In this document: positions 1 through 64,000 of the stretch, one piece after another
Numbering within the stretch: position 1 is the stretch's first letter
Layout of the letters: the number at the start of each line of letters is the position of its first letter
NCBI GenBank assembly: GCA_022562275.1
Contig: JADFPP010000001.1
Location: forward strand, 62,001 to 126,000
From: Bacteroidota bacterium
Lineage (GTDB): Bacteria; Bacteroidota; Ignavibacteria; Ignavibacteriales; Ignavibacteriaceae
DNA: 64,000 nucleotides
Direction of reading: 5' to 3'
The notes under the pieces: model-generated
What the model was told of the DNA's origin: nothing
Databases searched by the model: none
Seen by the model: only the letters and a program-made list of their open reading frames with translations
Program-made: the position numbers and the translations under genes

Positions 1-1027
1 TAAACACTTCCCCTAATATATTAGCCGCTTTCTCTACATCGCTATCATCAACATCTAAATGAGTAATTGCTCTTAAAGTATCAACCGTTCCCTGCAAAAT
101 CAGCAATCCGTTTTCTTTACATTTTATCATTGCTTCGCTTACCGTCATCGTTAATGGTTTGAAGAGTAAAATATTGGTATGAACCGAGTTCATATCTATT
201 TCTAAATTATTAATATCATTAATTCTTTCCGCAAGAAATTTTGCACGGCGATGATCTTCTTTTAATCTTTCTATGTTATTCTGAAGTGCGTACAAACCCG
301 CTGCAGCAAGAATTCCAACCTGTCTCATTCCCCCGCCCCAGGATTTACGTACTCTGTATGCCTCTTTTATAAATTCTTTTGTCCCGCCAATAATCGATCC
401 GACTGGTGCACCTAAACCCTTTGAAAGACAACAGGAAATTGAATCGAAATGCGATGCGTATTCTTTTACGCTTATTCCTGTTTCAACCGAAGCATTCCAT
501 AATCTTGCTCCATCTAAGTGAAAATAGAGATCATATTTTTTTGCAAGATTCTTCAACTCAATTATATTTTCCATCGGCAAGATTGTACCGCCTGCCCTGT
601 TATGTGTATTTTCAACTTCAATTACTTTTGTGAGCGGCATATAGTACGCATCTTTTGGTCTGATGAGCGGTTCAACTTGTTCGGGATTCATAACTCCTAG
701 ATTACCTTTTACCGTCATCAATTGAATTCCGCTTAACTTTGCAGGTGATCCGGATTCATAATTAAAAATATGTGAATCGATTTCACAAATAACCTCGTCG
801 CCGGGATTAGTTAGCACATTTAAGCATATCTGATTCCCCATCATTCCGCTCGGAACATATAACGCGGCTTCTTTGCCGAGTAATTCTGCTGAATAATCTT
901 CCAGCCTGTTAACGGTCGGGTCCTCCTTAAAAACATCATCGCCAACTTCGGCTTCATACATTGCTTTGCGCATTTCGGGAGATGGTTTTGTAACAGTATC
1001 GCTTCTTAAATCTATTATTTTATTCAT
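1..1027 (-). CDS. ltaE: Low-specificity L-threonine aldolase (C-terminal end cut by window edge)
   Basis: PLP-dependent enzyme that cleaves threonine/allo-threonine to glycine and acetaldehyde in the cytosol. I translated this frame by hand; it is open to position 1, so the last few residues lie outside the window. It starts MNKIIDLRSDTVTKPS, the usual N-terminus of the family, and contains the GDDVFKEDPTVNRLE block. The PLP-lysine motif SCCLSKGLGAPVGS places the Schiff-base lysine at about residue 203. About 342 codons are visible, close to the normal family length of 340-350. The gene follows lnt by 13 bases on the same strand and is probably in the same transcript. The family is clear; true substrate range cannot be read from sequence. 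Confidence 0.9.
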   Translation of the reverse strand, partial: MNKIIDLRSDTVTKPSPEMRKAMYEAEVGDDVFKEDPTVNRLEDYSAELLGKEAALYVPSGMMGNQICLNVLTNPGDEVICEIDSHIFNYESGSPAKLSGIQLMTVKGNLGVMNPEQVEPLIRPKDAYYMPLTKVIEVENTHNRAGGTILPMENIIELKNLAKKYDLYFHLDGARLWNASVETGISVKEYASHFDSISCCLSKGLGAPVGSIIGGTKEFIKEAYRVRKSWGGGMRQVGILAAAGLYALQNNIERLKEDHRRAKFLAERINDINNLEIDMNSVHTNILLFKPLTMTVSEAMIKCKENGLLILQGTVDTLRAITHLDVDDSDVEKAANILGEVF

Positions 1028-1040
1028 AATGTTTTTTTTA

Positions 1041-2708
1041 TTATAGTTTAAATTTTCTCTTTAGGAATAAAAGAATACTTAACCCCACAATCCACAAAGA
1101 TAGTACAGAAATAATTGTAGTTATTACTGCAGGATGTTCTGTATAAAAGGTTTTCTCGTTTTGCAATGAAACATCACCAACGAGAACAGTTCGTGTAAAC
1201 ATTTTCGTTTCAGCTTCTGTAATTCCTAAGGGATTTATAATCGTACTGATCCCTCCGTTAGCACAACGCACTACTACTCTCCTGTTTTCTACTGCACGAA
1301 GAACAGCAAACTCCTTATGCTGATAAGGTCCGCTCGAATTGCCGTACCAGCTATCGTTTGTTACAACCGCAATAACTTCAGCTCCACGCTGAACAAAGTT
1401 TGATGCAAACAGGGGGAAAATTGATTCATAGCAAACTAATCCACTGATGTTTATCGAATCGGCTTTACCATTAATATTAATCCGTGCGTTAAAAACAACA
1501 GTATCTTTTCCAACATTCCAACCGCCTAATCCAACACCCCATTTAAATACATCTGCTAAAAATGAAAATTTATCTGCGAAAGGGACGTGCTCTCCTAGTG
1601 GAACAAGATGCATTTTACCATATTGCTGATACTCTCTCGTTCCCGGTTTTAATAATAGAATAGAGTTATAAGTTGTGTAACGATAGTTACCACCTTTATT
1701 CAATTTTGCGTCTGCGGGAGCTTTAGTGCTATCATAATAAAATTTGATATGAGGCATTCCTGTTAGAAGGGAAACATTATTCTCTTCTAAAAATTTATAG
1801 ATACTGTCCAATTCCGCCCTATAACCGCTGTTCATAATATAAACAGGCAACGCTGTTTCAGGCCAGATAATTATCTGCGCTCCGTCATCAGCAGCTTGCT
1901 GAGAAAGATCTAAATAATTATCAACCAAATCCTGTAAACTGCCAAGTTCCCATTTTTTCCAGGGATTTATATTTGGTTGAACAATACCAACTCTAACTAT
2001 TTTATCAGAGGGTTTGAATGAGGATATTTTAATCATCCCATAAAAAATAAAAACTAGAAAGAATGAAATGGCAATAACTAGGTATTTTACTGCAACCTTT
2101 CTTTCTTCTTTATAATGAATGAATGCTTTGTAAAAGAGTAAGTTGATGTACAACACAACCAACGATAATCCGAATGCACCGATAATATCAGCAGCTTGAA
2201 TGAAAGATATAAATTTTGCAAGCCCATGCCCTAAAATCAACCATGGAAATTTCAGATCGGTGAGAGTTAAAAGATATTCGGCGGTAACCCAAAAAACAGG
2301 GAACAACCAAAAACTAATTTTAACTTTAAATATTTTTACCGATAGATAATATAATGTTGAAGGAATGATCATCACAGCAGGTAAAGCGAGAAGCATTGCC
2401 CCGCCGCCCGTCATTAAAAAAGGATCGGCTTCTGCCTGCCAGCTTCCAACCCAGTATACGGTAAGCACACAAAAAACAAATGCCATCAAATAGGTTGCCC
2501 GATTTATATCAGCAAGCGTTTGCCGATTCTTCAGAACAATTAAGTATGGAATAAACCCAACGAATAAAAAAAGAGTAAAAGGAAAAGGAAATGGTGGAAA
2601 TGAAATTCCTAAAAGAACTCCGCTTAAAATCAGGAGAAGTCTTTCAGTTTTAAGCTTCTTTTTTTCTTCCGGTGTCTTTGGAATCCGGTATTTACTAAAC
2701 AATTTCAA
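1041..2708 (-). CDS. lnt: Apolipoprotein N-acyltransferase
   Basis: Inner-membrane enzyme that adds the third acyl chain to the N-terminal cysteine of lipoproteins. The first ~230 residues hold several hydrophobic segments, including a Pro/Phe-rich one (FPPFPFPFTLFLF). A carbon-nitrogen hydrolase domain follows. The catalytic triad of the family is visible: Glu in WPETALP (about 284), Lys in GKMHLVP (about 365), and Cys in GLVCYESIFP (about 426). The NDSWYG and ENRR..VR.AN.G blocks are also present. A final hydrophobic segment closes the protein, so the 555-residue length is complete. Its start overlaps the end of the DedA gene by 4 bases, suggesting translational coupling. A lipoprotein made nearby (the PorW-like protein) would be a substrate. 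Confidence 0.96.
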   Translation of the reverse strand: MKLFSKYRIPKTPEEKKKLKTERLLLILSGVLLGISFPPFPFPFTLFLFVGFIPYLIVLKNRQTLADINRATYLMAFVFCVLTVYWVGSWQAEADPFLMTGGGAMLLALPAVMIIPSTLYYLSVKIFKVKISFWLFPVFWVTAEYLLTLTDLKFPWLILGHGLAKFISFIQAADIIGAFGLSLVVLYINLLFYKAFIHYKEERKVAVKYLVIAISFFLVFIFYGMIKISSFKPSDKIVRVGIVQPNINPWKKWELGSLQDLVDNYLDLSQQAADDGAQIIIWPETALPVYIMNSGYRAELDSIYKFLEENNVSLLTGMPHIKFYYDSTKAPADAKLNKGGNYRYTTYNSILLLKPGTREYQQYGKMHLVPLGEHVPFADKFSFLADVFKWGVGLGGWNVGKDTVVFNARININGKADSINISGLVCYESIFPLFASNFVQRGAEVIAVVTNDSWYGNSSGPYQHKEFAVLRAVENRRVVVRCANGGISTIINPLGITEAETKMFTRTVLVGDVSLQNEKTFYTEHPAVITTIISVLSLWIVGLSILLFLKRKFKL

Positions 2709-3316
2709 TTTTTAGTATTTTTCTTTCTAATAACAGATTTAATGATCAATACTAAAACCACAAAGATGGTAATGCCTATTGCTATATTGCTGTAAGTTGA
2801 AAGATATTTATCAACAGCGGATACGTTATTACCAAAAATATATCCAAGGTAAATTATTATTGCATTCCAAACGAAAGCGCTTAAAGTTGCCAGTAAAATA
2901 GTTCTTTTTACATCCATCATGCTCATCCCGGCAAAGAATGAAATAACTGATCTTGTTCCCGGAAGAAATCTATTCCCAAGAATTACATAAAAACCGTACT
3001 TCTTGAACCATAATTCCACCTTGTCAATTGCATCAACAGGAATATATTTAAACTTGCCAGAGTGTACAACTTTTCTATCAACAGTTGAACCGAAATAAAA
3101 TAAAATCATAAATCCCACTACACTCCCCATTGTTGTTAACAGTAAAGTTGGTATAAAACTTATCACGCCTGTTGAAACAAGTGATCCACCAATAACAACT
3201 ACCAAATCACTTGGTGACGGAGGAAAAACATTTTCAACAAATGCAATTAAGAAAAGCGTAACATAAATCCAAAAGGGAGTGAAATTGGAAATGTTATTAA
3301 GTATATCTTCAAACAT
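2705..3316 (-). CDS. DedA-family membrane protein
   Basis: Polytopic inner-membrane protein of the DedA/VTT (SNARE-associated) family; characterised members help maintain membrane potential or flip undecaprenyl phosphate or phosphatidylethanolamine. The N-terminal half has the acidic PPSPSDLVVVIGG re-entrant-type segment. The family motif FLPGTRSVISFFAGMSMM sits near residue 115-135, with its conserved Arg. Two further transmembrane segments follow and the C-terminus is basic. At 203 residues the length is typical. The gene starts one base after ispF ends and overlaps lnt by 4 bases, so ispF-dedA-lnt read as one operon. The precise substrate is unknown. Confidence 0.9.
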   Translation of the reverse strand: MFEDILNNISNFTPFWIYVTLFLIAFVENVFPPSPSDLVVVIGGSLVSTGVISFIPTLLLTTMGSVVGFMILFYFGSTVDRKVVHSGKFKYIPVDAIDKVELWFKKYGFYVILGNRFLPGTRSVISFFAGMSMMDVKRTILLATLSAFVWNAIIIYLGYIFGNNVSAVDKYLSTYSNIAIGITIFVVLVLIIKSVIRKKNTKN

Positions 3317-3317
3317 T

Positions 3318-3800
3318 CTATTCTGCTTTAAAGATTAATACTGAGGCGAAGGCGGAGATTCCTTCTTCTCTGCCAATAAACCCGAGTCCTTCCGTAGTTG
3401 TAGCTTTTATGGAAATTTGATCGATGCCGGCTTCTAAGATTGAAGAAATTTTCTCTTGTATTTGTAGAATGTATTCAGCTAATTTTGGTTCCTGTAATGC
3501 TACAACAGAGTCAATGTTCCCAATCTTATAACCTTTTTCTTTAATTAGCTGGTAAGTTTTTTTTAAAAGAATTGCACTATCCACATCTTTAAATTGCTCA
3601 TCGGTATCAGGAAAATGTTTCCCAATATCTCCCAAAGCAAGTGCACCGAGCAAAGCATCTGTGATTGCATGCAATAGAACATCTGCATCCGAATGACCGG
3701 CAAGACCTTTATGATGCGGGATCTCTATTCCACCTATAATAAGTTTTCTATTATCAGCAAAGGCGTGCACATCAAAACCAATTCCTGTTCTGTATTTCAT
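3318..3800 (-). CDS. ispF: 2-C-methyl-D-erythritol 2,4-cyclodiphosphate synthase
   Basis: Fifth-stage enzyme of the MEP isoprenoid pathway, forming the cyclic diphosphate in the cytosol. It begins [11 protein letters not shown], with zinc ligands Asp10 and His12; the third ligand is His44 in [15 protein letters not shown]. The substrate motif GHSDAD and the C-terminal [13 protein letters not shown] block are intact. Length 160 residues is normal for a stand-alone IspF, so there is no IspDF fusion. First gene of the apparent ispF-dedA-lnt-threonine aldolase run. No other MEP gene is in the window. Confidence 0.97.
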
Positions 3801-3840
3801 ATCCTATTGGATTTTATTATTTTCAAATATATTTAACTTT

Positions 3841-3962
3841 CTTAGCGTCCTCTGCGAAAAATCTTTGCGATCCCTGTCTGCTGACAGGCAGGTTTACGTG
3901 AAACTATTTTTCTAATTACATACCTTGTTATCTTAGGTCTTGGTTCACGCAAAGTTCGCAAA
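3841..3962. repeat. Non-coding repeat-like segment with a short palindrome
   Basis: The gap between acyP and ispF is unlikely to be simple leader. At 3873-3892 there is a CTGTC-loop-GACAG hairpin inside a CCTG...CAGG frame. It is flanked by GCGAAAAATCTTTGCG-type and CACGCAAAGTTCGCAAAGAG-type phrases, which themselves are partly self-complementary. I have the impression that such phrases recur as intergenic filler in related genomes, but only this copy is in the window. Confidence 0.4.
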
Positions 3963-3968
3963 GAGTAA

Positions 3969-4241
3969 TTATCTAATTTCAAAAGCATCAAACTCGTTTG
4001 CAGTTTCTTCCCATTCAACAAAACAATTTTTAACCGCAGCGTGCATTGGTCCGACTTTTAATTTATTTATTAGTTCTTCAACCAAAGCTTTCTCACCTTC
4101 GGCAACAGTTAGTACTTCTCCGGTGTAAAGGTTTATAACATATCCTTTAAGTCCTAAATCTTTTGCTTCTCTATAAACAAAATACCGGAAGCCGACTCCC
4201 TGTACTAATCCGTTTACAATTATTTCAGCTCGTGATTGCAA
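3969..4241 (-). CDS. acyP: Acylphosphatase
   Basis: Small cytosolic enzyme that hydrolyses acyl phosphates. The family signature is near the N-terminus: NGLVQGVGFRYFVYREA, with the phosphate-binding Arg at residue 19. The catalytic Asn is at residue 37 in GYVINLYTGEV. The body keeps the usual small alpha/beta fold length (90 residues). The gene stands alone between a repeat-like gap and era, all on the minus strand. It could be expressed by read-through from era. The identification is firm, the physiological role is not known for most bacteria. Confidence 0.93.
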   Translation of the reverse strand: MQSRAEIIVNGLVQGVGFRYFVYREAKDLGLKGYVINLYTGEVLTVAEGEKALVEELINKLKVGPMHAAVKNCFVEWEETANEFDAFEIR

Positions 4242-4346
4242 AGTAGTTAAAAGTTTTTATTCAATAATTTTATCCGATCAAAAATTAAATTAGAGATTTT
4301 TTTGAATTACTACAAAAGAAACGGATTACTGCTTGATTATTTAAAC

Positions 4347-5258
4347 TTATTTTTTTGTATCAGATTTATATCCAAACTGCTTCAGTAAGTTTTCATCTGA
4401 ACGCCAATTTTTTCTAACCTTCACACGTAATTCCAGAAACACTTCCCGCTGAAGAAAATCCTCGACGGCTTCCCTTGCAATTTTGCCAAGCTTTTTAATT
4501 GCCGTTCCACCTTTACCGATAATAATTGCTTTCTGAGTATCTCTTTCAACAACAATCTCAGCGCTTATAAAATCTTTATTTTCTTTTCTTTCTTTAAATT
4601 CACTAATTAAAACTTCGACGCTGTACGGAATTTCTTCCCTGTAGAGTTCGAGGATTTTTTCACGTATAATTTCAGAGACGAAAAATCTCTCATTTTCATC
4701 AGCAACAATATCTTCCGGATAGTAGCTTGGTCCTTCAGGTAATTCATCCACAATGGTTTCTATTAATTTATCCAAATTAAAAATTAACGTTGCCGAAATT
4801 GGAATGACTGCTTTGAATTTATTCATACTTTCAAAATGTTCAATCAATCTTACCGCTTCGTTTTGTTTGATCAGATCAATTTTATTTAGCAGAAGTACGA
4901 TCTTTCTTTTTCCCTTATTTAAAATTTTCACCACAAATTTCTGGTTAAAAGTTTCATTTCCCGAAGGATTTTTTTTTACATCAATTAATAGTAATATTAC
5001 ATCTGCATCATTAACTGATAAGGTAACTTCTTCCATCATTTTTTCCTGCAATAGATATGATGGAGATAATATTCCCGGAGTATCGAGAAAAATTATCTGG
5101 TAATTTTTGTCCGAAAGAATTCCAAGAATTTTCTTTCTTGTGGTTTGAGGTTTTTTATTTGTTATTGCTATTTTCTGCCCAAGCAAAGCATTAAGTAAAG
5201 TTGATTTACCTGTATTCGGTAAACCAAGTATTGCAACATAACCTGATTTATGATTCAT
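4347..5258 (-). CDS. era: GTPase Era
   Basis: Essential GTPase that binds 16S rRNA near its 3' end and assists 30S subunit maturation. The GTPase domain shows G1 GLPNTGKST (12-20), G3 DTPG (59-62) and G4 NKID (125-128). The C-terminal KH domain carries the GKGG loop at about 248-251, followed by FLQREVFLELRVKVRKNWR-type residues typical of Era. Length 303 is normal. Together with obg further along, this window holds two ribosome-assembly GTPases. No close operon partner; a 59-bp repeat lies just upstream of the start. Confidence 0.97.
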   Translation of the reverse strand: MNHKSGYVAILGLPNTGKSTLLNALLGQKIAITNKKPQTTRKKILGILSDKNYQIIFLDTPGILSPSYLLQEKMMEEVTLSVNDADVILLLIDVKKNPSGNETFNQKFVVKILNKGKRKIVLLLNKIDLIKQNEAVRLIEHFESMNKFKAVIPISATLIFNLDKLIETIVDELPEGPSYYPEDIVADENERFFVSEIIREKILELYREEIPYSVEVLISEFKERKENKDFISAEIVVERDTQKAIIIGKGGTAIKKLGKIAREAVEDFLQREVFLELRVKVRKNWRSDENLLKQFGYKSDTKK

Positions 5259-5285
5259 CTGTAGATAATTTCTCTTTTTTGCCAG

Positions 5286-5344
5286 ATGGAACTCGCATTA
5301 TAATCACTGCCTTGTTTGTAAAAGCTCTTTCATGCTCGTTTCAT
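5286..5344. repeat. 59-bp dispersed element, copy 1
   Basis: Begins ATGGAACTCGCATTATA and ends CATGCTCGTTTCAT, with 28 variable bases between. A second copy of exactly the same length with the same ends lies at 37224-37282. It sits in the leader of era (minus strand). See the finding on this repeat. Confidence 0.7.
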
Positions 5345-5413
5345 CAAACTAGTAATTTATTTATGTTTATTAGTAATTTATAAAAGGAAGGTAAACAATA
5401 AAAGAAGAATATT

Positions 5414-5935
5414 CTAAGCCCCTAAATTTATTTTACTACGCTTTTGCTGTTCAAAGAAAAAATAGCCGGATATTAAAATACCTAACGAAAAGACTGACCC
5501 GATGATAGACAGATTCTTTCCACTGAACAACTTCTTTAATTCTAATATCAATCCATTTCCCAAACGATTAACAGTTTCCGTAATTTGGAGTGATTCGGTT
5601 TGCATTGGAGAGGAGGAAAGAATTGCCGAAATAACGTAAGCAACAATTCCTAAGCAGACTATTACAAATATAGAAGCAATAGAAAAAATAAAATAATTTT
5701 GCTGTTTCGGAAGTACAAACTTTTTATTTACTCTTCTCATAACCGATTCTGTAAAATCAACACTAGCTTTATCTTCCTGCATTAAAGATAGTTCTTTATG
5801 AATTAGCTTAAGAGCACTAAATCTTTTTCTGTCATTTTCAGATTTATTAAGGATTTCCTTAATTTCAGCGGATTGGTTTTTGTCTAATTCACCATCAAGA
5901 TATTTGTTCAATATTTCATCTGAGAGTAAATTCAT
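5414..5935 (-). CDS. Probable anti-sigma factor (membrane)
   Basis: Likely binds and inhibits the ECF sigma factor encoded directly upstream. The N-terminal ~60 residues (LLSDEILNKYLDGELDKNQ) look like the start of an anti-sigma domain of the FecR/zf-HC2 kind, but the HxxxCxxC zinc motif is absent. Two transmembrane stretches are visible, around residues 85-110 and 140-160, with a short loop between them. The C-terminal tail is only ~12 residues and basic, so there is no large periplasmic sensor domain. Its start overlaps the sigma gene by 4 bases, which ties their production together. Function is inferred from position and fold-like features; no close family is recognised. Confidence 0.65.
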   Translation of the reverse strand: MNLLSDEILNKYLDGELDKNQSAEIKEILNKSENDRKRFSALKLIHKELSLMQEDKASVDFTESVMRRVNKKFVLPKQQNYFIFSIASIFVIVCLGIVAYVISAILSSSPMQTESLQITETVNRLGNGLILELKKLFSGKNLSIIGSVFSLGILISGYFFFEQQKRSKINLGA

Positions 5936-6498
5936 ATTAATTCCTTAACAAGATTCTTTTCAATTATAAGATCCCGTAAAGCATTTCTTGAACGATGCAG
6001 CATCACTTTAACATTTGAAATTGAAATATCCAAAACTTTGCTAATTTCCTCACAACTCATCTCATCTAAATAAAATAAACTAATTATTGCCGAATGCTTT
6101 TCGGGTAATTTATTAACAAGCTCATTTATAAATTCTGACATATCCTTTCTTTCAGAAACGTTATAATCATAATCACTTTTCAAATCAAAATGCTCATCAA
6201 CCGAAGACATTTCATTTTCTATTTTTCTTTTCTTAGATGCAAGCTTTGTTAGGGCTGTATTATAAACAATTCTGTAAAACCATGTTGAAAACTTTGCCTC
6301 TCCCTTAAAACTGTTCAAAGAACTGTAAGCTTTGAGGAAACAATCCTGCAAAGTTTCTTCTGCATCCTGCTCATTTTTTAACATTCTCTTTAACAATGAA
6401 AAAGCATTGTTTTTATATCTATCAACAATAATTGAATAATCAGATTGATTACCATCGCGGACAGACTCAATTATCTGTTGATCTGAGAGTTTTTTCAT
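5932..6498 (-). CDS. ECF-type RNA polymerase sigma factor
   Basis: Directs RNA polymerase to a small stress regulon. Region 2 is complete: YSIIVDRYKNNAFSLLKRML followed by DAEETLQDCFLKAY and FSTWFYRIVYNTAL. Region 4 follows: LPEKHSAIISLFYLDEMSCEEI, then a helix-turn-helix ISISNVKVMLHRSRNAL. Length 188 is normal. The partner anti-sigma gene overlaps by 4 bases. A motif TGTAACC-N17-GTCA reads toward this gene with its GTCA box only ~9 bases before the ATG, so the transcript would be nearly leaderless. The same motif occurs twice pointing at the divergent gene, which suggests autoregulation. Confidence 0.92.
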   Translation of the reverse strand: MKKLSDQQIIESVRDGNQSDYSIIVDRYKNNAFSLLKRMLKNEQDAEETLQDCFLKAYSSLNSFKGEAKFSTWFYRIVYNTALTKLASKKRKIENEMSSVDEHFDLKSDYDYNVSERKDMSEFINELVNKLPEKHSAIISLFYLDEMSCEEISKVLDISISNVKVMLHRSRNALRDLIIEKNLVKELI

Positions 6499-6507
6499 CT
6501 GATTTTT

Positions 6508-6535
6508 TGACTACCATAATTAGATAATGGTTACA
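6508..6535 (-). promoter_or_regulatory. Candidate ECF promoter driving the sigma operon
   Basis: On the minus strand TGTAACC is followed after 17 bases by GTCA (read as TAGTCA). The same two boxes with 16-17 base spacing occur twice on the plus strand in this same intergenic region. An AAC-containing -35 and GTC-containing -10 with this spacing are the usual architecture of ECF promoters. Confidence 0.6.
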
Positions 6536-6602
6536 GATTATTCTTGCTATAAAATATTTTTTTAATTTATTCATTTTGAATACGAAACGCAATTTCCATC
6601 AC

Positions 6603-6629
6603 TGTAACCTTTCCAACTGATTTTAGTCA
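6603..6629 (+). promoter_or_regulatory. Candidate ECF promoter, distal copy
   Basis: TGTAACC (6603-6609), 13 bases, then TTAGTCA (6623-6629), i.e. 16 bases between TGTAACC and GTCA. Points toward the small membrane protein at 6717. Confidence 0.55.
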
Positions 6630-6658
6630 CAATTAGCAAATATTTAATCCGGGTAAAA

Positions 6659-6686
6659 TGTAACCGGAGAGCAGATAGATTAGTCA
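6659..6686 (+). promoter_or_regulatory. Candidate ECF promoter, proximal copy
   Basis: TGTAACC (6659-6665), 14 bases, then TTAGTCA (6680-6686), i.e. 17 bases between TGTAACC and GTCA. It lies ~30 bases before the GTG start at 6717, which has its own AAAAAGGAG ribosome binding site. Confidence 0.58.
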
Positions 6687-6716
6687 TAAGTTTCAGATAA
6701 TAAAAAGGAGTTAAAA

Positions 6717-7076
6717 GTGACAGGTGTAATAGCGGTATTTATCCCGATAATAATGGTAGTAGTTGTCGGGTTAGTATTTGTAACATATTTTTTTTATAGA
6801 TCACGTGAAAGACAGATGCTGATCGAAAAAGGATTATCGGCAGAGGAGATCAAGCAATTTTTCCAAAAGCAGAAGGATTATTTTGCTCTTCTTAAAATAG
6901 GAATTATCGCAATTTTCTTTGGAGTCGGACTCGGTTTAGGGATGGCATCAGGTGATGAAGCAGCCAGAGAAATATGGATGGCTCCAGCAATATTTGTTTT
7001 TACCGGAATTGGATTTGTTGTAGCGAATTTAATAGGTAATAAAATGAGGAAACAGTATAAACCTGATGAAGTTTAA
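6717..7076 (+). CDS. Small membrane protein, DUF6249-like
   Basis: A 119-residue protein with one N-terminal transmembrane helix (about 4-26), a basic amphipathic stretch with ERQMLIEKGLSAEEIKQFF, and two further hydrophobic helices (about 58-77 and 88-107). This layout matches small membrane proteins often encoded beside ECF sigma genes in Bacteroidota; I place it in the DUF6249 group by pattern only. The GTG start is chosen because AAAAAGGAG stands 6 bases upstream. It is divergent from the sigma operon, with two copies of the candidate ECF promoter in front of it, so it is the most likely direct target of that sigma factor. Molecular function unknown. Confidence 0.7.
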   Translation: MTGVIAVFIPIIMVVVVGLVFVTYFFYRSRERQMLIEKGLSAEEIKQFFQKQKDYFALLKIGIIAIFFGVGLGLGMASGDEAAREIWMAPAIFVFTGIGFVVANLIGNKMRKQYKPDEV

Positions 7077-7099
7077 TTTGAGGGAAAATAAATAAGGAA

Positions 7100-7175
7100 G
7101 ATTCCCACTTGCGTGAGAATGACAATGTAAGTCATTCCCAATCCGTCTGCCGCCGGGGCAGGCTTGATTGGGAAT
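7100..7175. repeat. Intergenic palindromes
   Basis: Two hairpins lie between the DUF6249-like gene and trxB. The second is strong: ATTCCCAATC at 7134-7143 pairs with GATTGGGAAT at 7166-7175, enclosing an inner CTGCC/GGCAG stem. The first, at about 7101-7120, is built from TTCCCAC and GTGAGAA. A related GATTCCCACTT...TGTGAGAATGACAAT phrase recurs at 14277-14325, so this is a dispersed element rather than a gene-specific terminator. Confidence 0.55.
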
Positions 7176-7256
7176 CTCCCAAAAACAAGATAGCACAAAA
7201 TCGGAAAGAAATTCGTTTCCCCAAATAATGGAGACAAACTGCAGGAATTATCTTCC

Positions 7257-8204
7257 CTAACCTTCCTGAGCTTCAAGCCATCTTTCAGCATCAATTGCAG
7301 CCATACATCCAGTACCTGCTGCAGTAACTGCCTGCCTGTATTTACTATCCGCAACATCACCAGCAGCAAACACACCTTCAATATTTGTATGAGTGGAGCC
7401 TGGTTTTACATTTAAGTAACCAAGTTCATCCATTTCAAGCTGTCCTTTGAAAATATTTGTGTTTGGTTTATGACCGATTGCAATAAACAATCCATCAGCT
7501 TTAAACTCTTCTGTGGAATGATCTTTTGTATCTTCAAGCATAACACCTGTCAATGTTTTTTTACCGTTTTCTTCCTTACCTAAAACCTCTTTAATCACTT
7601 TATTAGTATGGAAGAAAATCTTCGGATTCTTCTTCGCTTTATCCAGCATAATTTTAGAAGCGCGAAATCCTTCACGCCTATGTACTAAATGCACTTCTTT
7701 TGCATGATTAGTTAGATAAGTTGCTTCTTCCATTGCAGTATCACCACCCCCAACCACCAGTACAATCTGATCCTTGAAGAAAAAGCCATCACATGTAGCG
7801 CATGCTGATACACCATGACCCATGTACTCCTTTTCACTTTGCAATCCCAGCAGCATTGCAGACGCACCGGTGGAAATAATAACAGCATCGGCTGTATATT
7901 CATCGTCATAGGATTTTAGTTTAAAGGGTCTTTTTGAAAAATCGACTTCTGTTATTTCGTTGAAAATAGTTTTGGTACCAAACCTCTGAACTTGTTTTCT
8001 CATTATATCCATTAATTCGGGACCCTGAATTCCATTCTCGAAGCCTGGATAGTTATCAACTTCAGTAGTGATGGTTAATTGCCCGCCCGGCTGTATTCCT
8101 TCAAAAATAACCGGGTTAAGATTAGCTCTTGCATTATATAACGCTGCCGTGAACCCTGCAGGACCTGATCCGATTATAATTACTTTATAATGATTATCTG
8201 ACAT
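7257..8204 (-). CDS. trxB: Thioredoxin reductase (NADPH)
   Basis: Flavoenzyme passing electrons from NADPH to thioredoxin in the cytosol. The FAD-binding IIGSGPAGFTAALYNARAN lies at 9-27. The redox-active CATC pair is at Cys135/Cys138 in ACATCDGFF. The NADPH-binding VVGGGDTAMEEA and HRREGFRAS motifs follow, and the C-terminal FAD motif GVFAAGDVADSKYRQAVTA is intact. Length 315 is normal. It has its own leader and no tightly linked partner. A thioredoxin-fold protein is encoded at 49910, but there is no reason to pair them specifically. Confidence 0.97.
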   Translation of the reverse strand: MSDNHYKVIIIGSGPAGFTAALYNARANLNPVIFEGIQPGGQLTITTEVDNYPGFENGIQGPELMDIMRKQVQRFGTKTIFNEITEVDFSKRPFKLKSYDDEYTADAVIISTGASAMLLGLQSEKEYMGHGVSACATCDGFFFKDQIVLVVGGGDTAMEEATYLTNHAKEVHLVHRREGFRASKIMLDKAKKNPKIFFHTNKVIKEVLGKEENGKKTLTGVMLEDTKDHSTEEFKADGLFIAIGHKPNTNIFKGQLEMDELGYLNVKPGSTHTNIEGVFAAGDVADSKYRQAVTAAGTGCMAAIDAERWLEAQEG

Positions 8205-8312
8205 TTTTTACCTCAATTTTCCTCGATAATTTATTTTAAACTTACATAATTTGATTCTGCAAATTTAATAAAGATTCAGGTACTCCGCTTTTTGTGTTTG
8301 TAAGCACACAGA

Positions 8313-9242
8313 TTATTTAATAAGAAATTCTGCGTTTCTTTTTAATCCGTTTAACTTTGTTCTTGAAATTGGACTCTTGGCAAATCGACTTTTGAATTCA
8401 TCATTCTTCATTTCAGTAACATCTTTAAGATTGATTTCTGCATTATTATTTATAGGATTAAACTCCTTTATTTTTGCCGGTTGAGAAAACTTTATATTCC
8501 ATGGACAAACATCCTGACAAATATCACATCCAAAAAGCCATCCATCAAATTTATCACTAAAACTTTGAGAAATTTCCCCTTTATTTTCGATAGTTAAAAA
8601 AGAGATACATTTATTGGAATCTATAACATAATCTAAAACTATAGCATCGGTTGGGCACGCGTCAATGCAATCAGTACAGCTGCCGCAGAAATCAGGAATT
8701 TGTAAGGAATAATCAAACACGTAATTAGTGAATATATTTGCTATAAATATCCAACTGCCAATCTCCCTGTTTATTATGTTGGAATTCTTTCCCATCCAGC
8801 CAATTCCGGATTTCACTGCCCACGCTTTATCCATCACCGGTCCGGTATCTATATAAGATTTACATTTAAATTCATTATCAATTTCCATCAGCTCACTTTC
8901 AAGATTTTCCAGCATTTCCCAAATTATCAAATGATAATCCTTTCCCCAGGCATAACTGGATACTTTTCCGAAATTTTTATTATTAGTGTATTTATAGTTT
9001 GAGTGATAATTAACTGCCAGGGAAATTACAGATTTTACATCATGAAATATTAAAGAAACATCTTTTCTCTTCTCGATGTTTCTTTCCATATATTTCATAC
9101 CGCCCTGATATCCTTGCTTAAGCCATTCATCCAAACGATTAATCTCGTCGCTCAGCTTATCGGCTTTTGCAAATCCAACAAGATCAAACCCAATGGATTT
9201 CGCTTTTTGAATAACAATATCATTTGTTATTTTATTCACCAA
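8313..9242 (-). CDS. queG: Epoxyqueuosine reductase
   Basis: Cobalamin- and Fe-S-dependent enzyme making queuosine in tRNA from epoxyqueuosine. Two [4Fe-4S] cysteine sets are visible: CGSCTDCIDACP (Cys186, 189, 192, 196) and, after Cys212, FGCDICQDVCPWN (Cys239, 242, 246). The IDTGPVMDKAWAVKSGIGWMGKN block, with the catalytic Asp at ~132, is characteristic of QueG. Length 309 is the short form without a C-terminal HEAT extension. The gene overlaps the following Rieske gene end by 7 bases, so Rieske and MBL genes upstream are likely co-transcribed. Confidence 0.94.
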   Translation of the reverse strand: MVNKITNDIVIQKAKSIGFDLVGFAKADKLSDEINRLDEWLKQGYQGGMKYMERNIEKRKDVSLIFHDVKSVISLAVNYHSNYKYTNNKNFGKVSSYAWGKDYHLIIWEMLENLESELMEIDNEFKCKSYIDTGPVMDKAWAVKSGIGWMGKNSNIINREIGSWIFIANIFTNYVFDYSLQIPDFCGSCTDCIDACPTDAIVLDYVIDSNKCISFLTIENKGEISQSFSDKFDGWLFGCDICQDVCPWNIKFSQPAKIKEFNPINNNAEINLKDVTEMKNDEFKSRFAKSPISRTKLNGLKRNAEFLIK

Positions 9243-9577
9243 TTTAGTCCTTTTGAAATAACTTGTACAAAAATATCACCATCAACAATTTTCACTCTAT
9301 AGCTGTCTAATCCCCGGCTGCCAGAGGGTTTCTTGCCGGTACGCAGATCAAACTTCCACCCATGAGCAGGGCAAACAACACAGCCGTCCTCAATTAACCC
9401 ATCATAAATTAAAGCAGTGTGTTGATGCGGGCAAATATTATTGAGAGCATAAATTTCATTGTTAATCTTAAACACTGCAATTTCTGTTTCACCAATAATA
9501 AATCTTTTCCCTTCTAAATCTTTCAAATCAGAATATTTGCAGATGAATTCAAAGCCTGATTTTTGCTGATCATTCAA
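9236..9577 (-). CDS. Rieske [2Fe-2S] protein (NirD-like)
   Basis: Small soluble electron carrier. The two cluster motifs are C-P-H (Cys49, His51 in ICPHQHTALIYDG) and C-P-A-H (Cys69, His72 in VVCPAHGWKFDLRTG). At 113 residues it is a stand-alone Rieske domain of the ferredoxin/NirD type with no membrane anchor. It is sandwiched between the MBL-fold hydrolase and queG with overlaps on both sides (8 and 7 bases). It might supply electrons to a neighbour, possibly QueG, but no specific pairing is established. Confidence 0.9.
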   Translation of the reverse strand: MNDQQKSGFEFICKYSDLKDLEGKRFIIGETEIAVFKINNEIYALNNICPHQHTALIYDGLIEDGCVVCPAHGWKFDLRTGKKPSGSRGLDSYRVKIVDGDIFVQVISKGLNW

Positions 9578-10415
9578 AGCCGGCGAACCTTTCAGCTTCT
9601 CTTATCCCCTTTTCAGTATGCTTTACTGTACAAAATGCAACTTCGGGGTCGTGACCAAAAAATAGCTTCCAATCTTCTTCAACTGCCTTCTTAAGGATTT
9701 CCTTTTTCTCTTTAAGAGTTACCAACGGCTGAAGATCATAGCCCATAATATATTGCAATGGAATGTGAGAGATCGTTGGTATTAAATCTGCACAAAATAA
9801 AACAGTGTTTGAAGAATCAGATATTTTTACAATTTGCTGTGCATACGTATGCCCATCGATTTGCATCAGTTGGATCTCATCATCAAATTGTTCATTACCA
9901 TTAATAAAATTCAGTACGCCTTCTGCAAAAAGATTTATAAAGTTATCTTTTATGTAACTTCCCCTATCTCTGTCGGATGGGTTTACTCCCCATTCATAAT
10001 TTTCCTTTTGTACGTAATATTTTGCATTTGGAAAGGCAGGAATTAACTTGCCATCTGTTAAAATTGTTGAACCGCCGGTGTGATCGAAATGAAGATGAGT
10101 TAGAATAACATCAGTAATGTTTTCTCTCTTTAACCCAATTTGATTCAATGCAATATCCATAGAATGATTATCATCAACAGCATAAATGCTTTTAAATTTT
10201 TCATCCCACTTGTCACCCATCCCGGTATCAATAATTATTTTCCGGTTATCACTTTCCAGAATTAAATGCCTTGTAGAAAGCTTGATCCTATTTGCTTTAT
10301 CGGAAGGATTTGTTCTCTGCCATAACATCTTTGGAACAATTCCAAACATCGCGCCTCCGTCTAATCCAAAGTAGCCGGAAGTAATTATTTTTAATTCGTA
10401 TTTGCCAATTTTCAT
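9570..10415 (-). CDS. MBL-fold metallo-hydrolase
   Basis: Predicted zinc hydrolase. The metal-binding motif THLHFDHTGG gives His107, His109, Asp111, His112. A further ligand region is IDGHTYAQQ, and FCADLIPT supplies the bridging Asp. The protein has 281 residues, without a signal peptide. Its overall outline resembles the lactonase-like branch of the superfamily (AiiA-type and relatives), but the substrate cannot be assigned. It is the first gene of a tight trio with the Rieske protein and queG. Confidence 0.85.
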   Translation of the reverse strand: MKIGKYELKIITSGYFGLDGGAMFGIVPKMLWQRTNPSDKANRIKLSTRHLILESDNRKIIIDTGMGDKWDEKFKSIYAVDDNHSMDIALNQIGLKRENITDVILTHLHFDHTGGSTILTDGKLIPAFPNAKYYVQKENYEWGVNPSDRDRGSYIKDNFINLFAEGVLNFINGNEQFDDEIQLMQIDGHTYAQQIVKISDSSNTVLFCADLIPTISHIPLQYIMGYDLQPLVTLKEKKEILKKAVEEDWKLFFGHDPEVAFCTVKHTEKGIREAERFAGFE

Positions 10416-10524
10416 ATCGCACTCATTGATAATTGATAATAGCTTTTAAATATAGAGCTATTTAAAACGAAACTGTAACTCATTATAACATTACCGGTTA
10501 TTAATAGCACTAAAGATTATTTAA

Positions 10525-10552
10525 AATAAAAAAGGGTATCAACAGATACCCT
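10525..10552 (-). terminator. Rho-independent terminator after the ferredoxin gene
   Basis: On the minus strand GGGTATC-TGTT-GATACCC forms a perfect 7-bp stem, followed by TTTTTTATTTT. It lies ~25 bases after the ferredoxin stop. Confidence 0.85.
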
Positions 10553-10577
10553 TACATTGGTTAATTATTTACAAATT

Positions 10578-10910
10578 TTATCTTCCAATTGAATCCAAAT
10601 ATTCTTTTTTATGTAATAATACTTCTTCAGTTTCTTCATTTTTCTCGTCGGGTAAACAGCAATCAACAGGGCACACAGCAGCACATTGAGGTTCATCGTG
10701 GAAGCCTTTACACTCGGTACATTTATCAGGTACAATATAGAAAAATTCATCTGAATAAAACCCTTCGGCACCGGATGGAGCAGAATCGTCCTCACCATAG
10801 CTTTTTCCTTCGAGTTCCCATTCAACTCCACCTTCATAAATTGCTGTATTCGGACATTCCGGTTCACATGCTCCGCAATTAATACACTCATCTGTAATAT
10901 AAATAGCCAT
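10578..10910 (-). CDS. 4Fe-4S dicluster ferredoxin
   Basis: Soluble low-potential electron carrier. The first cluster motif is [12 protein letters not shown] (Cys9, 12, 15, 19). The second is split by a longer loop: [18 protein letters not shown] (Cys64, 67, 76, 80), a spacing seen in ferredoxins of green sulfur bacteria and other YfhL-like types. Between them is an acidic stretch of ~40 residues. Length 110. It is monocistronic: own leader and a clear terminator downstream. Redox partners are not indicated by the neighbourhood. Confidence 0.92.
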
Positions 10911-11061
10911 AATTATAGTTATACTCCTTTAAGGTTTAGCTTCGTAAATATTTGATGCTATAAATAATTCAAATATTCAATTCAAATATTATAAAAATTC
11001 AGTTGCCTTTCAAGATATATCAATGATTAAATTATAAATAATCAACAAATCCAACGATTAA

Positions 11062-12131
11062 TTATTGGGAAAGTATTTTAATCTTAAGATCCAATATTTT
11101 TGCAATACTATACGATAATAATATTATTAATGCTGAATAAATCTCATAATAATCTTTGAGTTCGTCAAGATATCCGAGAAAAAACGTTAAAAAAACCATA
11201 GGAATTAATGCTAAAAGCGATATTTTTAAAAAATTCGGTTTGTCATCCCATTTATAAAAAACAAGAACAATCAATCCTAAAAGAGACACAGCAAGAGTAA
11301 GATCATATCCGGTTAGCATACGAAGGTTATGCTCCACAAGCTGAAATTTAACAAAGGTACCGGGATTATTTTTGTATAAAATGAACAGTACGATTTTAAT
11401 CAAAACAAAAATTACAAGCTGTGCAGCCAATAATTTATTAAATATATCCTTGCCGAGTTTGCCTTTGTAATATAAAAAGAAAATTAATGTTAGCAGGATT
11501 GTTGTTTCTTTATTAATACACCCGATTATAAAAATAATTAAGAATATTTTCCATTCCTGTTTATATAAAAATATTAATCCCAAAGTATAAAGTAAAAGAA
11601 CTGGGAAATCATAAATGAAACTTGTGTACCGAAACATTGGCGGCAATCCCAGCAATGCGAGAACTGAAACAGAAGCACTTAGCCAGTAAGAAGATTTATA
11701 GAATAGACTAAACAAGTATCTTACAGAAATAGAAAAGCCCCAAAGCGAGAGAAACATTAACAACATCGCGAAGGAATATTCTACAGCTAACTCCTTTTCC
11801 CACTTCAGTTTTTTAAATAATTTGTTTAACGAAATGCTGTCTTCAATTTTATTTGAGATGGAATTCCTAAGTGTTTGAGGAATCGGCGGTGAGAGCACTC
11901 TTACTGTTGCGGGCAGAAAACCCGGTAAACATATGGTTTTGAAACTTTGCCGTAAATCATATCGCCAAACATTGATGATTTGTCATCGTTTATTCCGGGG
12001 AAAATAACAAATATTATCAATGCACAACCGGCAATTAAAGCTGTTATTAAATAGTAAATTAGTTTGCGGAAATTATTACTTATAATTGTTCTGTTTTTTT
12101 TCTGTTTCTTCAAATAATTTATTAACCGCAT
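11062..12131 (-). pseudogene. Frameshifted polytopic membrane protein
   Basis: Two reading frames together make one protein. The upstream part (start 12131) has a transmembrane helix and ends ...KPYVYRVFCPQQ at a stop at 11901. The downstream frame, if read through, continues ...VLPATVRVLSPPIPQ. The switch falls at a run of four T on the minus strand (11917-11920). With five T the text would be PYVYRVFLPATVR, a continuous sequence. The downstream part has about eight hydrophobic segments, giving ~360 residues in total. No characterised family is recognised; the outline is that of a glycosyltransferase-like or lipid-handling membrane protein, but that is a guess. It may be a true pseudogene, a phase-variable tract, or a sequencing error. 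Confidence 0.7.
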
Positions 12132-12266
12132 GTTTCAGTAAATAATTGTATTAAAATAAACCAAATACTTTTCCTGATACAGCTACTAAAATAGCTACAT
12201 AGAGAATGATTTTTTATTTCTGAAGTGTGTTTTCAAGTTTAATTAAATTTAGTTTGTTTACCGGTA

Positions 12267-12416
12267 TTATCTCTCAACTCCTTTATAATTCCTATCAATC
12301 TCTTTTGAGATTTGGATAGTCTTGCTTAAGGCAGTTACAATTCTACAGTAAGTTTCCTCCCGTACATCACCGCGATTAAAAGTTTTAGAGATATTTTTTA
12401 AATAATTTGTACGCAT
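12267..12416 (-). CDS. Possible small ORF behind the toxin gene
   Basis: A 49-codon frame starting MRTNYLKNISKTFNRGD and ending EIDRNYKGVER, 17 bases after the toxin stop on the same strand. It is charged, apparently helical, and has no membrane segment. No ribosome binding site is obvious. It could be a third gene of the toxin-antitoxin operon or a remnant of a longer four-helix-type protein. The rest of 12132-12433 holds nothing else I can support. Confidence 0.3.
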   Translation of the reverse strand: MRTNYLKNISKTFNRGDVREETYCRIVTALSKTIQISKEIDRNYKGVER

Positions 12417-12433
12417 TATGAAATCTATAAAAT

Positions 12434-12724
12434 CTATCTACTTTGTAAATACTGTTTTAAATCACGGTAATAATTTTCGTGTATACCAATCATTATTAAT
12501 TCAAGTGTATTTTTCTTTATACGATAAGCTAAAAGATATTGCTGTGTTTTTAATTTGAACTTATAAACGAGCACTCCTTGTAAATCGCCCTTTTTCCCCT
12601 TACCTAATTCAGGATTTTCGAGTAGCTTTTTGATGTGATTGTCTAAAGATTTTATCTGATCTTTGTGAAATATTTTAACCCTGCGGGCAAATGAAGGAGA
12701 TTGAATTACTATCATAAAACTCAA
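12434..12724 (-). CDS. RelE/ParE-superfamily toxin
   Basis: Putative toxin of a type II toxin-antitoxin system. The 96-residue protein has the RelE/ParE outline: FARRVKIFHKDQIKSLDNHIKKLLENPELGKGKKGDL, followed by beta strands VLVYKFKLKTQQYLLAYRI and LELIMIGIHENYYRDLKQYL. The conserved Arg (in LLAYRIKK) and the terminal H-x-x-Y-Y-R are present. Its start overlaps the antitoxin gene stop by 4 bases, the classic antitoxin-first order. Whether it cleaves mRNA (RelE-like) or poisons gyrase (ParE-like) cannot be decided. Confidence 0.85.
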   Translation of the reverse strand: MSFMIVIQSPSFARRVKIFHKDQIKSLDNHIKKLLENPELGKGKKGDLQGVLVYKFKLKTQQYLLAYRIKKNTLELIMIGIHENYYRDLKQYLQSR

Positions 12725-12942
12725 CTAAATTTATATTCGGTTCCGCGCTTGCTGTCTAACTCTTCAATCCCAATTAATATTTCTTTAATCAGCTCATAAG
12801 ATAGAGTTGGATTTTGTTCGGCTATTTTACCGATTTTTGCCCAATACTCTATTTGTCCTGTAACGGAACGATTTTTAACTTTGGATAAAGTTTTTGCTTC
12901 CTTAACTAGCTCATCCGAAATTCTTACAGCAATGCTCATCAT
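12721..12942 (-). CDS. ParD-like antitoxin
   Basis: DNA-binding antitoxin partner of the RelE/ParE toxin. The N-terminus SIAVRISDELVKEAKTLSKVKNRSVTGQIEYWAKIGKIAEQN is typical of the ParD_like group with a ribbon-helix-helix-like start. The C-terminal ~25 residues (GIEELDSKRGTEYKFS) would wrap the toxin. Two ATGs open the frame; AAGGAAG stands 2 bases from the first and 5 from the second, so the second (12939) is the better initiator. An inverted repeat upstream (13050-13064) is a candidate operator. Confidence 0.82.
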   Translation of the reverse strand: MMSIAVRISDELVKEAKTLSKVKNRSVTGQIEYWAKIGKIAEQNPTLSYELIKEILIGIEELDSKRGTEYKFS

Positions 12943-12983
12943 TACTTCCTTTTATCTGTTTATAATTTTAAATTTTTTGCAGG

Positions 12984-13019
12984 ATAGAACTCGTCCCTAT
13001 GAACAGGGACTCGTTTCAT
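12984..13019. repeat. Short hairpin related to the 59-bp element
   Basis: GTCCCT (12993-12998) pairs with AGGGAC (13005-13010), framed by GAACTCG on the left and CTCGTTTCAT on the right. Those ends match the ends of the 59-bp elements at 5286 and 37224, but the centre here is a compact hairpin. Confidence 0.5.
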
Positions 13020-13030
13020 AATTTATATTA

Positions 13031-13064
13031 CAACAATATAACACATTTTGTTGCAATATGCAAC
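13031..13064. promoter_or_regulatory. Candidate operator of the toxin-antitoxin operon
   Basis: GTTGCA-ATA-TGCAAC (13050-13064) is an inverted repeat with perfect 6-base arms. It overlaps a larger CAACA...TGTTG pair (13031-13035 with 13049-13053). It lies ~100 bases upstream of the antitoxin start, where autorepressor sites of ParD/ParE-type systems are normally found. The distance is somewhat long, so the promoter would have to sit between it and the gene or overlap it. Confidence 0.45.
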
Positions 13065-13204
13065 ATATTCTTTCGATTGAATAGATAATGAAGATAACTC
13101 CTATTGTCATTCAGTAAGAATCCTGTAAATATTTTTCTAATCCGGTTTATTTATGTTTTTCATCCCGAGTAATCGGGATAAGTTTCCCTCTGAATCGCTT
13201 TCAT

Positions 13205-13377
13205 AGCCGTTCCCTGCCATGTTACAAATTGGTTGTCTCTATCAAGACCAACATATTACTTGAACCTTTTTATAATCAACTTAATAATACCGGCAGGCAA
13301 GAGCTATTTGTTTCCCGGTTCGGAAGTGCCAGGGTAAACACCAAGTTTAACTTCATAGTCCAGGAGGTATGACCTAT
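13205..13377. repeat. Hairpin repeat module A, degenerate, abutting the transposase stop
   Basis: Aligns loosely with the modules at 13893-14070 and 14140-14460: GTTCCCTGCC, TTGTCTCTATCAAGAC, then TTCGGAAGTGCC and GTCCAGGAGGTATGACC. The last motif runs directly into the stop codon of the transposase gene (13378). So the transposase is bracketed by related repeat sequence on both sides. The rest of 12943-13204 is AT-rich and holds only the operator and short hairpin listed. Confidence 0.55.
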
Positions 13378-13839
13378 CTAATCATAATATTCGAACAAAT
13401 ATTTTTCATCATAATCAATTCCAAATATTTTCAGAAATTCATAATACTCATCTCTAAATGTTTTCTTTCTATGATGTTCTTTTTGGTTGTTTATATATCT
13501 TATTACATTGCCAATTTGCGAATGTGAATAAGAAAATGCACCATATCCCACTTGCCATTGAAATTTATTATTGTACCATTTGTTGTCATTTATGAACTTT
13601 GATGAAATAGCTTTTACTTCCTGAATTAATTTTGATACCGGGTATGATGGATGTAATCCAACAAAAAAATGCATATGATCAGGCACATTATTGATTGCCA
13701 ACATCTTGCATTTTCGTTTTTGCACTATTCCAGTAATGTATTTCTGGAGTTGATCATCATGTTCTTGTTTCAAGAAATTCATTCTATATTTTACTGCAAA
13801 AACATATTGGATATAGATTTGTGTATATGAGTTCGCCAT
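13378..13839 (-). CDS. IS200-like/REP-associated tyrosine transposase (RAYT type), copy 1
   Basis: Single-strand DNA transposase of the Y1 HUH family (TnpA). The 153-residue protein carries the HUH motif DHMHFFVG (His55, His57) and the catalytic tyrosine Tyr115 in NVIRYINNQKEHH. The QWQVGYGAFSYS block is typical of this subfamily. No tnpB partner is near. Instead of classical IS ends it is surrounded by multi-hairpin repeats (13205-13377 and 13859-14596), the arrangement described for RAYTs that maintain REP palindromes. The frame is intact. Upstream a GTCCC-GAT-GGGAC hairpin (13859-13871) sits ~20 bases from the ATG. Confidence 0.88.
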   Translation of the reverse strand: MANSYTQIYIQYVFAVKYRMNFLKQEHDDQLQKYITGIVQKRKCKMLAINNVPDHMHFFVGLHPSYPVSKLIQEVKAISSKFINDNKWYNNKFQWQVGYGAFSYSHSQIGNVIRYINNQKEHHRKKTFRDEYYEFLKIFGIDYDEKYLFEYYD

Positions 13840-13858
13840 AATTTATTCCTTCCCGTTC

Positions 13859-14596
13859 GTCCCGATGGGACTTTATTTTTTATTGATTTTTCTCTTCACG
13901 GCAGTTCCCTGCCGTTTTACACCGGGTTCGTCTCTAACGAGACTAACTAACTTAACAATTTAACTACTTATTCTATAAATGCCATTAGGCATATTCCATC
14001 TATTGTCCGGCACGGAAGTGCCGGGGTAAATGCCAAGTATAATTTAATAGTCCCGGAGGGACGACCCAAATTCAGCATTGTATTTCATCCGATCATCCAT
14101 AAAGGGATTTTATTATCCTTCCGGTTCATCTTTCTTCTTTTTCACAGTAGTTCCCTGCCGTTTTACACCGGGTTCGTCTCTAACGAGACTAACTAACTTA
14201 ACAATTTAATTATTGAGTTCACTTTAAAAAAGTAAAGATACTATAAGCAAGAATTCAAAATATTTAAATTATTAATTGATTCCCACTTTGCCTAATCGAT
14301 CGAAACAAAATGTGAGAATGACAATCAAGAATATTGGATTTTTTGATTGGACTCATTACTTATTTAATAAATGCCATTAGGCATATTCCATCTATTGTCC
14401 GGCACGCAAGTGCCGGGTGATAATATCAATGACAATTTAAAAGTCCCGGAGGGACGACCCGGCTTTCATATTTTACTTCATCCGATCATCCATAAAGGGA
14501 TTTTATTATCCTTCCGGTTCATCTTTCTTCTTTTTCACAGTAGTTCCCTGCTGTGTTACAAATTGGTTGTCTCTATCGAGACTAACTACACCAGTG
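13859..14596. repeat. REP-like hairpin modules B, C and D beside transposase copy 1
   Basis: Three imperfect copies of one multi-hairpin unit. Shared parts in order: ACGGCAG-TTCC-CTGCCGT (B; C and D vary both arms), GTCTC-TAAC/TATC-GAGAC, ATGCC-ATTA-GGCAT, CCGGCAC-GNAA-GTGCCGG, and GTCCC-GGA-GGGAC. The block starting GTTCCCTG recurs at 13904 and 14150; the block starting AAATGCCATTAGGC recurs at 13977 and 14369. A ~70-base segment at 14086 recurs exactly or nearly so at 14479. Module C is opened by ~150 bases of unrelated sequence (14210-14360), including another dispersed GATTCCCAC...GTGAGAATGACAAT phrase. No gene is seen in 13840-14617. Confidence 0.75.
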
Positions 14597-14617
14597 TTAA
14601 ATTTTTCAGACTTACTA

Positions 14618-16195
14618 TTATCTCGAACCAACACTCTCTTTATCCTCTTTATCCTTTTTATCCAAAATCAATTTGTGATCGAGATTAGCAATCCTTAGTG
14701 CAAGCTCTGTAATAAGTGTTGATACTTTCTCCATTTTCTCAAAGTTGATTTTCTCTATGTCATCCGTAGGTCTATGATAATCTTCAGTCATATTATCGTA
14801 GAAGAAAACAATGGGAATATTTTGTTTTGCATAGTTATAATGATCGCTGCGATAGTAATACCTGTTAGGATCGTTTGGGTCATCAAATGTGTAATCCAAT
14901 TCAAACTTAACTGTTTCCGAGTTTACTCTTTCAACGAGGTCATATAACTCGGTGCTTAACATTCCGGATCCGATACTGTAAAGTGATTCGGTGTCTTCTC
15001 TTCCAACCATATCGATGTTTATGTTAGAAACAACCCCACTCATAAAGTCGCTGTTTTCTGTTAAATACTTTGAACCGAGCAGTCCTTTCTCTTCACCTGT
15101 ATGAAAAGCTATAATAATCGATCTCTTATTTCCTTTAAGAAGAGCAAGTCTTCTTCCTGCTTCTAGGATTACAACTGCTCCTGAACCATTATCATCAGCA
15201 CCATTATATATTTCACCATCTATAATTCCTTTATGATCATAATGCGCTGTTAACACAATGTATTCATTTTTTAGTTCCTCATCTGTTCCCTCAATTATTC
15301 CTAATATATTTCTTGCCTCTTTAATTTCACTATTGGTTGTATAATTAAATATTATTTTCTTTGTTAGATCAAATCCCGAAAGTGGTTTATTATTTTCACT
15401 TGCTTCCAAAATTTCATCGTAAGAATATTTTTCATCCGAAAGCAAATCTTTTACAGACTCTTCAGATAATAATACAACTGGTATAGCATCTTTATCCGCT
15501 TCATCAGAATTCCTTAACGAGATTGACGGAGATGCTGCGCGCTTTTTAATAAATCTCCAATACTTCAACATCCTTCCACCGGGAATAGAAAGTACTCCAA
15601 CTGCGCCATGATCATTAGCGTTCTTAATCTTATAATTTCTTACACCAAATTTCTTTTCATCTTCTGAAGAAAATCCTTCCTCATCTATCGCAGGAACTCC
15701 TGATTGAAGAAGTACTACCTTACCTTTAACATCAATTCCATTATAATCATCGTAGTTATAATCTTCGGCGGTAATACCGTATCCGGCAAAAACTATATTG
15801 CTCTCATTTCCATTATATTTATCCGAAGGCAGTTGCTCTTTTGAAAGATAGAAATCATCTCCGAGTTTTAAAACTTTTGATGAACCGTTGTTATTTATTA
15901 TTGTTAATTCTGTTTCCGGCTCTACCTTTATGGCCATAAGTTCGATTAACTGAAAATAAGTTTCACCATCTCCGAATGGTTTCACACCGTATTTTGTAAG
16001 TTCTCCAGAAATAAAAAGTGCTGCAAGCTGTTCGCCTCTCGTGGCAGTCTCTCTTCCCTCAAATAAATCTGAAGCAAGAACTTTAAGGTTTGATTGTAAA
16101 TAAATAAGTCCTTTTCCCCTGTCTATCTCACTTTGTGGAAAAAGAATATGAGCCGAAAGTATTATGAATAAGGTAAATATTTTTATGATTTTCAT
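14618..16195 (-). CDS. Secreted M28-family metallopeptidase
   Basis: Zinc aminopeptidase with an N-terminal signal peptide (MKIIKIFTLFIILSAHILF). A protease-associated (PA) insert spans about residues 130-290. The catalytic part shows the co-catalytic zinc ligands: His318 in TAHYDHKG, Asp335 in YNGADDNGSGA, Glu368/369 in HTGEEKGLLGSKYL, Asp395 in NINIDMVGR and His474 in EDYHRPTDDI. Length 525 is normal for this secreted group. No T9SS tail is present, so it is probably periplasmic. It lies 58 bases after the TPR paralogs on the same strand and may share their transcript. Confidence 0.92.
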   Translation of the reverse strand: MKIIKIFTLFIILSAHILFPQSEIDRGKGLIYLQSNLKVLASDLFEGRETATRGEQLAALFISGELTKYGVKPFGDGETYFQLIELMAIKVEPETELTIINNNGSSKVLKLGDDFYLSKEQLPSDKYNGNESNIVFAGYGITAEDYNYDDYNGIDVKGKVVLLQSGVPAIDEEGFSSEDEKKFGVRNYKIKNANDHGAVGVLSIPGGRMLKYWRFIKKRAASPSISLRNSDEADKDAIPVVLLSEESVKDLLSDEKYSYDEILEASENNKPLSGFDLTKKIIFNYTTNSEIKEARNILGIIEGTDEELKNEYIVLTAHYDHKGIIDGEIYNGADDNGSGAVVILEAGRRLALLKGNKRSIIIAFHTGEEKGLLGSKYLTENSDFMSGVVSNINIDMVGREDTESLYSIGSGMLSTELYDLVERVNSETVKFELDYTFDDPNDPNRYYYRSDHYNYAKQNIPIVFFYDNMTEDYHRPTDDIEKINFEKMEKVSTLITELALRIANLDHKLILDKKDKEDKESVGSR

Positions 16196-16253
16196 TTATA
16201 ACTCTCTCAATAGAATATTAATAATTTAGTATTTGTTAAAATCTTTAACGCGC

Positions 16254-17087
16254 TCAGGGCTTTAATCCTTTGAATTCAAACTGAAGATAATTCATTGCTT
16301 TGTTACTTATAATTAAATTTTTCTCCTTCGCAAATTTTTCTGCGTTTTGTAAATTTCCCCGGTAAAACCTTAGCCATAAAAAGTTAGCAATTACAATTCC
16401 GTCAAAAATCCTTTCATCTATAAATGATTTAATTGTTAAATAGCCCCAAAGAATATTCCAGCCGAGGGACAGAAGTCCGCTGATATATTCACCGGTGTAT
16501 ATTTGCCCGGCTCCGGGTATTATATATGAAATAGTTTTTGCGAACGACACAGAATACAGATCATCATCTACCTTTTTTGCCAGTACTGTTAGTTCGATGG
16601 TTGAATCAATCCCTGCGAAAGTTACAGCAGCGTTTTCCCAATCATCAGCAAATATAAATGCCCAGCCCCTCCAGTAGTTTATTTCGTCAATTTTATCATT
16701 AAAGCGAATGTCTGCTTCAAGCGAATCCAGTAGTTTAAAAGCCCTATCTGTTGTTCTTCTTAAAATGTTAACCCGAATTATATCAATTCTTGAATTGTAA
16801 ATTTCATCAACTGATAGTGCATTAATTTCTGCCAGGGTAAAATAACGAATTGCATCGGAAAATTTTGCTCCTTGCTTATAACTTTTTCCAATCGTTTCAT
16901 ATGCGCTATAAATATATTCGCTATTCGGATTAAAGAATAATAAACGCTTTAACTCGGTTACAGTATCAAAATAATTTTCATCGCTATAAAGTTTTTTTGT
17001 AAGGTTGAATTGTTCATCAAAAGAATTTTGAGCAAACAAAGTGCACTCAAATAATATTATTAGAAAAATTATATAATTACTTTTCAT
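16254..17087 (-). CDS. TPR-type membrane protein, paralog 2 of the YidD-like cluster
   Basis: Function unknown. From the chosen start (17087) there is a signal peptide (MKSNYIIFLIILFECTLFAQ), then ~150 residues of helical repeats resembling tetratricopeptide units. The C-terminal third has hydrophobic segments around the motif SYIIPGAGQIYTGEYISGLLS. The same motif, IIPGSGKMYVGEIGDGIVAF, occupies the same place in the upstream gene, so the two are tandem paralogs. An earlier in-frame ATG (17138) is rejected because it lies inside the previous gene and spoils the signal peptide. The start overlaps the previous gene by 11 bases. The PG-G-x-x-Y-x-GE motif resembles TM2/DUF5683-type membrane proteins. 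Confidence 0.7.
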   Translation of the reverse strand: MKSNYIIFLIILFECTLFAQNSFDEQFNLTKKLYSDENYFDTVTELKRLLFFNPNSEYIYSAYETIGKSYKQGAKFSDAIRYFTLAEINALSVDEIYNSRIDIIRVNILRRTTDRAFKLLDSLEADIRFNDKIDEINYWRGWAFIFADDWENAAVTFAGIDSTIELTVLAKKVDDDLYSVSFAKTISYIIPGAGQIYTGEYISGLLSLGWNILWGYLTIKSFIDERIFDGIVIANFLWLRFYRGNLQNAEKFAKEKNLIISNKAMNYLQFEFKGLKP

Positions 17088-17946
17088 CACAAAAACCATA
17101 AGCCGGAGTATAATAATTATTCTTTTGAAGAAAAACATTTAACCCATCGTTAAATTCAAAAGTAATTTTAGCATTATGAACCTGTGCTGCCGCAACCGAA
17201 CCATAAATATTCCCGCCATAAAACAATGCTGCAACACCCGCCCAGATCCAACCGCGGGTATTATGCCCGGCTTTAAAATTATCATACGCTATAAATGAAA
17301 ATACAGTAGTTGTTATAAATGCCACTATACCATCACCTATTTCACCTACATACATCTTTCCACTGCCCGGAATTATTGCCGACATTATTCCGGCGATAGT
17401 AGAACTTTTATACAGAGGGTCTTGCTTCCAATCATAATATTCCGATATCTCATCCTTCTCACTTAAATTAAAGGGCGACAAGAATTTTTCCTTTGATGGC
17501 AGTTCGTCTTTTGTAAAAAGATAAGAAAAATTAAATAGTTTGTTACCCTCAAGTTGATATTTATTAGCCTCCTTTATGAAAGAATTATTATAAAAGGAAC
17601 GAACACCGTAATAATCATTCATTAAGTAATGTGTCTTTATCAACTCCAATTGGGCTTCGTTAATGTAAGAAGATGAGTAAGGAATCTTTCCAAAATATTT
17701 GATAGCAAATGGATAATCACCGATTATAGAATAGGATAAAGCTATTTTAAATAGTAACGTATCTTTCACCTCTGACGAAATTAATCGCTCGTATTCAAGT
17801 GCAGCTCTCAAATAATCTCTATCGCAGAACAGAAAATCCGCAAACTTTTTTATGTTAATTGGAGAGGAAAAATCAAAATCTTTTGTTTGTGCAGGGTTAA
17901 CTGATGTGAACAACATAAAAAAAAATAACAGCTCAGTAATTTTCAT
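17077..17946 (-). CDS. TPR-type membrane protein, paralog 1 of the YidD-like cluster
   Basis: Function unknown. It opens with a signal peptide (MKITELLFFFMLFTSVNPAQ), followed by ~130 residues of helical, TPR-like sequence. The C-terminal part carries IIPGSGKMYVGEIGDGIVAF followed by hydrophobic stretches (FITTTVFSFIAYDNF and GWIWAGVAALFYGGNIYG). It shares this layout with the downstream gene. It begins at the very base where the YidD-like gene ends, so the two are translationally coupled. I infer that both paralogs work with the YidD-like protein at the envelope; there is no direct evidence for this beyond gene order. Confidence 0.7.
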   Translation of the reverse strand: MKITELLFFFMLFTSVNPAQTKDFDFSSPINIKKFADFLFCDRDYLRAALEYERLISSEVKDTLLFKIALSYSIIGDYPFAIKYFGKIPYSSSYINEAQLELIKTHYLMNDYYGVRSFYNNSFIKEANKYQLEGNKLFNFSYLFTKDELPSKEKFLSPFNLSEKDEISEYYDWKQDPLYKSSTIAGIMSAIIPGSGKMYVGEIGDGIVAFITTTVFSFIAYDNFKAGHNTRGWIWAGVAALFYGGNIYGSVAAAQVHNAKITFEFNDGLNVFLQKNNYYTPAYGFCDEK

Positions 17947-18407
17947 TACTTTTTAATTAAAACTGAAGGAGGGATGTATTCTATTTTATCTTCATCTAAA
18001 GTATAAAGTGAAACCGGATCATAATAATGACCATCCTTTACTCTTGGGTAATGTTCATACCGTTTATAAATATTATAATCACGTGTAAACCGATCGAAAA
18101 ACATTAAAGTGCCCTGAAATATATTAGTCTCTTTTGCAGACTGCACAAAAAAAGCCGAACAAGATGGACTGTACGGACAATTATCACCATCCAGTTCAGA
18201 AAAGAAATACCAATAAGTATTTACCGCTGATTTTGCAATGAAACCTGAAGCACTTTCCGTATCGAATGAATAATCACGTTGACGGAATCTGTTTGGTTTT
18301 TCATAACTATATTCTACTTTCTCCCATCTTACCCAATCTGTTTGAGATAGACCGGAAACTGTAAAAATTAAGATTGAGAAAAAAAATATTTTTATAACCA
18401 TTTTCAC
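17946..18407 (-). CDS. Secreted YidD-like protein
   Basis: YidD proteins are small factors near YidC that aid membrane-protein insertion. The family core is clear: CPYSPSCSAFFVQSAKETNIFQGTLMFFDRFTRD (Cys77, Pro81, Ser82, Cys83; a Ser/Ala-aromatic and a Gly-x-x-x-x-x-x-Arg pattern). Two things are unusual. It has an N-terminal signal peptide (MKMVIKIFFFSILIFTVSGLSQ) and a ~55-residue stretch before the core, so the core should be outside the cytoplasm. It is also encoded away from rpmH/rnpA/yidC. It overlaps the acyl-CoA dehydrogenase gene by 4 bases and is coupled to the two TPR paralogs. Confidence 0.8.
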   Translation of the reverse strand: MKMVIKIFFFSILIFTVSGLSQTDWVRWEKVEYSYEKPNRFRQRDYSFDTESASGFIAKSAVNTYWYFFSELDGDNCPYSPSCSAFFVQSAKETNIFQGTLMFFDRFTRDYNIYKRYEHYPRVKDGHYYDPVSLYTLDEDKIEYIPPSVLIKK

Positions 18408-19543
18408 TTGAGTAACGATCGTGCAATTATTATTTTTTGAATTTCTGAAGTACCTTCATAAATTTCTGTTATCTTAGAATCGCGCAGATATCTTTCTACA
18501 AGATATTCCCGTACATAACCATAACCGCCATGTATTTGAATTGCATCCAACGCACATTCAACGGAAATTTTTGAGGCATATAATTTTGCCATCGCTGCTT
18601 CAGAAACATACGACTTACCGGCATCTTTTACGGCTGCAGCTTTGTAGGTTAACATCTTAGCAGCATCAATTTTTACCGCCATGTCCGATATCATAAACTG
18701 AATTGCCTGAAACTTGGCAATCTCCTTACCAAATGCTTTTCTTTCCTGGGCATACTTTATTGAGGCTTCCATCGATGCTTCGGCAATGCCAATTGCTTGT
18801 GATGCAATACCAATTCTTCCACCGTTAAGAGTATTCATTGCAAAGTTGAATCCTTTTCCCTCTTCCCAAACTAAATTTTCAACAGGAACTTTACAGTTAT
18901 CAAACGTAATAGAACAAGTATCGGAACTTCTTATTCCAAGCTTATCTTCTTTAACACCATGCTCGAATCCTTCAGTACCTTTTTCAACCAGGAAAGTTGA
19001 AATGCCTTTATGTGCTTTTTCTTTATCGGTCGTAGCCATTACAAGGTGATAATCGGCACTTTGCCCATTCGAAATCCAATTTTTAATTCCATTCAATATA
19101 TAAAAATCACCATCTTTATCTGCAGTTGTTTTTTGTTTTGTAGCATCACTTCCTGCTTCGGGTTCCGACAGTGCAAAAGAACCTAGTTTCTTTCCCTGAG
19201 CTAAAGGAGTGAGATACTTTTCTTTTATAAAATCAGAACCATAGCTTTCAAGTCCCCAGCAAACAAGTGAATTATTGACTGACATCACTACACCGAGACT
19301 AGCATCAACTTTAGAGATTTCAATCATAGCCAGCACATAACTGATAGTATCCATTCCAGCACCGCCATAGTCGGGTGAAACCATCATTCCCATAAATCCT
19401 AATTCTCCCATTTGCTTTACTATCTCTGCTGGGAACACTGCATTTTTATCTCTCTCAATTGCAGTTGGAGCTATCTCATTTACTGCAAATTCTTTTGCAG
19501 ATTCCTGAATCATTATTTGTTCTTCAGTAAATTCGAAATTCAT
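18404..19543 (-). CDS. Acyl-CoA dehydrogenase
   Basis: FAD enzyme that introduces the alpha-beta double bond in acyl-CoA, cytosolic. All domains are present in 379 residues. FAD/substrate motifs are GSFALSEPEAGSDA and WISNGQSADYHLVMA; the C-terminal part has the QIHGGYGYVREYLVERYLRD block. The catalytic base is Glu363 in TEIYEGTSEIQ, the position used by short/medium-chain (butyryl-type) enzymes. The chain-length preference cannot be fixed. It is the first gene of a tightly packed minus-strand run into the YidD-like cluster, although no functional link is obvious. The intergenic gap to rlmN (19544-19718) must hold divergent promoters. Confidence 0.94.
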   Translation of the reverse strand: MNFEFTEEQIMIQESAKEFAVNEIAPTAIERDKNAVFPAEIVKQMGELGFMGMMVSPDYGGAGMDTISYVLAMIEISKVDASLGVVMSVNNSLVCWGLESYGSDFIKEKYLTPLAQGKKLGSFALSEPEAGSDATKQKTTADKDGDFYILNGIKNWISNGQSADYHLVMATTDKEKAHKGISTFLVEKGTEGFEHGVKEDKLGIRSSDTCSITFDNCKVPVENLVWEEGKGFNFAMNTLNGGRIGIASQAIGIAEASMEASIKYAQERKAFGKEIAKFQAIQFMISDMAVKIDAAKMLTYKAAAVKDAGKSYVSEAAMAKLYASKISVECALDAIQIHGGYGYVREYLVERYLRDSKITEIYEGTSEIQKIIIARSLLK

Positions 19544-19718
19544 ATTTTTCCTAGTTAGTTAAATTTAATTCGTTTTCTCAAATTATAAATCAATTATATT
19601 ATTCATCAATGCTAGTAAAAATAGCAGAATAAAAAATCTTTAGCAATGAATCATCTGCATTCCAGGTTACAAATGTTATTAAATTTTATCAAGTTCCTCT
19701 TATTATTATATTTGATGT

Positions 19719-20798
19719 ATGAACACAGAGGTTAAATTAAATGGACAAAAAAAAGTTTCACTAAAAGGTTTCACTCTTAACGAACTGAAAGATTACTTTT
19801 TTTCCATCGGGGAAAATAGATTCAGAGGGGAACAAGTATTTATTTGGTTTTATAAACATCTTATCGATTCTTATGACGAAATGAAGAATATTCCAAAAAA
19901 TTTACAAGTGCAGCTTTCTGAATCAACCGTGAGTATTAACACGCTGAAACTCATTTCTACAATGTCATCAAAAGAAACGGGTACTACAAAATATCTGTTT
20001 GAAACAAAAGATGGTTATAAGATTGAATCGGTAGTAATTCCGGAAGTAAAGAGAACTACCCTGTGTATATCCACCCAGGTTGGCTGTCCGCTGGATTGTA
20101 AATTCTGTGCTACAGGTTTAATGGGTTATTCTAAAAACCTATCTGCAGGAGAAATTTTTGATCAATACAAATTAGCAGCGAAGGAGTATACCAAAAGCAA
20201 CATCAAAAATATTGTTTATATGGGAATGGGTGAACCTCTCTTAAATTATGATGAAACACTAAAGTCGCTTAAAATTTTTGCAGAGGATCTGATACCCGAG
20301 TTAAGTTTAAAACGTATTATAGTTTCAACTGTTGGTATTGCTCCCAAGATAATTGAATTGGCTAATTCAGGACTGAGAGTTAAACTTGCATTTTCACTCC
20401 ATTCTTGTTTTGAAGACATTCGTTCTAAACTAATACCAATTAACAAAAAATATTCACTGAGAGAAAATCTGGACGCGATTCGATATTATACAAAGAAGAC
20501 TCAAACAAAAATTACATTTGAATACCTTATGCTAAGCGGCATAAATGACCGCAAGGAAGATCTGCGAGAATTGGTAAAGCTATGCAATTCATTACCATCC
20601 AAAATAAATGTTATACCGTTTAACTCTCTCGATCATATGAATCCAGGTGGGTTCAGTGCAGAATTACAGCCCTCTTCTAAGAAACGAATTTATGAATTCG
20701 TTAATGCATTAAAAGACCAAAATATAAATGTACGCGTACGACACACAACAGGTGAGGATATTGCAGCTGCCTGTGGTCAGTTAGCTATTCCTCAATGA
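19719..20798 (+). CDS. rlmN: 23S rRNA (adenine2503-C2)/tRNA methyltransferase RlmN
   Basis: Radical-SAM enzyme methylating C2 of A2503 in 23S rRNA and A37 in some tRNAs. The cluster motif is CPLDCKFC (Cys123, 127, 130). The methyl-carrying cysteine is near the C-terminus, Cys352 in DIAAACGQL, and Cys116 is in TLCISTQVG. The substrate-lobe text MGMGEPLLNYDETL and the IPFNSLDHMNPGG block are intact. Length 359 is normal. A TATATTTG sequence at 19707-19714 ends 4 bases before the ATG and matches the TAnnTTTG -7 box used in Bacteroidota; if real, this mRNA would be almost leaderless. It is followed by a SpoU methyltransferase and recQ on the same strand. Confidence 0.97.
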   Translation: MNTEVKLNGQKKVSLKGFTLNELKDYFFSIGENRFRGEQVFIWFYKHLIDSYDEMKNIPKNLQVQLSESTVSINTLKLISTMSSKETGTTKYLFETKDGYKIESVVIPEVKRTTLCISTQVGCPLDCKFCATGLMGYSKNLSAGEIFDQYKLAAKEYTKSNIKNIVYMGMGEPLLNYDETLKSLKIFAEDLIPELSLKRIIVSTVGIAPKIIELANSGLRVKLAFSLHSCFEDIRSKLIPINKKYSLRENLDAIRYYTKKTQTKITFEYLMLSGINDRKEDLRELVKLCNSLPSKINVIPFNSLDHMNPGGFSAELQPSSKKRIYEFVNALKDQNINVRVRHTTGEDIAAACGQLAIPQ

Positions 20799-20822
20799 GA
20801 TTCAGACAAAAGTTAATGTATA

Positions 20823-20935
20823 GTCATTGCGAGGAGTAAAACAACAGCTTGCCCCGATTTTTCGGGGAAGCAATCTTGTTATTATATTAATGTAATTGAG
20901 ATTCTTTCGCTGCGCTCAGAATGACCGTAATTTTA
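20823..20935. repeat. Dispersed intergenic repeat with hairpin
   Basis: Holds CATTGCGAGGAG..., a CCCCGA-TTTT-TCGGGG hairpin (20852-20867) and GAAGCAATCTT, then GATTCTTTCGCTGCGCTCAGAATGAC. I know these phrases as generic intergenic repeats of many genomes. The downstream gene's frame can be extended into this repeat from a TTG at 20896, but that extension encodes repeat sequence and is not credible. Confidence 0.5.
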
Positions 20936-20964
20936 TTAAGAAAGAACAATTGCAAAGTGATTCA

Positions 20965-21513
20965 ATGAAAAAACTTACTCACGATCAAGTTTCTAAAAAC
21001 AGAAGTACATTAGATACATTGCATAAAGTTAAACGATTACCTGTTTACGTTATTTTGAATAGCATCAGAAGTAATTACAATGTCGGTTCAATATTCAGAA
21101 CATCAGATGGCGCAATGATCGAAAAGCTATACCTTTGCGGGTATACACCGCATCCCCCCAAAAAGGAAATTATGAAAACTGCTTTGGGTGCAACTGAAAG
21201 TGTGAATTGGGAATATGTTGAAGATCCAAAAGAAGTAATTCTACTTCTAAAAAAGAAAGGAGTTAAAGTAGCGGCGCTTGAACTGACGGACAATAGTTTT
21301 CCACATTATAAATTAAAAGCGGATACATTCCCATTAGCATTGATTATCGGCAATGAAATTACAGGTGTATCGCAGGAATTACTTGATCTATGTGATTTTT
21401 CAATTGAAATTCCACAGTATGGAGTAAAGCAATCACTTAACGTTGCTGTGGCTTACGGCATAACGGTTTTTGAGTTGAGGAAAATTTATGATATTGGAAA
21501 TATTTCAAATTAA
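20965..21513 (+). CDS. SpoU-family (TrmH/RlmB-like) RNA 2'-O-methyltransferase
   Basis: SPOUT-fold enzyme transferring a methyl group from SAM to a ribose 2'-OH of tRNA or rRNA. The three family motifs are visible: SIRSNYNVGSIFRTSDG (motif 1), FPLALIIGNEITGVSQELLDLCDFSIEIPQYG (motif 2) and QSLNVAVAYGITVFEL (motif 3). From the chosen ATG the protein has 182 residues, a single catalytic domain without an N-terminal RNA-binding extension. The ATG at 20965 is preferred over the TTG at 20896 because the extra 23 residues come from an intergenic repeat. Target nucleotide not predictable. A decayed copy of its 3' end lies behind recQ at 23016-23060. Confidence 0.9.
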   Translation: MKKLTHDQVSKNRSTLDTLHKVKRLPVYVILNSIRSNYNVGSIFRTSDGAMIEKLYLCGYTPHPPKKEIMKTALGATESVNWEYVEDPKEVILLLKKKGVKVAALELTDNSFPHYKLKADTFPLALIIGNEITGVSQELLDLCDFSIEIPQYGVKQSLNVAVAYGITVFELRKIYDIGNISN

Positions 21514-21519
21514 TAAAAG

Positions 21520-22974
21520 ATGCCGGATCCCAAACAAATTCTAAAAAAGTATTTTAATTTTACATCCTTTAAAGGCAATCAAGAGCAGATAATAAACAGG
21601 CTGATATCTTCAAATGGTCATTGTATTGTTTTAATGCCGACTGGTGGTGGGAAATCACTATGTTACCAAATTCCTGCTTTAATTTTTGAAGGTGGAACTA
21701 TAGTTATCAGCCCGTTAATAGCTTTGATGCAGGATCAGGTAGATACACTTAAGAAGAAAAACATACCTGCGGATTTTATAAATTCAACAGTACCACCGGA
21801 AAAGAGAAAGATAGTACTAAATAATTTTGTTAGAGGTAAAGTAAAACTTTTATATGTAACCCCGGAGAGATTCAGGAAGAAAGAGTTCATTCAACAAATC
21901 ACAAAAGCGACCATATCATTGCTGGCAGTTGATGAAGCACATTGTATTTCTGAGTGGGGACATGACTTCAGACCAGATTATTCAAGAATTGCTGAATTTC
22001 GAGAGTTATTAAAAAACCCTCTTACTGTTGCACTCACAGCAACTGCAACACCCGATGTACAAATCAATATTATTAATAAACTAGGGATTAATGAAAACGA
22101 GATAGAAATATTTCACCAGGGTATACAAAGACCAAACCTGCGATTGGAAACTTCTGATGTGATTGATGAGAAGGAAACGCTGCAAGAAATTTACAGCGTG
22201 CTTGAAAAATATGATGGATCGGGAATAATCTATTTCTCTCTTATAAAAAAACTCGAAAAATTCTCACAAATATTAAATGATAAAGGCTATCGGCACGGAG
22301 TATATCACGGAAAGCTGGAACCTAAAATAAGAAAGCAAACCCAGAGAATGTTTCTTTCGGGCAAACAGAATTTAATTTTAGCCACTAATGCTTTTGGGAT
22401 GGGAATTGATAAACCTGATATTCGTTTTGTGATTCATGCTGAAGTCCCATCATCTATAGAATCTTATTACCAGGAAATTGGAAGAGCGGGAAGAGATGGT
22501 AAAGATTCATTGTGTATGCTGCTTTATAATCAGGAAGATCTTTACACGCAAATGGAATTTATTAAGTGGGCTAACCCGAATGCAGATTATTATTCGGGAA
22601 TTTATAATATGCTTAATGCAAATATTGAACAGGTAAACTCATTAGGTATTAACTATCTAAGGGAATATATGAGTTTTAAAGACAAAAACGATTTCAGGGT
22701 AGAAACAGTTTTAGCAATACTTGACCGTTATGGTGTAACAGAAGGATCTATTGAAAACAGAAATTTAGAATTAGTCGCTGAGCTGCCACAGGAACTTGAA
22801 GATGATGCGAGATTAGAAGATAAATTATTAAGAGATAATAAAAAACTTTTATCAGTTGTAAACTATTTTAATTCAGATACTTGCAGAAGAACATTTATAT
22901 CGGATTATTTTGGTTTTCCGGATGAACCGCCTTGCGGTAATTGTGATATTTGTGATCAGGGAAGTCAATCCTAA
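21520..22974 (+). CDS. recQ: RecQ-family ATP-dependent DNA helicase (short form)
   Basis: 3'-5' helicase acting on forks and recombination intermediates. The Walker A motif is PTGGGKSLCYQIPAL (40-54); the DEAH box is VDEAHCISEWGHDFRPDY. Motif III LTATATPD and motif VI YYQEIGRAGRDG are intact. After the helicase core there is a zinc-binding domain with C-x-RR...CGNCDIC near the C-terminus. The protein has only 484 residues: the winged-helix part is short and the HRDC domain is absent, in contrast to the ~600-residue E. coli type. It starts 6 bases after the SpoU gene. Confidence 0.94.
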   Translation: MPDPKQILKKYFNFTSFKGNQEQIINRLISSNGHCIVLMPTGGGKSLCYQIPALIFEGGTIVISPLIALMQDQVDTLKKKNIPADFINSTVPPEKRKIVLNNFVRGKVKLLYVTPERFRKKEFIQQITKATISLLAVDEAHCISEWGHDFRPDYSRIAEFRELLKNPLTVALTATATPDVQINIINKLGINENEIEIFHQGIQRPNLRLETSDVIDEKETLQEIYSVLEKYDGSGIIYFSLIKKLEKFSQILNDKGYRHGVYHGKLEPKIRKQTQRMFLSGKQNLILATNAFGMGIDKPDIRFVIHAEVPSSIESYYQEIGRAGRDGKDSLCMLLYNQEDLYTQMEFIKWANPNADYYSGIYNMLNANIEQVNSLGINYLREYMSFKDKNDFRVETVLAILDRYGVTEGSIENRNLELVAELPQELEDDARLEDKLLRDNKKLLSVVNYFNSDTCRRTFISDYFGFPDEPPCGNCDICDQGSQS

Positions 22975-23015
22975 TAATTTTGCACACAATTATAAAATAC
23001 AGATATTATTATGTG

Positions 23016-23060
23016 GTGGTTTTCGGCATAACTGTTTTTGAGTTGGAAAATTTTAAATGA
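23016..23060 (+). pseudogene. Remnant of a second SpoU methyltransferase gene (3' end only)
   Basis: Forty of about 44 bases match 21448-21490, the 3' end of the SpoU gene. Translated it reads VVFGITVFELENFK-stop beside VAYGITVFELRKIYD in the intact gene. It lies 41 bases behind recQ, so recQ is bracketed by the SpoU gene and this fragment. It is non-functional by length. Confidence 0.65.
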
Positions 23061-23161
23061 GGGAAATGAAGAATTATAATACTGCAATGCTATTTTACCA
23101 ACTTTGCAGCTTAACGGAAGAAATCAAAATTGTGGGAGAGTGATAATAACTCAATATTAAT

Positions 23162-23203
23162 AAACCGTTGTCCGAAGGACTCCCACGGAGAAACGGTTGT
23201 TAT
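23162..23203 (+). repeat. REP-like element beside transposase copy 2 (upstream)
   Basis: Outer arms AACCGTT (23163-23169) and AACGGTT (23192-23198), then GTTAT. Inside is a small hairpin GTCC-GAA-GGAC. A second element with the same outer arms and an analogous small inner hairpin (GCC-GA-GGC) closes the transposase gene at 23902-23940. The remaining non-coding sequence of 22975-23466 holds only this, the SpoU remnant and the palindromes listed next. Confidence 0.65.
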
Positions 23204-23365
23204 ATTTAGGTTCGTTATTTCTCTGCCTGTGGGCTGCTTTCTTTGTAATATATTTATTAACAATTATGGAGTTCGCGGTTTGTTTACCAACACCTAAAAT
23301 TGTGTGTGCTCTGTTTATAATTGGGTTATCTTAACATTGTCTAATAATATTAAAAAACGAAAGAC

Positions 23366-23454
23366 AGCCCATAGCTTCAGCTATGGGGATAATAAACACA
23401 TCCAATAAATTAATTAAGTGTTTCTCCCGAAGGGATGCCTTCGGCAAACGGTTT
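23366..23454 (+). repeat. Palindromes in the leader of transposase copy 2
   Basis: CCCATAGC-TTCA-GCTATGGG (23368-23387) is a perfect 8-bp stem and is the intact form of the palindrome that is interrupted at 24090-24217. Then TCCC-GAA-GGGA (23425-23435), GCC-TTC-GGC (23437-23445) and AAACGGTTT (23446-23454) follow, ending directly at the AAAGGAGG ribosome binding site of the transposase gene. Confidence 0.6.
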
Positions 23455-23466
23455 AAAGGAGGCATT

Positions 23467-23928
23467 ATGGCACACTCACTAGTGAAAGTATGGATACACG
23501 CAATATTCGCCACAAAAGACAGAACCTCACTAATTAAAGATACATTTGAAGCACAATTACATACACACATAAAAGAAAAATTAGAAAGAGAACTTGACTG
23601 CAAAGTAAGAATAATCAATGGAACAGAAGACCATATTCATGTATTATTTTTATTATCACCAAATTCCACTTTGAAAGATATTTTTCAAAATATTAAAGGA
23701 GAATCCTCACATTGGATTAACCAATCCGATTTTATGAATTATAAATTTGCATGGCAGACAGGGTACGGTGCTTTTTCCGTAAGTGAATCAATGTTAAAGA
23801 GGGTTGAAAAATATATAGCCAATCAGAAAGAGCATCATAAAAAGATGACATACCAGGAAGAAGTTGATTTGTTCATTAAAAAATATGGGCTTAAAATTAT
23901 AAACCGTTACGCCGAGGCACACAGGTAA
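23467..23928 (+). CDS. IS200-like/REP-associated tyrosine transposase (RAYT type), copy 2
   Basis: Y1 HUH transposase of the same family as the gene at 13378 but clearly different in sequence. HUH motif DHIHVLFLL (His56, His58), catalytic Tyr116 in KYIANQKEHHKK, plus KFAWQTGYGAFSVS. Length 153, intact. The start at 23467 is chosen because AAAGGAGG stands 4 bases upstream; an earlier in-frame ATG at 23383 would translate the REP palindromes. The last codons (NRYAEAHR) are encoded by a REP-like element, so the gene end and the repeat are one sequence. No tnpB gene is present. Confidence 0.88.
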   Translation: MAHSLVKVWIHAIFATKDRTSLIKDTFEAQLHTHIKEKLERELDCKVRIINGTEDHIHVLFLLSPNSTLKDIFQNIKGESSHWINQSDFMNYKFAWQTGYGAFSVSESMLKRVEKYIANQKEHHKKMTYQEEVDLFIKKYGLKIINRYAEAHR

Positions 23929-24010
23929 AACGGTTGTTATGCCTTGTCTATTCTTTTTTGCCCACGGTTAAAACCGTGGGTTAATGTGATTTCTTTATTT
24001 TCACATAACC
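23902..24010 (+). repeat. REP-like element and palindrome following transposase copy 2
   Basis: AACCGTT (23902-23908) pairs with AACGGTT (23929-23935), spanning the transposase stop. CCCACGGTT-AA-AACCGTGGG (23961-23980) follows, then TTAATGTGATTTCTTTATTTTCACATAACC. The last part recurs 200 bases on (24161-24210), where it is the right half of the inserted element. The rest of 23929-24247 is covered by that element and the interrupted palindrome. Confidence 0.65.
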
Positions 24011-24094
24011 TCTAAAACCGTGGGCTGCATTATGATATTTACGGCTTAACCGAGGATTTAGATTGTTAAGGAAATGAGTAAGCCATAGCTTCAG

Positions 24095-24212
24095 AGCCTG
24101 TGTGAATATTGTAAAAACCGTTGAAACGGTTAACAACATAGTTTACTTTTTACACAAATACCCACGATTGAAATCGTGGGTTAATGTCATTTCTTTATTT
24201 TCACACAGCCTT
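24095..24212. mobile_element. 118-bp MITE/REP-like insertion inside a palindrome
   Basis: Ends are AGCCTGTGTGAA (24095-24106) and TTCACACAGCCT (24200-24211), imperfect terminal inverted repeats (11 of 12 bases). It carries two palindromes: AACCGTT-GA-AACGGTT (24116-24131) and CCCACGATT-GA-AATCGTGGG (24161-24180). It is flanked by TTCAG on both sides (24090-24094 and 24213-24217), and the intact palindrome at 23368-23387 shows a single TTCAG at the same point. This indicates insertion with a 5-bp target duplication. It contains no ORF and is presumably mobilised in trans. Confidence 0.7.
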
Positions 24213-24247
24213 TTCAGCTATGGGGAATAATGAAATATTTATATAAA

Positions 24248-24904
24248 CTAAGCAGCAGCAGTAAAAAATTCTTCCCCGTTATCTTTTGTATGAATTAAAA
24301 GAAGATTTGCCCTTATCATTTTTACCAAAGTTCTTGACGCTTTTCTATCTGAAATATTAACAAGCGTACCTAATTCTTTTACTGAGATTTTTTCTTTTAT
24401 CGTTAAATATTCAAAAACTTTTTTTTCTATTGGTCCTATTGAATATTTCTTCAATGATAAATTCCCCGCATTAGCTCTTAATATTCTTACCATCTCTTTG
24501 CTTGCTTTCAAACTTTTATCATTTACTCTTATCATTACAACTGCTTTTGTTATATCAAACTCGTTTTCGTAATCCTGTAAACGGTGTGGTTTATTAATTG
24601 ATTCGGGGATAGTAACTGCTACAATTTCTTTCCCATTATGAACGATGTAATTAATCTTATAATCAAATAGTGGTTCGCAATAATTTTTAACTGCATCTTT
24701 AATCATTTCTGCTTCCGATTTCTCACTTTCGACCCCTACAATTGTTTTATCATCATCAACACCAAATAGAATATATCCGCCATTGGTATTTGCAAATGCA
24801 ATCATTTCCTTTGCAATTTTTTCAGGTGTAGTAAATTGTCTTTTAAATTCGCATTGAATGTTTTCCCCATCTTCAATCAAACTAATAAGTTCTTTTCTAT
24901 TCAT
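24248..24904 (-). CDS. AlbA_2/Schlafen-like ATP-binding regulator with C-terminal HTH
   Basis: The first ~130 residues form an AlbA_2 (divergent AAA_4/SLFN) domain: EDGENIQCEFKRQF, IAKEMIAFANTNGGYILFGVDDD and a strand VAVTIPESINKPHRL. The C-terminal ~75 residues look like a winged helix: EKKVFEYLTIKEKISVKELGTLVNISDRKASRTLVKMIRANLL. Such proteins are usually described as putative transcriptional regulators; some act in defence or stress. It is a single gene beside the transposase/REP patch. The ligand and targets are unknown. Confidence 0.75.
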   Translation of the reverse strand: MNRKELISLIEDGENIQCEFKRQFTTPEKIAKEMIAFANTNGGYILFGVDDDKTIVGVESEKSEAEMIKDAVKNYCEPLFDYKINYIVHNGKEIVAVTIPESINKPHRLQDYENEFDITKAVVMIRVNDKSLKASKEMVRILRANAGNLSLKKYSIGPIEKKVFEYLTIKEKISVKELGTLVNISDRKASRTLVKMIRANLLLIHTKDNGEEFFTAAA

Positions 24905-24997
24905 GATGATGTGCAGAGATAAAAATCAAGAATTCTTAATATCCCTAATTTATAACTTGTATTATTTTTTGTAGAAAAGCCCAACAGCTATATTAAT

Positions 24998-27400
24998 TTA
25001 TCTTCTCTTTCTCGGATTCCAAAGAGGTTCTTTAATCTTTGGAAGAGTAGATACAGTTTGCTCATCCGGTCTTTTCTCTTTTCCATCTTTCTCCTGATCC
25101 TGCAGTGCAACCTGAGAAGTATCAGATGTACTTGTTTGTAAATACGAATCTGTAAATTGTTTAAGAGAATCAGCCGTCAAGGAATCTTCAGATACAATAT
25201 ACTGTGTATTGAGCGAATCCTTTTTTGCCAACTGTAGTTTTCTTTGTTCTTGTTTGTACGCAGATAGCTTTAAGCCGACATTTTTTACATAAATTGTTGT
25301 AGGATAATACACAACTAAAGTATCGTAATAAAAAACTGCCGAATCGGGAAGAGATAATTTATTTTCAAGTATCCACCCGGAAGCGTACAGGGCTTTCGGT
25401 GCATATTGTGATTCAGGGTAAGTTTTATAAATATCATAGAATTTTTCAATTGCATCACTATAATTTTCGTTTAACATTATACTTTCCGCATTATCAAAGC
25501 TCGGTTTAGCCGGGTCATAGTTTAAATCAATAAGCGGCTTATTTAATTTATCTGCTGCAGCATTTACAATACTTTCATCCCGGTAATCTTCATAAATTAC
25601 ATTGAATAAACTATCTGCCCGTTGTTTATTATCCTGGGTTAGATAATAGCTTCCTAATGCATAGAGAGTGTTTGCTTCGTATCTTGTATTAGGATAATTA
25701 TTTAGTATATTATAATAATACCACCTGGAAGAATCAGGAATCTCAAGCTCCGTAAGAAATAAATTCCCAAGCTCTAATTCATTCATTGCCAACAGTACCC
25801 GTAACGAATCGTTTGAAATTGTAGACCACCTTGGTGGATTATTTTTGAATCGCAGTGAATCAGGAACCTTGTTTGCTAATTGTTGTTGTTGAGTTCTCTG
25901 CTGTTGTGATTGGTTTTTGCGAATTTTTCTTATTCTCTCAAAAGCTTCTGATTTAAACACACTATCGAAACTGGATACAAAGCGTAAATCAAATGGGTCC
26001 GGATTACGCAGCTTTGTTAATAATGTATCTCTAACAAGAGTAGTGTCTCTAACAATTAAAGTATCGATGGCGCGAATTGTATCAGCGAAAAAACCAACGG
26101 TATCCTGCAGGCTTATTAACGAATCCAATTCCGCCCATATTGCTTGTAGTTCTACGATATTTGATATCTCTTCTGCTATTGCAAGAGAATCTTCAACATA
26201 TAAAACTGAATCCTGTATAAACTCATCCGGATTCTCATTGTAAAATAATTGCTTGCCAAAATTTGATACTTTATTACTGATTTTAAAATACCGTATAAAA
26301 AGATTGTTCTTTTCTCTGGCAGGTAAAATATATTCTTTTGGTACTGATGATGAGGCGGCTTTTTTATAATAATTAGCTGCTGTATCCAGTTGCAGGTACT
26401 CATATTCATAAATTTGTCCTAATTCAAATTTACTGGCACCGGAAGTTTTTGTGCCTTTATAAGTAGTATCAACAATAGCAAATAAACTCACTGCGTTTTC
26501 AATATCACCCATTGAACGATTTGTTTTTGCAATTTCAAAATCAATTTCAGCAAATTCCTTAGTATATTTATTTTCCTTACGCATATCTTCAAAAACCTCT
26601 AATGCATCTTCGTTTCTATTGCCTTCACGTAATGCTATTCCATAATGCAATTTAGCATTAAACTCCAGGTCAAAATCCGGCGAATACTCAAATACATTTT
26701 CATATGCGGTAATTGCGTTTTCTACATCACCGATCAGGATATTCAGCTTTCCAATTTCGAACCAAACCTGAGCTTTAATTGCATCATCATCTGATACTTC
26801 CATAAATTCATTAGCAGCGGTAATGGCAGCCGGATAATCCTCAACCGTAATTTTATATACAATCTCTTCTATATATGCTTCCCTAACAATATCGTCTTCG
26901 CCTTTATCAACCGCCTCATTTTTAACGCCTGCTAATGTAGTAAGAGCCTCATTATAATTTTTAAGTCTCATTTGGTTTTTGCCAATCCATAACTGTGCTT
27001 CGAGCAGCAGATTGCTTTCGGGATAGGATCTCTGTAGTTCAGTAAATTTTCTGGACGATTTTTGATAATTTTTTTGATAATAAAATGATTTGCCCAGCAT
27101 TAATAAAGCATCTTCAACATATGCACTTTCAGAACTGAACTGCAATATATCCGATAATTTATCAATTACTTTTACAAGATCTGCTTTTGCGGTACTCGGG
27201 ATGTTAGGTGGTTCCGTAGAAAAAAGATCCTTTTCCTGTTTATTTATTTGCTTCTCAGCCTTGTCAAACAGATCACTGGCATTATAATAAGTGTTAAAAT
27301 AGGTGGTGAAATTTTCCCACACTCCACAACCGGGAATCAATAATGCCCATATAAATAAGAAGAGCAGAGTTTTGATTTTAATTTGAATAGATAAATTCAT
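24998..27400 (-). CDS. TPR outer-membrane lipoprotein, PorW/SprE-like
   Basis: Probable accessory lipoprotein of the type IX secretion system. The signal peptide ends in a lipobox LIPGC (lipidated Cys ~25). The first mature residues include ENFTTYFNTYYNASDLFDKAEKQI, an opening that resembles PorW/SprE proteins. Many tetratricopeptide-like repeats follow, between about residues 90 and 370 and again at 560-700 (for example YPNTRYEANTLYALGSYYL and YPESQYAPKALYASGWIL). The middle (400-530) is charged and Gln-rich, and the tail is basic with Pro. Length 800 matches that group. The PorW/SprE assignment is by layout, supported by a T9SS cargo protein at 42796; another TPR lipoprotein role is possible. 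Confidence 0.65.
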   Translation of the reverse strand: MNLSIQIKIKTLLFLFIWALLIPGCGVWENFTTYFNTYYNASDLFDKAEKQINKQEKDLFSTEPPNIPSTAKADLVKVIDKLSDILQFSSESAYVEDALLMLGKSFYYQKNYQKSSRKFTELQRSYPESNLLLEAQLWIGKNQMRLKNYNEALTTLAGVKNEAVDKGEDDIVREAYIEEIVYKITVEDYPAAITAANEFMEVSDDDAIKAQVWFEIGKLNILIGDVENAITAYENVFEYSPDFDLEFNAKLHYGIALREGNRNEDALEVFEDMRKENKYTKEFAEIDFEIAKTNRSMGDIENAVSLFAIVDTTYKGTKTSGASKFELGQIYEYEYLQLDTAANYYKKAASSSVPKEYILPAREKNNLFIRYFKISNKVSNFGKQLFYNENPDEFIQDSVLYVEDSLAIAEEISNIVELQAIWAELDSLISLQDTVGFFADTIRAIDTLIVRDTTLVRDTLLTKLRNPDPFDLRFVSSFDSVFKSEAFERIRKIRKNQSQQQRTQQQQLANKVPDSLRFKNNPPRWSTISNDSLRVLLAMNELELGNLFLTELEIPDSSRWYYYNILNNYPNTRYEANTLYALGSYYLTQDNKQRADSLFNVIYEDYRDESIVNAAADKLNKPLIDLNYDPAKPSFDNAESIMLNENYSDAIEKFYDIYKTYPESQYAPKALYASGWILENKLSLPDSAVFYYDTLVVYYPTTIYVKNVGLKLSAYKQEQRKLQLAKKDSLNTQYIVSEDSLTADSLKQFTDSYLQTSTSDTSQVALQDQEKDGKEKRPDEQTVSTLPKIKEPLWNPRKRR

Positions 27401-27445
27401 ACAGGAAGCTAAAAAAGAAAATAAAAAAGTAAAAGGTAATTCAGA

Positions 27446-30846
<3,401 letters not shown>

Positions 30847-31027
30847 TCGTTTTTGTCTCTATGTTTGAATAGTAAAAACTAAAATTAAATATAGATGATT
30901 GGAATTGCAATTTAAGAAAAATTACACTTACGAACATTGTTATTTATTTCACCTATATCATTTAAATGAAATGTTTTAATATTTCGCTTAAATCAGATCT
31001 GTCCAAAACAAATAGAACTCTCTCTAA

Positions 31028-31176
31028 TCTCTCTCTTAAAAAGAGAGAGACTTATTTACAATAAATTGCTTTATGGTCATGTTGGAACAGATTGTTAGAA
31101 TATAGAGATCATTATTAATAAGCCCTTCTCTTGTTAAGAGAAGGGTTGTCCGATGGACTCATTTGGAGGGATGAGT
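31028..31176. repeat. Three hairpins between secA and glnE
   Basis: TCTCTCTCTT-AAA-AAGAGAGAGA (31028-31050), CCCTTCTCTT-GTT-AAGAGAAGGG (31123-31145) and ACTCAT-N8-ATGAGT (31157-31176). Between the last two is GTCC-GAT-GGAC (31148-31158); its context TTGTCCGATGGACTC is nearly the same as TTGTCCGAAGGACTC in the REP-like element at 23168-23182. The region lies between divergent genes, so these are not terminators. The rest of 30847-31355 is AT-rich leader sequence. Confidence 0.6.
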
Positions 31177-31355
31177 TCAAATGTAATTAAGAAAACCTTA
31201 AAAAATTTTATTATTCAAACTAAATATTCATTTTTCAATTTATATTGAACAGCACTGACTTTAATAAAATTTTTAATGAAAGAAAAAAATAATATTTCTC
31301 TTTATATTCATTAAGTATTAGATTTATTCCATCCGATTCAATTAAATTTCATATT

Positions 31356-34157
31356 GTGCGATTAGAAAACATATCACCGGATTTTGAACATTTTTTGGCA
31401 GAAATTTCTGCCGGTGCAATTTCACCTGCTGACTTTGAGAAACTGATAAATCTTTTTGAGACAGAGATAACAAGAGTTTATTTTACTGAATCTTCCGAAG
31501 CAAATCTGTTCAGAATAATTAAGGGTATGTACAATAAAACATTCTTCATTGAAGATTGTCTTAAATATCCCCGGTATATAGAAATCATCATTTCAATAGC
31601 AGCTAACAGCAATTATTTAACAGAAATTCTGATTATAAATCCGGAATATTTTTATTGGGTAGTAAAATCCGAAACTCTAACAAATAAATTAGACAAAATT
31701 AAATTTAAGAAAGAATTAAAATCTACAATTTCACTTTATAATTCGTTCCAGGCAAAGGTTCATGCTCTTAAATCATTAAAGAGAAAAGAGTTACTGCGAA
31801 TTGGAATGAGAGATACTTACCTTAAAATTCCTGTAGAAGACGTAACTGAAGAACTATCAATCCTGGGTACTTGCCTTACGGATAAAATGTTTGAAATTTG
31901 TTATCAGGAAGTACTAAAAAAGTATGGTATAAAAAATCCGCCCGGGAAATATTGCATTGTGGCTTTGGGCAAATTAGGGGGCAGCGAACTTAATTACAGT
32001 TCCGATATTGATATAATCCTTTTCTATGATAAAGAAAGGAAGATAAAACGGCAAAAATATTTAAGTGAAATCTTAACTGAAGCGACTCAATTATTTTTAA
32101 AAACTTCTGCAGAAGTTACAGGGGGTTTTCTATACCGCATTGATTTCAGATTAAGACCTGATGGCAGAAACTCACCCCTTTGCAGAAGTTTGCAAGAATA
32201 TATGGATTACTATGAAAGCCGGGGTGAAGACTGGGAACGGCAGATGCTGATAAAAGCGGGGTTCCTCAGCGGTAGTAAATCCCTGTATGATGAATTTATA
32301 AATTACATCCTGCCATTTGTATTTCCAAAAACATTTACAATCTCACCGAAGAATCAAATACTAAAAATGAAAGAGAGCATTGAGAGAAGGATCCGGGATG
32401 AAGAAAATATCAAATTAAGTTACGGGGGGATACGAGATATTGAATTTTCAATTCAGGCATTGCAATTACTGAACGGCGGGAGAATAAAAAATCTAAGAAC
32501 AGGCAATACATTAGCCGCAATTAATGCTCTAAATCAAGCTGATCTTTTATCGGATAACGAAAAAAAAATATTTTTGGATGCTTACGTTTTCTACAGAAAA
32601 ATTGAACATTACCTGCAACTAATGAACAACAGGCAAACACATTTAATACCGGCGGAAGGTGAAATCCTGGAGAAGATGAGTTTTTACCTCGGATTTAAAA
32701 GCACAGGCAGTTTCAAGCAAAGAGTTAACAATAGCAGAAAACAGGTGAGAAAAATTTATGATTCGATCTTAAGTGACGATAAAAATAGGGATGATAGCCG
32801 TAATAATTTAGATGATATTAATTTTACTGATAAGTCACGAGCCAAAAATGAATTTCAATTTCTCAGAGAAGGTAAAGGTATAATTGGAACAAGAACATTT
32901 GATTCAAAATCAATTGAGAATTTTCAGAAAATTGAGGAAAAGATTTTCAATCGTATAAAGAATTCAAACTCCCCTGATATAATCCTTTCTAATTTTGTAA
33001 GAATAATTAAACAGGCAGATTTCCCTTCAATTTGGTATAACGAACTGCTTGATGAAACTTTTTTTGATTTGTTCATGAACGTGTGTGAATTTTCCCAATA
33101 CTCAGTTGATCTTTTTGCACAGGATAAAGAGTTAGGCGAATTTTTTCTCAGTCGTAAAGTATTTATGAAAATTTCGTTTGAGGAATTATCAGAGTTTGAC
33201 TTAAAATACATACTATTATATCTCTCGGTTCAGCTCACATCTCAACTACTTGATGCTTCCGCTGTATCAATTCTTATGAGTAAGTTACTGCATAAAAAAA
33301 TCCAAAAGCTGGTTGAAAAAAAGACAAGCAAAATGAAATGGAATAATGATTATTTTGTGGCAGCTCAGGGTAGTTTGGGCTCATCAACAATAACTTTTTT
33401 TTCAGATCTCGATTTAATTTTTATAATTCGTAATTCTCAAAACTATTTAAAAATAGAAAATCAGTTTCAAGATATACTTGCTTTATTAAGATCAAGTTTG
33501 AAGCCCTTCACGGTTGATTGCAGATTGAGACCTGAAGGTAAAAACAGTCAGTTAGTATGGGATATTTCGGATTCGAAACAATATTTTAAGAAACGAGCTC
33601 GTGTATGGGAGCTGCAGGCATTAACAAAAATATCTTTTATATCCGGCAATAATCGGTTATTTAATAGCTTTATTAATGCCGCGGCTTCATCAATATCAAG
33701 ATTTGATCAAAAGCAAATAAAGTACCAACTAATCGAAATGCATACGAGATTAGTCCCACAAAGTACATCTACTTCATTTGATTTTTTCAATGTTAAGAAG
33801 AGCCCTGGTTCTTTGTATGATATTGAATTTATAATTCAGTATTTGATATTAGGTCACCCCGAATTATTCAAGCAATCATTTGGTAAAATGTTCCGCGACC
33901 AAATAATATTAACTGAAAAAACAAAGTTAAAAAAGAGTGATACTGAAGTTTTACTTAATGCATTTAATTTTCTTAAGAATATTGAATTACTCCATCAAAC
34001 AATATTTAATGCCTCATCACCAAAAATCCTTTTAAATGAAATGAAGATGAATGCAATTAGCAGTCAAATGAACTATCAGAATACAGAAACATTCAAGGAA
34101 GAGCTAAGAATGCATACAAATAGAGTAAAAAATATTTTCTCAAAAGTTTTCAACTGA
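31356..34157 (+). CDS. glnE: Glutamine synthetase adenylyltransferase/deadenylase
   Basis: Bifunctional enzyme that switches glutamine synthetase off and on by (de)adenylylation in response to P-II and glutamine. Two nucleotidyltransferase domains are visible. The N-terminal one has ALGKLGGSELNYSSDIDIILFYD, with RIDFRLRPDGRNSPL and ERQMLIKAGFLSG. The C-terminal one has AAQGSLGSSTITFFSDLDLIFII, with VDCRLRPEGKNSQL and WELQALTKISFISG. Length 933 equals the enterobacterial protein. The second domain has SLGSSTITF where the first has the fuller KLGGSELNYSS, so it has diverged but keeps its Asp pair. The GTG start is the only one fitting the full N-terminus. Confidence 0.93.
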   Translation: MRLENISPDFEHFLAEISAGAISPADFEKLINLFETEITRVYFTESSEANLFRIIKGMYNKTFFIEDCLKYPRYIEIIISIAANSNYLTEILIINPEYFYWVVKSETLTNKLDKIKFKKELKSTISLYNSFQAKVHALKSLKRKELLRIGMRDTYLKIPVEDVTEELSILGTCLTDKMFEICYQEVLKKYGIKNPPGKYCIVALGKLGGSELNYSSDIDIILFYDKERKIKRQKYLSEILTEATQLFLKTSAEVTGGFLYRIDFRLRPDGRNSPLCRSLQEYMDYYESRGEDWERQMLIKAGFLSGSKSLYDEFINYILPFVFPKTFTISPKNQILKMKESIERRIRDEENIKLSYGGIRDIEFSIQALQLLNGGRIKNLRTGNTLAAINALNQADLLSDNEKKIFLDAYVFYRKIEHYLQLMNNRQTHLIPAEGEILEKMSFYLGFKSTGSFKQRVNNSRKQVRKIYDSILSDDKNRDDSRNNLDDINFTDKSRAKNEFQFLREGKGIIGTRTFDSKSIENFQKIEEKIFNRIKNSNSPDIILSNFVRIIKQADFPSIWYNELLDETFFDLFMNVCEFSQYSVDLFAQDKELGEFFLSRKVFMKISFEELSEFDLKYILLYLSVQLTSQLLDASAVSILMSKLLHKKIQKLVEKKTSKMKWNNDYFVAAQGSLGSSTITFFSDLDLIFIIRNSQNYLKIENQFQDILALLRSSLKPFTVDCRLRPEGKNSQLVWDISDSKQYFKKRARVWELQALTKISFISGNNRLFNSFINAAASSISRFDQKQIKYQLIEMHTRLVPQSTSTSFDFFNVKKSPGSLYDIEFIIQYLILGHPELFKQSFGKMFRDQIILTEKTKLKKSDTEVLLNAFNFLKNIELLHQTIFNASSPKILLNEMKMNAISSQMNYQNTETFKEELRMHTNRVKNIFSKVFN

Positions 34158-34164
34158 TCTTCAA

Positions 34165-36108
34165 ATGGCATTTATAAAAAAATATTATTATTTGTTTACA
34201 GGATTAGTAGTTTTTATTGTTTATATCTTTACACTGGCTCCATCAGTTGTACAAATCGATTCGGGTGAGTTGGCAGCAGTACAGGCAACTTTGGGAATTG
34301 CCCATCCAACAGGCTACCCGCTATTTACAGTTTTAGGTTATTTGTTTTCTCTTATCCCGCTGCCGTTTACTAAAATATTTCAACTCAACTTACTTGCAGC
34401 AATTTATTGCAGTGCGGGAATTGCAGTTTTTGTTTATACAGCAAAACTTGTTCTCGATAATCTTGAGTCATTTTCATCATCAAAAGTTAACACAACAAAA
34501 AAAATTAAGAATAGAAAAAAAAGTGAAAATGAAAAAATAAATCATACTACTCCCTATTTAACAGAGACTATAAAATATATAACAGCAATTGCAGGCGGTC
34601 TCTGTCTTGCATTCAGCGAAACGTATTGGCTGCAAAGCACTTCTGTGGAAGTTTATTCCCTCCACGTATTATTGATGAACGTTATCATTCTTTTTCTTAT
34701 AAATGCATATTTATCGGATAAGGAAGCGAATTATAATAGTAATATAAAATTATGGGTAATATTCTCTGCATTCCTGGCTCTTGGTTTTACTAATCATATG
34801 ACAACACTTTTAATAATACCGGGAGCTGTCTACTTATTTCTTTCTAAGAATAAATTCGACGCGGCAAGCATAAAAAAAATATTCCTGATGTTAATTGTAT
34901 TCTTTCCTGTATTGTTTTTAATCTATTCTTACCTTCCAATCAGAGCGTTGCAAAATCCGGTATTAAACTGGGGCAATCCAATAGATTTCGAACGAATTTT
35001 AAGACATGTTACCGGAAAGCAATATCAGGTTTGGCTTTTTGCATCAACCGAATCAGCAAAACTGCAATTCATACATTTTATAGAAACCATGCCCGGGCAA
35101 TTCTCAGTTAACCTGGTTCTCTTTATAATCGGAATTTTCGCGTCTTACATTTACGCAAAAAAGTTTTTTATTTTTCTAATAACATCCTTTTCATTTACGG
35201 TGCTTTATTCAATTAATTATGATATACACGATATTGATCCTTATTTTTTATTAGCATACGTGATGACTGGCTACTTTGTTGTCTTCGGAATATTAAAGCT
35301 ATTTTCATTAAGAAAAAGGAAATTCTTCCCGGCAATATTTGTGATAGTAATTGTATTAATATCAATCCAATTATATACGAACTTTAATAAAGTTGACCAA
35401 AGCGAAGTTTACACTTACGAAGATTATACCCGGTCTATTTTAAACAACGTTTCACCGGGAAGCATTATTTTCAGCTACCAATGGGATTATTTTGTTTCTG
35501 CCTCTTATTATTTCCAGTATGTTGAAAATTACCGAAAGGATGTTGCCGTTGTTGATAAAGAAATTTTAAGACGTTCCTGGTATTATGATCAGTTGAGAGA
35601 AAACTACCCTTATTTGCTAAAAGATATGCAGGAGGATGTAAAGAGCATTAAAGAAGCATTAGTCCCTTTTGAAAGAAGCGAAGACTACAATTCAAATCTG
35701 CTTGAGAATCTATATCGCAGGGTGATGACAAACCTGGTAGCGGTAAATATTGATGAAAGAGATTTTTACATAGCACCGGAATTATTTGAGATTGAAATGA
35801 AACGAGGTGAGTTTACACTTCCTCAAGGCTACAGTCTTATCCCTGATGTATTATTATTCAAAGTTGTGAAGGGCAATGAGTACATCCCGGCAGCCAATCC
35901 TGATTTCAGGATTAGATTTAGTGATAAAAGAAATTATTACATTGATAAGATAGAATATTTTGTTGGTTCAATGCTTTCAAGAAGAGCTATGTATGAAATG
36001 CAATATGGAAATGTAGAAAAAGCAAAAGTTTATTTGAAAAAAATCTATGACGATCTGCCTGCTTACAAGATTCCACCTACTCTGCAAAATATATTGAAAG
36101 AAAATTAA
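34165..36108 (+). CDS. DUF2723 membrane protein (O-mannosyltransferase-like)
   Basis: Large polytopic membrane protein of the DUF2723/TMEM260 family; eukaryotic members are protein O-mannosyltransferases. The family hallmark is at the N-terminus: TLAPSVVQIDSGELAAVQ with the Asp/Glu catalytic-type residues, then IAHPTGYPLF. At least nine hydrophobic segments are seen in the first ~400 residues. A soluble C-terminal part of ~240 residues begins near EVYTYEDYTRSILNNVSPGS, a typical luminal/periplasmic domain. A Lys/Asn-rich insert lies at ~112-130. It starts 7 bases after glnE. A role in glycosylating exported proteins is possible in a bacterium with a T9SS but is inference. Confidence 0.85.
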   Translation: MAFIKKYYYLFTGLVVFIVYIFTLAPSVVQIDSGELAAVQATLGIAHPTGYPLFTVLGYLFSLIPLPFTKIFQLNLLAAIYCSAGIAVFVYTAKLVLDNLESFSSSKVNTTKKIKNRKKSENEKINHTTPYLTETIKYITAIAGGLCLAFSETYWLQSTSVEVYSLHVLLMNVIILFLINAYLSDKEANYNSNIKLWVIFSAFLALGFTNHMTTLLIIPGAVYLFLSKNKFDAASIKKIFLMLIVFFPVLFLIYSYLPIRALQNPVLNWGNPIDFERILRHVTGKQYQVWLFASTESAKLQFIHFIETMPGQFSVNLVLFIIGIFASYIYAKKFFIFLITSFSFTVLYSINYDIHDIDPYFLLAYVMTGYFVVFGILKLFSLRKRKFFPAIFVIVIVLISIQLYTNFNKVDQSEVYTYEDYTRSILNNVSPGSIIFSYQWDYFVSASYYFQYVENYRKDVAVVDKEILRRSWYYDQLRENYPYLLKDMQEDVKSIKEALVPFERSEDYNSNLLENLYRRVMTNLVAVNIDERDFYIAPELFEIEMKRGEFTLPQGYSLIPDVLLFKVVKGNEYIPAANPDFRIRFSDKRNYYIDKIEYFVGSMLSRRAMYEMQYGNVEKAKVYLKKIYDDLPAYKIPPTLQNILKEN

Positions 36109-37196
36109 TCCTCAATTGCGTTAAGCAGTTCTCTTTTCCTTTCCTCGGTAATCTCATTTTCTGTTTGGAAAGATTGCAGGGTTACATCCATTTGTTGTAT
36201 AAGATTTCGTTTATAATACTTTGGCGCGAATATACTGCCGTCTAACATGTAAAGTCTTCGGGTATCCTCATCATAAAAAACATAATTTACAAACGGACCA
36301 CCCATTCCCTTAATGTTCAAGTCCCACAATCCTTGAGTAAATAGAGCGTAACGACCGTTAAAATTTACTTCGTTAATGGTAAAGTAATCCTCAGCAACAA
36401 CAACATAACCTAAATTATCGGAAGTTAAATAATACTTCTTCGTTATTCTGTTTCGAATGACTTTAATCGAGTCTTCATTTAAATATTCAGGGGTTGCATT
36501 TTCAATCCAATGAATAAAAATCCATCTTTCCATGTTGCTTCCGGGAGCCCGGCGCAACCAGACAAAATTATCTTCAGGTTTATTTAGCGCAAGGTGATAA
36601 TCTACCTGCATATATATAATCCATCCATAATCTCTGAGAAATTTTCCTTCAATTCCCTTCTGTTCATATTTGGCTTTGTACAGGCTATTAAATAATCTTT
36701 TATCAGAAAATTTCTGAAATGCATATAAAAGATCATCGGAGTTTTGTAGAATTTTACTTCTCAAATTTTGTATAGATGATGCGGAAAGCACGGCAACTAA
36801 TTGATTCCTTGCCCAGAGATTTTCTTTATAAACAATAAAGTTCTGATCTTTTGCCAGTTTTTTTTCTACAACGGAATCAACAACCGCAGAAATGAATTGT
36901 GATGTCTGTGAACCGGAATTTAAGGGAGCGGCAATAATAATATTTTTTCTTCTCTTGTACTTTTCTATTTGTGAGGGATTAATCCTCTTTAATGTGAATA
37001 TCTTTTCCGGCTGTGGTGTATAGATTATCTTTTCGAATGTTGAATCAAGCACATCTTTAAATTTAGAATATTCAATTGAATCTGCCACAACAAATATTTC
37101 ATCCTCAAATCCTTTTGCCGGTTTATTTGATGAATTGCATCCGATAAACAATAACGAAATAGAAAGTGCTGTAATTAATTTTATAACAAATTTCAT
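36105..37196 (-). CDS. DUF4837-like lipoprotein
   Basis: Exported lipoprotein of unknown function. From the chosen start the signal peptide is MKFVIKLITALSISLLFIGC with a lipobox FIGC (Cys20). The body has the FVWLRRAPGSNMERWIFIHWIE block, and GRYALFTQGLWDLNIKGMGGPFVNYVFYDEDTRRLYMLDGSIFAPKYYKR, which I associate with the DUF4837 group of Bacteroidota; that call is from memory. An upstream ATG (37223) adds nine residues that lie at the 59-bp repeat and spoil the signal peptide, so it is rejected. The 3' end overlaps the convergent DUF2723 gene by 4 bases. Confidence 0.65.
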   Translation of the reverse strand: MKFVIKLITALSISLLFIGCNSSNKPAKGFEDEIFVVADSIEYSKFKDVLDSTFEKIIYTPQPEKIFTLKRINPSQIEKYKRRKNIIIAAPLNSGSQTSQFISAVVDSVVEKKLAKDQNFIVYKENLWARNQLVAVLSASSIQNLRSKILQNSDDLLYAFQKFSDKRLFNSLYKAKYEQKGIEGKFLRDYGWIIYMQVDYHLALNKPEDNFVWLRRAPGSNMERWIFIHWIENATPEYLNEDSIKVIRNRITKKYYLTSDNLGYVVVAEDYFTINEVNFNGRYALFTQGLWDLNIKGMGGPFVNYVFYDEDTRRLYMLDGSIFAPKYYKRNLIQQMDVTLQSFQTENEITEERKRELLNAIED

Positions 37197-37223
37197 CTGT
37201 TTATAATTTCTTGTTTTGGTCAT

Positions 37224-37282
37224 ATGGAACTCGCATTATACTTATCTTACTGTGTGCAAATATATATACATGCTCGTTTCAT
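37224..37282. repeat. 59-bp dispersed element, copy 2
   Basis: Same length and same ends as 5286-5344 (ATGGAACTCGCATTATA ... CATGCTCGTTTCAT), with a different 28-base centre. It fills almost the whole gap between the DUF4837-like lipoprotein gene and the kinase-like gene. Confidence 0.7.
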
Positions 37283-37285
37283 AAC

Positions 37286-37954
37286 TTAACCCGGTACTTG
37301 TGACAAAGTTAATTTGACGCCAGGCAAAAATATTGCATACAATATCCATAATGAAAATCCAACAGCAAACGGTATAGATAAATTATCATCAACAAATTTG
37401 TATGAAATATTTTCTGTAAAAGCTCCTATAAATGCTACGATAAATCCTATTAAATATTCTTCCGGAAAGTAGCCAACTTTGGGTGCAAATAACACCACAA
37501 TACATGAACTGATAAAAAAAGCTAAAGTTCCCTCTAAGCTCTTAAATATAAATTTATTTTTCCCATACTTTCGTCCTATCAAAGCTGCCATACTATCACC
37601 AACAATAAGAATTGAAAATGCCGCTATGAAGATAACCTTGGGGAAAATGAAGACACCGATAAATGCAGATATTAAAACGTATGTTGCTCCATTCAGATTC
37701 TTCTTCTCATTATCAATCTCATGCTTTCGCAACAAAAATCCGAACATCTTATAAAAAACTTTAGCAATTTGAGGTGAAAAATACCGGGAGAGATCTAATG
37801 CCATGGCAAATATTACTAAGCCTCCAAGTATTACAAGCGCATCTAATTTGGGTATAAAATAATAGATGATTGGAATTAACATTGAAGTAAGATGAATTAA
37901 TTTTCTAACTAATTCATCTTTATAATCAATAGTTCCGCGGTCAATGTGAGTCAT
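37286..37954 (-). CDS. Diacylglycerol/polyprenol kinase-family membrane protein
   Basis: Polytopic membrane protein with the outline of the SEC59/VTE5/DGK family, which phosphorylates lipid alcohols using CTP. The N-terminus has [16 protein letters not shown]. The conserved core is [17 protein letters not shown]...[10 protein letters not shown], and the C-terminus has [16 protein letters not shown]. About seven hydrophobic segments occur in 222 residues. It overlaps the ftsH end by 14 bases, so it is read from the tilS-hpt-ftsH transcript. Possible roles are dolichol/undecaprenol or phytol phosphorylation; the substrate cannot be named. A phosphatidate cytidylyltransferase-like role is the main alternative. 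Confidence 0.8.
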
Positions 37955-40022
37955 CTTGTGCGGCAGTATCTTTATTATCTCGCTGTTTTATCATTTTGTG
38001 AACATGATTAGGAACTTCATCCGAATTTTTTTCGCCATTCTTTTCTGCCTTCTGCCCGTTCTCAGGTATTGGAGGAAGTTCTTCTCCTTTTATAATAGTG
38101 TCTATTTCTTCTGCGTCCAATATTTCTCTCTCCAACAATTCCTTCGACAGTTTATGAAGCAAATCAATATTGTCTTTCAATATCTTATCAGCTCTCTCCA
38201 TACCTTTTTTTACAATCAATCTTACCTCTACATCAATTTCAATGGCCGTATTTTCACTATAATCTCTATGTTTTTGAATTTCACGACCAAGAAATATTTC
38301 TTGTTCTTTTGCACCGTAGCTCACTGGACCTAATTTCTCACTCATACCCCATTCGCATACCATCTTACGTGCAATGTTGCTGGATTTTTCAATATCATCA
38401 CCTGCACCGGTTGTATAGTGATTGAATATAAGCATTTCCGCAGCTCTGCCTCCTAAAGCATACGATATGATTGCTTCAAGATATTCTTTGGAATAAGTGT
38501 GTTTCTCATCTATTGGGAGATAACTTGTAACACCAAGAGCCCTGCCGCGTGGAATAATAGTTACTTTATGTACAGGATCGGCTTCGGGAATCATTCTTGC
38601 AACAAGCACATGACCAATCTCGTGATAAGCTGTTGTTTTCTTTTCCTCTTCAGATATGATAAGACTTTTTCTTTCCATGCCCATCATTACTTTATCTTTC
38701 GCTTCTTCAATGTCAATGCTTTCAACTTTTTTCTTGTCTTTGCGTGCAGCCAAAAGGGCAGCTTCATTAATAAGATTTGCTAAATCAGCACCTGATAACC
38801 CCGGGGTACCTTTTGCTATCACTTCAAGATCTACATTCTTGTGTAACGGAATATTTCTTGTATGAACTTTTAGTATTCCCTCACGTCCTTTCACGTCCGG
38901 TCTATCAACAACGATCTGCCTGTCAAATCTTCCGGGTCTTAATAAAGCAGGATCAAGCACATCCGGACGGTTGGTAGCTGCTATGATTATAACTCCAATA
39001 TTTTGTTCAAATCCATCCATTTCAACAAGCAATTGATTGAGAGTCTGCTCACGTTCATCATGCCCCCCGCCAAGACCTGCTCCTCTCTGCCTGCCCACAG
39101 CATCAATCTCATCTATAAATATTATGCAGGGTGCATTCTTTTTACCCTGTTCAAACAGGTCTCTAACCCTGCTGGCACCAACACCAACAAACATTTCAAC
39201 AAAATCGGCACCACTTATAGCGAAAAACGGTACACCCGCTTCACCTGCAACAGCCCTTGCAAGTAAAGTCTTCCCGGTTCCCGGAGGTCCTAATAAAAGA
39301 GCTCCTTTAGGAATCTTTCCACCGAGTTTTTGAAATTTAGAAGGTTCTTCCAAGAATTCAATAATTTCCTGAAGTTCTATTTTTGCTTCATCTGCACCGG
39401 CAACATCTTTAAATGTTACTTTATGATCGGATTTGGATATTAGCTTTGCTTTACTTTTTCCAAAGGAGAAAATTCCACGTGGGCCGCCGCCGCCTTGTCC
39501 CTGCATTCTTCTCATTATTATTATCCATACTGCAATAATCAGTATCCAGGGAAGAAAACCTATAATTATATTTAACCACTCATTCGATTCTTTATCGAAG
39601 GAGTAAACTATTCCTTTCGCTTTCCATTCAGCTTCCTGGTCTTTTAGTATCGGCTCAGGAATGTAAACAGAGATGGCTTTAACTTTTTTAGGTTTGTCAT
39701 TAATTGTAATTGTAGTTTCCGATGTTAATTCGGCAGTAAAGTAATAGTCGTTAATATCAGATTTTGTAATTTTAGCTTCAGATATTTTATCGGGATCATT
39801 AAGCAATTTTTCGTAAGCATCGAAAGGAATTTCTACAAAGTTTTCCTGTCCTGTTCTAACCATTTGCATAACAATTACTGCAGCAACTATTACAGCTCCC
39901 CAACCAAATACCATCCTGATGATCTTCGACCAATCAAAATCTCCATCCGGTTTCTTTTGACTGCCGCCTTTAGGAGATAACGGGTTGTTTTTATTACCTT
40001 TCTTACTTTTATTATCAGACAT
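37941..40022 (-). CDS. ftsH: ATP-dependent zinc metalloprotease FtsH
   Basis: Membrane-anchored AAA+ protease degrading misassembled membrane proteins and some regulators. From the chosen start there are two transmembrane helices (about 33-53 and 150-170). The Walker A motif is GPPGTGKT (245-252), with Walker [15 protein letters not shown] and the [13 protein letters not shown] pore region. The zinc site is HEIGH (467-471). The 693-residue length is normal for the Bacteroidota type, with a charged C-terminus. The ATG at 40022 is preferred over 40076 because AGGAAA lies ~6 bases upstream and the longer form would overlap hpt by 14 bases with no signal. Conserved neighbour of hpt and tilS. Confidence 0.97.
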
Positions 40023-40062
40023 AAAAAATTTCCTGTTAATTAATTTCATCATTTCCTTACTA

Positions 40063-40632
40063 CTAAGATTCTTCACTCAGCACATAAATCGATCTTAAAT
40101 TTCGATATTTTTGAGCATAATCAAGCCCATAACCAATCACGAATTTACTTAGAATATTAAAACCAATATAATCAATTTTTACATTATATTTAAGGCTGTC
40201 CGGTTTCAGCAACAGTGATACAACCTTCATACTACTTGGATTTTTCTCCGAAAACAGTCCCTCTATATATTTTATTGAAAGCCCGGAGTCAACTATATCT
40301 TCAACTATAATTATATCTCTTCCATTCACATCACAATTTAACTCTTTAAGCAGGCGTACTTTACCAGATGACAATTTTTCATCCTCATAGCTTGATAACT
40401 TAAAGAAATCAACTTCACAATCAATGCTAACACACTTAATCAAATCCGCCATAAAAATAAATGAACCATTTAATACTCCAATAAACACTGGAACGCTTTC
40501 TTTATAATCTTTTGATAGCTGTTCACCAAGCTCAACAATTCTTAATTGTATCTGATCTTCAGTTAACAAAGGAACAAAAACTTCGCTGCCAACAAGTATT
40601 TTTTCTCTTGGTTCTTTAATTAGATCAGACAC
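40063..40632 (-). CDS. hpt: Hypoxanthine phosphoribosyltransferase
   Basis: Purine salvage enzyme converting hypoxanthine (and often guanine) to the nucleotide with PRPP. The PRPP motif is [13 protein letters not shown] at ~96-108. The flexible-loop region [23 protein letters not shown] and the C-terminal [26 protein letters not shown] are typical of Hpt. Length 189. It overlaps tilS by 13 bases and is followed by ftsH, the classic tilS-hpt-ftsH order known in many bacteria. Confidence 0.95.
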
Positions 40633-41990
40633 AGTTCCACTACCTTTTTTGTTTTCTTTGTAATTTTGTAGCGGTTATCAATTCTTATACCAACAACCCA
40701 AACTATCTTGCCGGAATTCGTTAACACTAATTGTTCTTTTTTCTTATGTGATTCAATTTTTTGTTCACTCAGAAAATCCGAAACCTTCTTTGAATTCTTC
40801 ATTCCCAACGGATAAAAACGATCGCCATCTTTCCATTTTCTTATGATAAAATTATCATTCAATTTATCTCCCGCAATAAATTCTGTTCTGCTTGATGTAC
40901 TAAACTTGAATTCTGTTCCATTTATTTCTTTTACGCTTAAAATTTTGTTTTCGAATTGCTTTTTATCACCAATTTTTAATTGAACTTGGTTACGATGATT
41001 TCTTTCCAATTTTTTCAAATAAATGATAATTGAATCTCTTTCTCTGATTGCATTTATTCCATTAGACAATTCAATCATTTTTCCCGGTTGTTTATTGATC
41101 AACTTCTTCAATTCGGATATATATTTATTTTCTAATTTCTTTTTAAAATATTTTTGTACTATTGCTCTAAAAAGATCACCGTACAAAAGAGTATCACTTT
41201 CTTCTAGTTTCTTTAGATTTATTATTAAACTTTTCTGTTGGCTGAGCACAACATCATTTATTGTAATTTCAATTTGTTTATCAATATAGGAAGAAATATT
41301 TTTTACTATTTCAGAAGATTTTAGTACAGCATTATCAAACTGTGGATTGAGCTTTCGTTTGATGAGAGGAATGATCTCGTTTCGTAAATAGTTTCTCTGG
41401 TAATCGCTTTCATAATTACTCCTATCAGTACGATACGCTATTTTTTTCCTTCGCAGATAATCCATTATTTCATTCTTAGAAAGAACAAGAACCGGTCGGA
41501 TAATTTTATCCCTCTTTTCAGGAATACCGGACAATCCTTTTAAGCCCGCACCTTTAATTAAATTTAATAATACCGTTTCGGAATTATCATCAGCAATATG
41601 AGCTGTGGCAATTTTTGTAAAGTTTTTTTTATCAGCAATTTGAAACAGTTCTTTGTATCTCAGCTCTCTCCCTGCTTCTTCAATGGAGATTTTCTTTCTC
41701 TTTGCAAAAAGTTTCACATTTTTTGATGAAGAGAAAAACTGAATCTTTTTTTTATTTGCCAGTGCTTTACAAAATTCTGCATCAAGATCAGATTCCTTTC
41801 CTCTCAGATTATGGTTCAGATGAAAAACAGCTATATTTATTTTAAACCTTCGTTTATACTTAAGAAGAAATTCAAGCAGAAAAACAGAATCCGGTCCGCC
41901 GCTCAATGCTACTAAAATCCTATCGTTTTCTGATATCAGTTTCCTTTCAAGAATAAATTTTACGACTTTTTGCTCAATCGTTTTGATCAT
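40620..41990 (-). CDS. tilS: tRNA(Ile)-lysidine synthase
   Basis: ATP-dependent enzyme that puts lysidine at C34 of tRNA-Ile(CAU), changing its codon and amino-acid identity. The PP-loop is LVALSGGPDSVFLLEF (SGGPDS 30-35 from the chosen start). HLNHNLRGKESDLDAEFC and ATAHIADDNSETVLLNLIKGAGLKGLSGI follow, and the C-terminal domain ends DRFYPLGM..KVSDFLSEQKI. Length 456. The frame opens with an earlier TTG, but the ATG at 41990 is chosen: the region upstream is a 28-bp tandem duplication containing a second, out-of-frame ATG. Overlaps hpt by 13 bases. Confidence 0.94.
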   Translation of the reverse strand: MIKTIEQKVVKFILERKLISENDRILVALSGGPDSVFLLEFLLKYKRRFKINIAVFHLNHNLRGKESDLDAEFCKALANKKKIQFFSSSKNVKLFAKRKKISIEEAGRELRYKELFQIADKKNFTKIATAHIADDNSETVLLNLIKGAGLKGLSGIPEKRDKIIRPVLVLSKNEIMDYLRRKKIAYRTDRSNYESDYQRNYLRNEIIPLIKRKLNPQFDNAVLKSSEIVKNISSYIDKQIEITINDVVLSQQKSLIINLKKLEESDTLLYGDLFRAIVQKYFKKKLENKYISELKKLINKQPGKMIELSNGINAIRERDSIIIYLKKLERNHRNQVQLKIGDKKQFENKILSVKEINGTEFKFSTSSRTEFIAGDKLNDNFIIRKWKDGDRFYPLGMKNSKKVSDFLSEQKIESHKKKEQLVLTNSGKIVWVVGIRIDNRYKITKKTKKVVELCLI

Positions 41991-42022
41991 ATCTTTTTTG
42001 CTCAATCGTTTTGATCATATCT
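41967..42022. repeat. 28-bp tandem duplication over the tilS start
   Basis: Two adjacent 28-bp copies (41967-41994 and 41995-42022) of a unit containing GCTCAATCGTTTTGATCAT. On the minus strand each contains ATGATCAAAACGATTGAGC. The inner copy is the tilS start; the outer copy opens a 14-codon frame that ends inside tilS. See findings. Confidence 0.85.
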
Positions 42023-42164
42023 CTTGTTAGAAGTAAGATTCATTGTACGATGTGTTATTATAGATAATTATTTTGATGTTTAACTTAACAAAAACTCAAT
42101 GGAAATTAATTAAGAGAACTAAACAGCGGAGAATTTTGTGATGTATTATAAGATATTAAGGATA

Positions 42165-42641
42165 TTACTCAATACTTAATATTTCAAATTCAAGTAAGCC
42201 TGCCGGTGCATTAACTTTAACTTTTTCGCCAAGTTTTGCACCTATCAATCCTTTACCAACGGGTGATGTAACAGAAATTTTGCCCTGCTGAAAATCTGAA
42301 TCTTCAGGTGAGACAAGGACATAATCAAAAGTTTTTTTTGTTTTAAGATTTTTAATCTTCACCTTCGATAAAATATGTACTTTATCATTAGAAAATTGAG
42401 ACCTGTCAATCACTCTTACACGTGAAAGCATATCTTCCATTTTACTTATTTTTAATTCAAACAAACCCTGTTCTTCCTTCGCTGCATCGTATTCTGCATT
42501 TTCAGAAAGATCGCCATGTGCCCGTGCAGTTGCAATTTTATTAGCTATTTCTTTTCTGCCGGTAGTCTTCATTTTTTTTAATTCTTTTTCTATTTCAACT
42601 AATCTGTCTTTAGTTAAGTACACAAATTTTTCCGGAGACAT
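42165..42641 (-). CDS. greA: Transcription elongation factor GreA
   Basis: Binds the RNA polymerase secondary channel and triggers cleavage of backtracked RNA. The N-terminal coiled coil has YLTKDRLVEIEKELKKMKTTGRKEI and the acidic tip DLSENAEYDAAKEEQ, where the catalytic acidic residues lie. The C-terminal FKBP-like domain follows with SPVGKGLIGAKLGEKVKVNAPAG. Length 158 is normal. Stands alone; an unrelated terminator lies just upstream of its leader. Confidence 0.97.
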   Translation of the reverse strand: MSPEKFVYLTKDRLVEIEKELKKMKTTGRKEIANKIATARAHGDLSENAEYDAAKEEQGLFELKISKMEDMLSRVRVIDRSQFSNDKVHILSKVKIKNLKTKKTFDYVLVSPEDSDFQQGKISVTSPVGKGLIGAKLGEKVKVNAPAGLLEFEILSIE

Positions 42642-42666
42642 ATAATTTTTCTATTTAGTAAATGTT

Positions 42667-42708
42667 TTAAAAAAAATTGCCACCGTCTCGTTATATCAGG
42701 ACAGTGGC
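42667..42708 (-). terminator. Rho-independent terminator after the M1 peptidase gene
   Basis: On the minus strand GCCAC...GTGGC (42704-42708 with 42679-42683) closes a stem with an A/C mismatch followed by three more pairs, then TTTTTTTT. It ends the M1 peptidase transcript ~90 bases after its stop and lies just before the greA leader. Confidence 0.8.
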
Positions 42709-42795
42709 ATGGTAAAAATATATATTTGGTGGAATGATGTCAAGACATTTGATTATTATACACGTAATGTAATATCCAGCCAGCTTTACAATAAT

Positions 42796-44760
42796 TTATT
42801 TTAGATAAATCATCTTCCTCGTCTGAATGAATTTGCCAGCATTCAAAGTATAGAAGTATATTCCGCTTGACAGGTTACTTGCATCAAATTCAATTTCGTA
42901 ACTTCCTGCCTGCATTTCTTTATTAACAAGTATAGAAACTTCTTTTCCTAAAACGTTGCAAATCTTCAATTCTACAAATCCGGATTTGGCAATTTGGTAC
43001 TTTATTTTTGTAGATGGATTAAACGGGTTTGGGTAGTTTTGATCAAGAGAATATTCGTTAATTGTTATTTTATCATCAACACCAGTTGTAATGGAAAGAG
43101 TTTTGAGCATCCAATTTCCATAATCGAATTGAAGTCCGAGAGGTCCACCGTTTACATCTATTTCAAAATCCTGAATCAACTGATCATTAAAAATAGTAAC
43201 CAATGTGTCACCATTAGTTGTGCTAATATTAATTTTGATTGGCATTGTAAAGTATTTCGGATTTGTTCTTGGGGTTTGTTCAATGTTTATATGAACTCTC
43301 CAAACATCTCCACCAATTTCGTTATATGTCCAGGCAACATTATAAATAGGATATTTCTCACCGTATATCCATTCCTGAAAGAAATAATCCAGGGGTTGTC
43401 CGTAAACACTTTCTGCAACTGCCTGAAAATCTTCGGTGGTTGCAACATTGTATGCATAATCCGGATGAGCAGCATAGGTTCGCATAATATCAAAAAATGT
43501 TGAATCGCCGACCACGCCTCTGAGCATATGAAGTACGATGCCACCTTTTGCATAAGTCCTGTTACCGTTAAAAATTTCGCCTATACTGTTTATATTTTGT
43601 ACCCATATTGTACCTTGTGCTTGTTTGGCGTAGTTCATTTCACTTACAATAAACTGATCGTAAGCAGACTGTCCACCAATAGCTTCATAATAAACACCCT
43701 CAGAGTAAGTGGCAAAGCCTTCATTCAACCAGATGTGATGCCAGTCTTTACAAGTGATCATATTTCCAAACCATTGATGTGCCAATTCATGAGCAATTAT
43801 TCCCTGCCCGTAAAATCCCATAGAAGAACATGTTTGATGCTCCATCGCCCCGCCGAACATACCTGTGAATTCCGCATGCCCATATCTCTCATAGATAAAA
43901 GGATACTCGCCATACCTCTGGCTGAATACTTCAATCATTGCCGAAGTCTCATCCAGCAATGCTTTGCGGCTGTTGTTAAATCTTTCGGGATAACTGTAAT
44001 GGGTTATTATCATTGAATCGGTTGATGAATAGTGGTAGTAAGTATCATACTGATGATAATTTGTTATTGCCAGGGAGATGAGGTAATGAACAATTGGATA
44101 TTGTTCCTTCCATTTATAAGTATGAGTACCATCGCCGTTAAGAATAATTTCCTGTATCATTCCGTTTGATACCGGGATCATCGATTGATCGACTGTAATC
44201 CATATGTCGGCAGAATCGACTTTATCTGCCGGAGTATCTTTACATGGCCACCAATCGCTTGCACCGTAAGGTTCACTTAATGTTGAAATTATTGGCTGCC
44301 CGTCATGCGTACCAAATTTAAAACTTGAAAAACCGCTTGTGACGGGAACACCCTGATAAAATACAACAACACTAAATATTTCATTCTGAACATAGACTCT
44401 ATCCAGATCAATTGTCAATTCATTATTACTATGATCAAATGTTGTAGCTGTTCCGTTAAGTAATACTGAATCGACATCCATATTATCTCTCAAATCCAGG
44501 AATAAGTTTGTAATGGAAAGTGTATCCACTCTGGCATTAACAGTAACCGCACCGATTAAATAGTTCGGGGTGTGTGTTAATGTAAGATCAAGTTTATAGT
44601 AAGTTACATCAATTTTAGAATCTCCGGGATAGTTAACTTTTGAAAGTGAAAAAAAATTTGAATGTGCAGCTTTTTCCATCTCAGCAATTCTGTGGTCAAA
44701 TTCCTGAGCAAACAATCCTGTAGTAAGAAATATAACTGTTAAAAAGGTATTGAAAATCAT
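42796..44760 (-). CDS. M1-family aminopeptidase with T9SS sorting domain
   Basis: Secreted zinc aminopeptidase, exported by Sec and then the type IX system. A signal peptide (MIFNTFLTVIFLTTGLFAQ) opens the protein. The M1 domain has GAMEH (304-308, a GxMEN-type substrate motif) and the zinc site HELAH (324-328) with the third ligand Glu347 in WLNEGFA. The last ~80 residues are a Por-type sorting domain: YSLDQNYPNPFNPSTKI, VLGKEVSILVN, AGSYEIEFDASNLSSGIYFYTL, ending KMIYLK. This domain directs outer-membrane translocation and surface attachment or release. Length 654. It has its own terminator. It is the clearest evidence in the window for a T9SS. Confidence 0.95.
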   Translation of the reverse strand: MIFNTFLTVIFLTTGLFAQEFDHRIAEMEKAAHSNFFSLSKVNYPGDSKIDVTYYKLDLTLTHTPNYLIGAVTVNARVDTLSITNLFLDLRDNMDVDSVLLNGTATTFDHSNNELTIDLDRVYVQNEIFSVVVFYQGVPVTSGFSSFKFGTHDGQPIISTLSEPYGASDWWPCKDTPADKVDSADIWITVDQSMIPVSNGMIQEIILNGDGTHTYKWKEQYPIVHYLISLAITNYHQYDTYYHYSSTDSMIITHYSYPERFNNSRKALLDETSAMIEVFSQRYGEYPFIYERYGHAEFTGMFGGAMEHQTCSSMGFYGQGIIAHELAHQWFGNMITCKDWHHIWLNEGFATYSEGVYYEAIGGQSAYDQFIVSEMNYAKQAQGTIWVQNINSIGEIFNGNRTYAKGGIVLHMLRGVVGDSTFFDIMRTYAAHPDYAYNVATTEDFQAVAESVYGQPLDYFFQEWIYGEKYPIYNVAWTYNEIGGDVWRVHINIEQTPRTNPKYFTMPIKINISTTNGDTLVTIFNDQLIQDFEIDVNGGPLGLQFDYGNWMLKTLSITTGVDDKITINEYSLDQNYPNPFNPSTKIKYQIAKSGFVELKICNVLGKEVSILVNKEMQAGSYEIEFDASNLSSGIYFYTLNAGKFIQTRKMIYLK

Positions 44761-45041
44761 ACTGGTCTCCCATGCAACAACAATTATGTAATGTTTATAA
44801 AATAATAATCCGGAATAAAATTGAACCCCTAAAATTTATCCGTATAATTAAATTAAATTCAGTCTTTAAAATTAAACAATTATCAAACAAAAATAGGATA
44901 AATTAATTATAACATTAATTATTAAAACCATATATGGAATCAGTTACAAATAATAATAGAAAAAAATGAGGAGAAATTTAACTCAATCTAAATGAGTTTC
45001 AGTAATTTTGATTTTTGAGATTAAAATTATTTAAGACTGAT

Positions 45042-48000
45042 TTAATTTATTTCCTGTATCCTGCATATAGATCTGAAATTACAATATTTGCATACTTTGT
45101 TTTCCCTATCTTCCAAAGTTGAGAGATTAAATACTCCTCGTGAAATTTCCGCCACAAATTTGTTTATTGATTCAACACATATATTTATCATCTCTTCAGC
45201 CATCGGCACCATATTATTCTTTTCATTCCCTCGCTTTGTTCCTATTTTAATTAACTTCGGTCCAAAATCATTTTTATTAAATTTTAAAGAATAGATCTCC
45301 GAACCGTATGGTTTGAAATCTTTATTCAATTGTGCGTTTATTAATTCTTTTGCCGCATATAAATAAAGAGGAAGCTGTAAGGATAATCCGGTAAGAAGAT
45401 CATTTTGTGTTGGTTTTTTACCAGAGAGTTTATAATCAATAACTTTAATAGTTTTATCATTTTCATTTATATCAACTCTATCGATTTTACCTCTTACTTT
45501 TACATTGCCAATTTTAAACTCTTCTACTGGAAAAGGATTATCGCCTGATAATGTTTCTGCTTTACCAAATTTAAGCTCAAAATACCCCGGTATAAATCCA
45601 TCAGTATTATTTCTTTCATTAATTAAAAATTTATAAAGAATTGAATTTTTTTTATCGCCGCCAATACCAAGTATCTTTTCTTTTTCATAAAAAGTAAGTG
45701 CCGAATTTAAATGAAGCTTATCAATAGCAACGGAAGCAATTGCAAATAATAGTTTTTCAGCATCAGTAAAATCTTTATCATCACATTCCTGCAGCACAAT
45801 ACCTTTTTCCCTTAATTCAGTGTAAAATTTATAAAGAATGATATGAAGCAAACTGCCTAATTCAAATGCTTCAATTTCTTCAGTTGGTTCTTCAATAGTA
45901 TTGAGATGAAGAACACGTTCTGCAAAATATTGATAGGGGCACTTAGCATAGCTTTCTAATTGTGTAACTGAATATTGTTTATCATTATACTTTAACAATT
46001 CATCCTTTAACTCTTCGGAAAGATCATCAGTTAGTATTCCACTATAAGATGAACCTGCAAACGGCTCATCTATTCTTGAATGATTAATTTTGATAGCTGC
46101 TTTTATTTTTTCTAAATTAAAACTTTCATTACACGGAATTGAAATTTCCGTTTCATTCCTGCCAATTACCTTACCAGTATATTCTAAAAGCTCGTATTGG
46201 GAAAATACTGTGTCATCATAATCCTCCGATGTTTTTTCAGAGATTTCAAAAGCATTTTTAAATTCAAGAAGAAAATTAGATTCAACAAGATCTTTTCTAT
46301 CATCTGTTTGCGGTCGTGTAAGATAAAGCCCTTTTTCCCACGAACAAAGTGCCTGGTAAAAATGATATCTTTCTTCGGTCTGATGTTTTAATTCTTCTTT
46401 TAAAAAAGAACCCGAGAAAAAAATTTCCGGGGTGAAGCGCGTGGGGAAATCACCATCAGTTAAGCCGGCAATAAACAAGTAATCAAATTGCAGACCTCTT
46501 ATCTCATTTAAAGTCGTGACCAGCACTCCATACCCCGGTTTCTCTTTGATATTAAATCTGCTGAATGAAGCAATAGTTCGCAGCTCGCTTAAGAAAAATT
46601 TAAGAGGGAATTTTTTCTCTGTTCCATATTCACTTTTCAGCAAATCCACTAATTCTTTGATGCTGAGTATGAAAGTAGTTAGTGCCTTTATGTCTTTTTC
46701 AACAGTGTCTTCAGATCCGTTCAGGATTTTTATATGCATTCTAAGGTTGTAAATCATTGCACGAATGTTTTTATAGAAAGAATTCAGCGTCATTCCATTT
46801 TCAAATGGTTTTAGTATAGAATGGATCATTTCAATATCGGAAATTGCTTTTTCATAATTTACATTATACCGTTTCATTTCATCGAAAGATTCATCACCAT
46901 ACTGCTGTTCGATGATTGCATCATTAAGCCTGTTCTTCCAATTGTTTAGACCGGAGATTATTTTTAGTTCTACTGATGCTTGTAATAAATTGCTAAGATC
47001 AACATCGGTGATCTCAATGATATTGCTGCTTAAGGATCTGAAAATATTCTTGTAGTAAAAATCATTTTCTAATATCTCGAGTAAATTTATTATTGATATA
47101 ATTGGCGAAGAAGTACTTAGTGAAAACCTGTCTGTTAAGTTAAACGGAATACCGAAGCTGTTAAATTGATCTCGGATAATTGGTGAATATGGTTTTATCA
47201 GGTTGAAGGCAACACATAATTTGTTCGGTTCTACTTTTTTCTCAATAATTATTTTTTTTATCTCTTTTGCAATCAAAGCAATTTCATTTTCTCTATTGAA
47301 TGCGGTAATCTCAGTTATTCTTGATTTAAAGCGTGCTGTCTTCTTTGCTTTCTTAGAACTGAACAATTTTTGCTTTACATTTTCTATAAACTCCGTTTGC
47401 TCAACAAATGAAAGATCTTTAATTACATTAAATCCTTTCCCTTCAAGCTTGTTAAAACACTTATCCAGGTGAGAGAACATAACCGGGTTATACTTGTAAT
47501 AATCGAAGTGCAGGTACAGATCAACATTGTCCAGGTCGGCAGATGAATTTATAATTTCTATCTCCGGTATTGTAAATTCATCAAAGCCATTAATAATTAT
47601 AGTTTTAACATCAGGAAAGTATTCCTTAAAATTATCTGAATAGTTTTTACTATTTATTTTGTTCAATGCACCGTACACATCCCCAATTTCCATAACCCTA
47701 AAATCAACAAATTTGTTACGATAAATTTTATAGATATTTGCAATATCTTCAGCTTTAATTTTTTCGGTGCCCGAAAGTTTTTCAGATTCCCTCATTAATT
47801 TCTCAGGTGAAATTCCATGCCGCTTATATTCAGATATCACATTTTTAACTCTTTCCAGAGTACCGAAAGGAATATCACCATTATAATTTGAAAAGTATTT
47901 TAGCTTCGTATCCAGGAAACTTTGCTTAAGCAGCACGATTGCAGACTCTTCCCGGACAAGACATTTATTTCCTTCCGGTCCTGAAAAGATCTTAATAGAA

Positions 48001-48197
48001 AAAGAGCCTATAGTTTCAATATTAATTCCGCCTGCTGCATGGAGAGGAGATAAATTTATCAATTCTCTTTTTAAATAACGGATCTTCCTATTGGTAGGAA
48101 CTATAAAAAGAATTTCGTTTAATTTACCTGATTTGATGAGAGAATCTACAAACAGTTCGAGATTAATCTCTTTGATGTCACTCTTGGTCAGGATCAT
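45042..48197 (-). CDS. AddB-like PD-(D/E)XK nuclease
   Basis: Large protein of the AddB/RecB-nuclease type, normally part of a double-strand-break helicase-nuclease with AddA. The C-terminal nuclease shows QLESYAKCPYQYFAE, FELGSLLHIILYKFY, GKIDRVD, VIDYKLSGKKPTQ and QLPLYLYA. A [4Fe-4S] staple is formed by Cys in YAKCPYQ and in VCKYCNFRSICRI. The N-terminus (FIVPTNRKIRYLKREL) resembles the inactive helicase domain of AddB and lacks a GxGKT Walker A. Length 1051. No addA is adjacent; the upstream overlapping gene is a CYTH protein. It may partner with an AddA encoded elsewhere. Confidence 0.85.
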   Translation of the reverse strand: MILTKSDIKEINLELFVDSLIKSGKLNEILFIVPTNRKIRYLKRELINLSPLHAAGGINIETIGSFSIKIFSGPEGNKCLVREESAIVLLKQSFLDTKLKYFSNYNGDIPFGTLERVKNVISEYKRHGISPEKLMRESEKLSGTEKIKAEDIANIYKIYRNKFVDFRVMEIGDVYGALNKINSKNYSDNFKEYFPDVKTIIINGFDEFTIPEIEIINSSADLDNVDLYLHFDYYKYNPVMFSHLDKCFNKLEGKGFNVIKDLSFVEQTEFIENVKQKLFSSKKAKKTARFKSRITEITAFNRENEIALIAKEIKKIIIEKKVEPNKLCVAFNLIKPYSPIIRDQFNSFGIPFNLTDRFSLSTSSPIISIINLLEILENDFYYKNIFRSLSSNIIEITDVDLSNLLQASVELKIISGLNNWKNRLNDAIIEQQYGDESFDEMKRYNVNYEKAISDIEMIHSILKPFENGMTLNSFYKNIRAMIYNLRMHIKILNGSEDTVEKDIKALTTFILSIKELVDLLKSEYGTEKKFPLKFFLSELRTIASFSRFNIKEKPGYGVLVTTLNEIRGLQFDYLFIAGLTDGDFPTRFTPEIFFSGSFLKEELKHQTEERYHFYQALCSWEKGLYLTRPQTDDRKDLVESNFLLEFKNAFEISEKTSEDYDDTVFSQYELLEYTGKVIGRNETEISIPCNESFNLEKIKAAIKINHSRIDEPFAGSSYSGILTDDLSEELKDELLKYNDKQYSVTQLESYAKCPYQYFAERVLHLNTIEEPTEEIEAFELGSLLHIILYKFYTELREKGIVLQECDDKDFTDAEKLLFAIASVAIDKLHLNSALTFYEKEKILGIGGDKKNSILYKFLINERNNTDGFIPGYFELKFGKAETLSGDNPFPVEEFKIGNVKVRGKIDRVDINENDKTIKVIDYKLSGKKPTQNDLLTGLSLQLPLYLYAAKELINAQLNKDFKPYGSEIYSLKFNKNDFGPKLIKIGTKRGNEKNNMVPMAEEMINICVESINKFVAEISRGVFNLSTLEDRENKVCKYCNFRSICRIQEIN

Positions 48198-48706
48198 TTT
48201 TGTATTTTACTTTCGATCAAAAGATTCCTGTAAGATTTTCGTATTTGATTCGATTCATTTATGTCTAACAACTCGACAATCTTTTTAAATCTTTTTCTCG
48301 CATCTGTTTTGCCATTAATAACAAGTGTTTCCAGTTCTAAAAATCTGCCTAATGATTTGACCGTATCAATATGGATACGTGTATTGTCATAGATAAAGAG
48401 TTCACGTTTCTTTTGAACGACAACTTCAACTCTAAACACATCACTAAAAAACTTCTCTCCTCCACTATCTCTAAAATTGATAAGATTATAATCAGACCAG
48501 CGATTTTTAGCTTTTTCATTTCTATTATAAAAAATCAAACTTTCATTTCCGTTTTCTACTCTTAATTTTAGCAATCCATCAGGTATAGAATAGTAAACAT
48601 CTTTCTGATTCAATAACCCTTTGTATTCAGCACTAATTTCCTTTAATATTTCCTTCAGTTTCTGATGAGAAGTGACTGATATTTTTAATTCTAAATTAGT
48701 AGGCAT
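48194..48706 (-). CDS. CYTH-domain protein (class IV adenylate cyclase-like)
   Basis: CYTH/triphosphate tunnel enzymes act on triphosphates; bacterial members include class IV adenylate cyclases and tripolyphosphatases. The N-terminus MPTNLELKISVTS has the strand with alternating charged residues. LLKLRVENGNESLIFYNR, FRVEVVVQKKRELFIYDNTRIHIDTVKSLGRFLELETLV supply the remaining tunnel strands. Length 170 from the chosen start. The earlier in-frame start (48760) adds 18 residues without family similarity and is rejected. The stop overlaps the AddB-like start (ATGA), so the two are coupled. Whether it makes cAMP or hydrolyses polyphosphate is open. Confidence 0.8.
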   Translation of the reverse strand: MPTNLELKISVTSHQKLKEILKEISAEYKGLLNQKDVYYSIPDGLLKLRVENGNESLIFYNRNEKAKNRWSDYNLINFRDSGGEKFFSDVFRVEVVVQKKRELFIYDNTRIHIDTVKSLGRFLELETLVINGKTDARKRFKKIVELLDINESNQIRKSYRNLLIESKIQK

Positions 48707-49099
48707 ACGATTATAAGGAGGCTTCGCGAAACCCAGTGTATAAAAAAAACAATTTACCAAAGTTGTAAATACTTATTATATTCCAATATTTTTGTTGTGC
48801 TACGCCCCCCTTTTCGAGGTTTTGCATTGGTTCCTGTAAGTTAGTTTTGTCCTCATTGCTGATGAATCTTAAATTTATATTCCTATAGTTTAACCCAAAA
48901 TTTTTAACTTGCCTATTATCGAAATTTTCTTTTCTTGAATAACAAAGATAATGCACACAAAATCATTTATTTTTCTGCATTTTTATTTTGATATTAATTG
49001 GCTCAAAAGACAGTTGTTTACAGTATTTTTAGCTGAATAATTGATGTCTTGATATTGTATTAAAGTTACTTAATATTTACAGCAAGAAAAGAGAATACT
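48707..49099. other. Divergent intergenic region without a gene
   Basis: AT-rich spacer between the CYTH gene (minus) and the beta-barrel gene (plus). Both promoters should be here. I see no RNA gene or hairpin of note; the open frame on the minus strand has no family-like features. Confidence 0.5.
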
Positions 49100-49744
49100 A
49101 TGAAAACCATATTTGCAACCGTAATATTACTAATTTCCATTCTAACTTTAAACGCACAGGGCATTGGTGAGCTTGCACCTCCAAAAAAACCGATGGTTTT
49201 TCCACCAAATGCTTGGGGCTTTGATTTAATGATAGGAGAGAGCGGTTTTGGATTTGGAGGATTTTACAGACGTCAAATAGCTGAAAACTTTACCGTTTTT
49301 TCCGATATTTCTTTTTCCGAATCAAAAGATGACAGGGAATTCACATTTGTCGATATATTCGGCAGATCATTTACTGTTGGAAAGCTAAACAGAATATTCC
49401 AGATCCCTCTTAATTTTGGTGTTCAGTATCGTCTGTTTGCAGAGGATCTGGCTGATAATTTAAGACCATATGTAAATGCGGGTATCGGTCCGGCGTTAAT
49501 TATTACCACTCCATCTTCTGAAGAATTTTTCAGTGCCTTCTCAAAAGCGCAATTAAAAATAGCCGCAGGTGGTTACGTTGGGTTTGGTGCAAATTTCGGT
49601 GTTGACCAATCAAATCTTATAGGTATTAATTTCAGGTATTACTATATTAGACTGTTTGGTGACGGTGTAGAAAGTTTAAAGGGTAGACCAAAGAATGTAA
49701 TTGGTGGGTTTTTTGTAACAATTAACTTTGGATTTATGTATTAA
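49100..49744 (+). CDS. Outer-membrane beta-barrel protein
   Basis: A 214-residue exported protein with signal peptide MKTIFATVILLISILTLNAQ. The mature part alternates short polar turns with amphipathic strands: FGFGGFYRRQIAENFTVFSDISFSES, LRPYVNAGIGPALIITT, AAGGYVGFGANFGVDQ, IGINFRYYYIRLFG, ending NVIGGFFVTINFGFMY. The final aromatic residue is the usual barrel C-terminus. It resembles OmpW/OprF-like small barrels, without an OmpA peptidoglycan domain. The gene stands alone. Role unknown; a structural or sensing barrel is likely. Confidence 0.8.
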   Translation: MKTIFATVILLISILTLNAQGIGELAPPKKPMVFPPNAWGFDLMIGESGFGFGGFYRRQIAENFTVFSDISFSESKDDREFTFVDIFGRSFTVGKLNRIFQIPLNFGVQYRLFAEDLADNLRPYVNAGIGPALIITTPSSEEFFSAFSKAQLKIAAGGYVGFGANFGVDQSNLIGINFRYYYIRLFGDGVESLKGRPKNVIGGFFVTINFGFMY

Positions 49745-49909
49745 ACCCCCCGTATTTTTATTTACAGCTTCATCCACATTTTTTTTCAATTATTTGCACG
49801 AAACCATTTCTCTTTTCAACTTTATTAATTCAACGGCAACCACTCAACTTAATTTAATATAACCGGCTTTATTGGATAATGATAAATACAAAAGAGTGAA
49901 TTATTATAC

Positions 49910-50452
49910 TTAATTTTTCCACTTAATTGTACAGCCAATAGAATAGGTCTCCGGAACTGATATTTTTTTCCCTTCCAATAATTCATCTATTGCATTCCGT
50001 AAATAATGATTAACTACCTTATCGGGTTCCTGCCAGTTATCATCAATTTTTCCGCTGTAAGCTAATTTCCTTTCACTGTCAAAAAGGAATATTTCGGGTG
50101 TATGTGTTGCATCAAACGCTTTTGCAACAGATTGATCTTCATCCCTCAGATAAAGAAAATTAAATTTCTGCTCTTCAGCTCTTTTTTTCATATTCTCAAA
50201 TGAGTCTTCAGGATAGTTTTTATCATCGTTGGAATTTATTGCAATAATTGTAATTCCCCTTTTTTTATAATCGCCCTGAACTGCTTTTATTCTGCTCTCA
50301 TAAGCGTGTACGTACGGGCAATGATTACAACTGAAAATAATAACCAAACCCTCTGCATCCTCAAACGATTCAAGTGAATAGTTGTTGCCGTCTATACCCT
50401 TAAGATTAAAATCAGGAGCTTTGGAACCGATAGATAATTTATTTGTTGCCAT
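49910..50452 (-). CDS. Thioredoxin-fold peroxiredoxin-like protein
   Basis: Soluble redoxin of the AhpC-TSA/TlpA-like class, probably cytosolic as no signal peptide is present. It opens KAPDFNLKGIDGNNYSLESFE. The redox motif is a CxxC, CNHCPYVHAYESR (Cys42, Cys45). DEDQSVAKAFDATHTPEIFLFDSERKLAYSGKID follows with the cis-Pro region. Length 180 from the chosen ATG; the upstream ATG at 50473 only adds seven residues. Such CxxCPY proteins are common in Bacteroidota but lack a fixed name. Electron donor could be thioredoxin/TrxB. Confidence 0.85.
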   Translation of the reverse strand: MATNKLSIGSKAPDFNLKGIDGNNYSLESFEDAEGLVIIFSCNHCPYVHAYESRIKAVQGDYKKRGITIIAINSNDDKNYPEDSFENMKKRAEEQKFNFLYLRDEDQSVAKAFDATHTPEIFLFDSERKLAYSGKIDDNWQEPDKVVNHYLRNAIDELLEGKKISVPETYSIGCTIKWKN

Positions 50453-50544
50453 AATAACTTCTTTTTTTTGCAAGAGAAAATGTAAGTAAATAAATTCAGG
50501 AATACGTAAATTTCAATTGATTACAAATAATTTTTTTTCAAACA

Positions 50545-51960
50545 ATGCCGCACAACCTTCAATTTGCCCAAAGTCTTTACGATGGTTATGAAACTTACAA
50601 GGAAAAAAGTTTATTTAACCGCCGCTTTAAACATTCAGATATTGTTCCTTTGATTGAACAATTGAAAAATAAAAATATATTTAAAGTTAAGAAAGTTGGT
50701 GAATCCGTACAAGGACGTGATATATTTTTGATTTCAATCGGAACCGGGGCAAAAAAAATATTTTGCTGGTCTCAAATGCATGGTGATGAGCCAACAGCAA
50801 CAGCAGCAATTTTTGATATATTCAATTTCTTCCTGTATGAAGATCATTACGTTGAATTCAAAAAATCATTGTTAAATAATGTAACCCTATTCTTTCTTCC
50901 TATGGTTAACCCGGATGGTACAGAGTTGTTTCAAAGATTTAACATTCTTGATATAGATTTAAACAGGGATGCGGCACGAAAACAATCACCGGAATCGAAA
51001 GTTTTATATTCGGTTTTTAATGAAATTAATCCTGATTTTGGATTTAATCTTCATGATCAAAGTAGAGAATATTCTGCGGGAATTAAATCGAGATCGGCTG
51101 TGATATCATTTCTTGCACCTCCATTTGATTACGCTAAAACCATTAATGATAACAGAACAAACTCGATGAAATTAATTAGTAAATTATATAACATTTTATC
51201 ACTAATGATACCGGGTCATATTGCAAAATACCAGGATGATCACGAACCAAGGGCATTCGGTGATAATTTTTCCAAATCAAATACAAGTATAATTTTAATT
51301 GAATCCGGTGCCTGGCGCGGCGATAGAGAAAAACAGTTCTTGAGGAAATTAAATTTTGTTTCTCTTCTTGCATTTTTCAAAAGCATAGCCGAAGATAGCT
51401 ACTTAAACGAATCTATAGAAACTTATTATTCAATTCCCCCCAATGAATCGTTAATGATTGATTGTATTATCAGGAATGTAACAGTTATAAAAGAAGGAAA
51501 TAAAATTGTTGTTGATGTGGGCATAAACTATGAAGAGATAAACATTGAAGACAACCGGCAATTCTATTATAAGGCAGCAATAGAAGACATCGGCGATCTA
51601 TCAGTTTATACGGGCTTTCGTGAATTTGATGCAATGGGAATGAGTCTGCAATTGGGAAAAACATATTCAAAAATATTCAATTCTCTTGATGAGATTAAAA
51701 AATTAGATTTTGCTTCTTTAATTGAAACAGGAGTTACTAACGTTAAGTTACGAGCCTCCAGCATAAATGAGTTATATTCTCCTGTTTTGTTCAACATCAT
51801 CTTAAATGATAAAGATAGAAAAGAAGAACTAAAACAGGAGGCGGTACCAAATTTTATATTAAAAGAAAATGATACGTTCAAGTGTGCTGTGATAAATGGT
51901 TTTTTGCTGGATTCAATTTCAATGCACTGGGATGAAGGAAACTCTCTTATTTTTAAATAG
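50545..51960 (+). CDS. M14-family zinc carboxypeptidase
   Basis: Predicted metallocarboxypeptidase. The zinc motif is HxxE in SQMHGDEPTATAA (His79, Glu82). The third ligand is His160 in FGFNLHDQSREYSAG. IDLNRDAARK supplies the substrate Asn-Arg pair (Asn130, Arg131), and Glu243 in ILIESGAWRGD is in the position of the catalytic Glu. The N-terminal ~290 residues form the peptidase; the last ~180 are of unknown fold. There is no signal peptide, so it is probably cytosolic. It resembles peptidoglycan/peptide deacylating M14 proteins of Bacteroidota. It is 20 bases upstream of the sigma-like fusion gene and probably co-transcribed. Confidence 0.85.
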   Translation: MPHNLQFAQSLYDGYETYKEKSLFNRRFKHSDIVPLIEQLKNKNIFKVKKVGESVQGRDIFLISIGTGAKKIFCWSQMHGDEPTATAAIFDIFNFFLYEDHYVEFKKSLLNNVTLFFLPMVNPDGTELFQRFNILDIDLNRDAARKQSPESKVLYSVFNEINPDFGFNLHDQSREYSAGIKSRSAVISFLAPPFDYAKTINDNRTNSMKLISKLYNILSLMIPGHIAKYQDDHEPRAFGDNFSKSNTSIILIESGAWRGDREKQFLRKLNFVSLLAFFKSIAEDSYLNESIETYYSIPPNESLMIDCIIRNVTVIKEGNKIVVDVGINYEEINIEDNRQFYYKAAIEDIGDLSVYTGFREFDAMGMSLQLGKTYSKIFNSLDEIKKLDFASLIETGVTNVKLRASSINELYSPVLFNIILNDKDRKEELKQEAVPNFILKENDTFKCAVINGFLLDSISMHWDEGNSLIFK

Positions 51961-51980
51961 AAGATTGGAAACTCCGTTGA

Positions 51981-53366
51981 ATGAATATTAAAACTTTTAA
52001 GAAAATCAGCGAATTAGATTTTGGGGAGAAAACTATTATACATCTCGACCAATTATTTACTTTCGCTTTATTAATTACAGGGGATTCCCGAAAAGCAGAA
52101 AAAATTTTACAAAGTACTTACGAAAAAGCATTTGGATTTTACAAATACCTTTCCGAAGAAACTAAAATCGAGGTATGGCTGTTCCGGATTATGTTAAACA
52201 TATTACAAAAATTATGGGATTCTGAACATCTTAATGATGATCTTGTATCCGATAATAAAAACCTGGAAACATCGGTATTAAATGCAGCGGGCGTTGAGAA
52301 AAGGTTTTTAAATAACTCTTCCATTGTATTAACACAACTAATTGCTTCTTTATCCTTTAAGTTGAAGGTTATTCTTGTTACGGCAAATGTGCTGAAATTT
52401 AATTACGAGCGGATTACCGATCTTATTGATTTGCCTTTAGGAACAGTAAAAAAAAGATTGTTTGATGCCAGAAAGATTCTGTTTGTTAAATCATTACCTC
52501 ATTCAACAGGATTAAAGGAAACAGAAGGGTTTCAAATTAATTCTGAAGATAAAAAGTTAATAACAACTTTAATCGATGAAAATAATAGTGACGAACTAAA
52601 TGATGAAAATAGAAAATACTTAAAACAAGAAATTGAATCTCAACTAATCATCAAGCAAATTATTGATGAAGAAATAAAAATAGAGCCTCTTAGATCGGTA
52701 ATAAAATTTAAGATTGCAAAAAAGTATGCACCGGAATTAAAAGACAAACTAAGGAATGAAGTTTCTTTAGAAAAGAGAGGTTTGGTTGTAGGAGCTACTG
52801 TAGCAATGATTATTCTGATTGCAGTTCTTATATTTATTTTCAAACCGGCGATTGTAAATCCCGGAGAATTTGCAGAGCAGCAATCAGGAGAGGATAATAT
52901 TTTCATACAACTGCAAAATAATTATTCGCTGTTCAATCAAGAATTATTTAATGAAAGCCTGATACTTAGTGATGCTGAATCTTTGAAAGCATTGTTGTCT
53001 TCTTCAGGTTCTGGGAATGAAACTATTCTCATTTCTCTTCCGGGCTGGAATTTAAAAGGATTTGTTCTAACAGAATTCAAAGGACATAAACTTGTTAATT
53101 TATTTTATGAAAATGGAAATGGGAAAATTTTATACTCCTACCCCGTGCCCTTAAATCTTATTGAAGAGACACACACTTTTAAACTAACTCGCAATTTATT
53201 AGAATATTTAGAATCAGGCAATTGCTACTCATCAAGAAAAGCAAACACCGTTTATTTATTGAAAAGATCGGCTAATTATATCCTGGGGTTTGCATTGGAA
53301 AAGCCAGAAAGAAAATTAATGATTGATATTTGCAATCAGATAAAGAATAGTACTTTCAATAACTAA
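51981..53366 (+). CDS. Sigma-factor-like protein fused to a membrane anchor and exterior domain
   Basis: Unusual architecture. Residues ~20-80 resemble ECF sigma region 2 (LDQLFTFALLITGDSRKAEKILQSTYEKAF, VWLFRIMLNIL). Residues ~115-170 resemble region 4 with a helix-turn-helix (LIASLSFKLKVILVTANVLKFNYERITDLIDLPLGTVKKRLFDARKILF). Residues ~195-265 are charged and helical, then one transmembrane helix (about 267-289, GATVAMIILIAVLIFIF) and a ~170-residue exterior part. The order sigma-linker-TM-exterior is that of a sigma factor and a membrane anti-sigma in one chain. Region 2 lacks the usual Trp/Arg-rich promoter-melting text, so it may be a degenerate sigma acting as an adaptor. 461 residues, intact frame, downstream of the M14 gene. 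Confidence 0.7.
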   Translation: MNIKTFKKISELDFGEKTIIHLDQLFTFALLITGDSRKAEKILQSTYEKAFGFYKYLSEETKIEVWLFRIMLNILQKLWDSEHLNDDLVSDNKNLETSVLNAAGVEKRFLNNSSIVLTQLIASLSFKLKVILVTANVLKFNYERITDLIDLPLGTVKKRLFDARKILFVKSLPHSTGLKETEGFQINSEDKKLITTLIDENNSDELNDENRKYLKQEIESQLIIKQIIDEEIKIEPLRSVIKFKIAKKYAPELKDKLRNEVSLEKRGLVVGATVAMIILIAVLIFIFKPAIVNPGEFAEQQSGEDNIFIQLQNNYSLFNQELFNESLILSDAESLKALLSSSGSGNETILISLPGWNLKGFVLTEFKGHKLVNLFYENGNGKILYSYPVPLNLIEETHTFKLTRNLLEYLESGNCYSSRKANTVYLLKRSANYILGFALEKPERKLMIDICNQIKNSTFNN

Positions 53367-53668
53367 GATTACTTCATTTCGGTTAGACAAAATAATACTC
53401 CTCTATTTAATCGCTTGTGTGAAAATCAGTTAAGACTGTGTGATTATTAGACAGAAAAACAAGGAATAACCGCAGCAGTAACTGTAAAATAATTATATCT
53501 CATATTAGTTCTGAACTAAAAAATATTCAATATTAGGTTTGTAACATTAAAACTAACAAATTCGTTATTAAAGCTAATAATGTGCTATTTCCCTAATGTT
53601 GAATTTCTTGATTATCGGTATCAATTTTAATATCTTTAAAATCGTTTTTATTATTCAAAGGATAATTA
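53367..53668. other. Intergenic region without a gene
   Basis: AT-rich, no ORF of note on either strand, no hairpin followed by T residues. It must carry the promoter of the zinc-ribbon/rpsU pair. Confidence 0.5.
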
Positions 53669-54049
53669 TTGGCAAGAGTAAAAAACATAGTATCTTTTTG
53701 TGCATCCTGCAACACAGTACAGAAAATGGAAATAACGGGTGAGGTTGCAGGTGAAGGAAATGAAGAGAAAAGATGGGCTAAATGTAAAAAATGTAAACAG
53801 ACTATGATTATTGATTTAGATGTTGATGTTAAAGACAAAAAAGTTTCTCTTGAAGGTATAGAAAACGAAGATTGCACTACTTACTCTCCGGTAAAAACAT
53901 TTGAATTAGGAGAAACGATTTACCATCAGAACTGGAATGATTTTGGGAAAGTGGTTACAAAGGAAACTCTTTCGAACGGACAAAACTCTATAATTGTTGA
54001 GTTTCAGAAATCAGGCTCTAAAAAATTATTAGAATCATTACATAACTAA
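53669..54049 (+). CDS. Zinc-ribbon protein with Tudor/KOW-like domain
   Basis: Small protein of unknown function. The N-terminal half has two CxxC pairs, SFCASCNTV (Cys11, 14) and WAKCKKCKQT (Cys39, 42), forming a zinc ribbon. The C-terminal ~45 residues, FELGETIYHQNWNDFGKVV followed by NSIIVEFQKSGSKKLLES, resemble a Tudor/CarD-like beta barrel. The start codon is TTG at 53669, supported by AAAGGAT ~6 bases upstream and the natural zinc-ribbon N-terminus MARVKN. It lies 24 bases before rpsU on the same strand. A role near transcription or ribosomes is an inference from the fold and neighbour. Confidence 0.7.
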   Translation: MARVKNIVSFCASCNTVQKMEITGEVAGEGNEEKRWAKCKKCKQTMIIDLDVDVKDKKVSLEGIENEDCTTYSPVKTFELGETIYHQNWNDFGKVVTKETLSNGQNSIIVEFQKSGSKKLLESLHN

Positions 54050-54073
54050 ACTATCACGGAAGAGGTGAAATAA

Positions 54074-54268
54074 TTGGTTGGAATTAATTTAGGTGATAAC
54101 GAACCTATTGATAAAGCATTAAGAAGATTCAAAAAAAAATACGAAAGATCCGGTATTCTGAAAGAATATAAGAAGAGAACATTTTTTGTAAAGCCATCTG
54201 TTATAAAACGATTGGAGAGACTGAAAGCTGCAAGGCGTGCTCATCGCTTAAGAAATTATGGCAAATAA
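54074..54268 (+). CDS. rpsU: 30S ribosomal protein S21
   Basis: Small basic subunit protein near the 16S 3' end. The text VGINLGDNEPIDKALRRFKKKYERSGILKEYKKRTFFVKPS is characteristic. Length 64 with a basic C-terminus. The start is TTG at 54074, with AGAGGTGAAA upstream as ribosome binding site. A clear terminator follows immediately. Confidence 0.95.
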   Translation: MVGINLGDNEPIDKALRRFKKKYERSGILKEYKKRTFFVKPSVIKRLERLKAARRAHRLRNYGK

Positions 54269-54273
54269 TAATA

Positions 54274-54298
54274 ACCCCTCTGCTACGAGGGTTTTTTT
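54274..54298 (+). terminator. Rho-independent terminator of rpsU
   Basis: CCCTC-TGCTAC-GAGGG (54276-54291) followed by TTTTTTT. The T run reaches the stop codon of the convergent LOG gene. Confidence 0.85.
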
Positions 54299-55154
54299 AT
54301 TTCAAATCCAATATGGGTTCTATTACTTCGGGTTCTTTTGCTTTTGAATAATGCTTATTGAGATGCCTTACAATTTTTTCAAAAGCCTCATCAACACTAT
54401 TGCAAAAATTAAATAACTTCAAATCGGAATCACTTATCATTCCATTTTCTACCAATGCGTCGAAATTTATAATACTCTTCCAATATTTTTCATCATAAAT
54501 AATAAGCAAAAGTTTCTTCTTAATCTTTTCTGTTTGAACAAGGGTTAATATTTCGAAATATTCATCCATGGTTCCAAAACCTCCGGGGAAGATAATTAAG
54601 GCTTTTGAAAGATATGCAAACCAAAATTTCCTCATAAAGAAATAATGAAAGTCAAAACTTAGCTCGGCTGTTACATATTTATTTACAAATTGCTCAAAAG
54701 GAATACTGATATTCAAACCAACCGAGTAACCCCCGGCTTTCTTTGCACCTTTGTTTGCGGCTTCCATAATACCCGGTCCGCCACCGGTACAAACTATAAA
54801 CCGATTTGCGTTTGTTTCAAGGTTCAAAGACCATTCCGTTAGTCGGCGGGATAATTCAACAGCATCTTCGTAATAATGAGACATTTTAAGCATCAATTGT
54901 GCATGCCTTAGTTTTTGAGCAAAGTTTTGTGACCGGGGGCTTATCTTTTTAATTTTATTATAATCAAGAAGTGATTCTCTTTTCGATTTTAATCTGGCGG
55001 ATCCAAAAAATACAATGGTATCCATTATTTTATGTTTGCGGAATTTGCTCTTCGGCTGGAAGTACTCAGAAAGTATTCTTAATGATCTTCCGTCTGCAGA
55101 ATTAAGAAAGTCCTCGTCCTCATATGCTTTTTTAGGCTTTAAATATTTTGCCAT
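54297..55154 (-). CDS. LOG-family (TIGR00730) Rossmann protein
   Basis: Nucleotide 5'-monophosphate phosphoribohydrolase-like protein of the 'lonely guy' family; related enzymes release adenine-type bases from nucleotides or cytokinin precursors. The two hallmarks are present: VCTGGGPGIMEAANKGA and IIFPGGFGTMDEYFEILTLVQTEKI. A N-terminal extension of ~75 residues precedes the FFGSARLKSKRE strand, as in longer LOG proteins. Length 285. The gene is alone, converging on rpsU. Substrate uncertain. Confidence 0.88.
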   Translation of the reverse strand: MAKYLKPKKAYEDEDFLNSADGRSLRILSEYFQPKSKFRKHKIMDTIVFFGSARLKSKRESLLDYNKIKKISPRSQNFAQKLRHAQLMLKMSHYYEDAVELSRRLTEWSLNLETNANRFIVCTGGGPGIMEAANKGAKKAGGYSVGLNISIPFEQFVNKYVTAELSFDFHYFFMRKFWFAYLSKALIIFPGGFGTMDEYFEILTLVQTEKIKKKLLLIIYDEKYWKSIINFDALVENGMISDSDLKLFNFCNSVDEAFEKIVRHLNKHYSKAKEPEVIEPILDLK

Positions 55155-55361
55155 TAAATACCTGTAATATTTAATAATTAGTAAATGGTGATTAACAATT
55201 TAGTCGAGCTAGGGAAATTAAATTGGATTCTTTTTTTTAAAATCTATTATTATATATTTACAACTGTTATAATTGCTATTAATTCTTCAAGCTCACTTAT
55301 AATTAATTAAAAATTAACTTAATAAATATTTTGGAAATTTAGTAATGCTTGTAAATTTATT

Positions 55362-56651
55362 GTGAAGAAAATAACCGGTTCTGTAATTATCATTATTATT
55401 TTTGTCTCAAATCTCTTTTCAACTTCCACTGAAAAGATTCAATCAGAGATTAGATCTGTCTTAGATGCTCTACCGTCCAGTACAGAAATGGGAATACTTA
55501 TTTATAATCCTTTAACTGAAGATACTATTTATTCTGTTAATCATACACGCTCGATGATCCCTGCTTCAAACACAAAATTATTTACAACGGCAACTGCTTT
55601 AAAAATTATGGGAAGCGAGTACATTCTTTCTACACAAATTCTTGCAGAAGAAAAGGATTTTTCTGATACTGTATTAAACGGAAATATTTATATAAAAGGT
55701 TTGGGTAATTCATTATTCTCTTCATCAGACCTTGACAGTTTAATTGAGGAGATTAGAAAAACCGGGATTACAAATATCACCGGCAATGTTGTTGGTGACG
55801 ACACTTTTATTGATGATGTTTACACACGGGATGACTGGATAAATGATGAGAAAGCTAATGTTAAATTACCTCCAATTTCAGCATTAGTAATAGATAGAAA
55901 TAAAAAAATAGTCAAAAAGAAAAGAGGAGGGAGATGGAGAACTTATCTGGTTAATGTAGATATTCCCCCAAAGAATGCTGCAAAACTATTAAAACAAAGA
56001 TTGATAAATGCCGGTATTAACGTGGAGGGCAATGCGATTGTGGGCGAAACTCCTTTAACTGCATCTGTAATTGTTCAGTCATCAGTTGTTTTGCGAGAGT
56101 TAATAAAATTAATAAACAAAAACAGTGATAATTTTTTGGCAGAATGTTTATTTAAAACTATTGGGGCGGTTGCAAGCGGGAAACAGGGTAACTCCTTCTA
56201 TTCAACACAAGCAATATTAACCCTAATTGAAGACTATGCTATTTACGCCGAAGGTACTACAGTGGTTGATGGATCAGGTATATCAAGATTCGATCAAATA
56301 ACAGTTGGAGCAATTATAGGTTTATTAGAAAAAATGTATTTTGATCTGAAAAATTTTCCATACTTTTACAACTCTTTAAGTATTGCCGGTGTTGACGGGA
56401 CACTTGAAGATCGAATTAATATATCGGGTAACACTATTAATTTCAGAGGGAAGACGGGAACACTAATCGGTGTTTCATCTTTATCAGGTTACTTAACCAC
56501 AAAGGCAGGTGATGAATTAATTGTGAGTATGATATTTGAATTTAAACGTGGTGGTTCTAATCGATACAGAAATGCCCAGGATAAAATCATTAAAATATTA
56601 AACGATTGGAACGAAGAAAGCCCTGAAGAGATTAATATTCAGGGTTATTAG
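55362..56651 (+). CDS. dacB: D-alanyl-D-alanine carboxypeptidase/endopeptidase (PBP4 type)
   Basis: Periplasmic penicillin-binding protein trimming or cutting peptidoglycan crosslinks. A signal peptide is visible (MKKITGSVIIIIIFVSNLF). The active-site motifs are SxxK at Ser69-Lys72 (MIPASNTKLF), SxN at Ser255-Asn257 (NKNSDNFLAEC) and KTG at 364-366 (FRGKTGTLIG). The inserted domain II between ~95 and 245 is shorter than in E. coli DacB (429 versus 477 residues). The start is a GTG. The gene stands alone, convergent with secG. Confidence 0.93.
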   Translation: MKKITGSVIIIIIFVSNLFSTSTEKIQSEIRSVLDALPSSTEMGILIYNPLTEDTIYSVNHTRSMIPASNTKLFTTATALKIMGSEYILSTQILAEEKDFSDTVLNGNIYIKGLGNSLFSSSDLDSLIEEIRKTGITNITGNVVGDDTFIDDVYTRDDWINDEKANVKLPPISALVIDRNKKIVKKKRGGRWRTYLVNVDIPPKNAAKLLKQRLINAGINVEGNAIVGETPLTASVIVQSSVVLRELIKLINKNSDNFLAECLFKTIGAVASGKQGNSFYSTQAILTLIEDYAIYAEGTTVVDGSGISRFDQITVGAIIGLLEKMYFDLKNFPYFYNSLSIAGVDGTLEDRINISGNTINFRGKTGTLIGVSSLSGYLTTKAGDELIVSMIFEFKRGGSNRYRNAQDKIIKILNDWNEESPEEINIQGY

Positions 56652-56662
56652 AATTTTTCTTT

Positions 56663-57028
56663 TTATTGCTGTCCACCGGTAGTAGATTTATCGTTATCAG
56701 TTGGCAACTGATTTGGCCGAGGTAATGTAGGAGTCTGCGGGATGTTAGTTCTTCCGGATTGCTGTATTATACTTCTTTGTTCCTGAGTGGTTTGCCCGGG
56801 CAGGAAAAACAAATTTATAACCAAAGCTAAAACCCCAACAATTCCACTTAGCCACCAGGTTGCTTTGCTTAAAAAGTCTGCAGTTCTTCTTGTTCCAAAC
56901 ATTGCACCCATATTTCCAGAGCCACCAAAAGTACCTGCTAATCCACTACCTTTACTGGCCTGAAGCAGAACTACAATAATTAATAAAATTGCACTGCCTG
57001 CTGCAATAAATGTTAATAAAGTATACAT
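56663..57028 (-). CDS. secG: Preprotein translocase subunit SecG
   Basis: Small inner-membrane component of SecYEG. Two transmembrane helices: MYTLLTFIAAGSAILLIIVVLLQ and WWLSGIVGVLALVINLFFL. Between them is the conserved SKGSGLAGTFGGSGNMGAMFGTRRTADFLSKAT. A Gln/Pro/Thr-rich tail of ~40 residues follows. The ATG at 57028 is chosen because AAAGGAG stands 7 bases upstream and a longer frame would run through the tRNA gene. Length 121. The tRNA-Met lies 21 bases upstream on the same strand. Confidence 0.95.
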   Translation of the reverse strand: MYTLLTFIAAGSAILLIIVVLLQASKGSGLAGTFGGSGNMGAMFGTRRTADFLSKATWWLSGIVGVLALVINLFFLPGQTTQEQRSIIQQSGRTNIPQTPTLPRPNQLPTDNDKSTTGGQQ

Positions 57029-57049
57029 AAATTTACTCCTTTCAATTCG

Positions 57050-57123
57050 TAGCGGGGGAGGGATTCGAACCCCCGACACGTGGATTATGATTCCACTGCT
57101 CTAACCAACTGAGCTACCCCGCC
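57050..57123 (-). tRNA. tRNA-Met (anticodon CAU)
   Basis: Read on the minus strand. Acceptor GGCGGGG pairs with CCCCGCT (one G-T pair). D-arm AGCTCAGTTGGTTAGAGC, anticodon stem GTGGA/TCCAC with loop ATCATAA, and T-arm GGGGG-TTCGAAT-CCCTC complete the cloverleaf. The anticodon is CAT (CAU). The anticodon stem lacks the three G-C pairs of initiator tRNA, so it is an elongator Met or a tRNA-Ile2 to be modified by TilS; elongator is more likely. The 3' CCA is not encoded. 74 nt. Confidence 0.92.
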
Positions 57124-57217
57124 GGTTAAATTTTAGCTAACAAATATAGCTACAAATCAAATCATTTCAAAAATAAGTCCATTCTACCCGATTAAGAATT
57201 GATTTGAAATTGCTGTT

Positions 57218-58213
57218 TTATTTAGATGCTTCCTGAATAGACTGCCACATTGTATCACGCAGCTCATCCAAACCATAATGTGATACAGAAGAAATAATAA
57301 CCGGCGATATTCCTTCCATTCCAAACTTTAACCCGGCTAATTCCTTGATCTTCTCCTCATTTATTAAATCAGCCTTAGATAAAGCAACGATAATCTTTTT
57401 TTCTGTAAGTCTTGGACTGTAGCTTTTTAACTCATTGTATAAAATTTCAAAATCTTTATAATGATTTTCAGAGGTGATCTCCAAAATAAGTAATAATACT
57501 TTTGTTCTTTCAATATGTCTGAGAAATTGATGCCCCAACCCTTTACCCTTATGCGCATCTTCAATTATTCCCGGGATATCTGCTACGGTAAAATTACTGT
57601 ATTCCTTATACTTTACAATACCAAGATTCGGTTTTAAAGTAGTAAAAGGATAATCAGCAATTTTTGGTCTTGCTTCGGATATGGTTGAAATAAGAGTTGA
57701 CTTACCAGCATTTGGAAAACCGACAAGACCAACATCGGCAATTAATTTCAGTTCGAGAATAACTTTTTTACATTCGCCGGGTTTCCCGCTTTCTGCATAT
57801 CTAGGTGTTTGATTTGTTGCAGTTGCAAAATTACTATTTCCTTTGCCCCCTTTACCCCCTTTTGCCAGAATAATTTTTTTATTATTTTCATTCAGATCGA
57901 AAAGGGATTTTTTTGATTTGAAATCTTTAATTATTGTTCCAAGCGGAACTTTAATTACAACATCATCCCCGTTCTTGCCATCTTTTAGTGAGTTTCCACC
58001 CATTTCACCATTTTGAGCTTTATACTTTCTTCTATACTTGAAATCCAAAAGTGTGTTTAGATTATGATGAGCTTCAACAATTATGCTGCCTCCCTTGCCC
58101 CCGTTCCCGCCTGAAGGACCACCTTTCGGGACAAATTTTTCTCTGCGGAAAGCTACTGCCCCGTCGCCGCCTTTCCCTGCAGTTATTTCAATAACTGCAT
58201 AATCTATGAACAT
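57218..58213 (-). CDS. obg: GTPase Obg/CgtA
   Basis: Essential 50S-assembly and stress GTPase. The glycine-rich Obg domain fills residues 1-~155 (GKGGDGAVAFRREKFVPKGGPSGGNGGKGGS). The GTPase domain has G1 GFPNAGKST, G3 DIPG and G4 SKAD. The C-terminal OCT extension is missing: the protein ends soon after the G domain at 331 residues. Its ATG overlaps the stop of the acidic gene by one base (TAATG), so they are coupled. Second ribosome GTPase in the window after era. Confidence 0.96.
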   Translation of the reverse strand: MFIDYAVIEITAGKGGDGAVAFRREKFVPKGGPSGGNGGKGGSIIVEAHHNLNTLLDFKYRRKYKAQNGEMGGNSLKDGKNGDDVVIKVPLGTIIKDFKSKKSLFDLNENNKKIILAKGGKGGKGNSNFATATNQTPRYAESGKPGECKKVILELKLIADVGLVGFPNAGKSTLISTISEARPKIADYPFTTLKPNLGIVKYKEYSNFTVADIPGIIEDAHKGKGLGHQFLRHIERTKVLLLILEITSENHYKDFEILYNELKSYSPRLTEKKIIVALSKADLINEEKIKELAGLKFGMEGISPVIISSVSHYGLDELRDTMWQSIQEASK

Positions 58214-60651
58214 TAAACTTGCCTGAAGTAGTTTGAAATTGAGTTTGTGAAAATAACTGCTTCTTTGGCATAAGGACTTACGCGGTAGACAAAGTAAACC
58301 CCTTTTATAATTTCGGTAGCTTCTTTATAAGAAGAGCAAGCGGATACTTTTTCAATAGTAGTAACAAAATCTTCATTATCCCCGGCAAATATATTAGAGA
58401 TGATCTTTTTAACTTCTTTTTTTGTCAGGTAGCTTAATAGATCATTTTCTTTGACAGGTACATCAAGCTCCCGGACTTGCTCCTCAACTTTATTCCCCGA
58501 TATTGAAGTTTCACCGGAAGAAGTTTCTTTCTTCGATTTTTCTCTGTCAATTTTTCCCTCTTCAGTAATCGTATCATATATAAAAATTATCTCATCAGCG
58601 TCGCTTTTTTCTTCTACGATTTTTTCAGTACTTCCTCTTTCCCCGGCTTCACCTACTTCGCTCTCTACTTCAAAAGTATTCTGCTCAATTATTTCATCAA
58701 TTTCATCAATAAATTCTATAACATCTTCTTCAGTAGGAGAATCATCCAATAATTTTGAATCGGGATTAAGTTCGTCTCTTGATTGCTGCTCTTTAACTGC
58801 AGTATCAGTATCCCGCTGTTCTGATTTCTGTTCTAAACTTGCAGAACCCGATCCGTCAGCTAATTCTTTTTCGGATTTATCACCAACCTCAGACTCCCCA
58901 TCTGATAATTTTTTATCTACATTTATATCCACCTTTAAATCATTTATCATCTCATTTACAATTTCTTTCTCAACCGTTATATTTATATCCGAATTTTGTT
59001 CTTCAGCATTTTCAATTTCTGTTATTTCTTCATCAGAAGTACTGACTTGATCAACACTATTTTTTGTATTATGCGATAATTCTGTATCACCTTCTCCATC
59101 AGGTAGATCATCAAATACAGATAGATCAAAATCGTCATCATTCTTTTCTTCATTGCTATCATTAATCTGCTGTTCTTCAACTTTTTCTAAATCCTCTTGC
59201 TCGTTTCCAGCAAGCTCATTTTGTTGAGTTTCAATTAATTCGGTTTCAGATTCATCCCGGGATTGTAATTCATCTTCATCATCTTCCTGTGGTGAAAGAG
59301 TCTCTTCCATAGATTCTAATTCTTTTTCATAAAAGGCTAATAATTCATCTGAATTAAGGTCACTATTTTCATCAACAACATTTTCTTCAGAATCAGTAAC
59401 TTCCAATTCCGGGATTAATTCATTAACATCAATTTCCTTAGTGATCTGCTCTTCGTCATCCAAAGCAGCTTCAAGTTCAATCTCATCATCCTCGTTAGCA
59501 ATATCTTCCTCCGATTCCGTAGATTCAAATTCAGGGATAGTTTCATTAAGATTAAATTCCTTACCTATTAATCCATCATTGTTCAAAGATGACTCAGATT
59601 CAGCGTCTAACCTAAGCTGATCATTATTCTCATTAATTTCTTCATCAATTTCCGGCTCAGGTTTTTCTATATTCTTTTGTGTTATTTCTTCCTGGAATTC
59701 TTCTTCGATTGGTAGTAAGTCGTCTTCGCTTGCTGATTTGTCTTCAACATCAGTTACTTCCTCTTGCTCACCTTTATGTTCAATCACCGTTTCCGTATCA
59801 GCTTCCAATGTTGACGATTCCATTTCGGCAGAATTTTGATCATCTTTTAATTCTATATTTTCAGATTCAATTGAAGGAGCGATTTCCGTTTTAACAGGTA
59901 TTACTGAATAAAGCACACTCTTTATATCCTCAATTTCATACTTTTTCCTGGAATCATCCGGCATAGCATGCCTAAGTTTTAATAGATAATCTATCATATT
60001 TTTTTCTTTTAGCAGGATTTCCACACCACTTAAGGAAACTTGATCATTATTAATTCCACCAATATTGAAGAAATCTGCAATAGATTGTATAGCATTATTA
60101 ATTAATTCTTCAGCATTCGATTTAAAAAGTTCGCGGTCAATTTTATTCAGAATAAGCTCAAATTCAGTCAGAGAAAGCTGTACAACTTTCCTCCTGGAGA
60201 TGTAGGCAGAAATTACATTTTTTATATAATCGTAGTAATAAAGATAATTTAACATCCGATCGAGTTCATCTACCGTTACAGAATCCTGATCATTGTAAAT
60301 CAGTTTCGTTAAAGACCACTTAGGACGAACAACATAATTTATATTAAACGAAACTGCCTGGATGATCAGCTTTTTAACATCTTCAAAGGAAATTTTTTTA
60401 CTCCGTTTTATTTCCTCTGCAATAATTTTAAACTGGTCTATAATCTTTCTGCCGGAATAATCAAAAATAGAATCCGCCAGCAGTTTTTTCCTGTCCCTAT
60501 AAATCATATAATCAAATTCAGAAGAAATGTATGTGATTATAGCAGGATGGAGATCAGTGCCCGAAAGCTTTTCGAAAGTGATAAAAGAGCCAAACTTCTT
60601 TACTTTGTTAAGACTAAAATCGCTTATAAATTTTATTTCTTTTTCAAACAT
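58213..60651 (-). CDS. Very acidic low-complexity protein of unknown function
   Basis: 812 residues from the chosen ATG (60651; earlier in-frame starts add a hydrophobic stretch that has no signal and are rejected). Residues 1-~245 form a charged helical domain with normal composition. Residues ~250-700 are highly acidic and repetitive, rich in Glu, Asp, Ser and Asn. A unit of ~50 residues repeats imperfectly, for example NETIPEFESTESEEDI and NELIPELEVTDSEENV. The last ~90 residues return to normal composition (LLSYLTKKEVKKIISNIF...YKEATEIIKGVYFVYRV). No transmembrane helix or signal. It is coupled by a one-base overlap to obg. No family is recognised; a disordered linker or scaffold is a fair description. 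Confidence 0.7.
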   Translation of the reverse strand: MFEKEIKFISDFSLNKVKKFGSFITFEKLSGTDLHPAIITYISSEFDYMIYRDRKKLLADSIFDYSGRKIIDQFKIIAEEIKRSKKISFEDVKKLIIQAVSFNINYVVRPKWSLTKLIYNDQDSVTVDELDRMLNYLYYYDYIKNVISAYISRRKVVQLSLTEFELILNKIDRELFKSNAEELINNAIQSIADFFNIGGINNDQVSLSGVEILLKEKNMIDYLLKLRHAMPDDSRKKYEIEDIKSVLYSVIPVKTEIAPSIESENIELKDDQNSAEMESSTLEADTETVIEHKGEQEEVTDVEDKSASEDDLLPIEEEFQEEITQKNIEKPEPEIDEEINENNDQLRLDAESESSLNNDGLIGKEFNLNETIPEFESTESEEDIANEDDEIELEAALDDEEQITKEIDVNELIPELEVTDSEENVVDENSDLNSDELLAFYEKELESMEETLSPQEDDEDELQSRDESETELIETQQNELAGNEQEDLEKVEEQQINDSNEEKNDDDFDLSVFDDLPDGEGDTELSHNTKNSVDQVSTSDEEITEIENAEEQNSDINITVEKEIVNEMINDLKVDINVDKKLSDGESEVGDKSEKELADGSGSASLEQKSEQRDTDTAVKEQQSRDELNPDSKLLDDSPTEEDVIEFIDEIDEIIEQNTFEVESEVGEAGERGSTEKIVEEKSDADEIIFIYDTITEEGKIDREKSKKETSSGETSISGNKVEEQVRELDVPVKENDLLSYLTKKEVKKIISNIFAGDNEDFVTTIEKVSACSSYKEATEIIKGVYFVYRVSPYAKEAVIFTNSISNYFRQV

Positions 60652-61081
60652 ATCATATTTATCTAAATTGTAAATACAAAATAAAAAAATCTCAATTAAA
60701 AAATACCTAAATCCCAAAAATGAGATCTATTAATTTTCCTTTTTCGAAATATTTGGACTGATATTTGCTAAGGGTGCAGATTATTTGTCTATCTGATGAG
60801 CTCAACGTGTATTTTATTGAACAGTTCTGGTTAGTATGATCTATTTGTAATAAGTTTTTTTGATGAACTTTAGTGTTTGAAAATTTAAAGGTTTATTCGG
60901 GAAAATTAATTTTAAGGTTTAATCAAGAATATAGTAATCGCTCTTTTATAATAACTGGATTAAAAAAAATTTGAGATGCGATTCTCTTAAAAACAAATAC
61001 GTGATTAGAACAACGACTAAATTGTAATTCAATTGATGGGAGGGAGACACGTTAAACATATCACGCTTCACATTTTGTTTG
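60652..61081. other. Intergenic region without a gene
   Basis: AT-rich spacer between the end of the sdh operon and the start of the acidic gene. No convincing terminator, RNA or repeat was found. Confidence 0.5.
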
Positions 61082-61852
61082 TTACGATTCCACTTCTTTG
61101 GACCTAAACTTAGACACAATAAAATCCCTGTTCATCATTGCGATATTTATAACAGAAATTCCCTTAGGGCATTCAGCCTCGCAGGCATAAGTATTGGTAC
61201 AACTTCCAAATCCTGCTTCATCCATTGCTGCAACCATTTCCTGAACACGTTCGTATTTTTCCAGCTGTCCCTGAGGAAGAAGAGCAAATTGCGAAACCTT
61301 TGCACCAACAAACAACATTGCTGAAGCATTTATGCAAGCAGCCACACAAGCACCACAGCCAATACATTCTGCAGCATCTAATGAGGCATCAGCAGCTTCC
61401 TTCGGAACAAGGATAGCATTAGCATCGGGCGCACTACCAGTATTGAATGAAATAAAAGCACCCGATTGTTGTATTTTATCAAATGCAGAACGATCAACAA
61501 TCAGGTCCTTAATAATCGGGAATGGTGTTGCCCGCATCGGTTCTAAGTAAATTGTTTCACCATCTTTAAAGTTGCGCATATGCAGTTGGCAGGTAGCTGT
61601 TTTAGGTAAAGGTCCGTGCTGGCGTCCGTTAACTACAAAACCACATGCACCACATATACCTTCTCTGCAGTCACTTTCAAATGCTATAGGAATTTTACCT
61701 TCTTTTTCCAGTCTGTTGTTTATCTCATCAAGCATTTCAAGTATTGACGCATCTGGTGATACAGTTACTATAAATTCCTCAAATTTCCCTTTAGCTTCAC
61801 GAGATTCCTGCCGCCAGATATGTAATGCCAGGTTTAGGTTCTCATTATTCAT
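61082..61852 (-). CDS. sdhB: Succinate dehydrogenase/fumarate reductase iron-sulfur subunit
   Basis: Carries the three Fe-S clusters of complex II. The [2Fe-2S] motif is DCREGICGACGFVVNG with a later Cys in TCQLHMR. The [4Fe-4S] and [3Fe-4S] motifs are CIGCGACVAACINAS and CEAECPKGISVINIA. Length 256 is of the type-B kind found in Bacteroidota and Epsilonproteobacteria. It follows sdhA with a one-base overlap. Confidence 0.95.
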   Translation of the reverse strand: MNNENLNLALHIWRQESREAKGKFEEFIVTVSPDASILEMLDEINNRLEKEGKIPIAFESDCREGICGACGFVVNGRQHGPLPKTATCQLHMRNFKDGETIYLEPMRATPFPIIKDLIVDRSAFDKIQQSGAFISFNTGSAPDANAILVPKEAADASLDAAECIGCGACVAACINASAMLFVGAKVSQFALLPQGQLEKYERVQEMVAAMDEAGFGSCTNTYACEAECPKGISVINIAMMNRDFIVSKFRSKEVES

Positions 61853-63765
61853 TATTTGTAACTCCTCGCAGCTAATTCTACATTTTCAAATACCAGCGGT
61901 TCTTTGTTGAGCTGCCATTTTCCAACATCCTCAAATTCCCAGGCTGCTACATAAGCAAATTCGTCATCTCTTCTCATAGCTTCACCTTCCGGAGTTTCAT
62001 ATTCCTCTCTGAAGTGACCACCACATGATTCATTTCTGTGCAGTGCATCCACTGCCATTAACTCGCCAAGTTCAAGGAAATCGGCTACTCTTCCGGCTCT
62101 TTCTAATGTAAGATTTAAATCATCAGCTCTACCAACCAGTTTAGCATCCTTCCAGAATTCGTTTCTCAGTTCCTTGATTTGTTGAATAGCTTCCACTAAT
62201 CCTTTTTCACTTCTTGACATTCCAACTTTATCAATTAATATATTTCCTAGCCGTTTGTGAATTTCATCAACAGTTTGCTTACCGTTAAGTGAAAGTAATT
62301 TTTGGATGTTATCTTCAACAGCCCTTTCTGCTTCTTTAAATTCTGAACCATCTGTACCGACCTTTTCAGGATTTTCGGTTACAAGATAATTTCCTATTGT
62401 ATAAGGAATAATAAAGTAACCATCGGATAAACCCTGCATCAACGCACTTGCACCAAGACGATTTGCTCCATGATCGGAAAAATTAGCTTCACCAAGAACA
62501 AACAATCCGGGAATATTACTCATCAAATTGTAATCGACCCAAAGCCCACCCATTGTGTAATGAGGTGCGGGATAAATCTGCATTGGTATTTCATAAGGAT
62601 CAACACCGGTAATATTTTTATACATATCAAATAAATTACCATACTTATCTTTTACACCATCTTTTCCAATTCGATGGAAGGCGTCTGAGAAATCAAGATA
62701 AACCGCTCTACCTCCACCAACGCCGCGACCCTCATCACAAACATATTTTGCATTACGCGATGCAACATCCCGGGGAACAAGATTACCAAATGCAGGATAT
62801 TTTCGCTCAAGATAATAATCCCTCTCATCCTCCGTAATTTTATCCGGAGAACGAGTATCACCCGCTTTTTTCGAAACCCATATTCTTCCATCGTTTCTTA
62901 AACTTTCACTCATCAAAACCAATTTCGACTGTCCTTCTCCGTGTACAGGAAGACAGGTTGGGTGAATTTGTGTGTAACAGGGATTTGCGAAAGCAGCACC
63001 TTGCTTATGTGCACGCCAGATAGCTGTTGTGTTTGAATTCATTGCATTGGTTGAAAGGAAATAAACATTTGAGTAACCACCAGTTGCTAATATTACTGCC
63101 TGTGCAGAATATTTTTCAATGTTTCCATTTAATAAGTTTCTTACAATTACTCCCTGGGCATGATCGTTTACCAGTACAATATCTAAGAATTCCCGTCTTG
63201 GGAAGATCTCTACATTTCCAAGTTTTACTTGTCGATTCATTGAACTATATGCACCAAGTAATAATTGCTGTCCTGTTTCACCTCTTGCATAAAATGTTCT
63301 GCTGACCTGTGCACCACCAAAAGAACGGTTAGCAAGGGTTCCCCCGTATTCACGTGCAAAAGGAACACCCTGGGCAACACACTGATCAATAATATTGTTG
63401 CTTACTTCTGCAAGCCGGTATGTATTTGCCTCACGTGAACGGAAATCTCCGCCTTTTATTGTATCATAGAACAAACGGAAAACAGAATCAGCATCGTTTT
63501 GATAATTTTTTGCAGCATTTATACCACCCTGAGCAGCAATTGAATGTGCCCTGCGGCTTGAATCATGAAAAGTAAAAACTTTTACTTTGTATCCTAATTC
63601 ACCCATTGTTGCAGCAGCAGAAGCACCTGCAAGTCCTGATCCAATTACAATGATATCATATTTTCTTTTGTTTGCCGGATTTACAACTTTCATTTTGAAT
63701 TTATAGTTCATCCATTTATCTGCAAGTTTTCCTTCGGGAACTTTTGATTCTAATTTTATCATCAC
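61852..63765 (-). CDS. sdhA: Succinate dehydrogenase/fumarate reductase flavoprotein subunit
   Basis: Catalytic subunit with covalent FAD. The FAD motif is [46 protein letters not shown] gives the histidine that binds the flavin (H in [10 protein letters not shown]). The catalytic block is [13 protein letters not shown], and the C-terminal part holds [33 protein letters not shown] and [13 protein letters not shown]. Length 637 is longer than E. coli SdhA (588), as usual for type-B enzymes. It overlaps sdhC by 4 bases and sdhB by one. The direction (oxidation or reduction) depends on the quinone and cannot be read here. Confidence 0.96.
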
Positions 63766-64000
63766 TTATCTCCCAGCGAAGAAATAAAAAAATAAATTGG
63801 TAAAGAGGCAAAACCAAGAGATACAATAATAGCGTAAAGAGTTCCTAACTTTTTAATGAGCGGCATATATTTTTTGTGGTTCCACCCAAATGTTTGAAAG
63901 AAACTCTGGAAACCATGATTCAAATGAAATCCCAAAAAGATCATTGCCAACACATACACACTTGCATAAACGGGGTCTTTAAACCAATCCGTTACTATAA
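63762..64000 (-). CDS. sdhC: Succinate dehydrogenase cytochrome b subunit (N-terminal part beyond edge)
   Basis: Only the C-terminal ~78 residues are inside the window; the frame is open to the right edge. The visible text [48 protein letters not shown] and a final helix ([20 protein letters not shown]) match the single, five-helix cytochrome b558 subunit of type-B complexes. Two of its histidines (HLNHG) are heme-ligand candidates. It overlaps sdhA by 4 bases, giving the order sdhC-sdhA-sdhB. Confidence 0.9.

Follow-up and report, generated by a model that had tools for sequence, protein, structure and literature searches.

How a palindrome that stands intact on one side of a transposase gene came to be split on the other side by a short gene-less insert, and which enzyme placed the insert there, is the question raised by this locus. 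The window, by which we mean the whole stretch of 64,000 nucleotides that was analysed, carries a recQ-like gene at 21520-22974 and an AlbA/SLFN-domain gene at 24248-24904 on the minus strand, with a Y1 transposase gene between them. The palindrome CCCATAGCTTCAGCTATGGG lies upstream of the Y1 gene and recurs downstream of it, at 24083-24224, interrupted by the insert; an earlier note on this DNA had pointed out both the intact copy at 23368-23387 and the split one, and both are present in the sequence. The features of the locus are as follows.

23368-23387: intact target palindrome CCCATAGCTTCAGCTATGGG, upstream of the Y1 gene
23467-23928, plus strand: Y1 transposase gene of IS200/IS605 type (PF01797, 88.3 bits; NF033573 above its cut-off)
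23961-24012: what is left of a second, truncated MITE copy, with its inner palindrome and right end, recognised by sequence match just downstream of the Y1 gene
24013-24024: TAAAACCGTGGG, presumably the right half of the palindrome that this second copy targeted, from its sequence and the target form of the family
24083-24089: left arm of the split target palindrome, from the sequence
24090-24093: left copy of the target duplication TTCA, which is the palindrome loop, placed by family comparison
24094-24212: gene-less MITE copy of 119 bp, with ends and length as in other copies
24094-24109, plus strand: left terminal inverted repeat, from comparison of the end pattern
24116-24131: inner palindrome A, AACCGTTGAAACGGTT
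24161-24180: inner palindrome B, CCCACGATTGAAATCGTGGG
24197-24212, minus strand: right terminal inverted repeat, from comparison of the end pattern
24213-24216: right copy of the target duplication TTCA, placed by family comparison
24217-24223: right arm of the split target palindrome, from the sequence

Because G follows TTCA in the intact palindrome and the first base of the insert is also G, the letters can be read literally as TTCAG, 118 bases and TTCAG, and this was the reading of the earlier note. Copies elsewhere start with GAG, mostly finish with CTC and are flanked by duplications of 4 bp, so the insert is 24094-24212, 119 bp rather than 118, and the duplicated target is TTCA. Its inverted ends, GAGCCTGTGTGAATAT and ATTTTCACACAGCCTT, are near-perfect as had been claimed, with a final base T where most copies have C. 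Folding of the MITE strand gives -27.6 kcal/mol (z -6.0), a value that none of 200 shuffles equalled, and an Rfam search over 19000-28000 gave no match.

Judged by its sequence, the insert belongs to a MITE family with copies in its own genome and in Ignavibacteriales relatives, and the search for further copies that had been proposed as a check turned up the same ends in both. Forty-two places in the own genome match the MITE, about 11 of them long, down to 73% identity, and the end pattern occurs at 51 places there versus 11 for the reversed control. Searched in 59 genomes including the own, MITE copies gave some match in 24, in many of these to inner palindromes alone, and exact MITE ends were found in 34, with few matches for the reversed control. 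Many copies are exactly 119 bp long, and others with the same ends measure 141, 161, 215 or 257 bp. Duplications were counted in 33 paired-end copies from the own genome and relatives, a set that left out L005 (adjoining masked N), copies with more than one end mismatch (e.g. L068 and L072) and lengths outside 90-300 bp, and that kept L009 (106 bp, with other ends) and L073, both of which count against. An exact 4-bp duplication was found in 26 of the 33 copies, with a cross-copy expectation of 8.0%, and is absent from the other seven; at 3 bp there were 0/33. With just 1/33 at exactly 5 bp, the duplication of that length proposed earlier was rejected. The tetranucleotides duplicated at different sites include TTTA, TTAA, TTCA, TAAA and TGCA. 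The family thus shows the general features of MITEs, being short, without a transposase gene, bounded by terminal inverted repeats that are paired in the fold and across copies, and present in several copies at different sites with target duplications (26/33). The placing of a MITE-like unit into a palindrome with target duplication, as the earlier note had it, is borne out by the same-ended copies and by palindromes found both empty and occupied.

The empty sites seen are paralogous, with one genome per species. The AlbA/SLFN gene has matches in five of five congeners, from which no orthologous empty site of the window copy was obtained; the DNA examined beside it in the five contains no Y1-palindrome block and no palindrome within 5 mismatches of CCATAGCTTCAGCTATGG. 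Four of the five (G002-G005) have a TrmH-like gene near the AlbA/SLFN gene, as does the window. From this comparison the Y1-palindrome block appears to be a later addition at the window locus, and there is no sign that the split state of the palindrome came first. In the remnant at 23961-24012 the inner palindrome, CCCACGGTTAAAACCGTGGG, matches the neighbouring half-palindrome, as if both had recombined.

The position of the insert at the palindrome centre is a habit of the family. The arms, taken as the 8 bases on each side of the duplication, are complementary at at least 6 of 8 positions in 20 of the 33 copies and below 6/8 in 13, while cross-copy pairing of flanks gives this score in 11.9% and a shift of one arm by one base in 0/33. 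None of 20,000 flank permutations reached the observed duplication count or arm score for all 33 copies, and the result was the same (0/20,000) for the 18 own-genome copies and for 21 copies with different targets, 16 of which have an exact duplication; a chance origin of duplications and symmetry is therefore rejected. Among random TNNA sites, 1.5% of 24,829 reach an arm score of 6/8. In 91 distinct ends among the collected loci, position -12 is C in 91% and position -11 in 75%; 59 of the 91 have TNNA as the duplicated tetranucleotide, versus 9.6% at random. Together with the palindromic arms, these base preferences point to a target of roughly CC-N6-TNNA-N6-GG, with insertion at its exact middle. 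The stems of the targets vary, with CCCACGAC (in the palindrome CCCACGAC-TTAA-GTCGTGGG), CCACGCCC, CCCCGACT, CCATAGC and others, and this variation of letters with kept symmetry would favour recognition of symmetry or of a hairpin over recognition of letters.

As to the mover, the earlier note had guessed at a DDE-type transposase and advised looking for a transposase gene with ends of this type. PF13751 transposase matches were collected in relatives and the element borders then inspected, which gave four IS1182 elements of 1566-1729 bp, in four genomes, with the MITE ends (L110, L125, L132 and L134). Exact 4-bp duplications within palindromes flank L125 (TGAA), L132 (TTTA, in an imperfect palindrome) and L134 (AAAA); L110 runs into the end of its contig. 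On NF033551, with a cut-off of 270 bits, the L110 transposase scores 396.6 bits and that of L125 359.4. A scan of named genomes gave 80 IS1182 loci, 46 of them with usable ends and 34 that lacked motif-paired ends or met a contig end; the exact 4-bp duplication is present in 32 of the 46 and absent in 14. Two of these IS1182 copies, L143 and L144, sit in CCCACGACTTAAGTCGTGGG, a palindrome that is also occupied in the genome of the window. Among Bacillota and Alphaproteobacteria, poor arms or a different symmetry are frequent. We also worked outward from the ends, in 20 of more than 150 end matches picked from four genomes with lone ends, of which 10 were short contig-end pieces. The one clear case is a contig-end copy in G021 (L250), which joins the end sequence to an IS1182 C-terminus that is 86% identical to L132 over 49 residues; other lone ends mostly run off their contigs at once, as is usual for repeated elements, and their flanks are half-palindromes of the form CC...TNNA. 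In G021 and G008 (L246, L248-L252, L254-L257) many contigs break off some 100-120 bases into a same-ended element, each following a different CC...TNNA half-palindrome, and these pieces are probably multi-copy IS1182 elements that break the assembly.

The proposal of a DDE-type mover is supported by the relatives, where IS1182-family transposases with these ends exist; in the own assembly no IS1182 gene was found (PF13751, 0 matches; none for the L110 protein at E<=1e-20; none for NF033551). The element has what marks an IS1182-family MITE, namely ends in common with L110, L125, L132 and L134 and the same 4-bp duplication in palindrome centres, and no partner transposase was found in the own genome, a 148-contig assembly from which a repeated IS may be missing. 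Since no IS1182 gene is detectable there, we infer from the relatives that an IS1182 transposase moved the window copy. The best explanation, to which we assign a probability of about 0.8, is that the MITE was moved in trans by an IS1182-family DDE transposase through a loop-duplicating insertion at the palindrome centre. Such a transposase would recognise ends of the type GAGRCTGTGTGAAAAT and would join them to the two strands flanking the 4-nt centre, or loop, of a roughly 20-bp CC-N6-TNNA-N6-GG palindrome, whereupon repair would duplicate the loop alone and leave both arms outside the element. The hairpin-loop habit of the copies and of their full-length relatives suggests a mechanism in which hairpins are located by their symmetry and nothing but the loop is duplicated; the palindrome may accordingly be read by its symmetry or as an extruded hairpin, not by its letters.

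A DDE transposase of another family (e.g. IS5-like) with similar ends might move the MITE instead. This alternative draws on the lack of a detected IS1182 gene in the own genome and on the nature of the MITE-IS link, which is about 16 bases of end sequence with no internal sequence; moreover, the IS1182 elements came from a search aimed at IS1182, which made it a weak test of other transposase families bearing these ends. We nevertheless regard it as unlikely, given that four IS1182 elements in four genomes bear the ends, three of them with the same palindrome-centred 4-bp insertion, and that the transposase piece of L250, a region not chosen for its transposase, is also IS1182.

Much less credible is that the neighbouring Y1 (HUH) transposase moved the unit, as RAYTs supposedly move REPs and REPINs, the ends and the duplication being incidental. 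The Y1 gene does adjoin the MITE, and palindromes flank this and other Y1 genes of the genome. The protein has the Y1 domain (PF01797, 88.3 bits) that a RAYT requires; it falls far under the cut-off of the RAYT model (NF047646, 25.7 bits against 80) and passes the IS200 model, and the abundant flanking palindrome of a RAYT is missing, there being one intact copy (at <=2 mismatches) and the split one. Terminal inverted repeats and exact 4-bp duplications in 26/33 copies also argue against a Y1 mover, since IS200/IS605 elements, in the account of PMC2817692, have neither inverted repeats nor duplications, and other MITE copies are not tied to Y1 genes. The target palindrome was also considered as a genome-wide REP and rejected: a genome search at <=2 mismatches gave one perfect intact copy, others being poor, and the only two close copies, one intact and one split, lie one on each side of the Y1 gene. 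Because three other Y1 genes of the own genome (L225, L233 and L235) each have a matching palindrome on both sides, the intact palindrome and its split counterpart are best read as the flanks of a Y1 element, one of which was invaded by a second mobile element. The own-genome Y1 genes L225, L226, L232, L233, L235 and L237 adjoin 20-bp palindromes whose sequence is particular to each gene, and several of these palindromes resemble MITE targets seen elsewhere (stems CCGTCTGC, CCACGCCA and CCAACGGA).

That the split palindrome arose without transposition, by slippage or recombination between palindromes, is barely tenable. Palindromes are unstable, the own-genome copy L009 has the look of a recombinant of inner and outer palindromes, and a truncated remnant lies at 23961-24012, but the constant ends and the 4-bp duplication recur at different targets in different genomes.

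The palindromes that the IS1182-type MITE carries were seen by the earlier note as two REP-like palindromes within the insert; both are there, as inherited parts of the element family. In a nearly gap-free alignment of fifteen copies of 119-120 bp, inner palindrome A is kept throughout (94.3% of cells paired) and inner palindrome B is kept with changes on both sides in six of its nine pairs (92.6% of cells paired). Over the whole MITE structure there are 32 double-change cells versus 15.1 in shuffles (0 of 500 as high), counts that are inflated by relatedness, one block of five similar congener copies supplying most. Exchange of whole palindromes would explain the pair changes as well as many compensatory steps, and is on these alignments as good a reading.

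Some palindromes of these elements are themselves occupied. In the copies L097 and L100 of the congener G002, another MITE, with ends of CTGTTGC type, is centred in the inner palindrome CACCGGAA-TTTA-TTCCGGTG and flanked by TTTA and apparently TAAA, and L094 in the same genome is the empty form; the nesting of L097 was read from its sequence, the alignment being partly clean. The palindrome CCCACGACTTAAGTCGTGGG, of which the own genome has eight intact copies and about seven occupied by the IS1182-type MITE, forms the central palindrome in another MITE, whose ends are CTCAAGTTGACC. Among 22 rows of this second MITE, a few of which are chance pairs, seven show an exact 8-bp duplication and seven contain the IS1182-type MITE. 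It is 156-203 bp long when empty, with AT-rich 8-bp duplications (L016 1409-1591, L035, L037, L064, L223 and others), bears three palindromes in the order A-B-A, of the same kinds as in the IS1182-type MITE, and in its copy L223 interrupts a Y1 gene. With MITEs inside the palindromes of other MITEs, element-borne palindromes are landing sites, two or three layers deep. We tentatively suggest a fuller mechanism, which is possible though rather doubtful as a whole: a clade of IS1182 transposases would measure an extruded hairpin with a CC/GG base, a stem of 8 bp and a loop of 4 nt and would cut at both edges of the loop, giving the loop-only duplication that had been sketched as a mere possibility for IS1272, while MITE-borne palindromes serving as landing sites, and landing in the palindromes of other MITEs and of Y1 elements, would create new targets with spread and build up layered, nested palindromes.

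Insertion into palindromes is known from this family. IS1272 and TnSha1, IS1182-family elements of staphylococci, are described as inserting into inverted repeats with removal of part or all of the stem-loop and no duplication (PMC5678879, PMC4923244), and reviews are cited there for some IS1182 members that target palindromes. They resemble the window system in the transposase family and in inverted-repeat targets of no fixed sequence (PMC5678879, PMC4923244). They differ in that the hairpin is removed, whereas both arms are kept here and the 4-nt loop is duplicated, and hairpin replacement of the IS1272 kind was rejected for this reason; in PMC5678879 loop duplication is sketched as a possible pathway only. 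According to PMC1525189, REPs are targets for IS3, IS110, IS4, IS256 and IS5 members, and ISPsy8 and ISRm22 insert, as here, at the REP symmetry axis with a short direct repeat (3 bp and 6 bp, respectively); those elements, as described there, are full IS of other families than IS1182, not MITEs, and their target stems follow one REP consensus, whereas the stems vary here. The REPs beside RAYTs (PMC2817692, PMC3733652) likewise lie on both sides of Y1 transposase genes, as does the pair of palindromes to which the present target belongs. Here, however, the hallmarks of the inserted unit are those of DDE elements, the target palindrome is found only twice in the genome and the Y1 protein is below the RAYT cut-off. 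The MITEs RUP and Correia are also short, gene-less, inverted-ended and moved in trans (PMC2817692, PMC3733652); these sources give them as IS630-derived, whereas the ends of the window MITE are of IS1182 type, its landing sites are palindrome centres and it has palindromes of its own. No account of IS1182-type MITEs in REP loops was found in an open-licence library of papers, which is weak evidence of absence. The IS1182 family and its taste for palindromes are already known, and what looks new is the loop duplication, the measured target and the landing sites on board.

What was a general statement on the preference of some IS1182 elements for palindromes thereby becomes a precise putative rule (CC-N6-TNNA-N6-GG, exact centre, loop duplicated), and three kinds of mobile palindrome that are usually treated apart, Y1-adjacent palindromes, MITEs and DDE insertion sequences, are linked. 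REP-like sequences might multiply without RAYTs, as passengers of DDE MITEs, and spread of this kind would be gentle because an insertion into the loop of an intergenic hairpin leaves the genes intact.

Smaller units vary among the copies as well. Tiny palindromes of 20-22 bp (CCGAAGGNNTCCYTTCGG type) show clean presence or absence, without duplication, in otherwise matching element copies (L026 1558-1814 versus L063 476-636 and L072; L007 and L010 versus L001; window 23161-23199 and 23427-23455), and a genome search matches this type 31 times forward and 24 times in reverse, versus 0 for the reversed control. In copies of the 161-bp type, an insert of 30-54 bp (AGATCTGTC...GACGAGG) takes the place of part of a palindrome (L065 452-666, L026, the 257-bp copy in L002, and L072).

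Follow-up and report, generated by a model that had tools for sequence, protein, structure and literature searches.

What does a sigma factor become once it has been joined to its own inhibitor? The usual explanation for fused sigma/anti-sigma proteins is that they are sigmas pending proteolytic release, and the gene at 51981–53366 (+) of the 64,000-nucleotide stretch of Ignavibacteriaceae DNA analysed here (the window) puts this explanation to the question. A preliminary description made from the letters alone had read it as a sigma-like protein with a built-in membrane anchor and an exterior domain. We followed the gene through its predicted structure, its critical residues and its relatives in a survey of 80 genomes of the same family. 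Relatives that bear names, Bacterium BMS3Abin03 and Ignavibacterium sp. bin94 among them, place the genome in the Ignavibacteriaceae.

One reading frame joins a sigma-like half to a membrane protein

The open reading frame (ORF) runs for 461 codons from an ATG start, and stop codons crowd the reverse strand. We found that residues 13–167 match NCBIfam TIGR02947 (SigH_actino; E=7e-16) and that the sigma part retrieves Mycobacterium tuberculosis SigH from the PDB (E=3e-11), so that the sigma-like identity first given to the N-terminus holds up against ECF sigma models. Both Pfam matches fall under their curated cut-offs (region 4, E=1e-4; region 2, E=0.014). Top Foldseek matches of the protein's model were all ECF sigmas, with the PhyR sigma-like domain also listed. 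The full-length AlphaFold2 (AF2) model (16-row alignment, mean pLDDT 80.5, pTM 0.51) divides the chain into sigma2 (residues 3–82), sigma4 (103–171), an anti-sigma domain (ASD, 188–260), a transmembrane (TM) helix (263–286) and a periplasmic alpha/beta domain (about 291–455).

On the forward strand of the window, the eroded sigma region 2 lies at 52017–52226 (residues 13–82, from TIGR02947, the subthreshold Pfam match, residue tables and AF2) and the region 4 helix-turn-helix at 52287–52493 (residues 103–171, from Pfam r4_2, the AF2 helices and alignment). These are followed by the ASD at 52542–52760 (residues 188–260, from alignment and RsrA matches) and by the TM helix at 52767–52838, which is evident from sequence as well as AF2 and is retained in 5/5 complete fusions of the same genus. 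That there is one such helix was foreseen; its position moves from about 267–289 to 263–286. The anticipated exterior domain is well modelled and corresponds to a periplasmic sensor-like domain at 52851–53363 (residues 291–461, from AF2 and Foldseek). Folded separately, this domain reached a pLDDT of 84 and a pTM of 0.82. It had no significant PDB match by Foldseek, the best-probability matches being RseB at non-significant values (probability 0.85–0.97, TMq ~0.38, E ~0.1–0.3), and residues 181–461 returned zero Pfam matches. In the same-genus genome G005, a second, partial version of the periplasmic part lies at a contig edge (G005:C5:3-302; 48% identity), a hint that this genome has a paralogous gene.

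Two simpler accounts of the frame were set aside. An assembly or frameshift artefact is ruled out by full-length fused ORFs of 438–461 aa in five independent same-genus assemblies. A separate anti-sigma made from an internal start is unsupported: the window gene has no in-frame ATG, GTG or TTG at residues 161–215, and in three other fused genes the equivalent region shows no more than scattered TTG and GTG codons.

The sigma half has lost its clamp contacts

Sigma regions 2.1/2.2 bind the RNA polymerase beta' clamp (PMC7406223), and SigH makes conserved beta' coiled-coil contacts (PMC6411747). The preliminary description considered region 2 degenerate, which the profile scores confirm. At 17.2 bits, the Sigma70_r2 match of the window protein is the weakest of 15 in its own genome, 12 of the others scoring at least 43 bits. 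This match is under the Pfam cut-off or missing in 5/5 membrane-anchored fusions, in all of which region 4 outscores region 2; a split ortholog scores 62 bits. Of the 84 sigma positions at which 24 canonical orthologs show at least 95% invariance, the fused proteins retain 24–37.

The losses include the clamp motif DxxQE, whose residues we take to be the actual clamp contacts by equivalence to sigma70 D403/Q406/E407. In the window protein this motif reads K41-Q44-S45, with Asp replaced by Lys, Gln retained and Glu lost, and its counterparts across the five membrane-anchored fusions are KxxQS, KxxMK, KxxSQ, KxxFK and KxxIK. Of the 11 fused proteins, every one has Lys in place of Asp and none keeps Glu, and nine have also lost Gln. 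The clamp Asp position is D, E or N in 22/22 ordinary ECFs from these genomes and never K, and the clamp Gln is missing in two of those 22. Because the contacts by which a sigma grips RNA polymerase are lost, the sigma half has probably ceased to be an ordinary sigma factor.

The region 2.3 Arg-Ile pair is mostly retained in alignments of the fused proteins, and the recognition helix is still basic. Window D162 aligns with SigH R186, and changes at −35-reading positions (S to K, R to D) were considered as a sign of lost DNA binding; this was dropped, since an ordinary ECF paralog in the same genome (L004) has both. Given the pattern in this paralog, region 4 of the window protein may just recognise a different site.

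An anti-sigma domain with a conserved, predicted sigma4 lock

The segment between the sigma half and the membrane, at first called a charged linker, corresponds in alignment to the cytoplasmic N-terminus of the separate anti-sigmas of relatives and is an ASD. Where the halves are separate, a sigma ortholog matches SigH_actino at 1e-58, and anti-sigmas match TIGR03988 RsrA at 5e-6 and 1.5e-8, values under that model's curated cut-off. A soluble fusion from the sister genus matches SigH (2e-10) and RsrA (1e-4) in one chain. Searched against the PDB, the ASD profile ranked RsrA first of all chains, if weakly (E=0.028). Neither the window ASD nor its split orthologs showed the zinc ligands HxxxCxxC in alignment. 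With a helical ASD, a cognate ECF and a conserved helix-1 Asp, the domain is of class I type without zinc ligands.

In a more distant relative in the phylum, a SigH-like sigma adjoins a 78-aa anti-sigma with intact zinc ligands (L184:474-1426; zf-HC2, 1e-11). As such a protein sits beside a similar sigma, a zinc anti-sigma is a plausible ancestor of the family, which would have lost the ligands since; the L184 pair could possibly picture the ancestral soluble, zinc-binding state.

The helix-1 Asp (D199, equivalent to RseA D11) is invariant in 20/20 rows of the ASD alignment, and its expected partner, the sigma4 Arg (R164, equivalent to RpoE R178), is retained in 11/11 fused proteins. RseA D11H abolishes inhibition in Escherichia coli, and the DNA-facing side of region 4 is normally masked by anti-sigma helix 1 (PMC7406223). 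Compared with solved sigma structures, the AF2 model fits anti-sigma-bound sigmas better than RNA polymerase-bound SigH: against the former, TMt was 0.74–0.80 for SigW/RsiW and 0.71–0.74 for RpoE/NepR (0.70–0.80 overall with CnrH/CnrY), and against the latter it was 0.37–0.47. Certain sigma/anti-sigma complexes that differ in topology likewise gave low scores. The model points weakly to a closed sigma/ASD form, its inter-domain signal coming from few fused rows at a pTM of 0.51.

The same locus carries two genes, one membrane protein or one soluble protein

The idea that an inhibitor and sensor had been fused to the sigma part is borne out by relatives that carry both halves as adjoining genes. 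In many genera of the family these are separate ORFs of ~190–204 and 276–281 aa, within the syntenic order AddB-like, CYTH, OMP, redoxin, M14 peptidase, sigma, anti-sigma, zinc-ribbon gene, LOG, DacB-like, SecG and Obg. In most other genera with the pair, this slot holds an ECF sigma, canonical and of SigH/SigR type, next to an anti-sigma that resembles RsrA and usually comprises ASD, TM and periplasmic part; in some genera a soluble ASD alone (~74–103 aa) is the separate anti-sigma. In the window genus, 5/5 complete loci are fused (461, 452, 450, 445 and 438 aa), and a sixth species offers only a contig-edge fragment. In the six genomes of a sister genus, the slot is occupied by a sigma–ASD fusion of 271–281 aa that stops where the TM would start and so has no sensor. 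The preliminary description had suggested a survey of whether orthologs keep the fusion beside the M14 gene: the five complete loci of the window genus do, and elsewhere the pair is split or, in the sister genus, fused in soluble form. One syntenic locus thus shows three states: two genes, one membrane protein and one soluble protein.

In a tree of M14 proteins, loci with TM-bearing and soluble fusions grouped together with 100/100 support. From this grouping we draw a single fusion event in the ancestor of the window genus and its sister genus, the most likely and best supported, if unproven, origin. The simplest history would be one fusion, after which the sister genus lost the TM and sensor. 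In eight of 27 split loci both ORFs are already in one frame, six of these with gaps of 0–15 bp, so that loss of one stop codon would be enough for fusion.

The M14 peptidase gene directly upstream (50545–51960, +; Pfam PF00246, 2e-14) is, by synteny and locus tree, a conserved neighbour and likely part of the same operon. It had been put forward as a possible functional partner: it does adjoin the sigma/anti-sigma pair family-wide, but it is also found without the pair in some relatives, so that a functional link is no more than a possibility. The window's M14 protein lacks the N-terminal signal-peptide-like segment of most relatives, as do those of G005 and G002, which have complete starts, and this suggests that the peptidase became cytosolic in the window genus. 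By-eye inspection of 34 regions upstream of the M14 operon revealed no evident common ECF-type promoter of the GGAAY...GTT kind. Directly downstream of the pair family-wide is a small zinc-ribbon/tudor-like protein (window 53669–54049), for which there is no confident Pfam family.

Relaxed but purifying selection, and erosion elsewhere in the family

Canonical sigmas of this locus evolve under dN/dS of 0.01–0.02, with ~66–98% identity between loci versus 36–82% for M14. Fused sigma parts share 29–49% identity where M14 shares 51–68%. In a close pair from the sister genus with soluble fusions, dN/dS was 0.16, and in an eroded split pair it was 0.20. Constraint on the sigma part, as measured in the sister genus, is therefore down about tenfold and still clearly purifying.

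Erosion has also taken place independently, without fusion. The separate sigma is eroded in one subclade (G039, G042 and G043) of genus g10, where the loci are L044:6956-7534, L050:7118-7720 and L161:5959-6561, and it is canonical in G040 and G044 of that genus; between G039 and G042/G043 the sigma is only 39–42% identical, M14 ~87%. Genus g23 likewise has eroded, unfused sigmas (L045:6227-6823 and L179:5389-5955).

A second sigma-like family lacks the clamp motif

The genome of the window contains two further ORFs of ~525 aa (L203:202-1776 on the reverse strand and L204:1163-2740 on the forward strand), in both of which a very weak sigma part precedes a charged segment, a single TM and a possibly FecR-like end. 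Across the order, the usual form of this second family is a sigma-like gene of 165–180 aa adjoining a membrane gene of ~400 aa (for example L256:399-890 and 887-2080); fused forms occur in several genera of the family to which the window belongs, and a single genome from a different family also has one. An intact DxxQE was found in none of 34 distinct aligned sequences of the second family, fused or split. That a clampless family has been long-lasting through the order counts against pure decay of the window gene.

Proposed mechanism and alternatives

We propose, with a probability of about 0.6, that the window protein is a pseudo-sigma which its own ASD keeps locked in cis following a two-gene fusion, and that it forms no holoenzyme. 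The starting point was a SigH/SigR-type ECF sigma paired with an RsrA-like, zinc-less anti-sigma, usually membrane-anchored. The pair most likely fused once, before the window genus and its sister genus parted. From then on the sigma half shed the residues with which it would contact the RNA polymerase clamp, along with a large share of the surface that reads promoters; the ASD and its sigma4-locking pair survived. The architecture, the two-gene origin, the residue losses and, in the sister genus, continued selection are observed, whereas the closed state, the loss of polymerase binding and the kind of output are inferred. What exists today would be a closed sigma fold tied to an inner-membrane anchor and a periplasmic sensor-like domain, and its output would run through protein contacts or region-4 DNA contacts, not through RNA polymerase holoenzyme.

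The main rival is that this is a working, membrane-tethered ECF sigma of the IutY/ECF52 kind, in which a periplasmic signal sets off two-step C-terminal proteolysis that frees an active sigma. The domain order is indeed that of IutY and ECF52, the sigma fold is still recognisable, the region 2.3 Arg-Ile pair is largely there beside a basic recognition helix, and a full-length frame has been maintained in five species. We nevertheless consider it unlikely, since the clamp Asp has turned to Lys and Glu is gone in every one of the 11 fused proteins, Gln is gone from nine, and the region 2 score has collapsed; moreover, split pairs of two other genera show like erosion, and the sister-genus fusion, having neither TM nor sensor, offers no anchor to cleave. 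The preliminary description had suggested release by proteolysis followed by transcription, and this does not fit broken clamp contacts in all fused proteins together with a preserved Asp/Arg lock and an anchorless sister form. Its fallback, a membrane-tethered DNA-binding adaptor, comes nearer to the evidence. A further alternative is a ToxR/CadC-like protein, in which the tethered region 4 helix-turn-helix would bind DNA as a one-component regulator under a periplasmic sensor, and region 2 would make no core contact. This agrees with the order of parts (cytoplasmic helix-turn-helix, TM, periplasmic domain), with the retained basic recognition helix and with the higher score of region 4 over region 2 in 5/5 fused proteins. 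Against it, region 4 normally has its DNA-binding side hidden under anti-sigma helix 1 (PMC7406223), the upstream regions inspected by eye yielded no target site, and the sister genus has dispensed with TM and sensor. We regard this ToxR/CadC-like reading as very unlikely.

The gene might also be a decaying remnant of a pair that lost its role, was fused by loss of a stop codon and is disappearing under weak residual constraint. Selection some ten times weaker than on canonical sigmas would be expected of such a remnant, as would erosion in three lineages and the fact that some relatives have M14 but have lost the entire pair next to it. Yet the frames are open and full-length in five species at 29–49% sigma identity, with the TM intact in all; dN/dS is 0.16–0.20 after erosion, the ASD Asp and the sigma4 Arg are invariant, and the parallel clampless family persists through the order. 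This makes decay rather improbable, and a pseudo-sigma held by its own ASD remains the reading we prefer.

Relation to known systems and significance

Single-chain sigma/anti-sigma proteins are already known (IutY, ECF52), and the window protein is a variant with an eroded sigma. IutY of Pseudomonas putida (ECF243) is a single-chain sigma/anti-sigma (PMC5411451, PMC8999054). The likeness lies in an N-terminal ECF sigma, a membrane anchor and a C-terminal periplasmic anti-sigma part in one polypeptide, with IutY-related systems consisting of two proteins. IutY serves iron-siderophore cell-surface signalling and has a working sigma, freed by Prc and RseP; the window protein, unlike IutY, is SigH/RsrA-type, has an M14 peptidase as its neighbour and carries a sigma half from which the clamp contacts are gone. 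An IutY-type FecR periplasmic part and a neighbouring TonB-dependent receptor are absent, the neighbours being the M14 peptidase and zinc-ribbon genes and residues 181–461 being free of Pfam matches. ECF48, ECF52 and ECF53 of Actinobacteria (e.g. SCO4117) similarly combine an ECF sigma, an anti-sigma-like segment, a TM and an extracytoplasmic part, but those proteins have a zinc-finger domain and, in ECF52, also a carbohydrate-binding module. Neither domain had a Pfam match in the window protein, which differs from these groups in its missing zinc ligands, its periplasmic domain and its eroded sigma.

The nearest sequence relatives of both halves are SigH and the SigR/RsrA pairs (ECF12-like). 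SigR/RsrA-type pairs are two soluble proteins that act as a zinc redox switch, whereas the window gene encodes one membrane protein without zinc ligands. PhyR, an anti-anti-sigma, offers another likeness, in that its sigma fold is no longer a sigma and binds an anti-sigma instead. It differs in being a response regulator that acts on NepR in trans; the window protein has its ASD in cis and no receiver domain. Searching the literature by text, we found no paper on fused ECF sigmas from Ignavibacteria.

We raise tentatively, as a possibility with the odds against it, that Ignavibacteriales have repeatedly converted ECF sigma/anti-sigma pairs into a signalling class of its own, in which a clampless pseudo-sigma is attached to a membrane anti-sigma, by binding or by fusion, and signals without holoenzyme; the window gene and the sigma/FecR-like family would be two independent cases. 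The loss of polymerase contacts alongside the retention of the inhibitor contact makes it a testable question whether a sigma fold can outlast sigma function as a signalling part. Sigma-70 family annotations in these genomes may accordingly include proteins that do not bind RNA polymerase.
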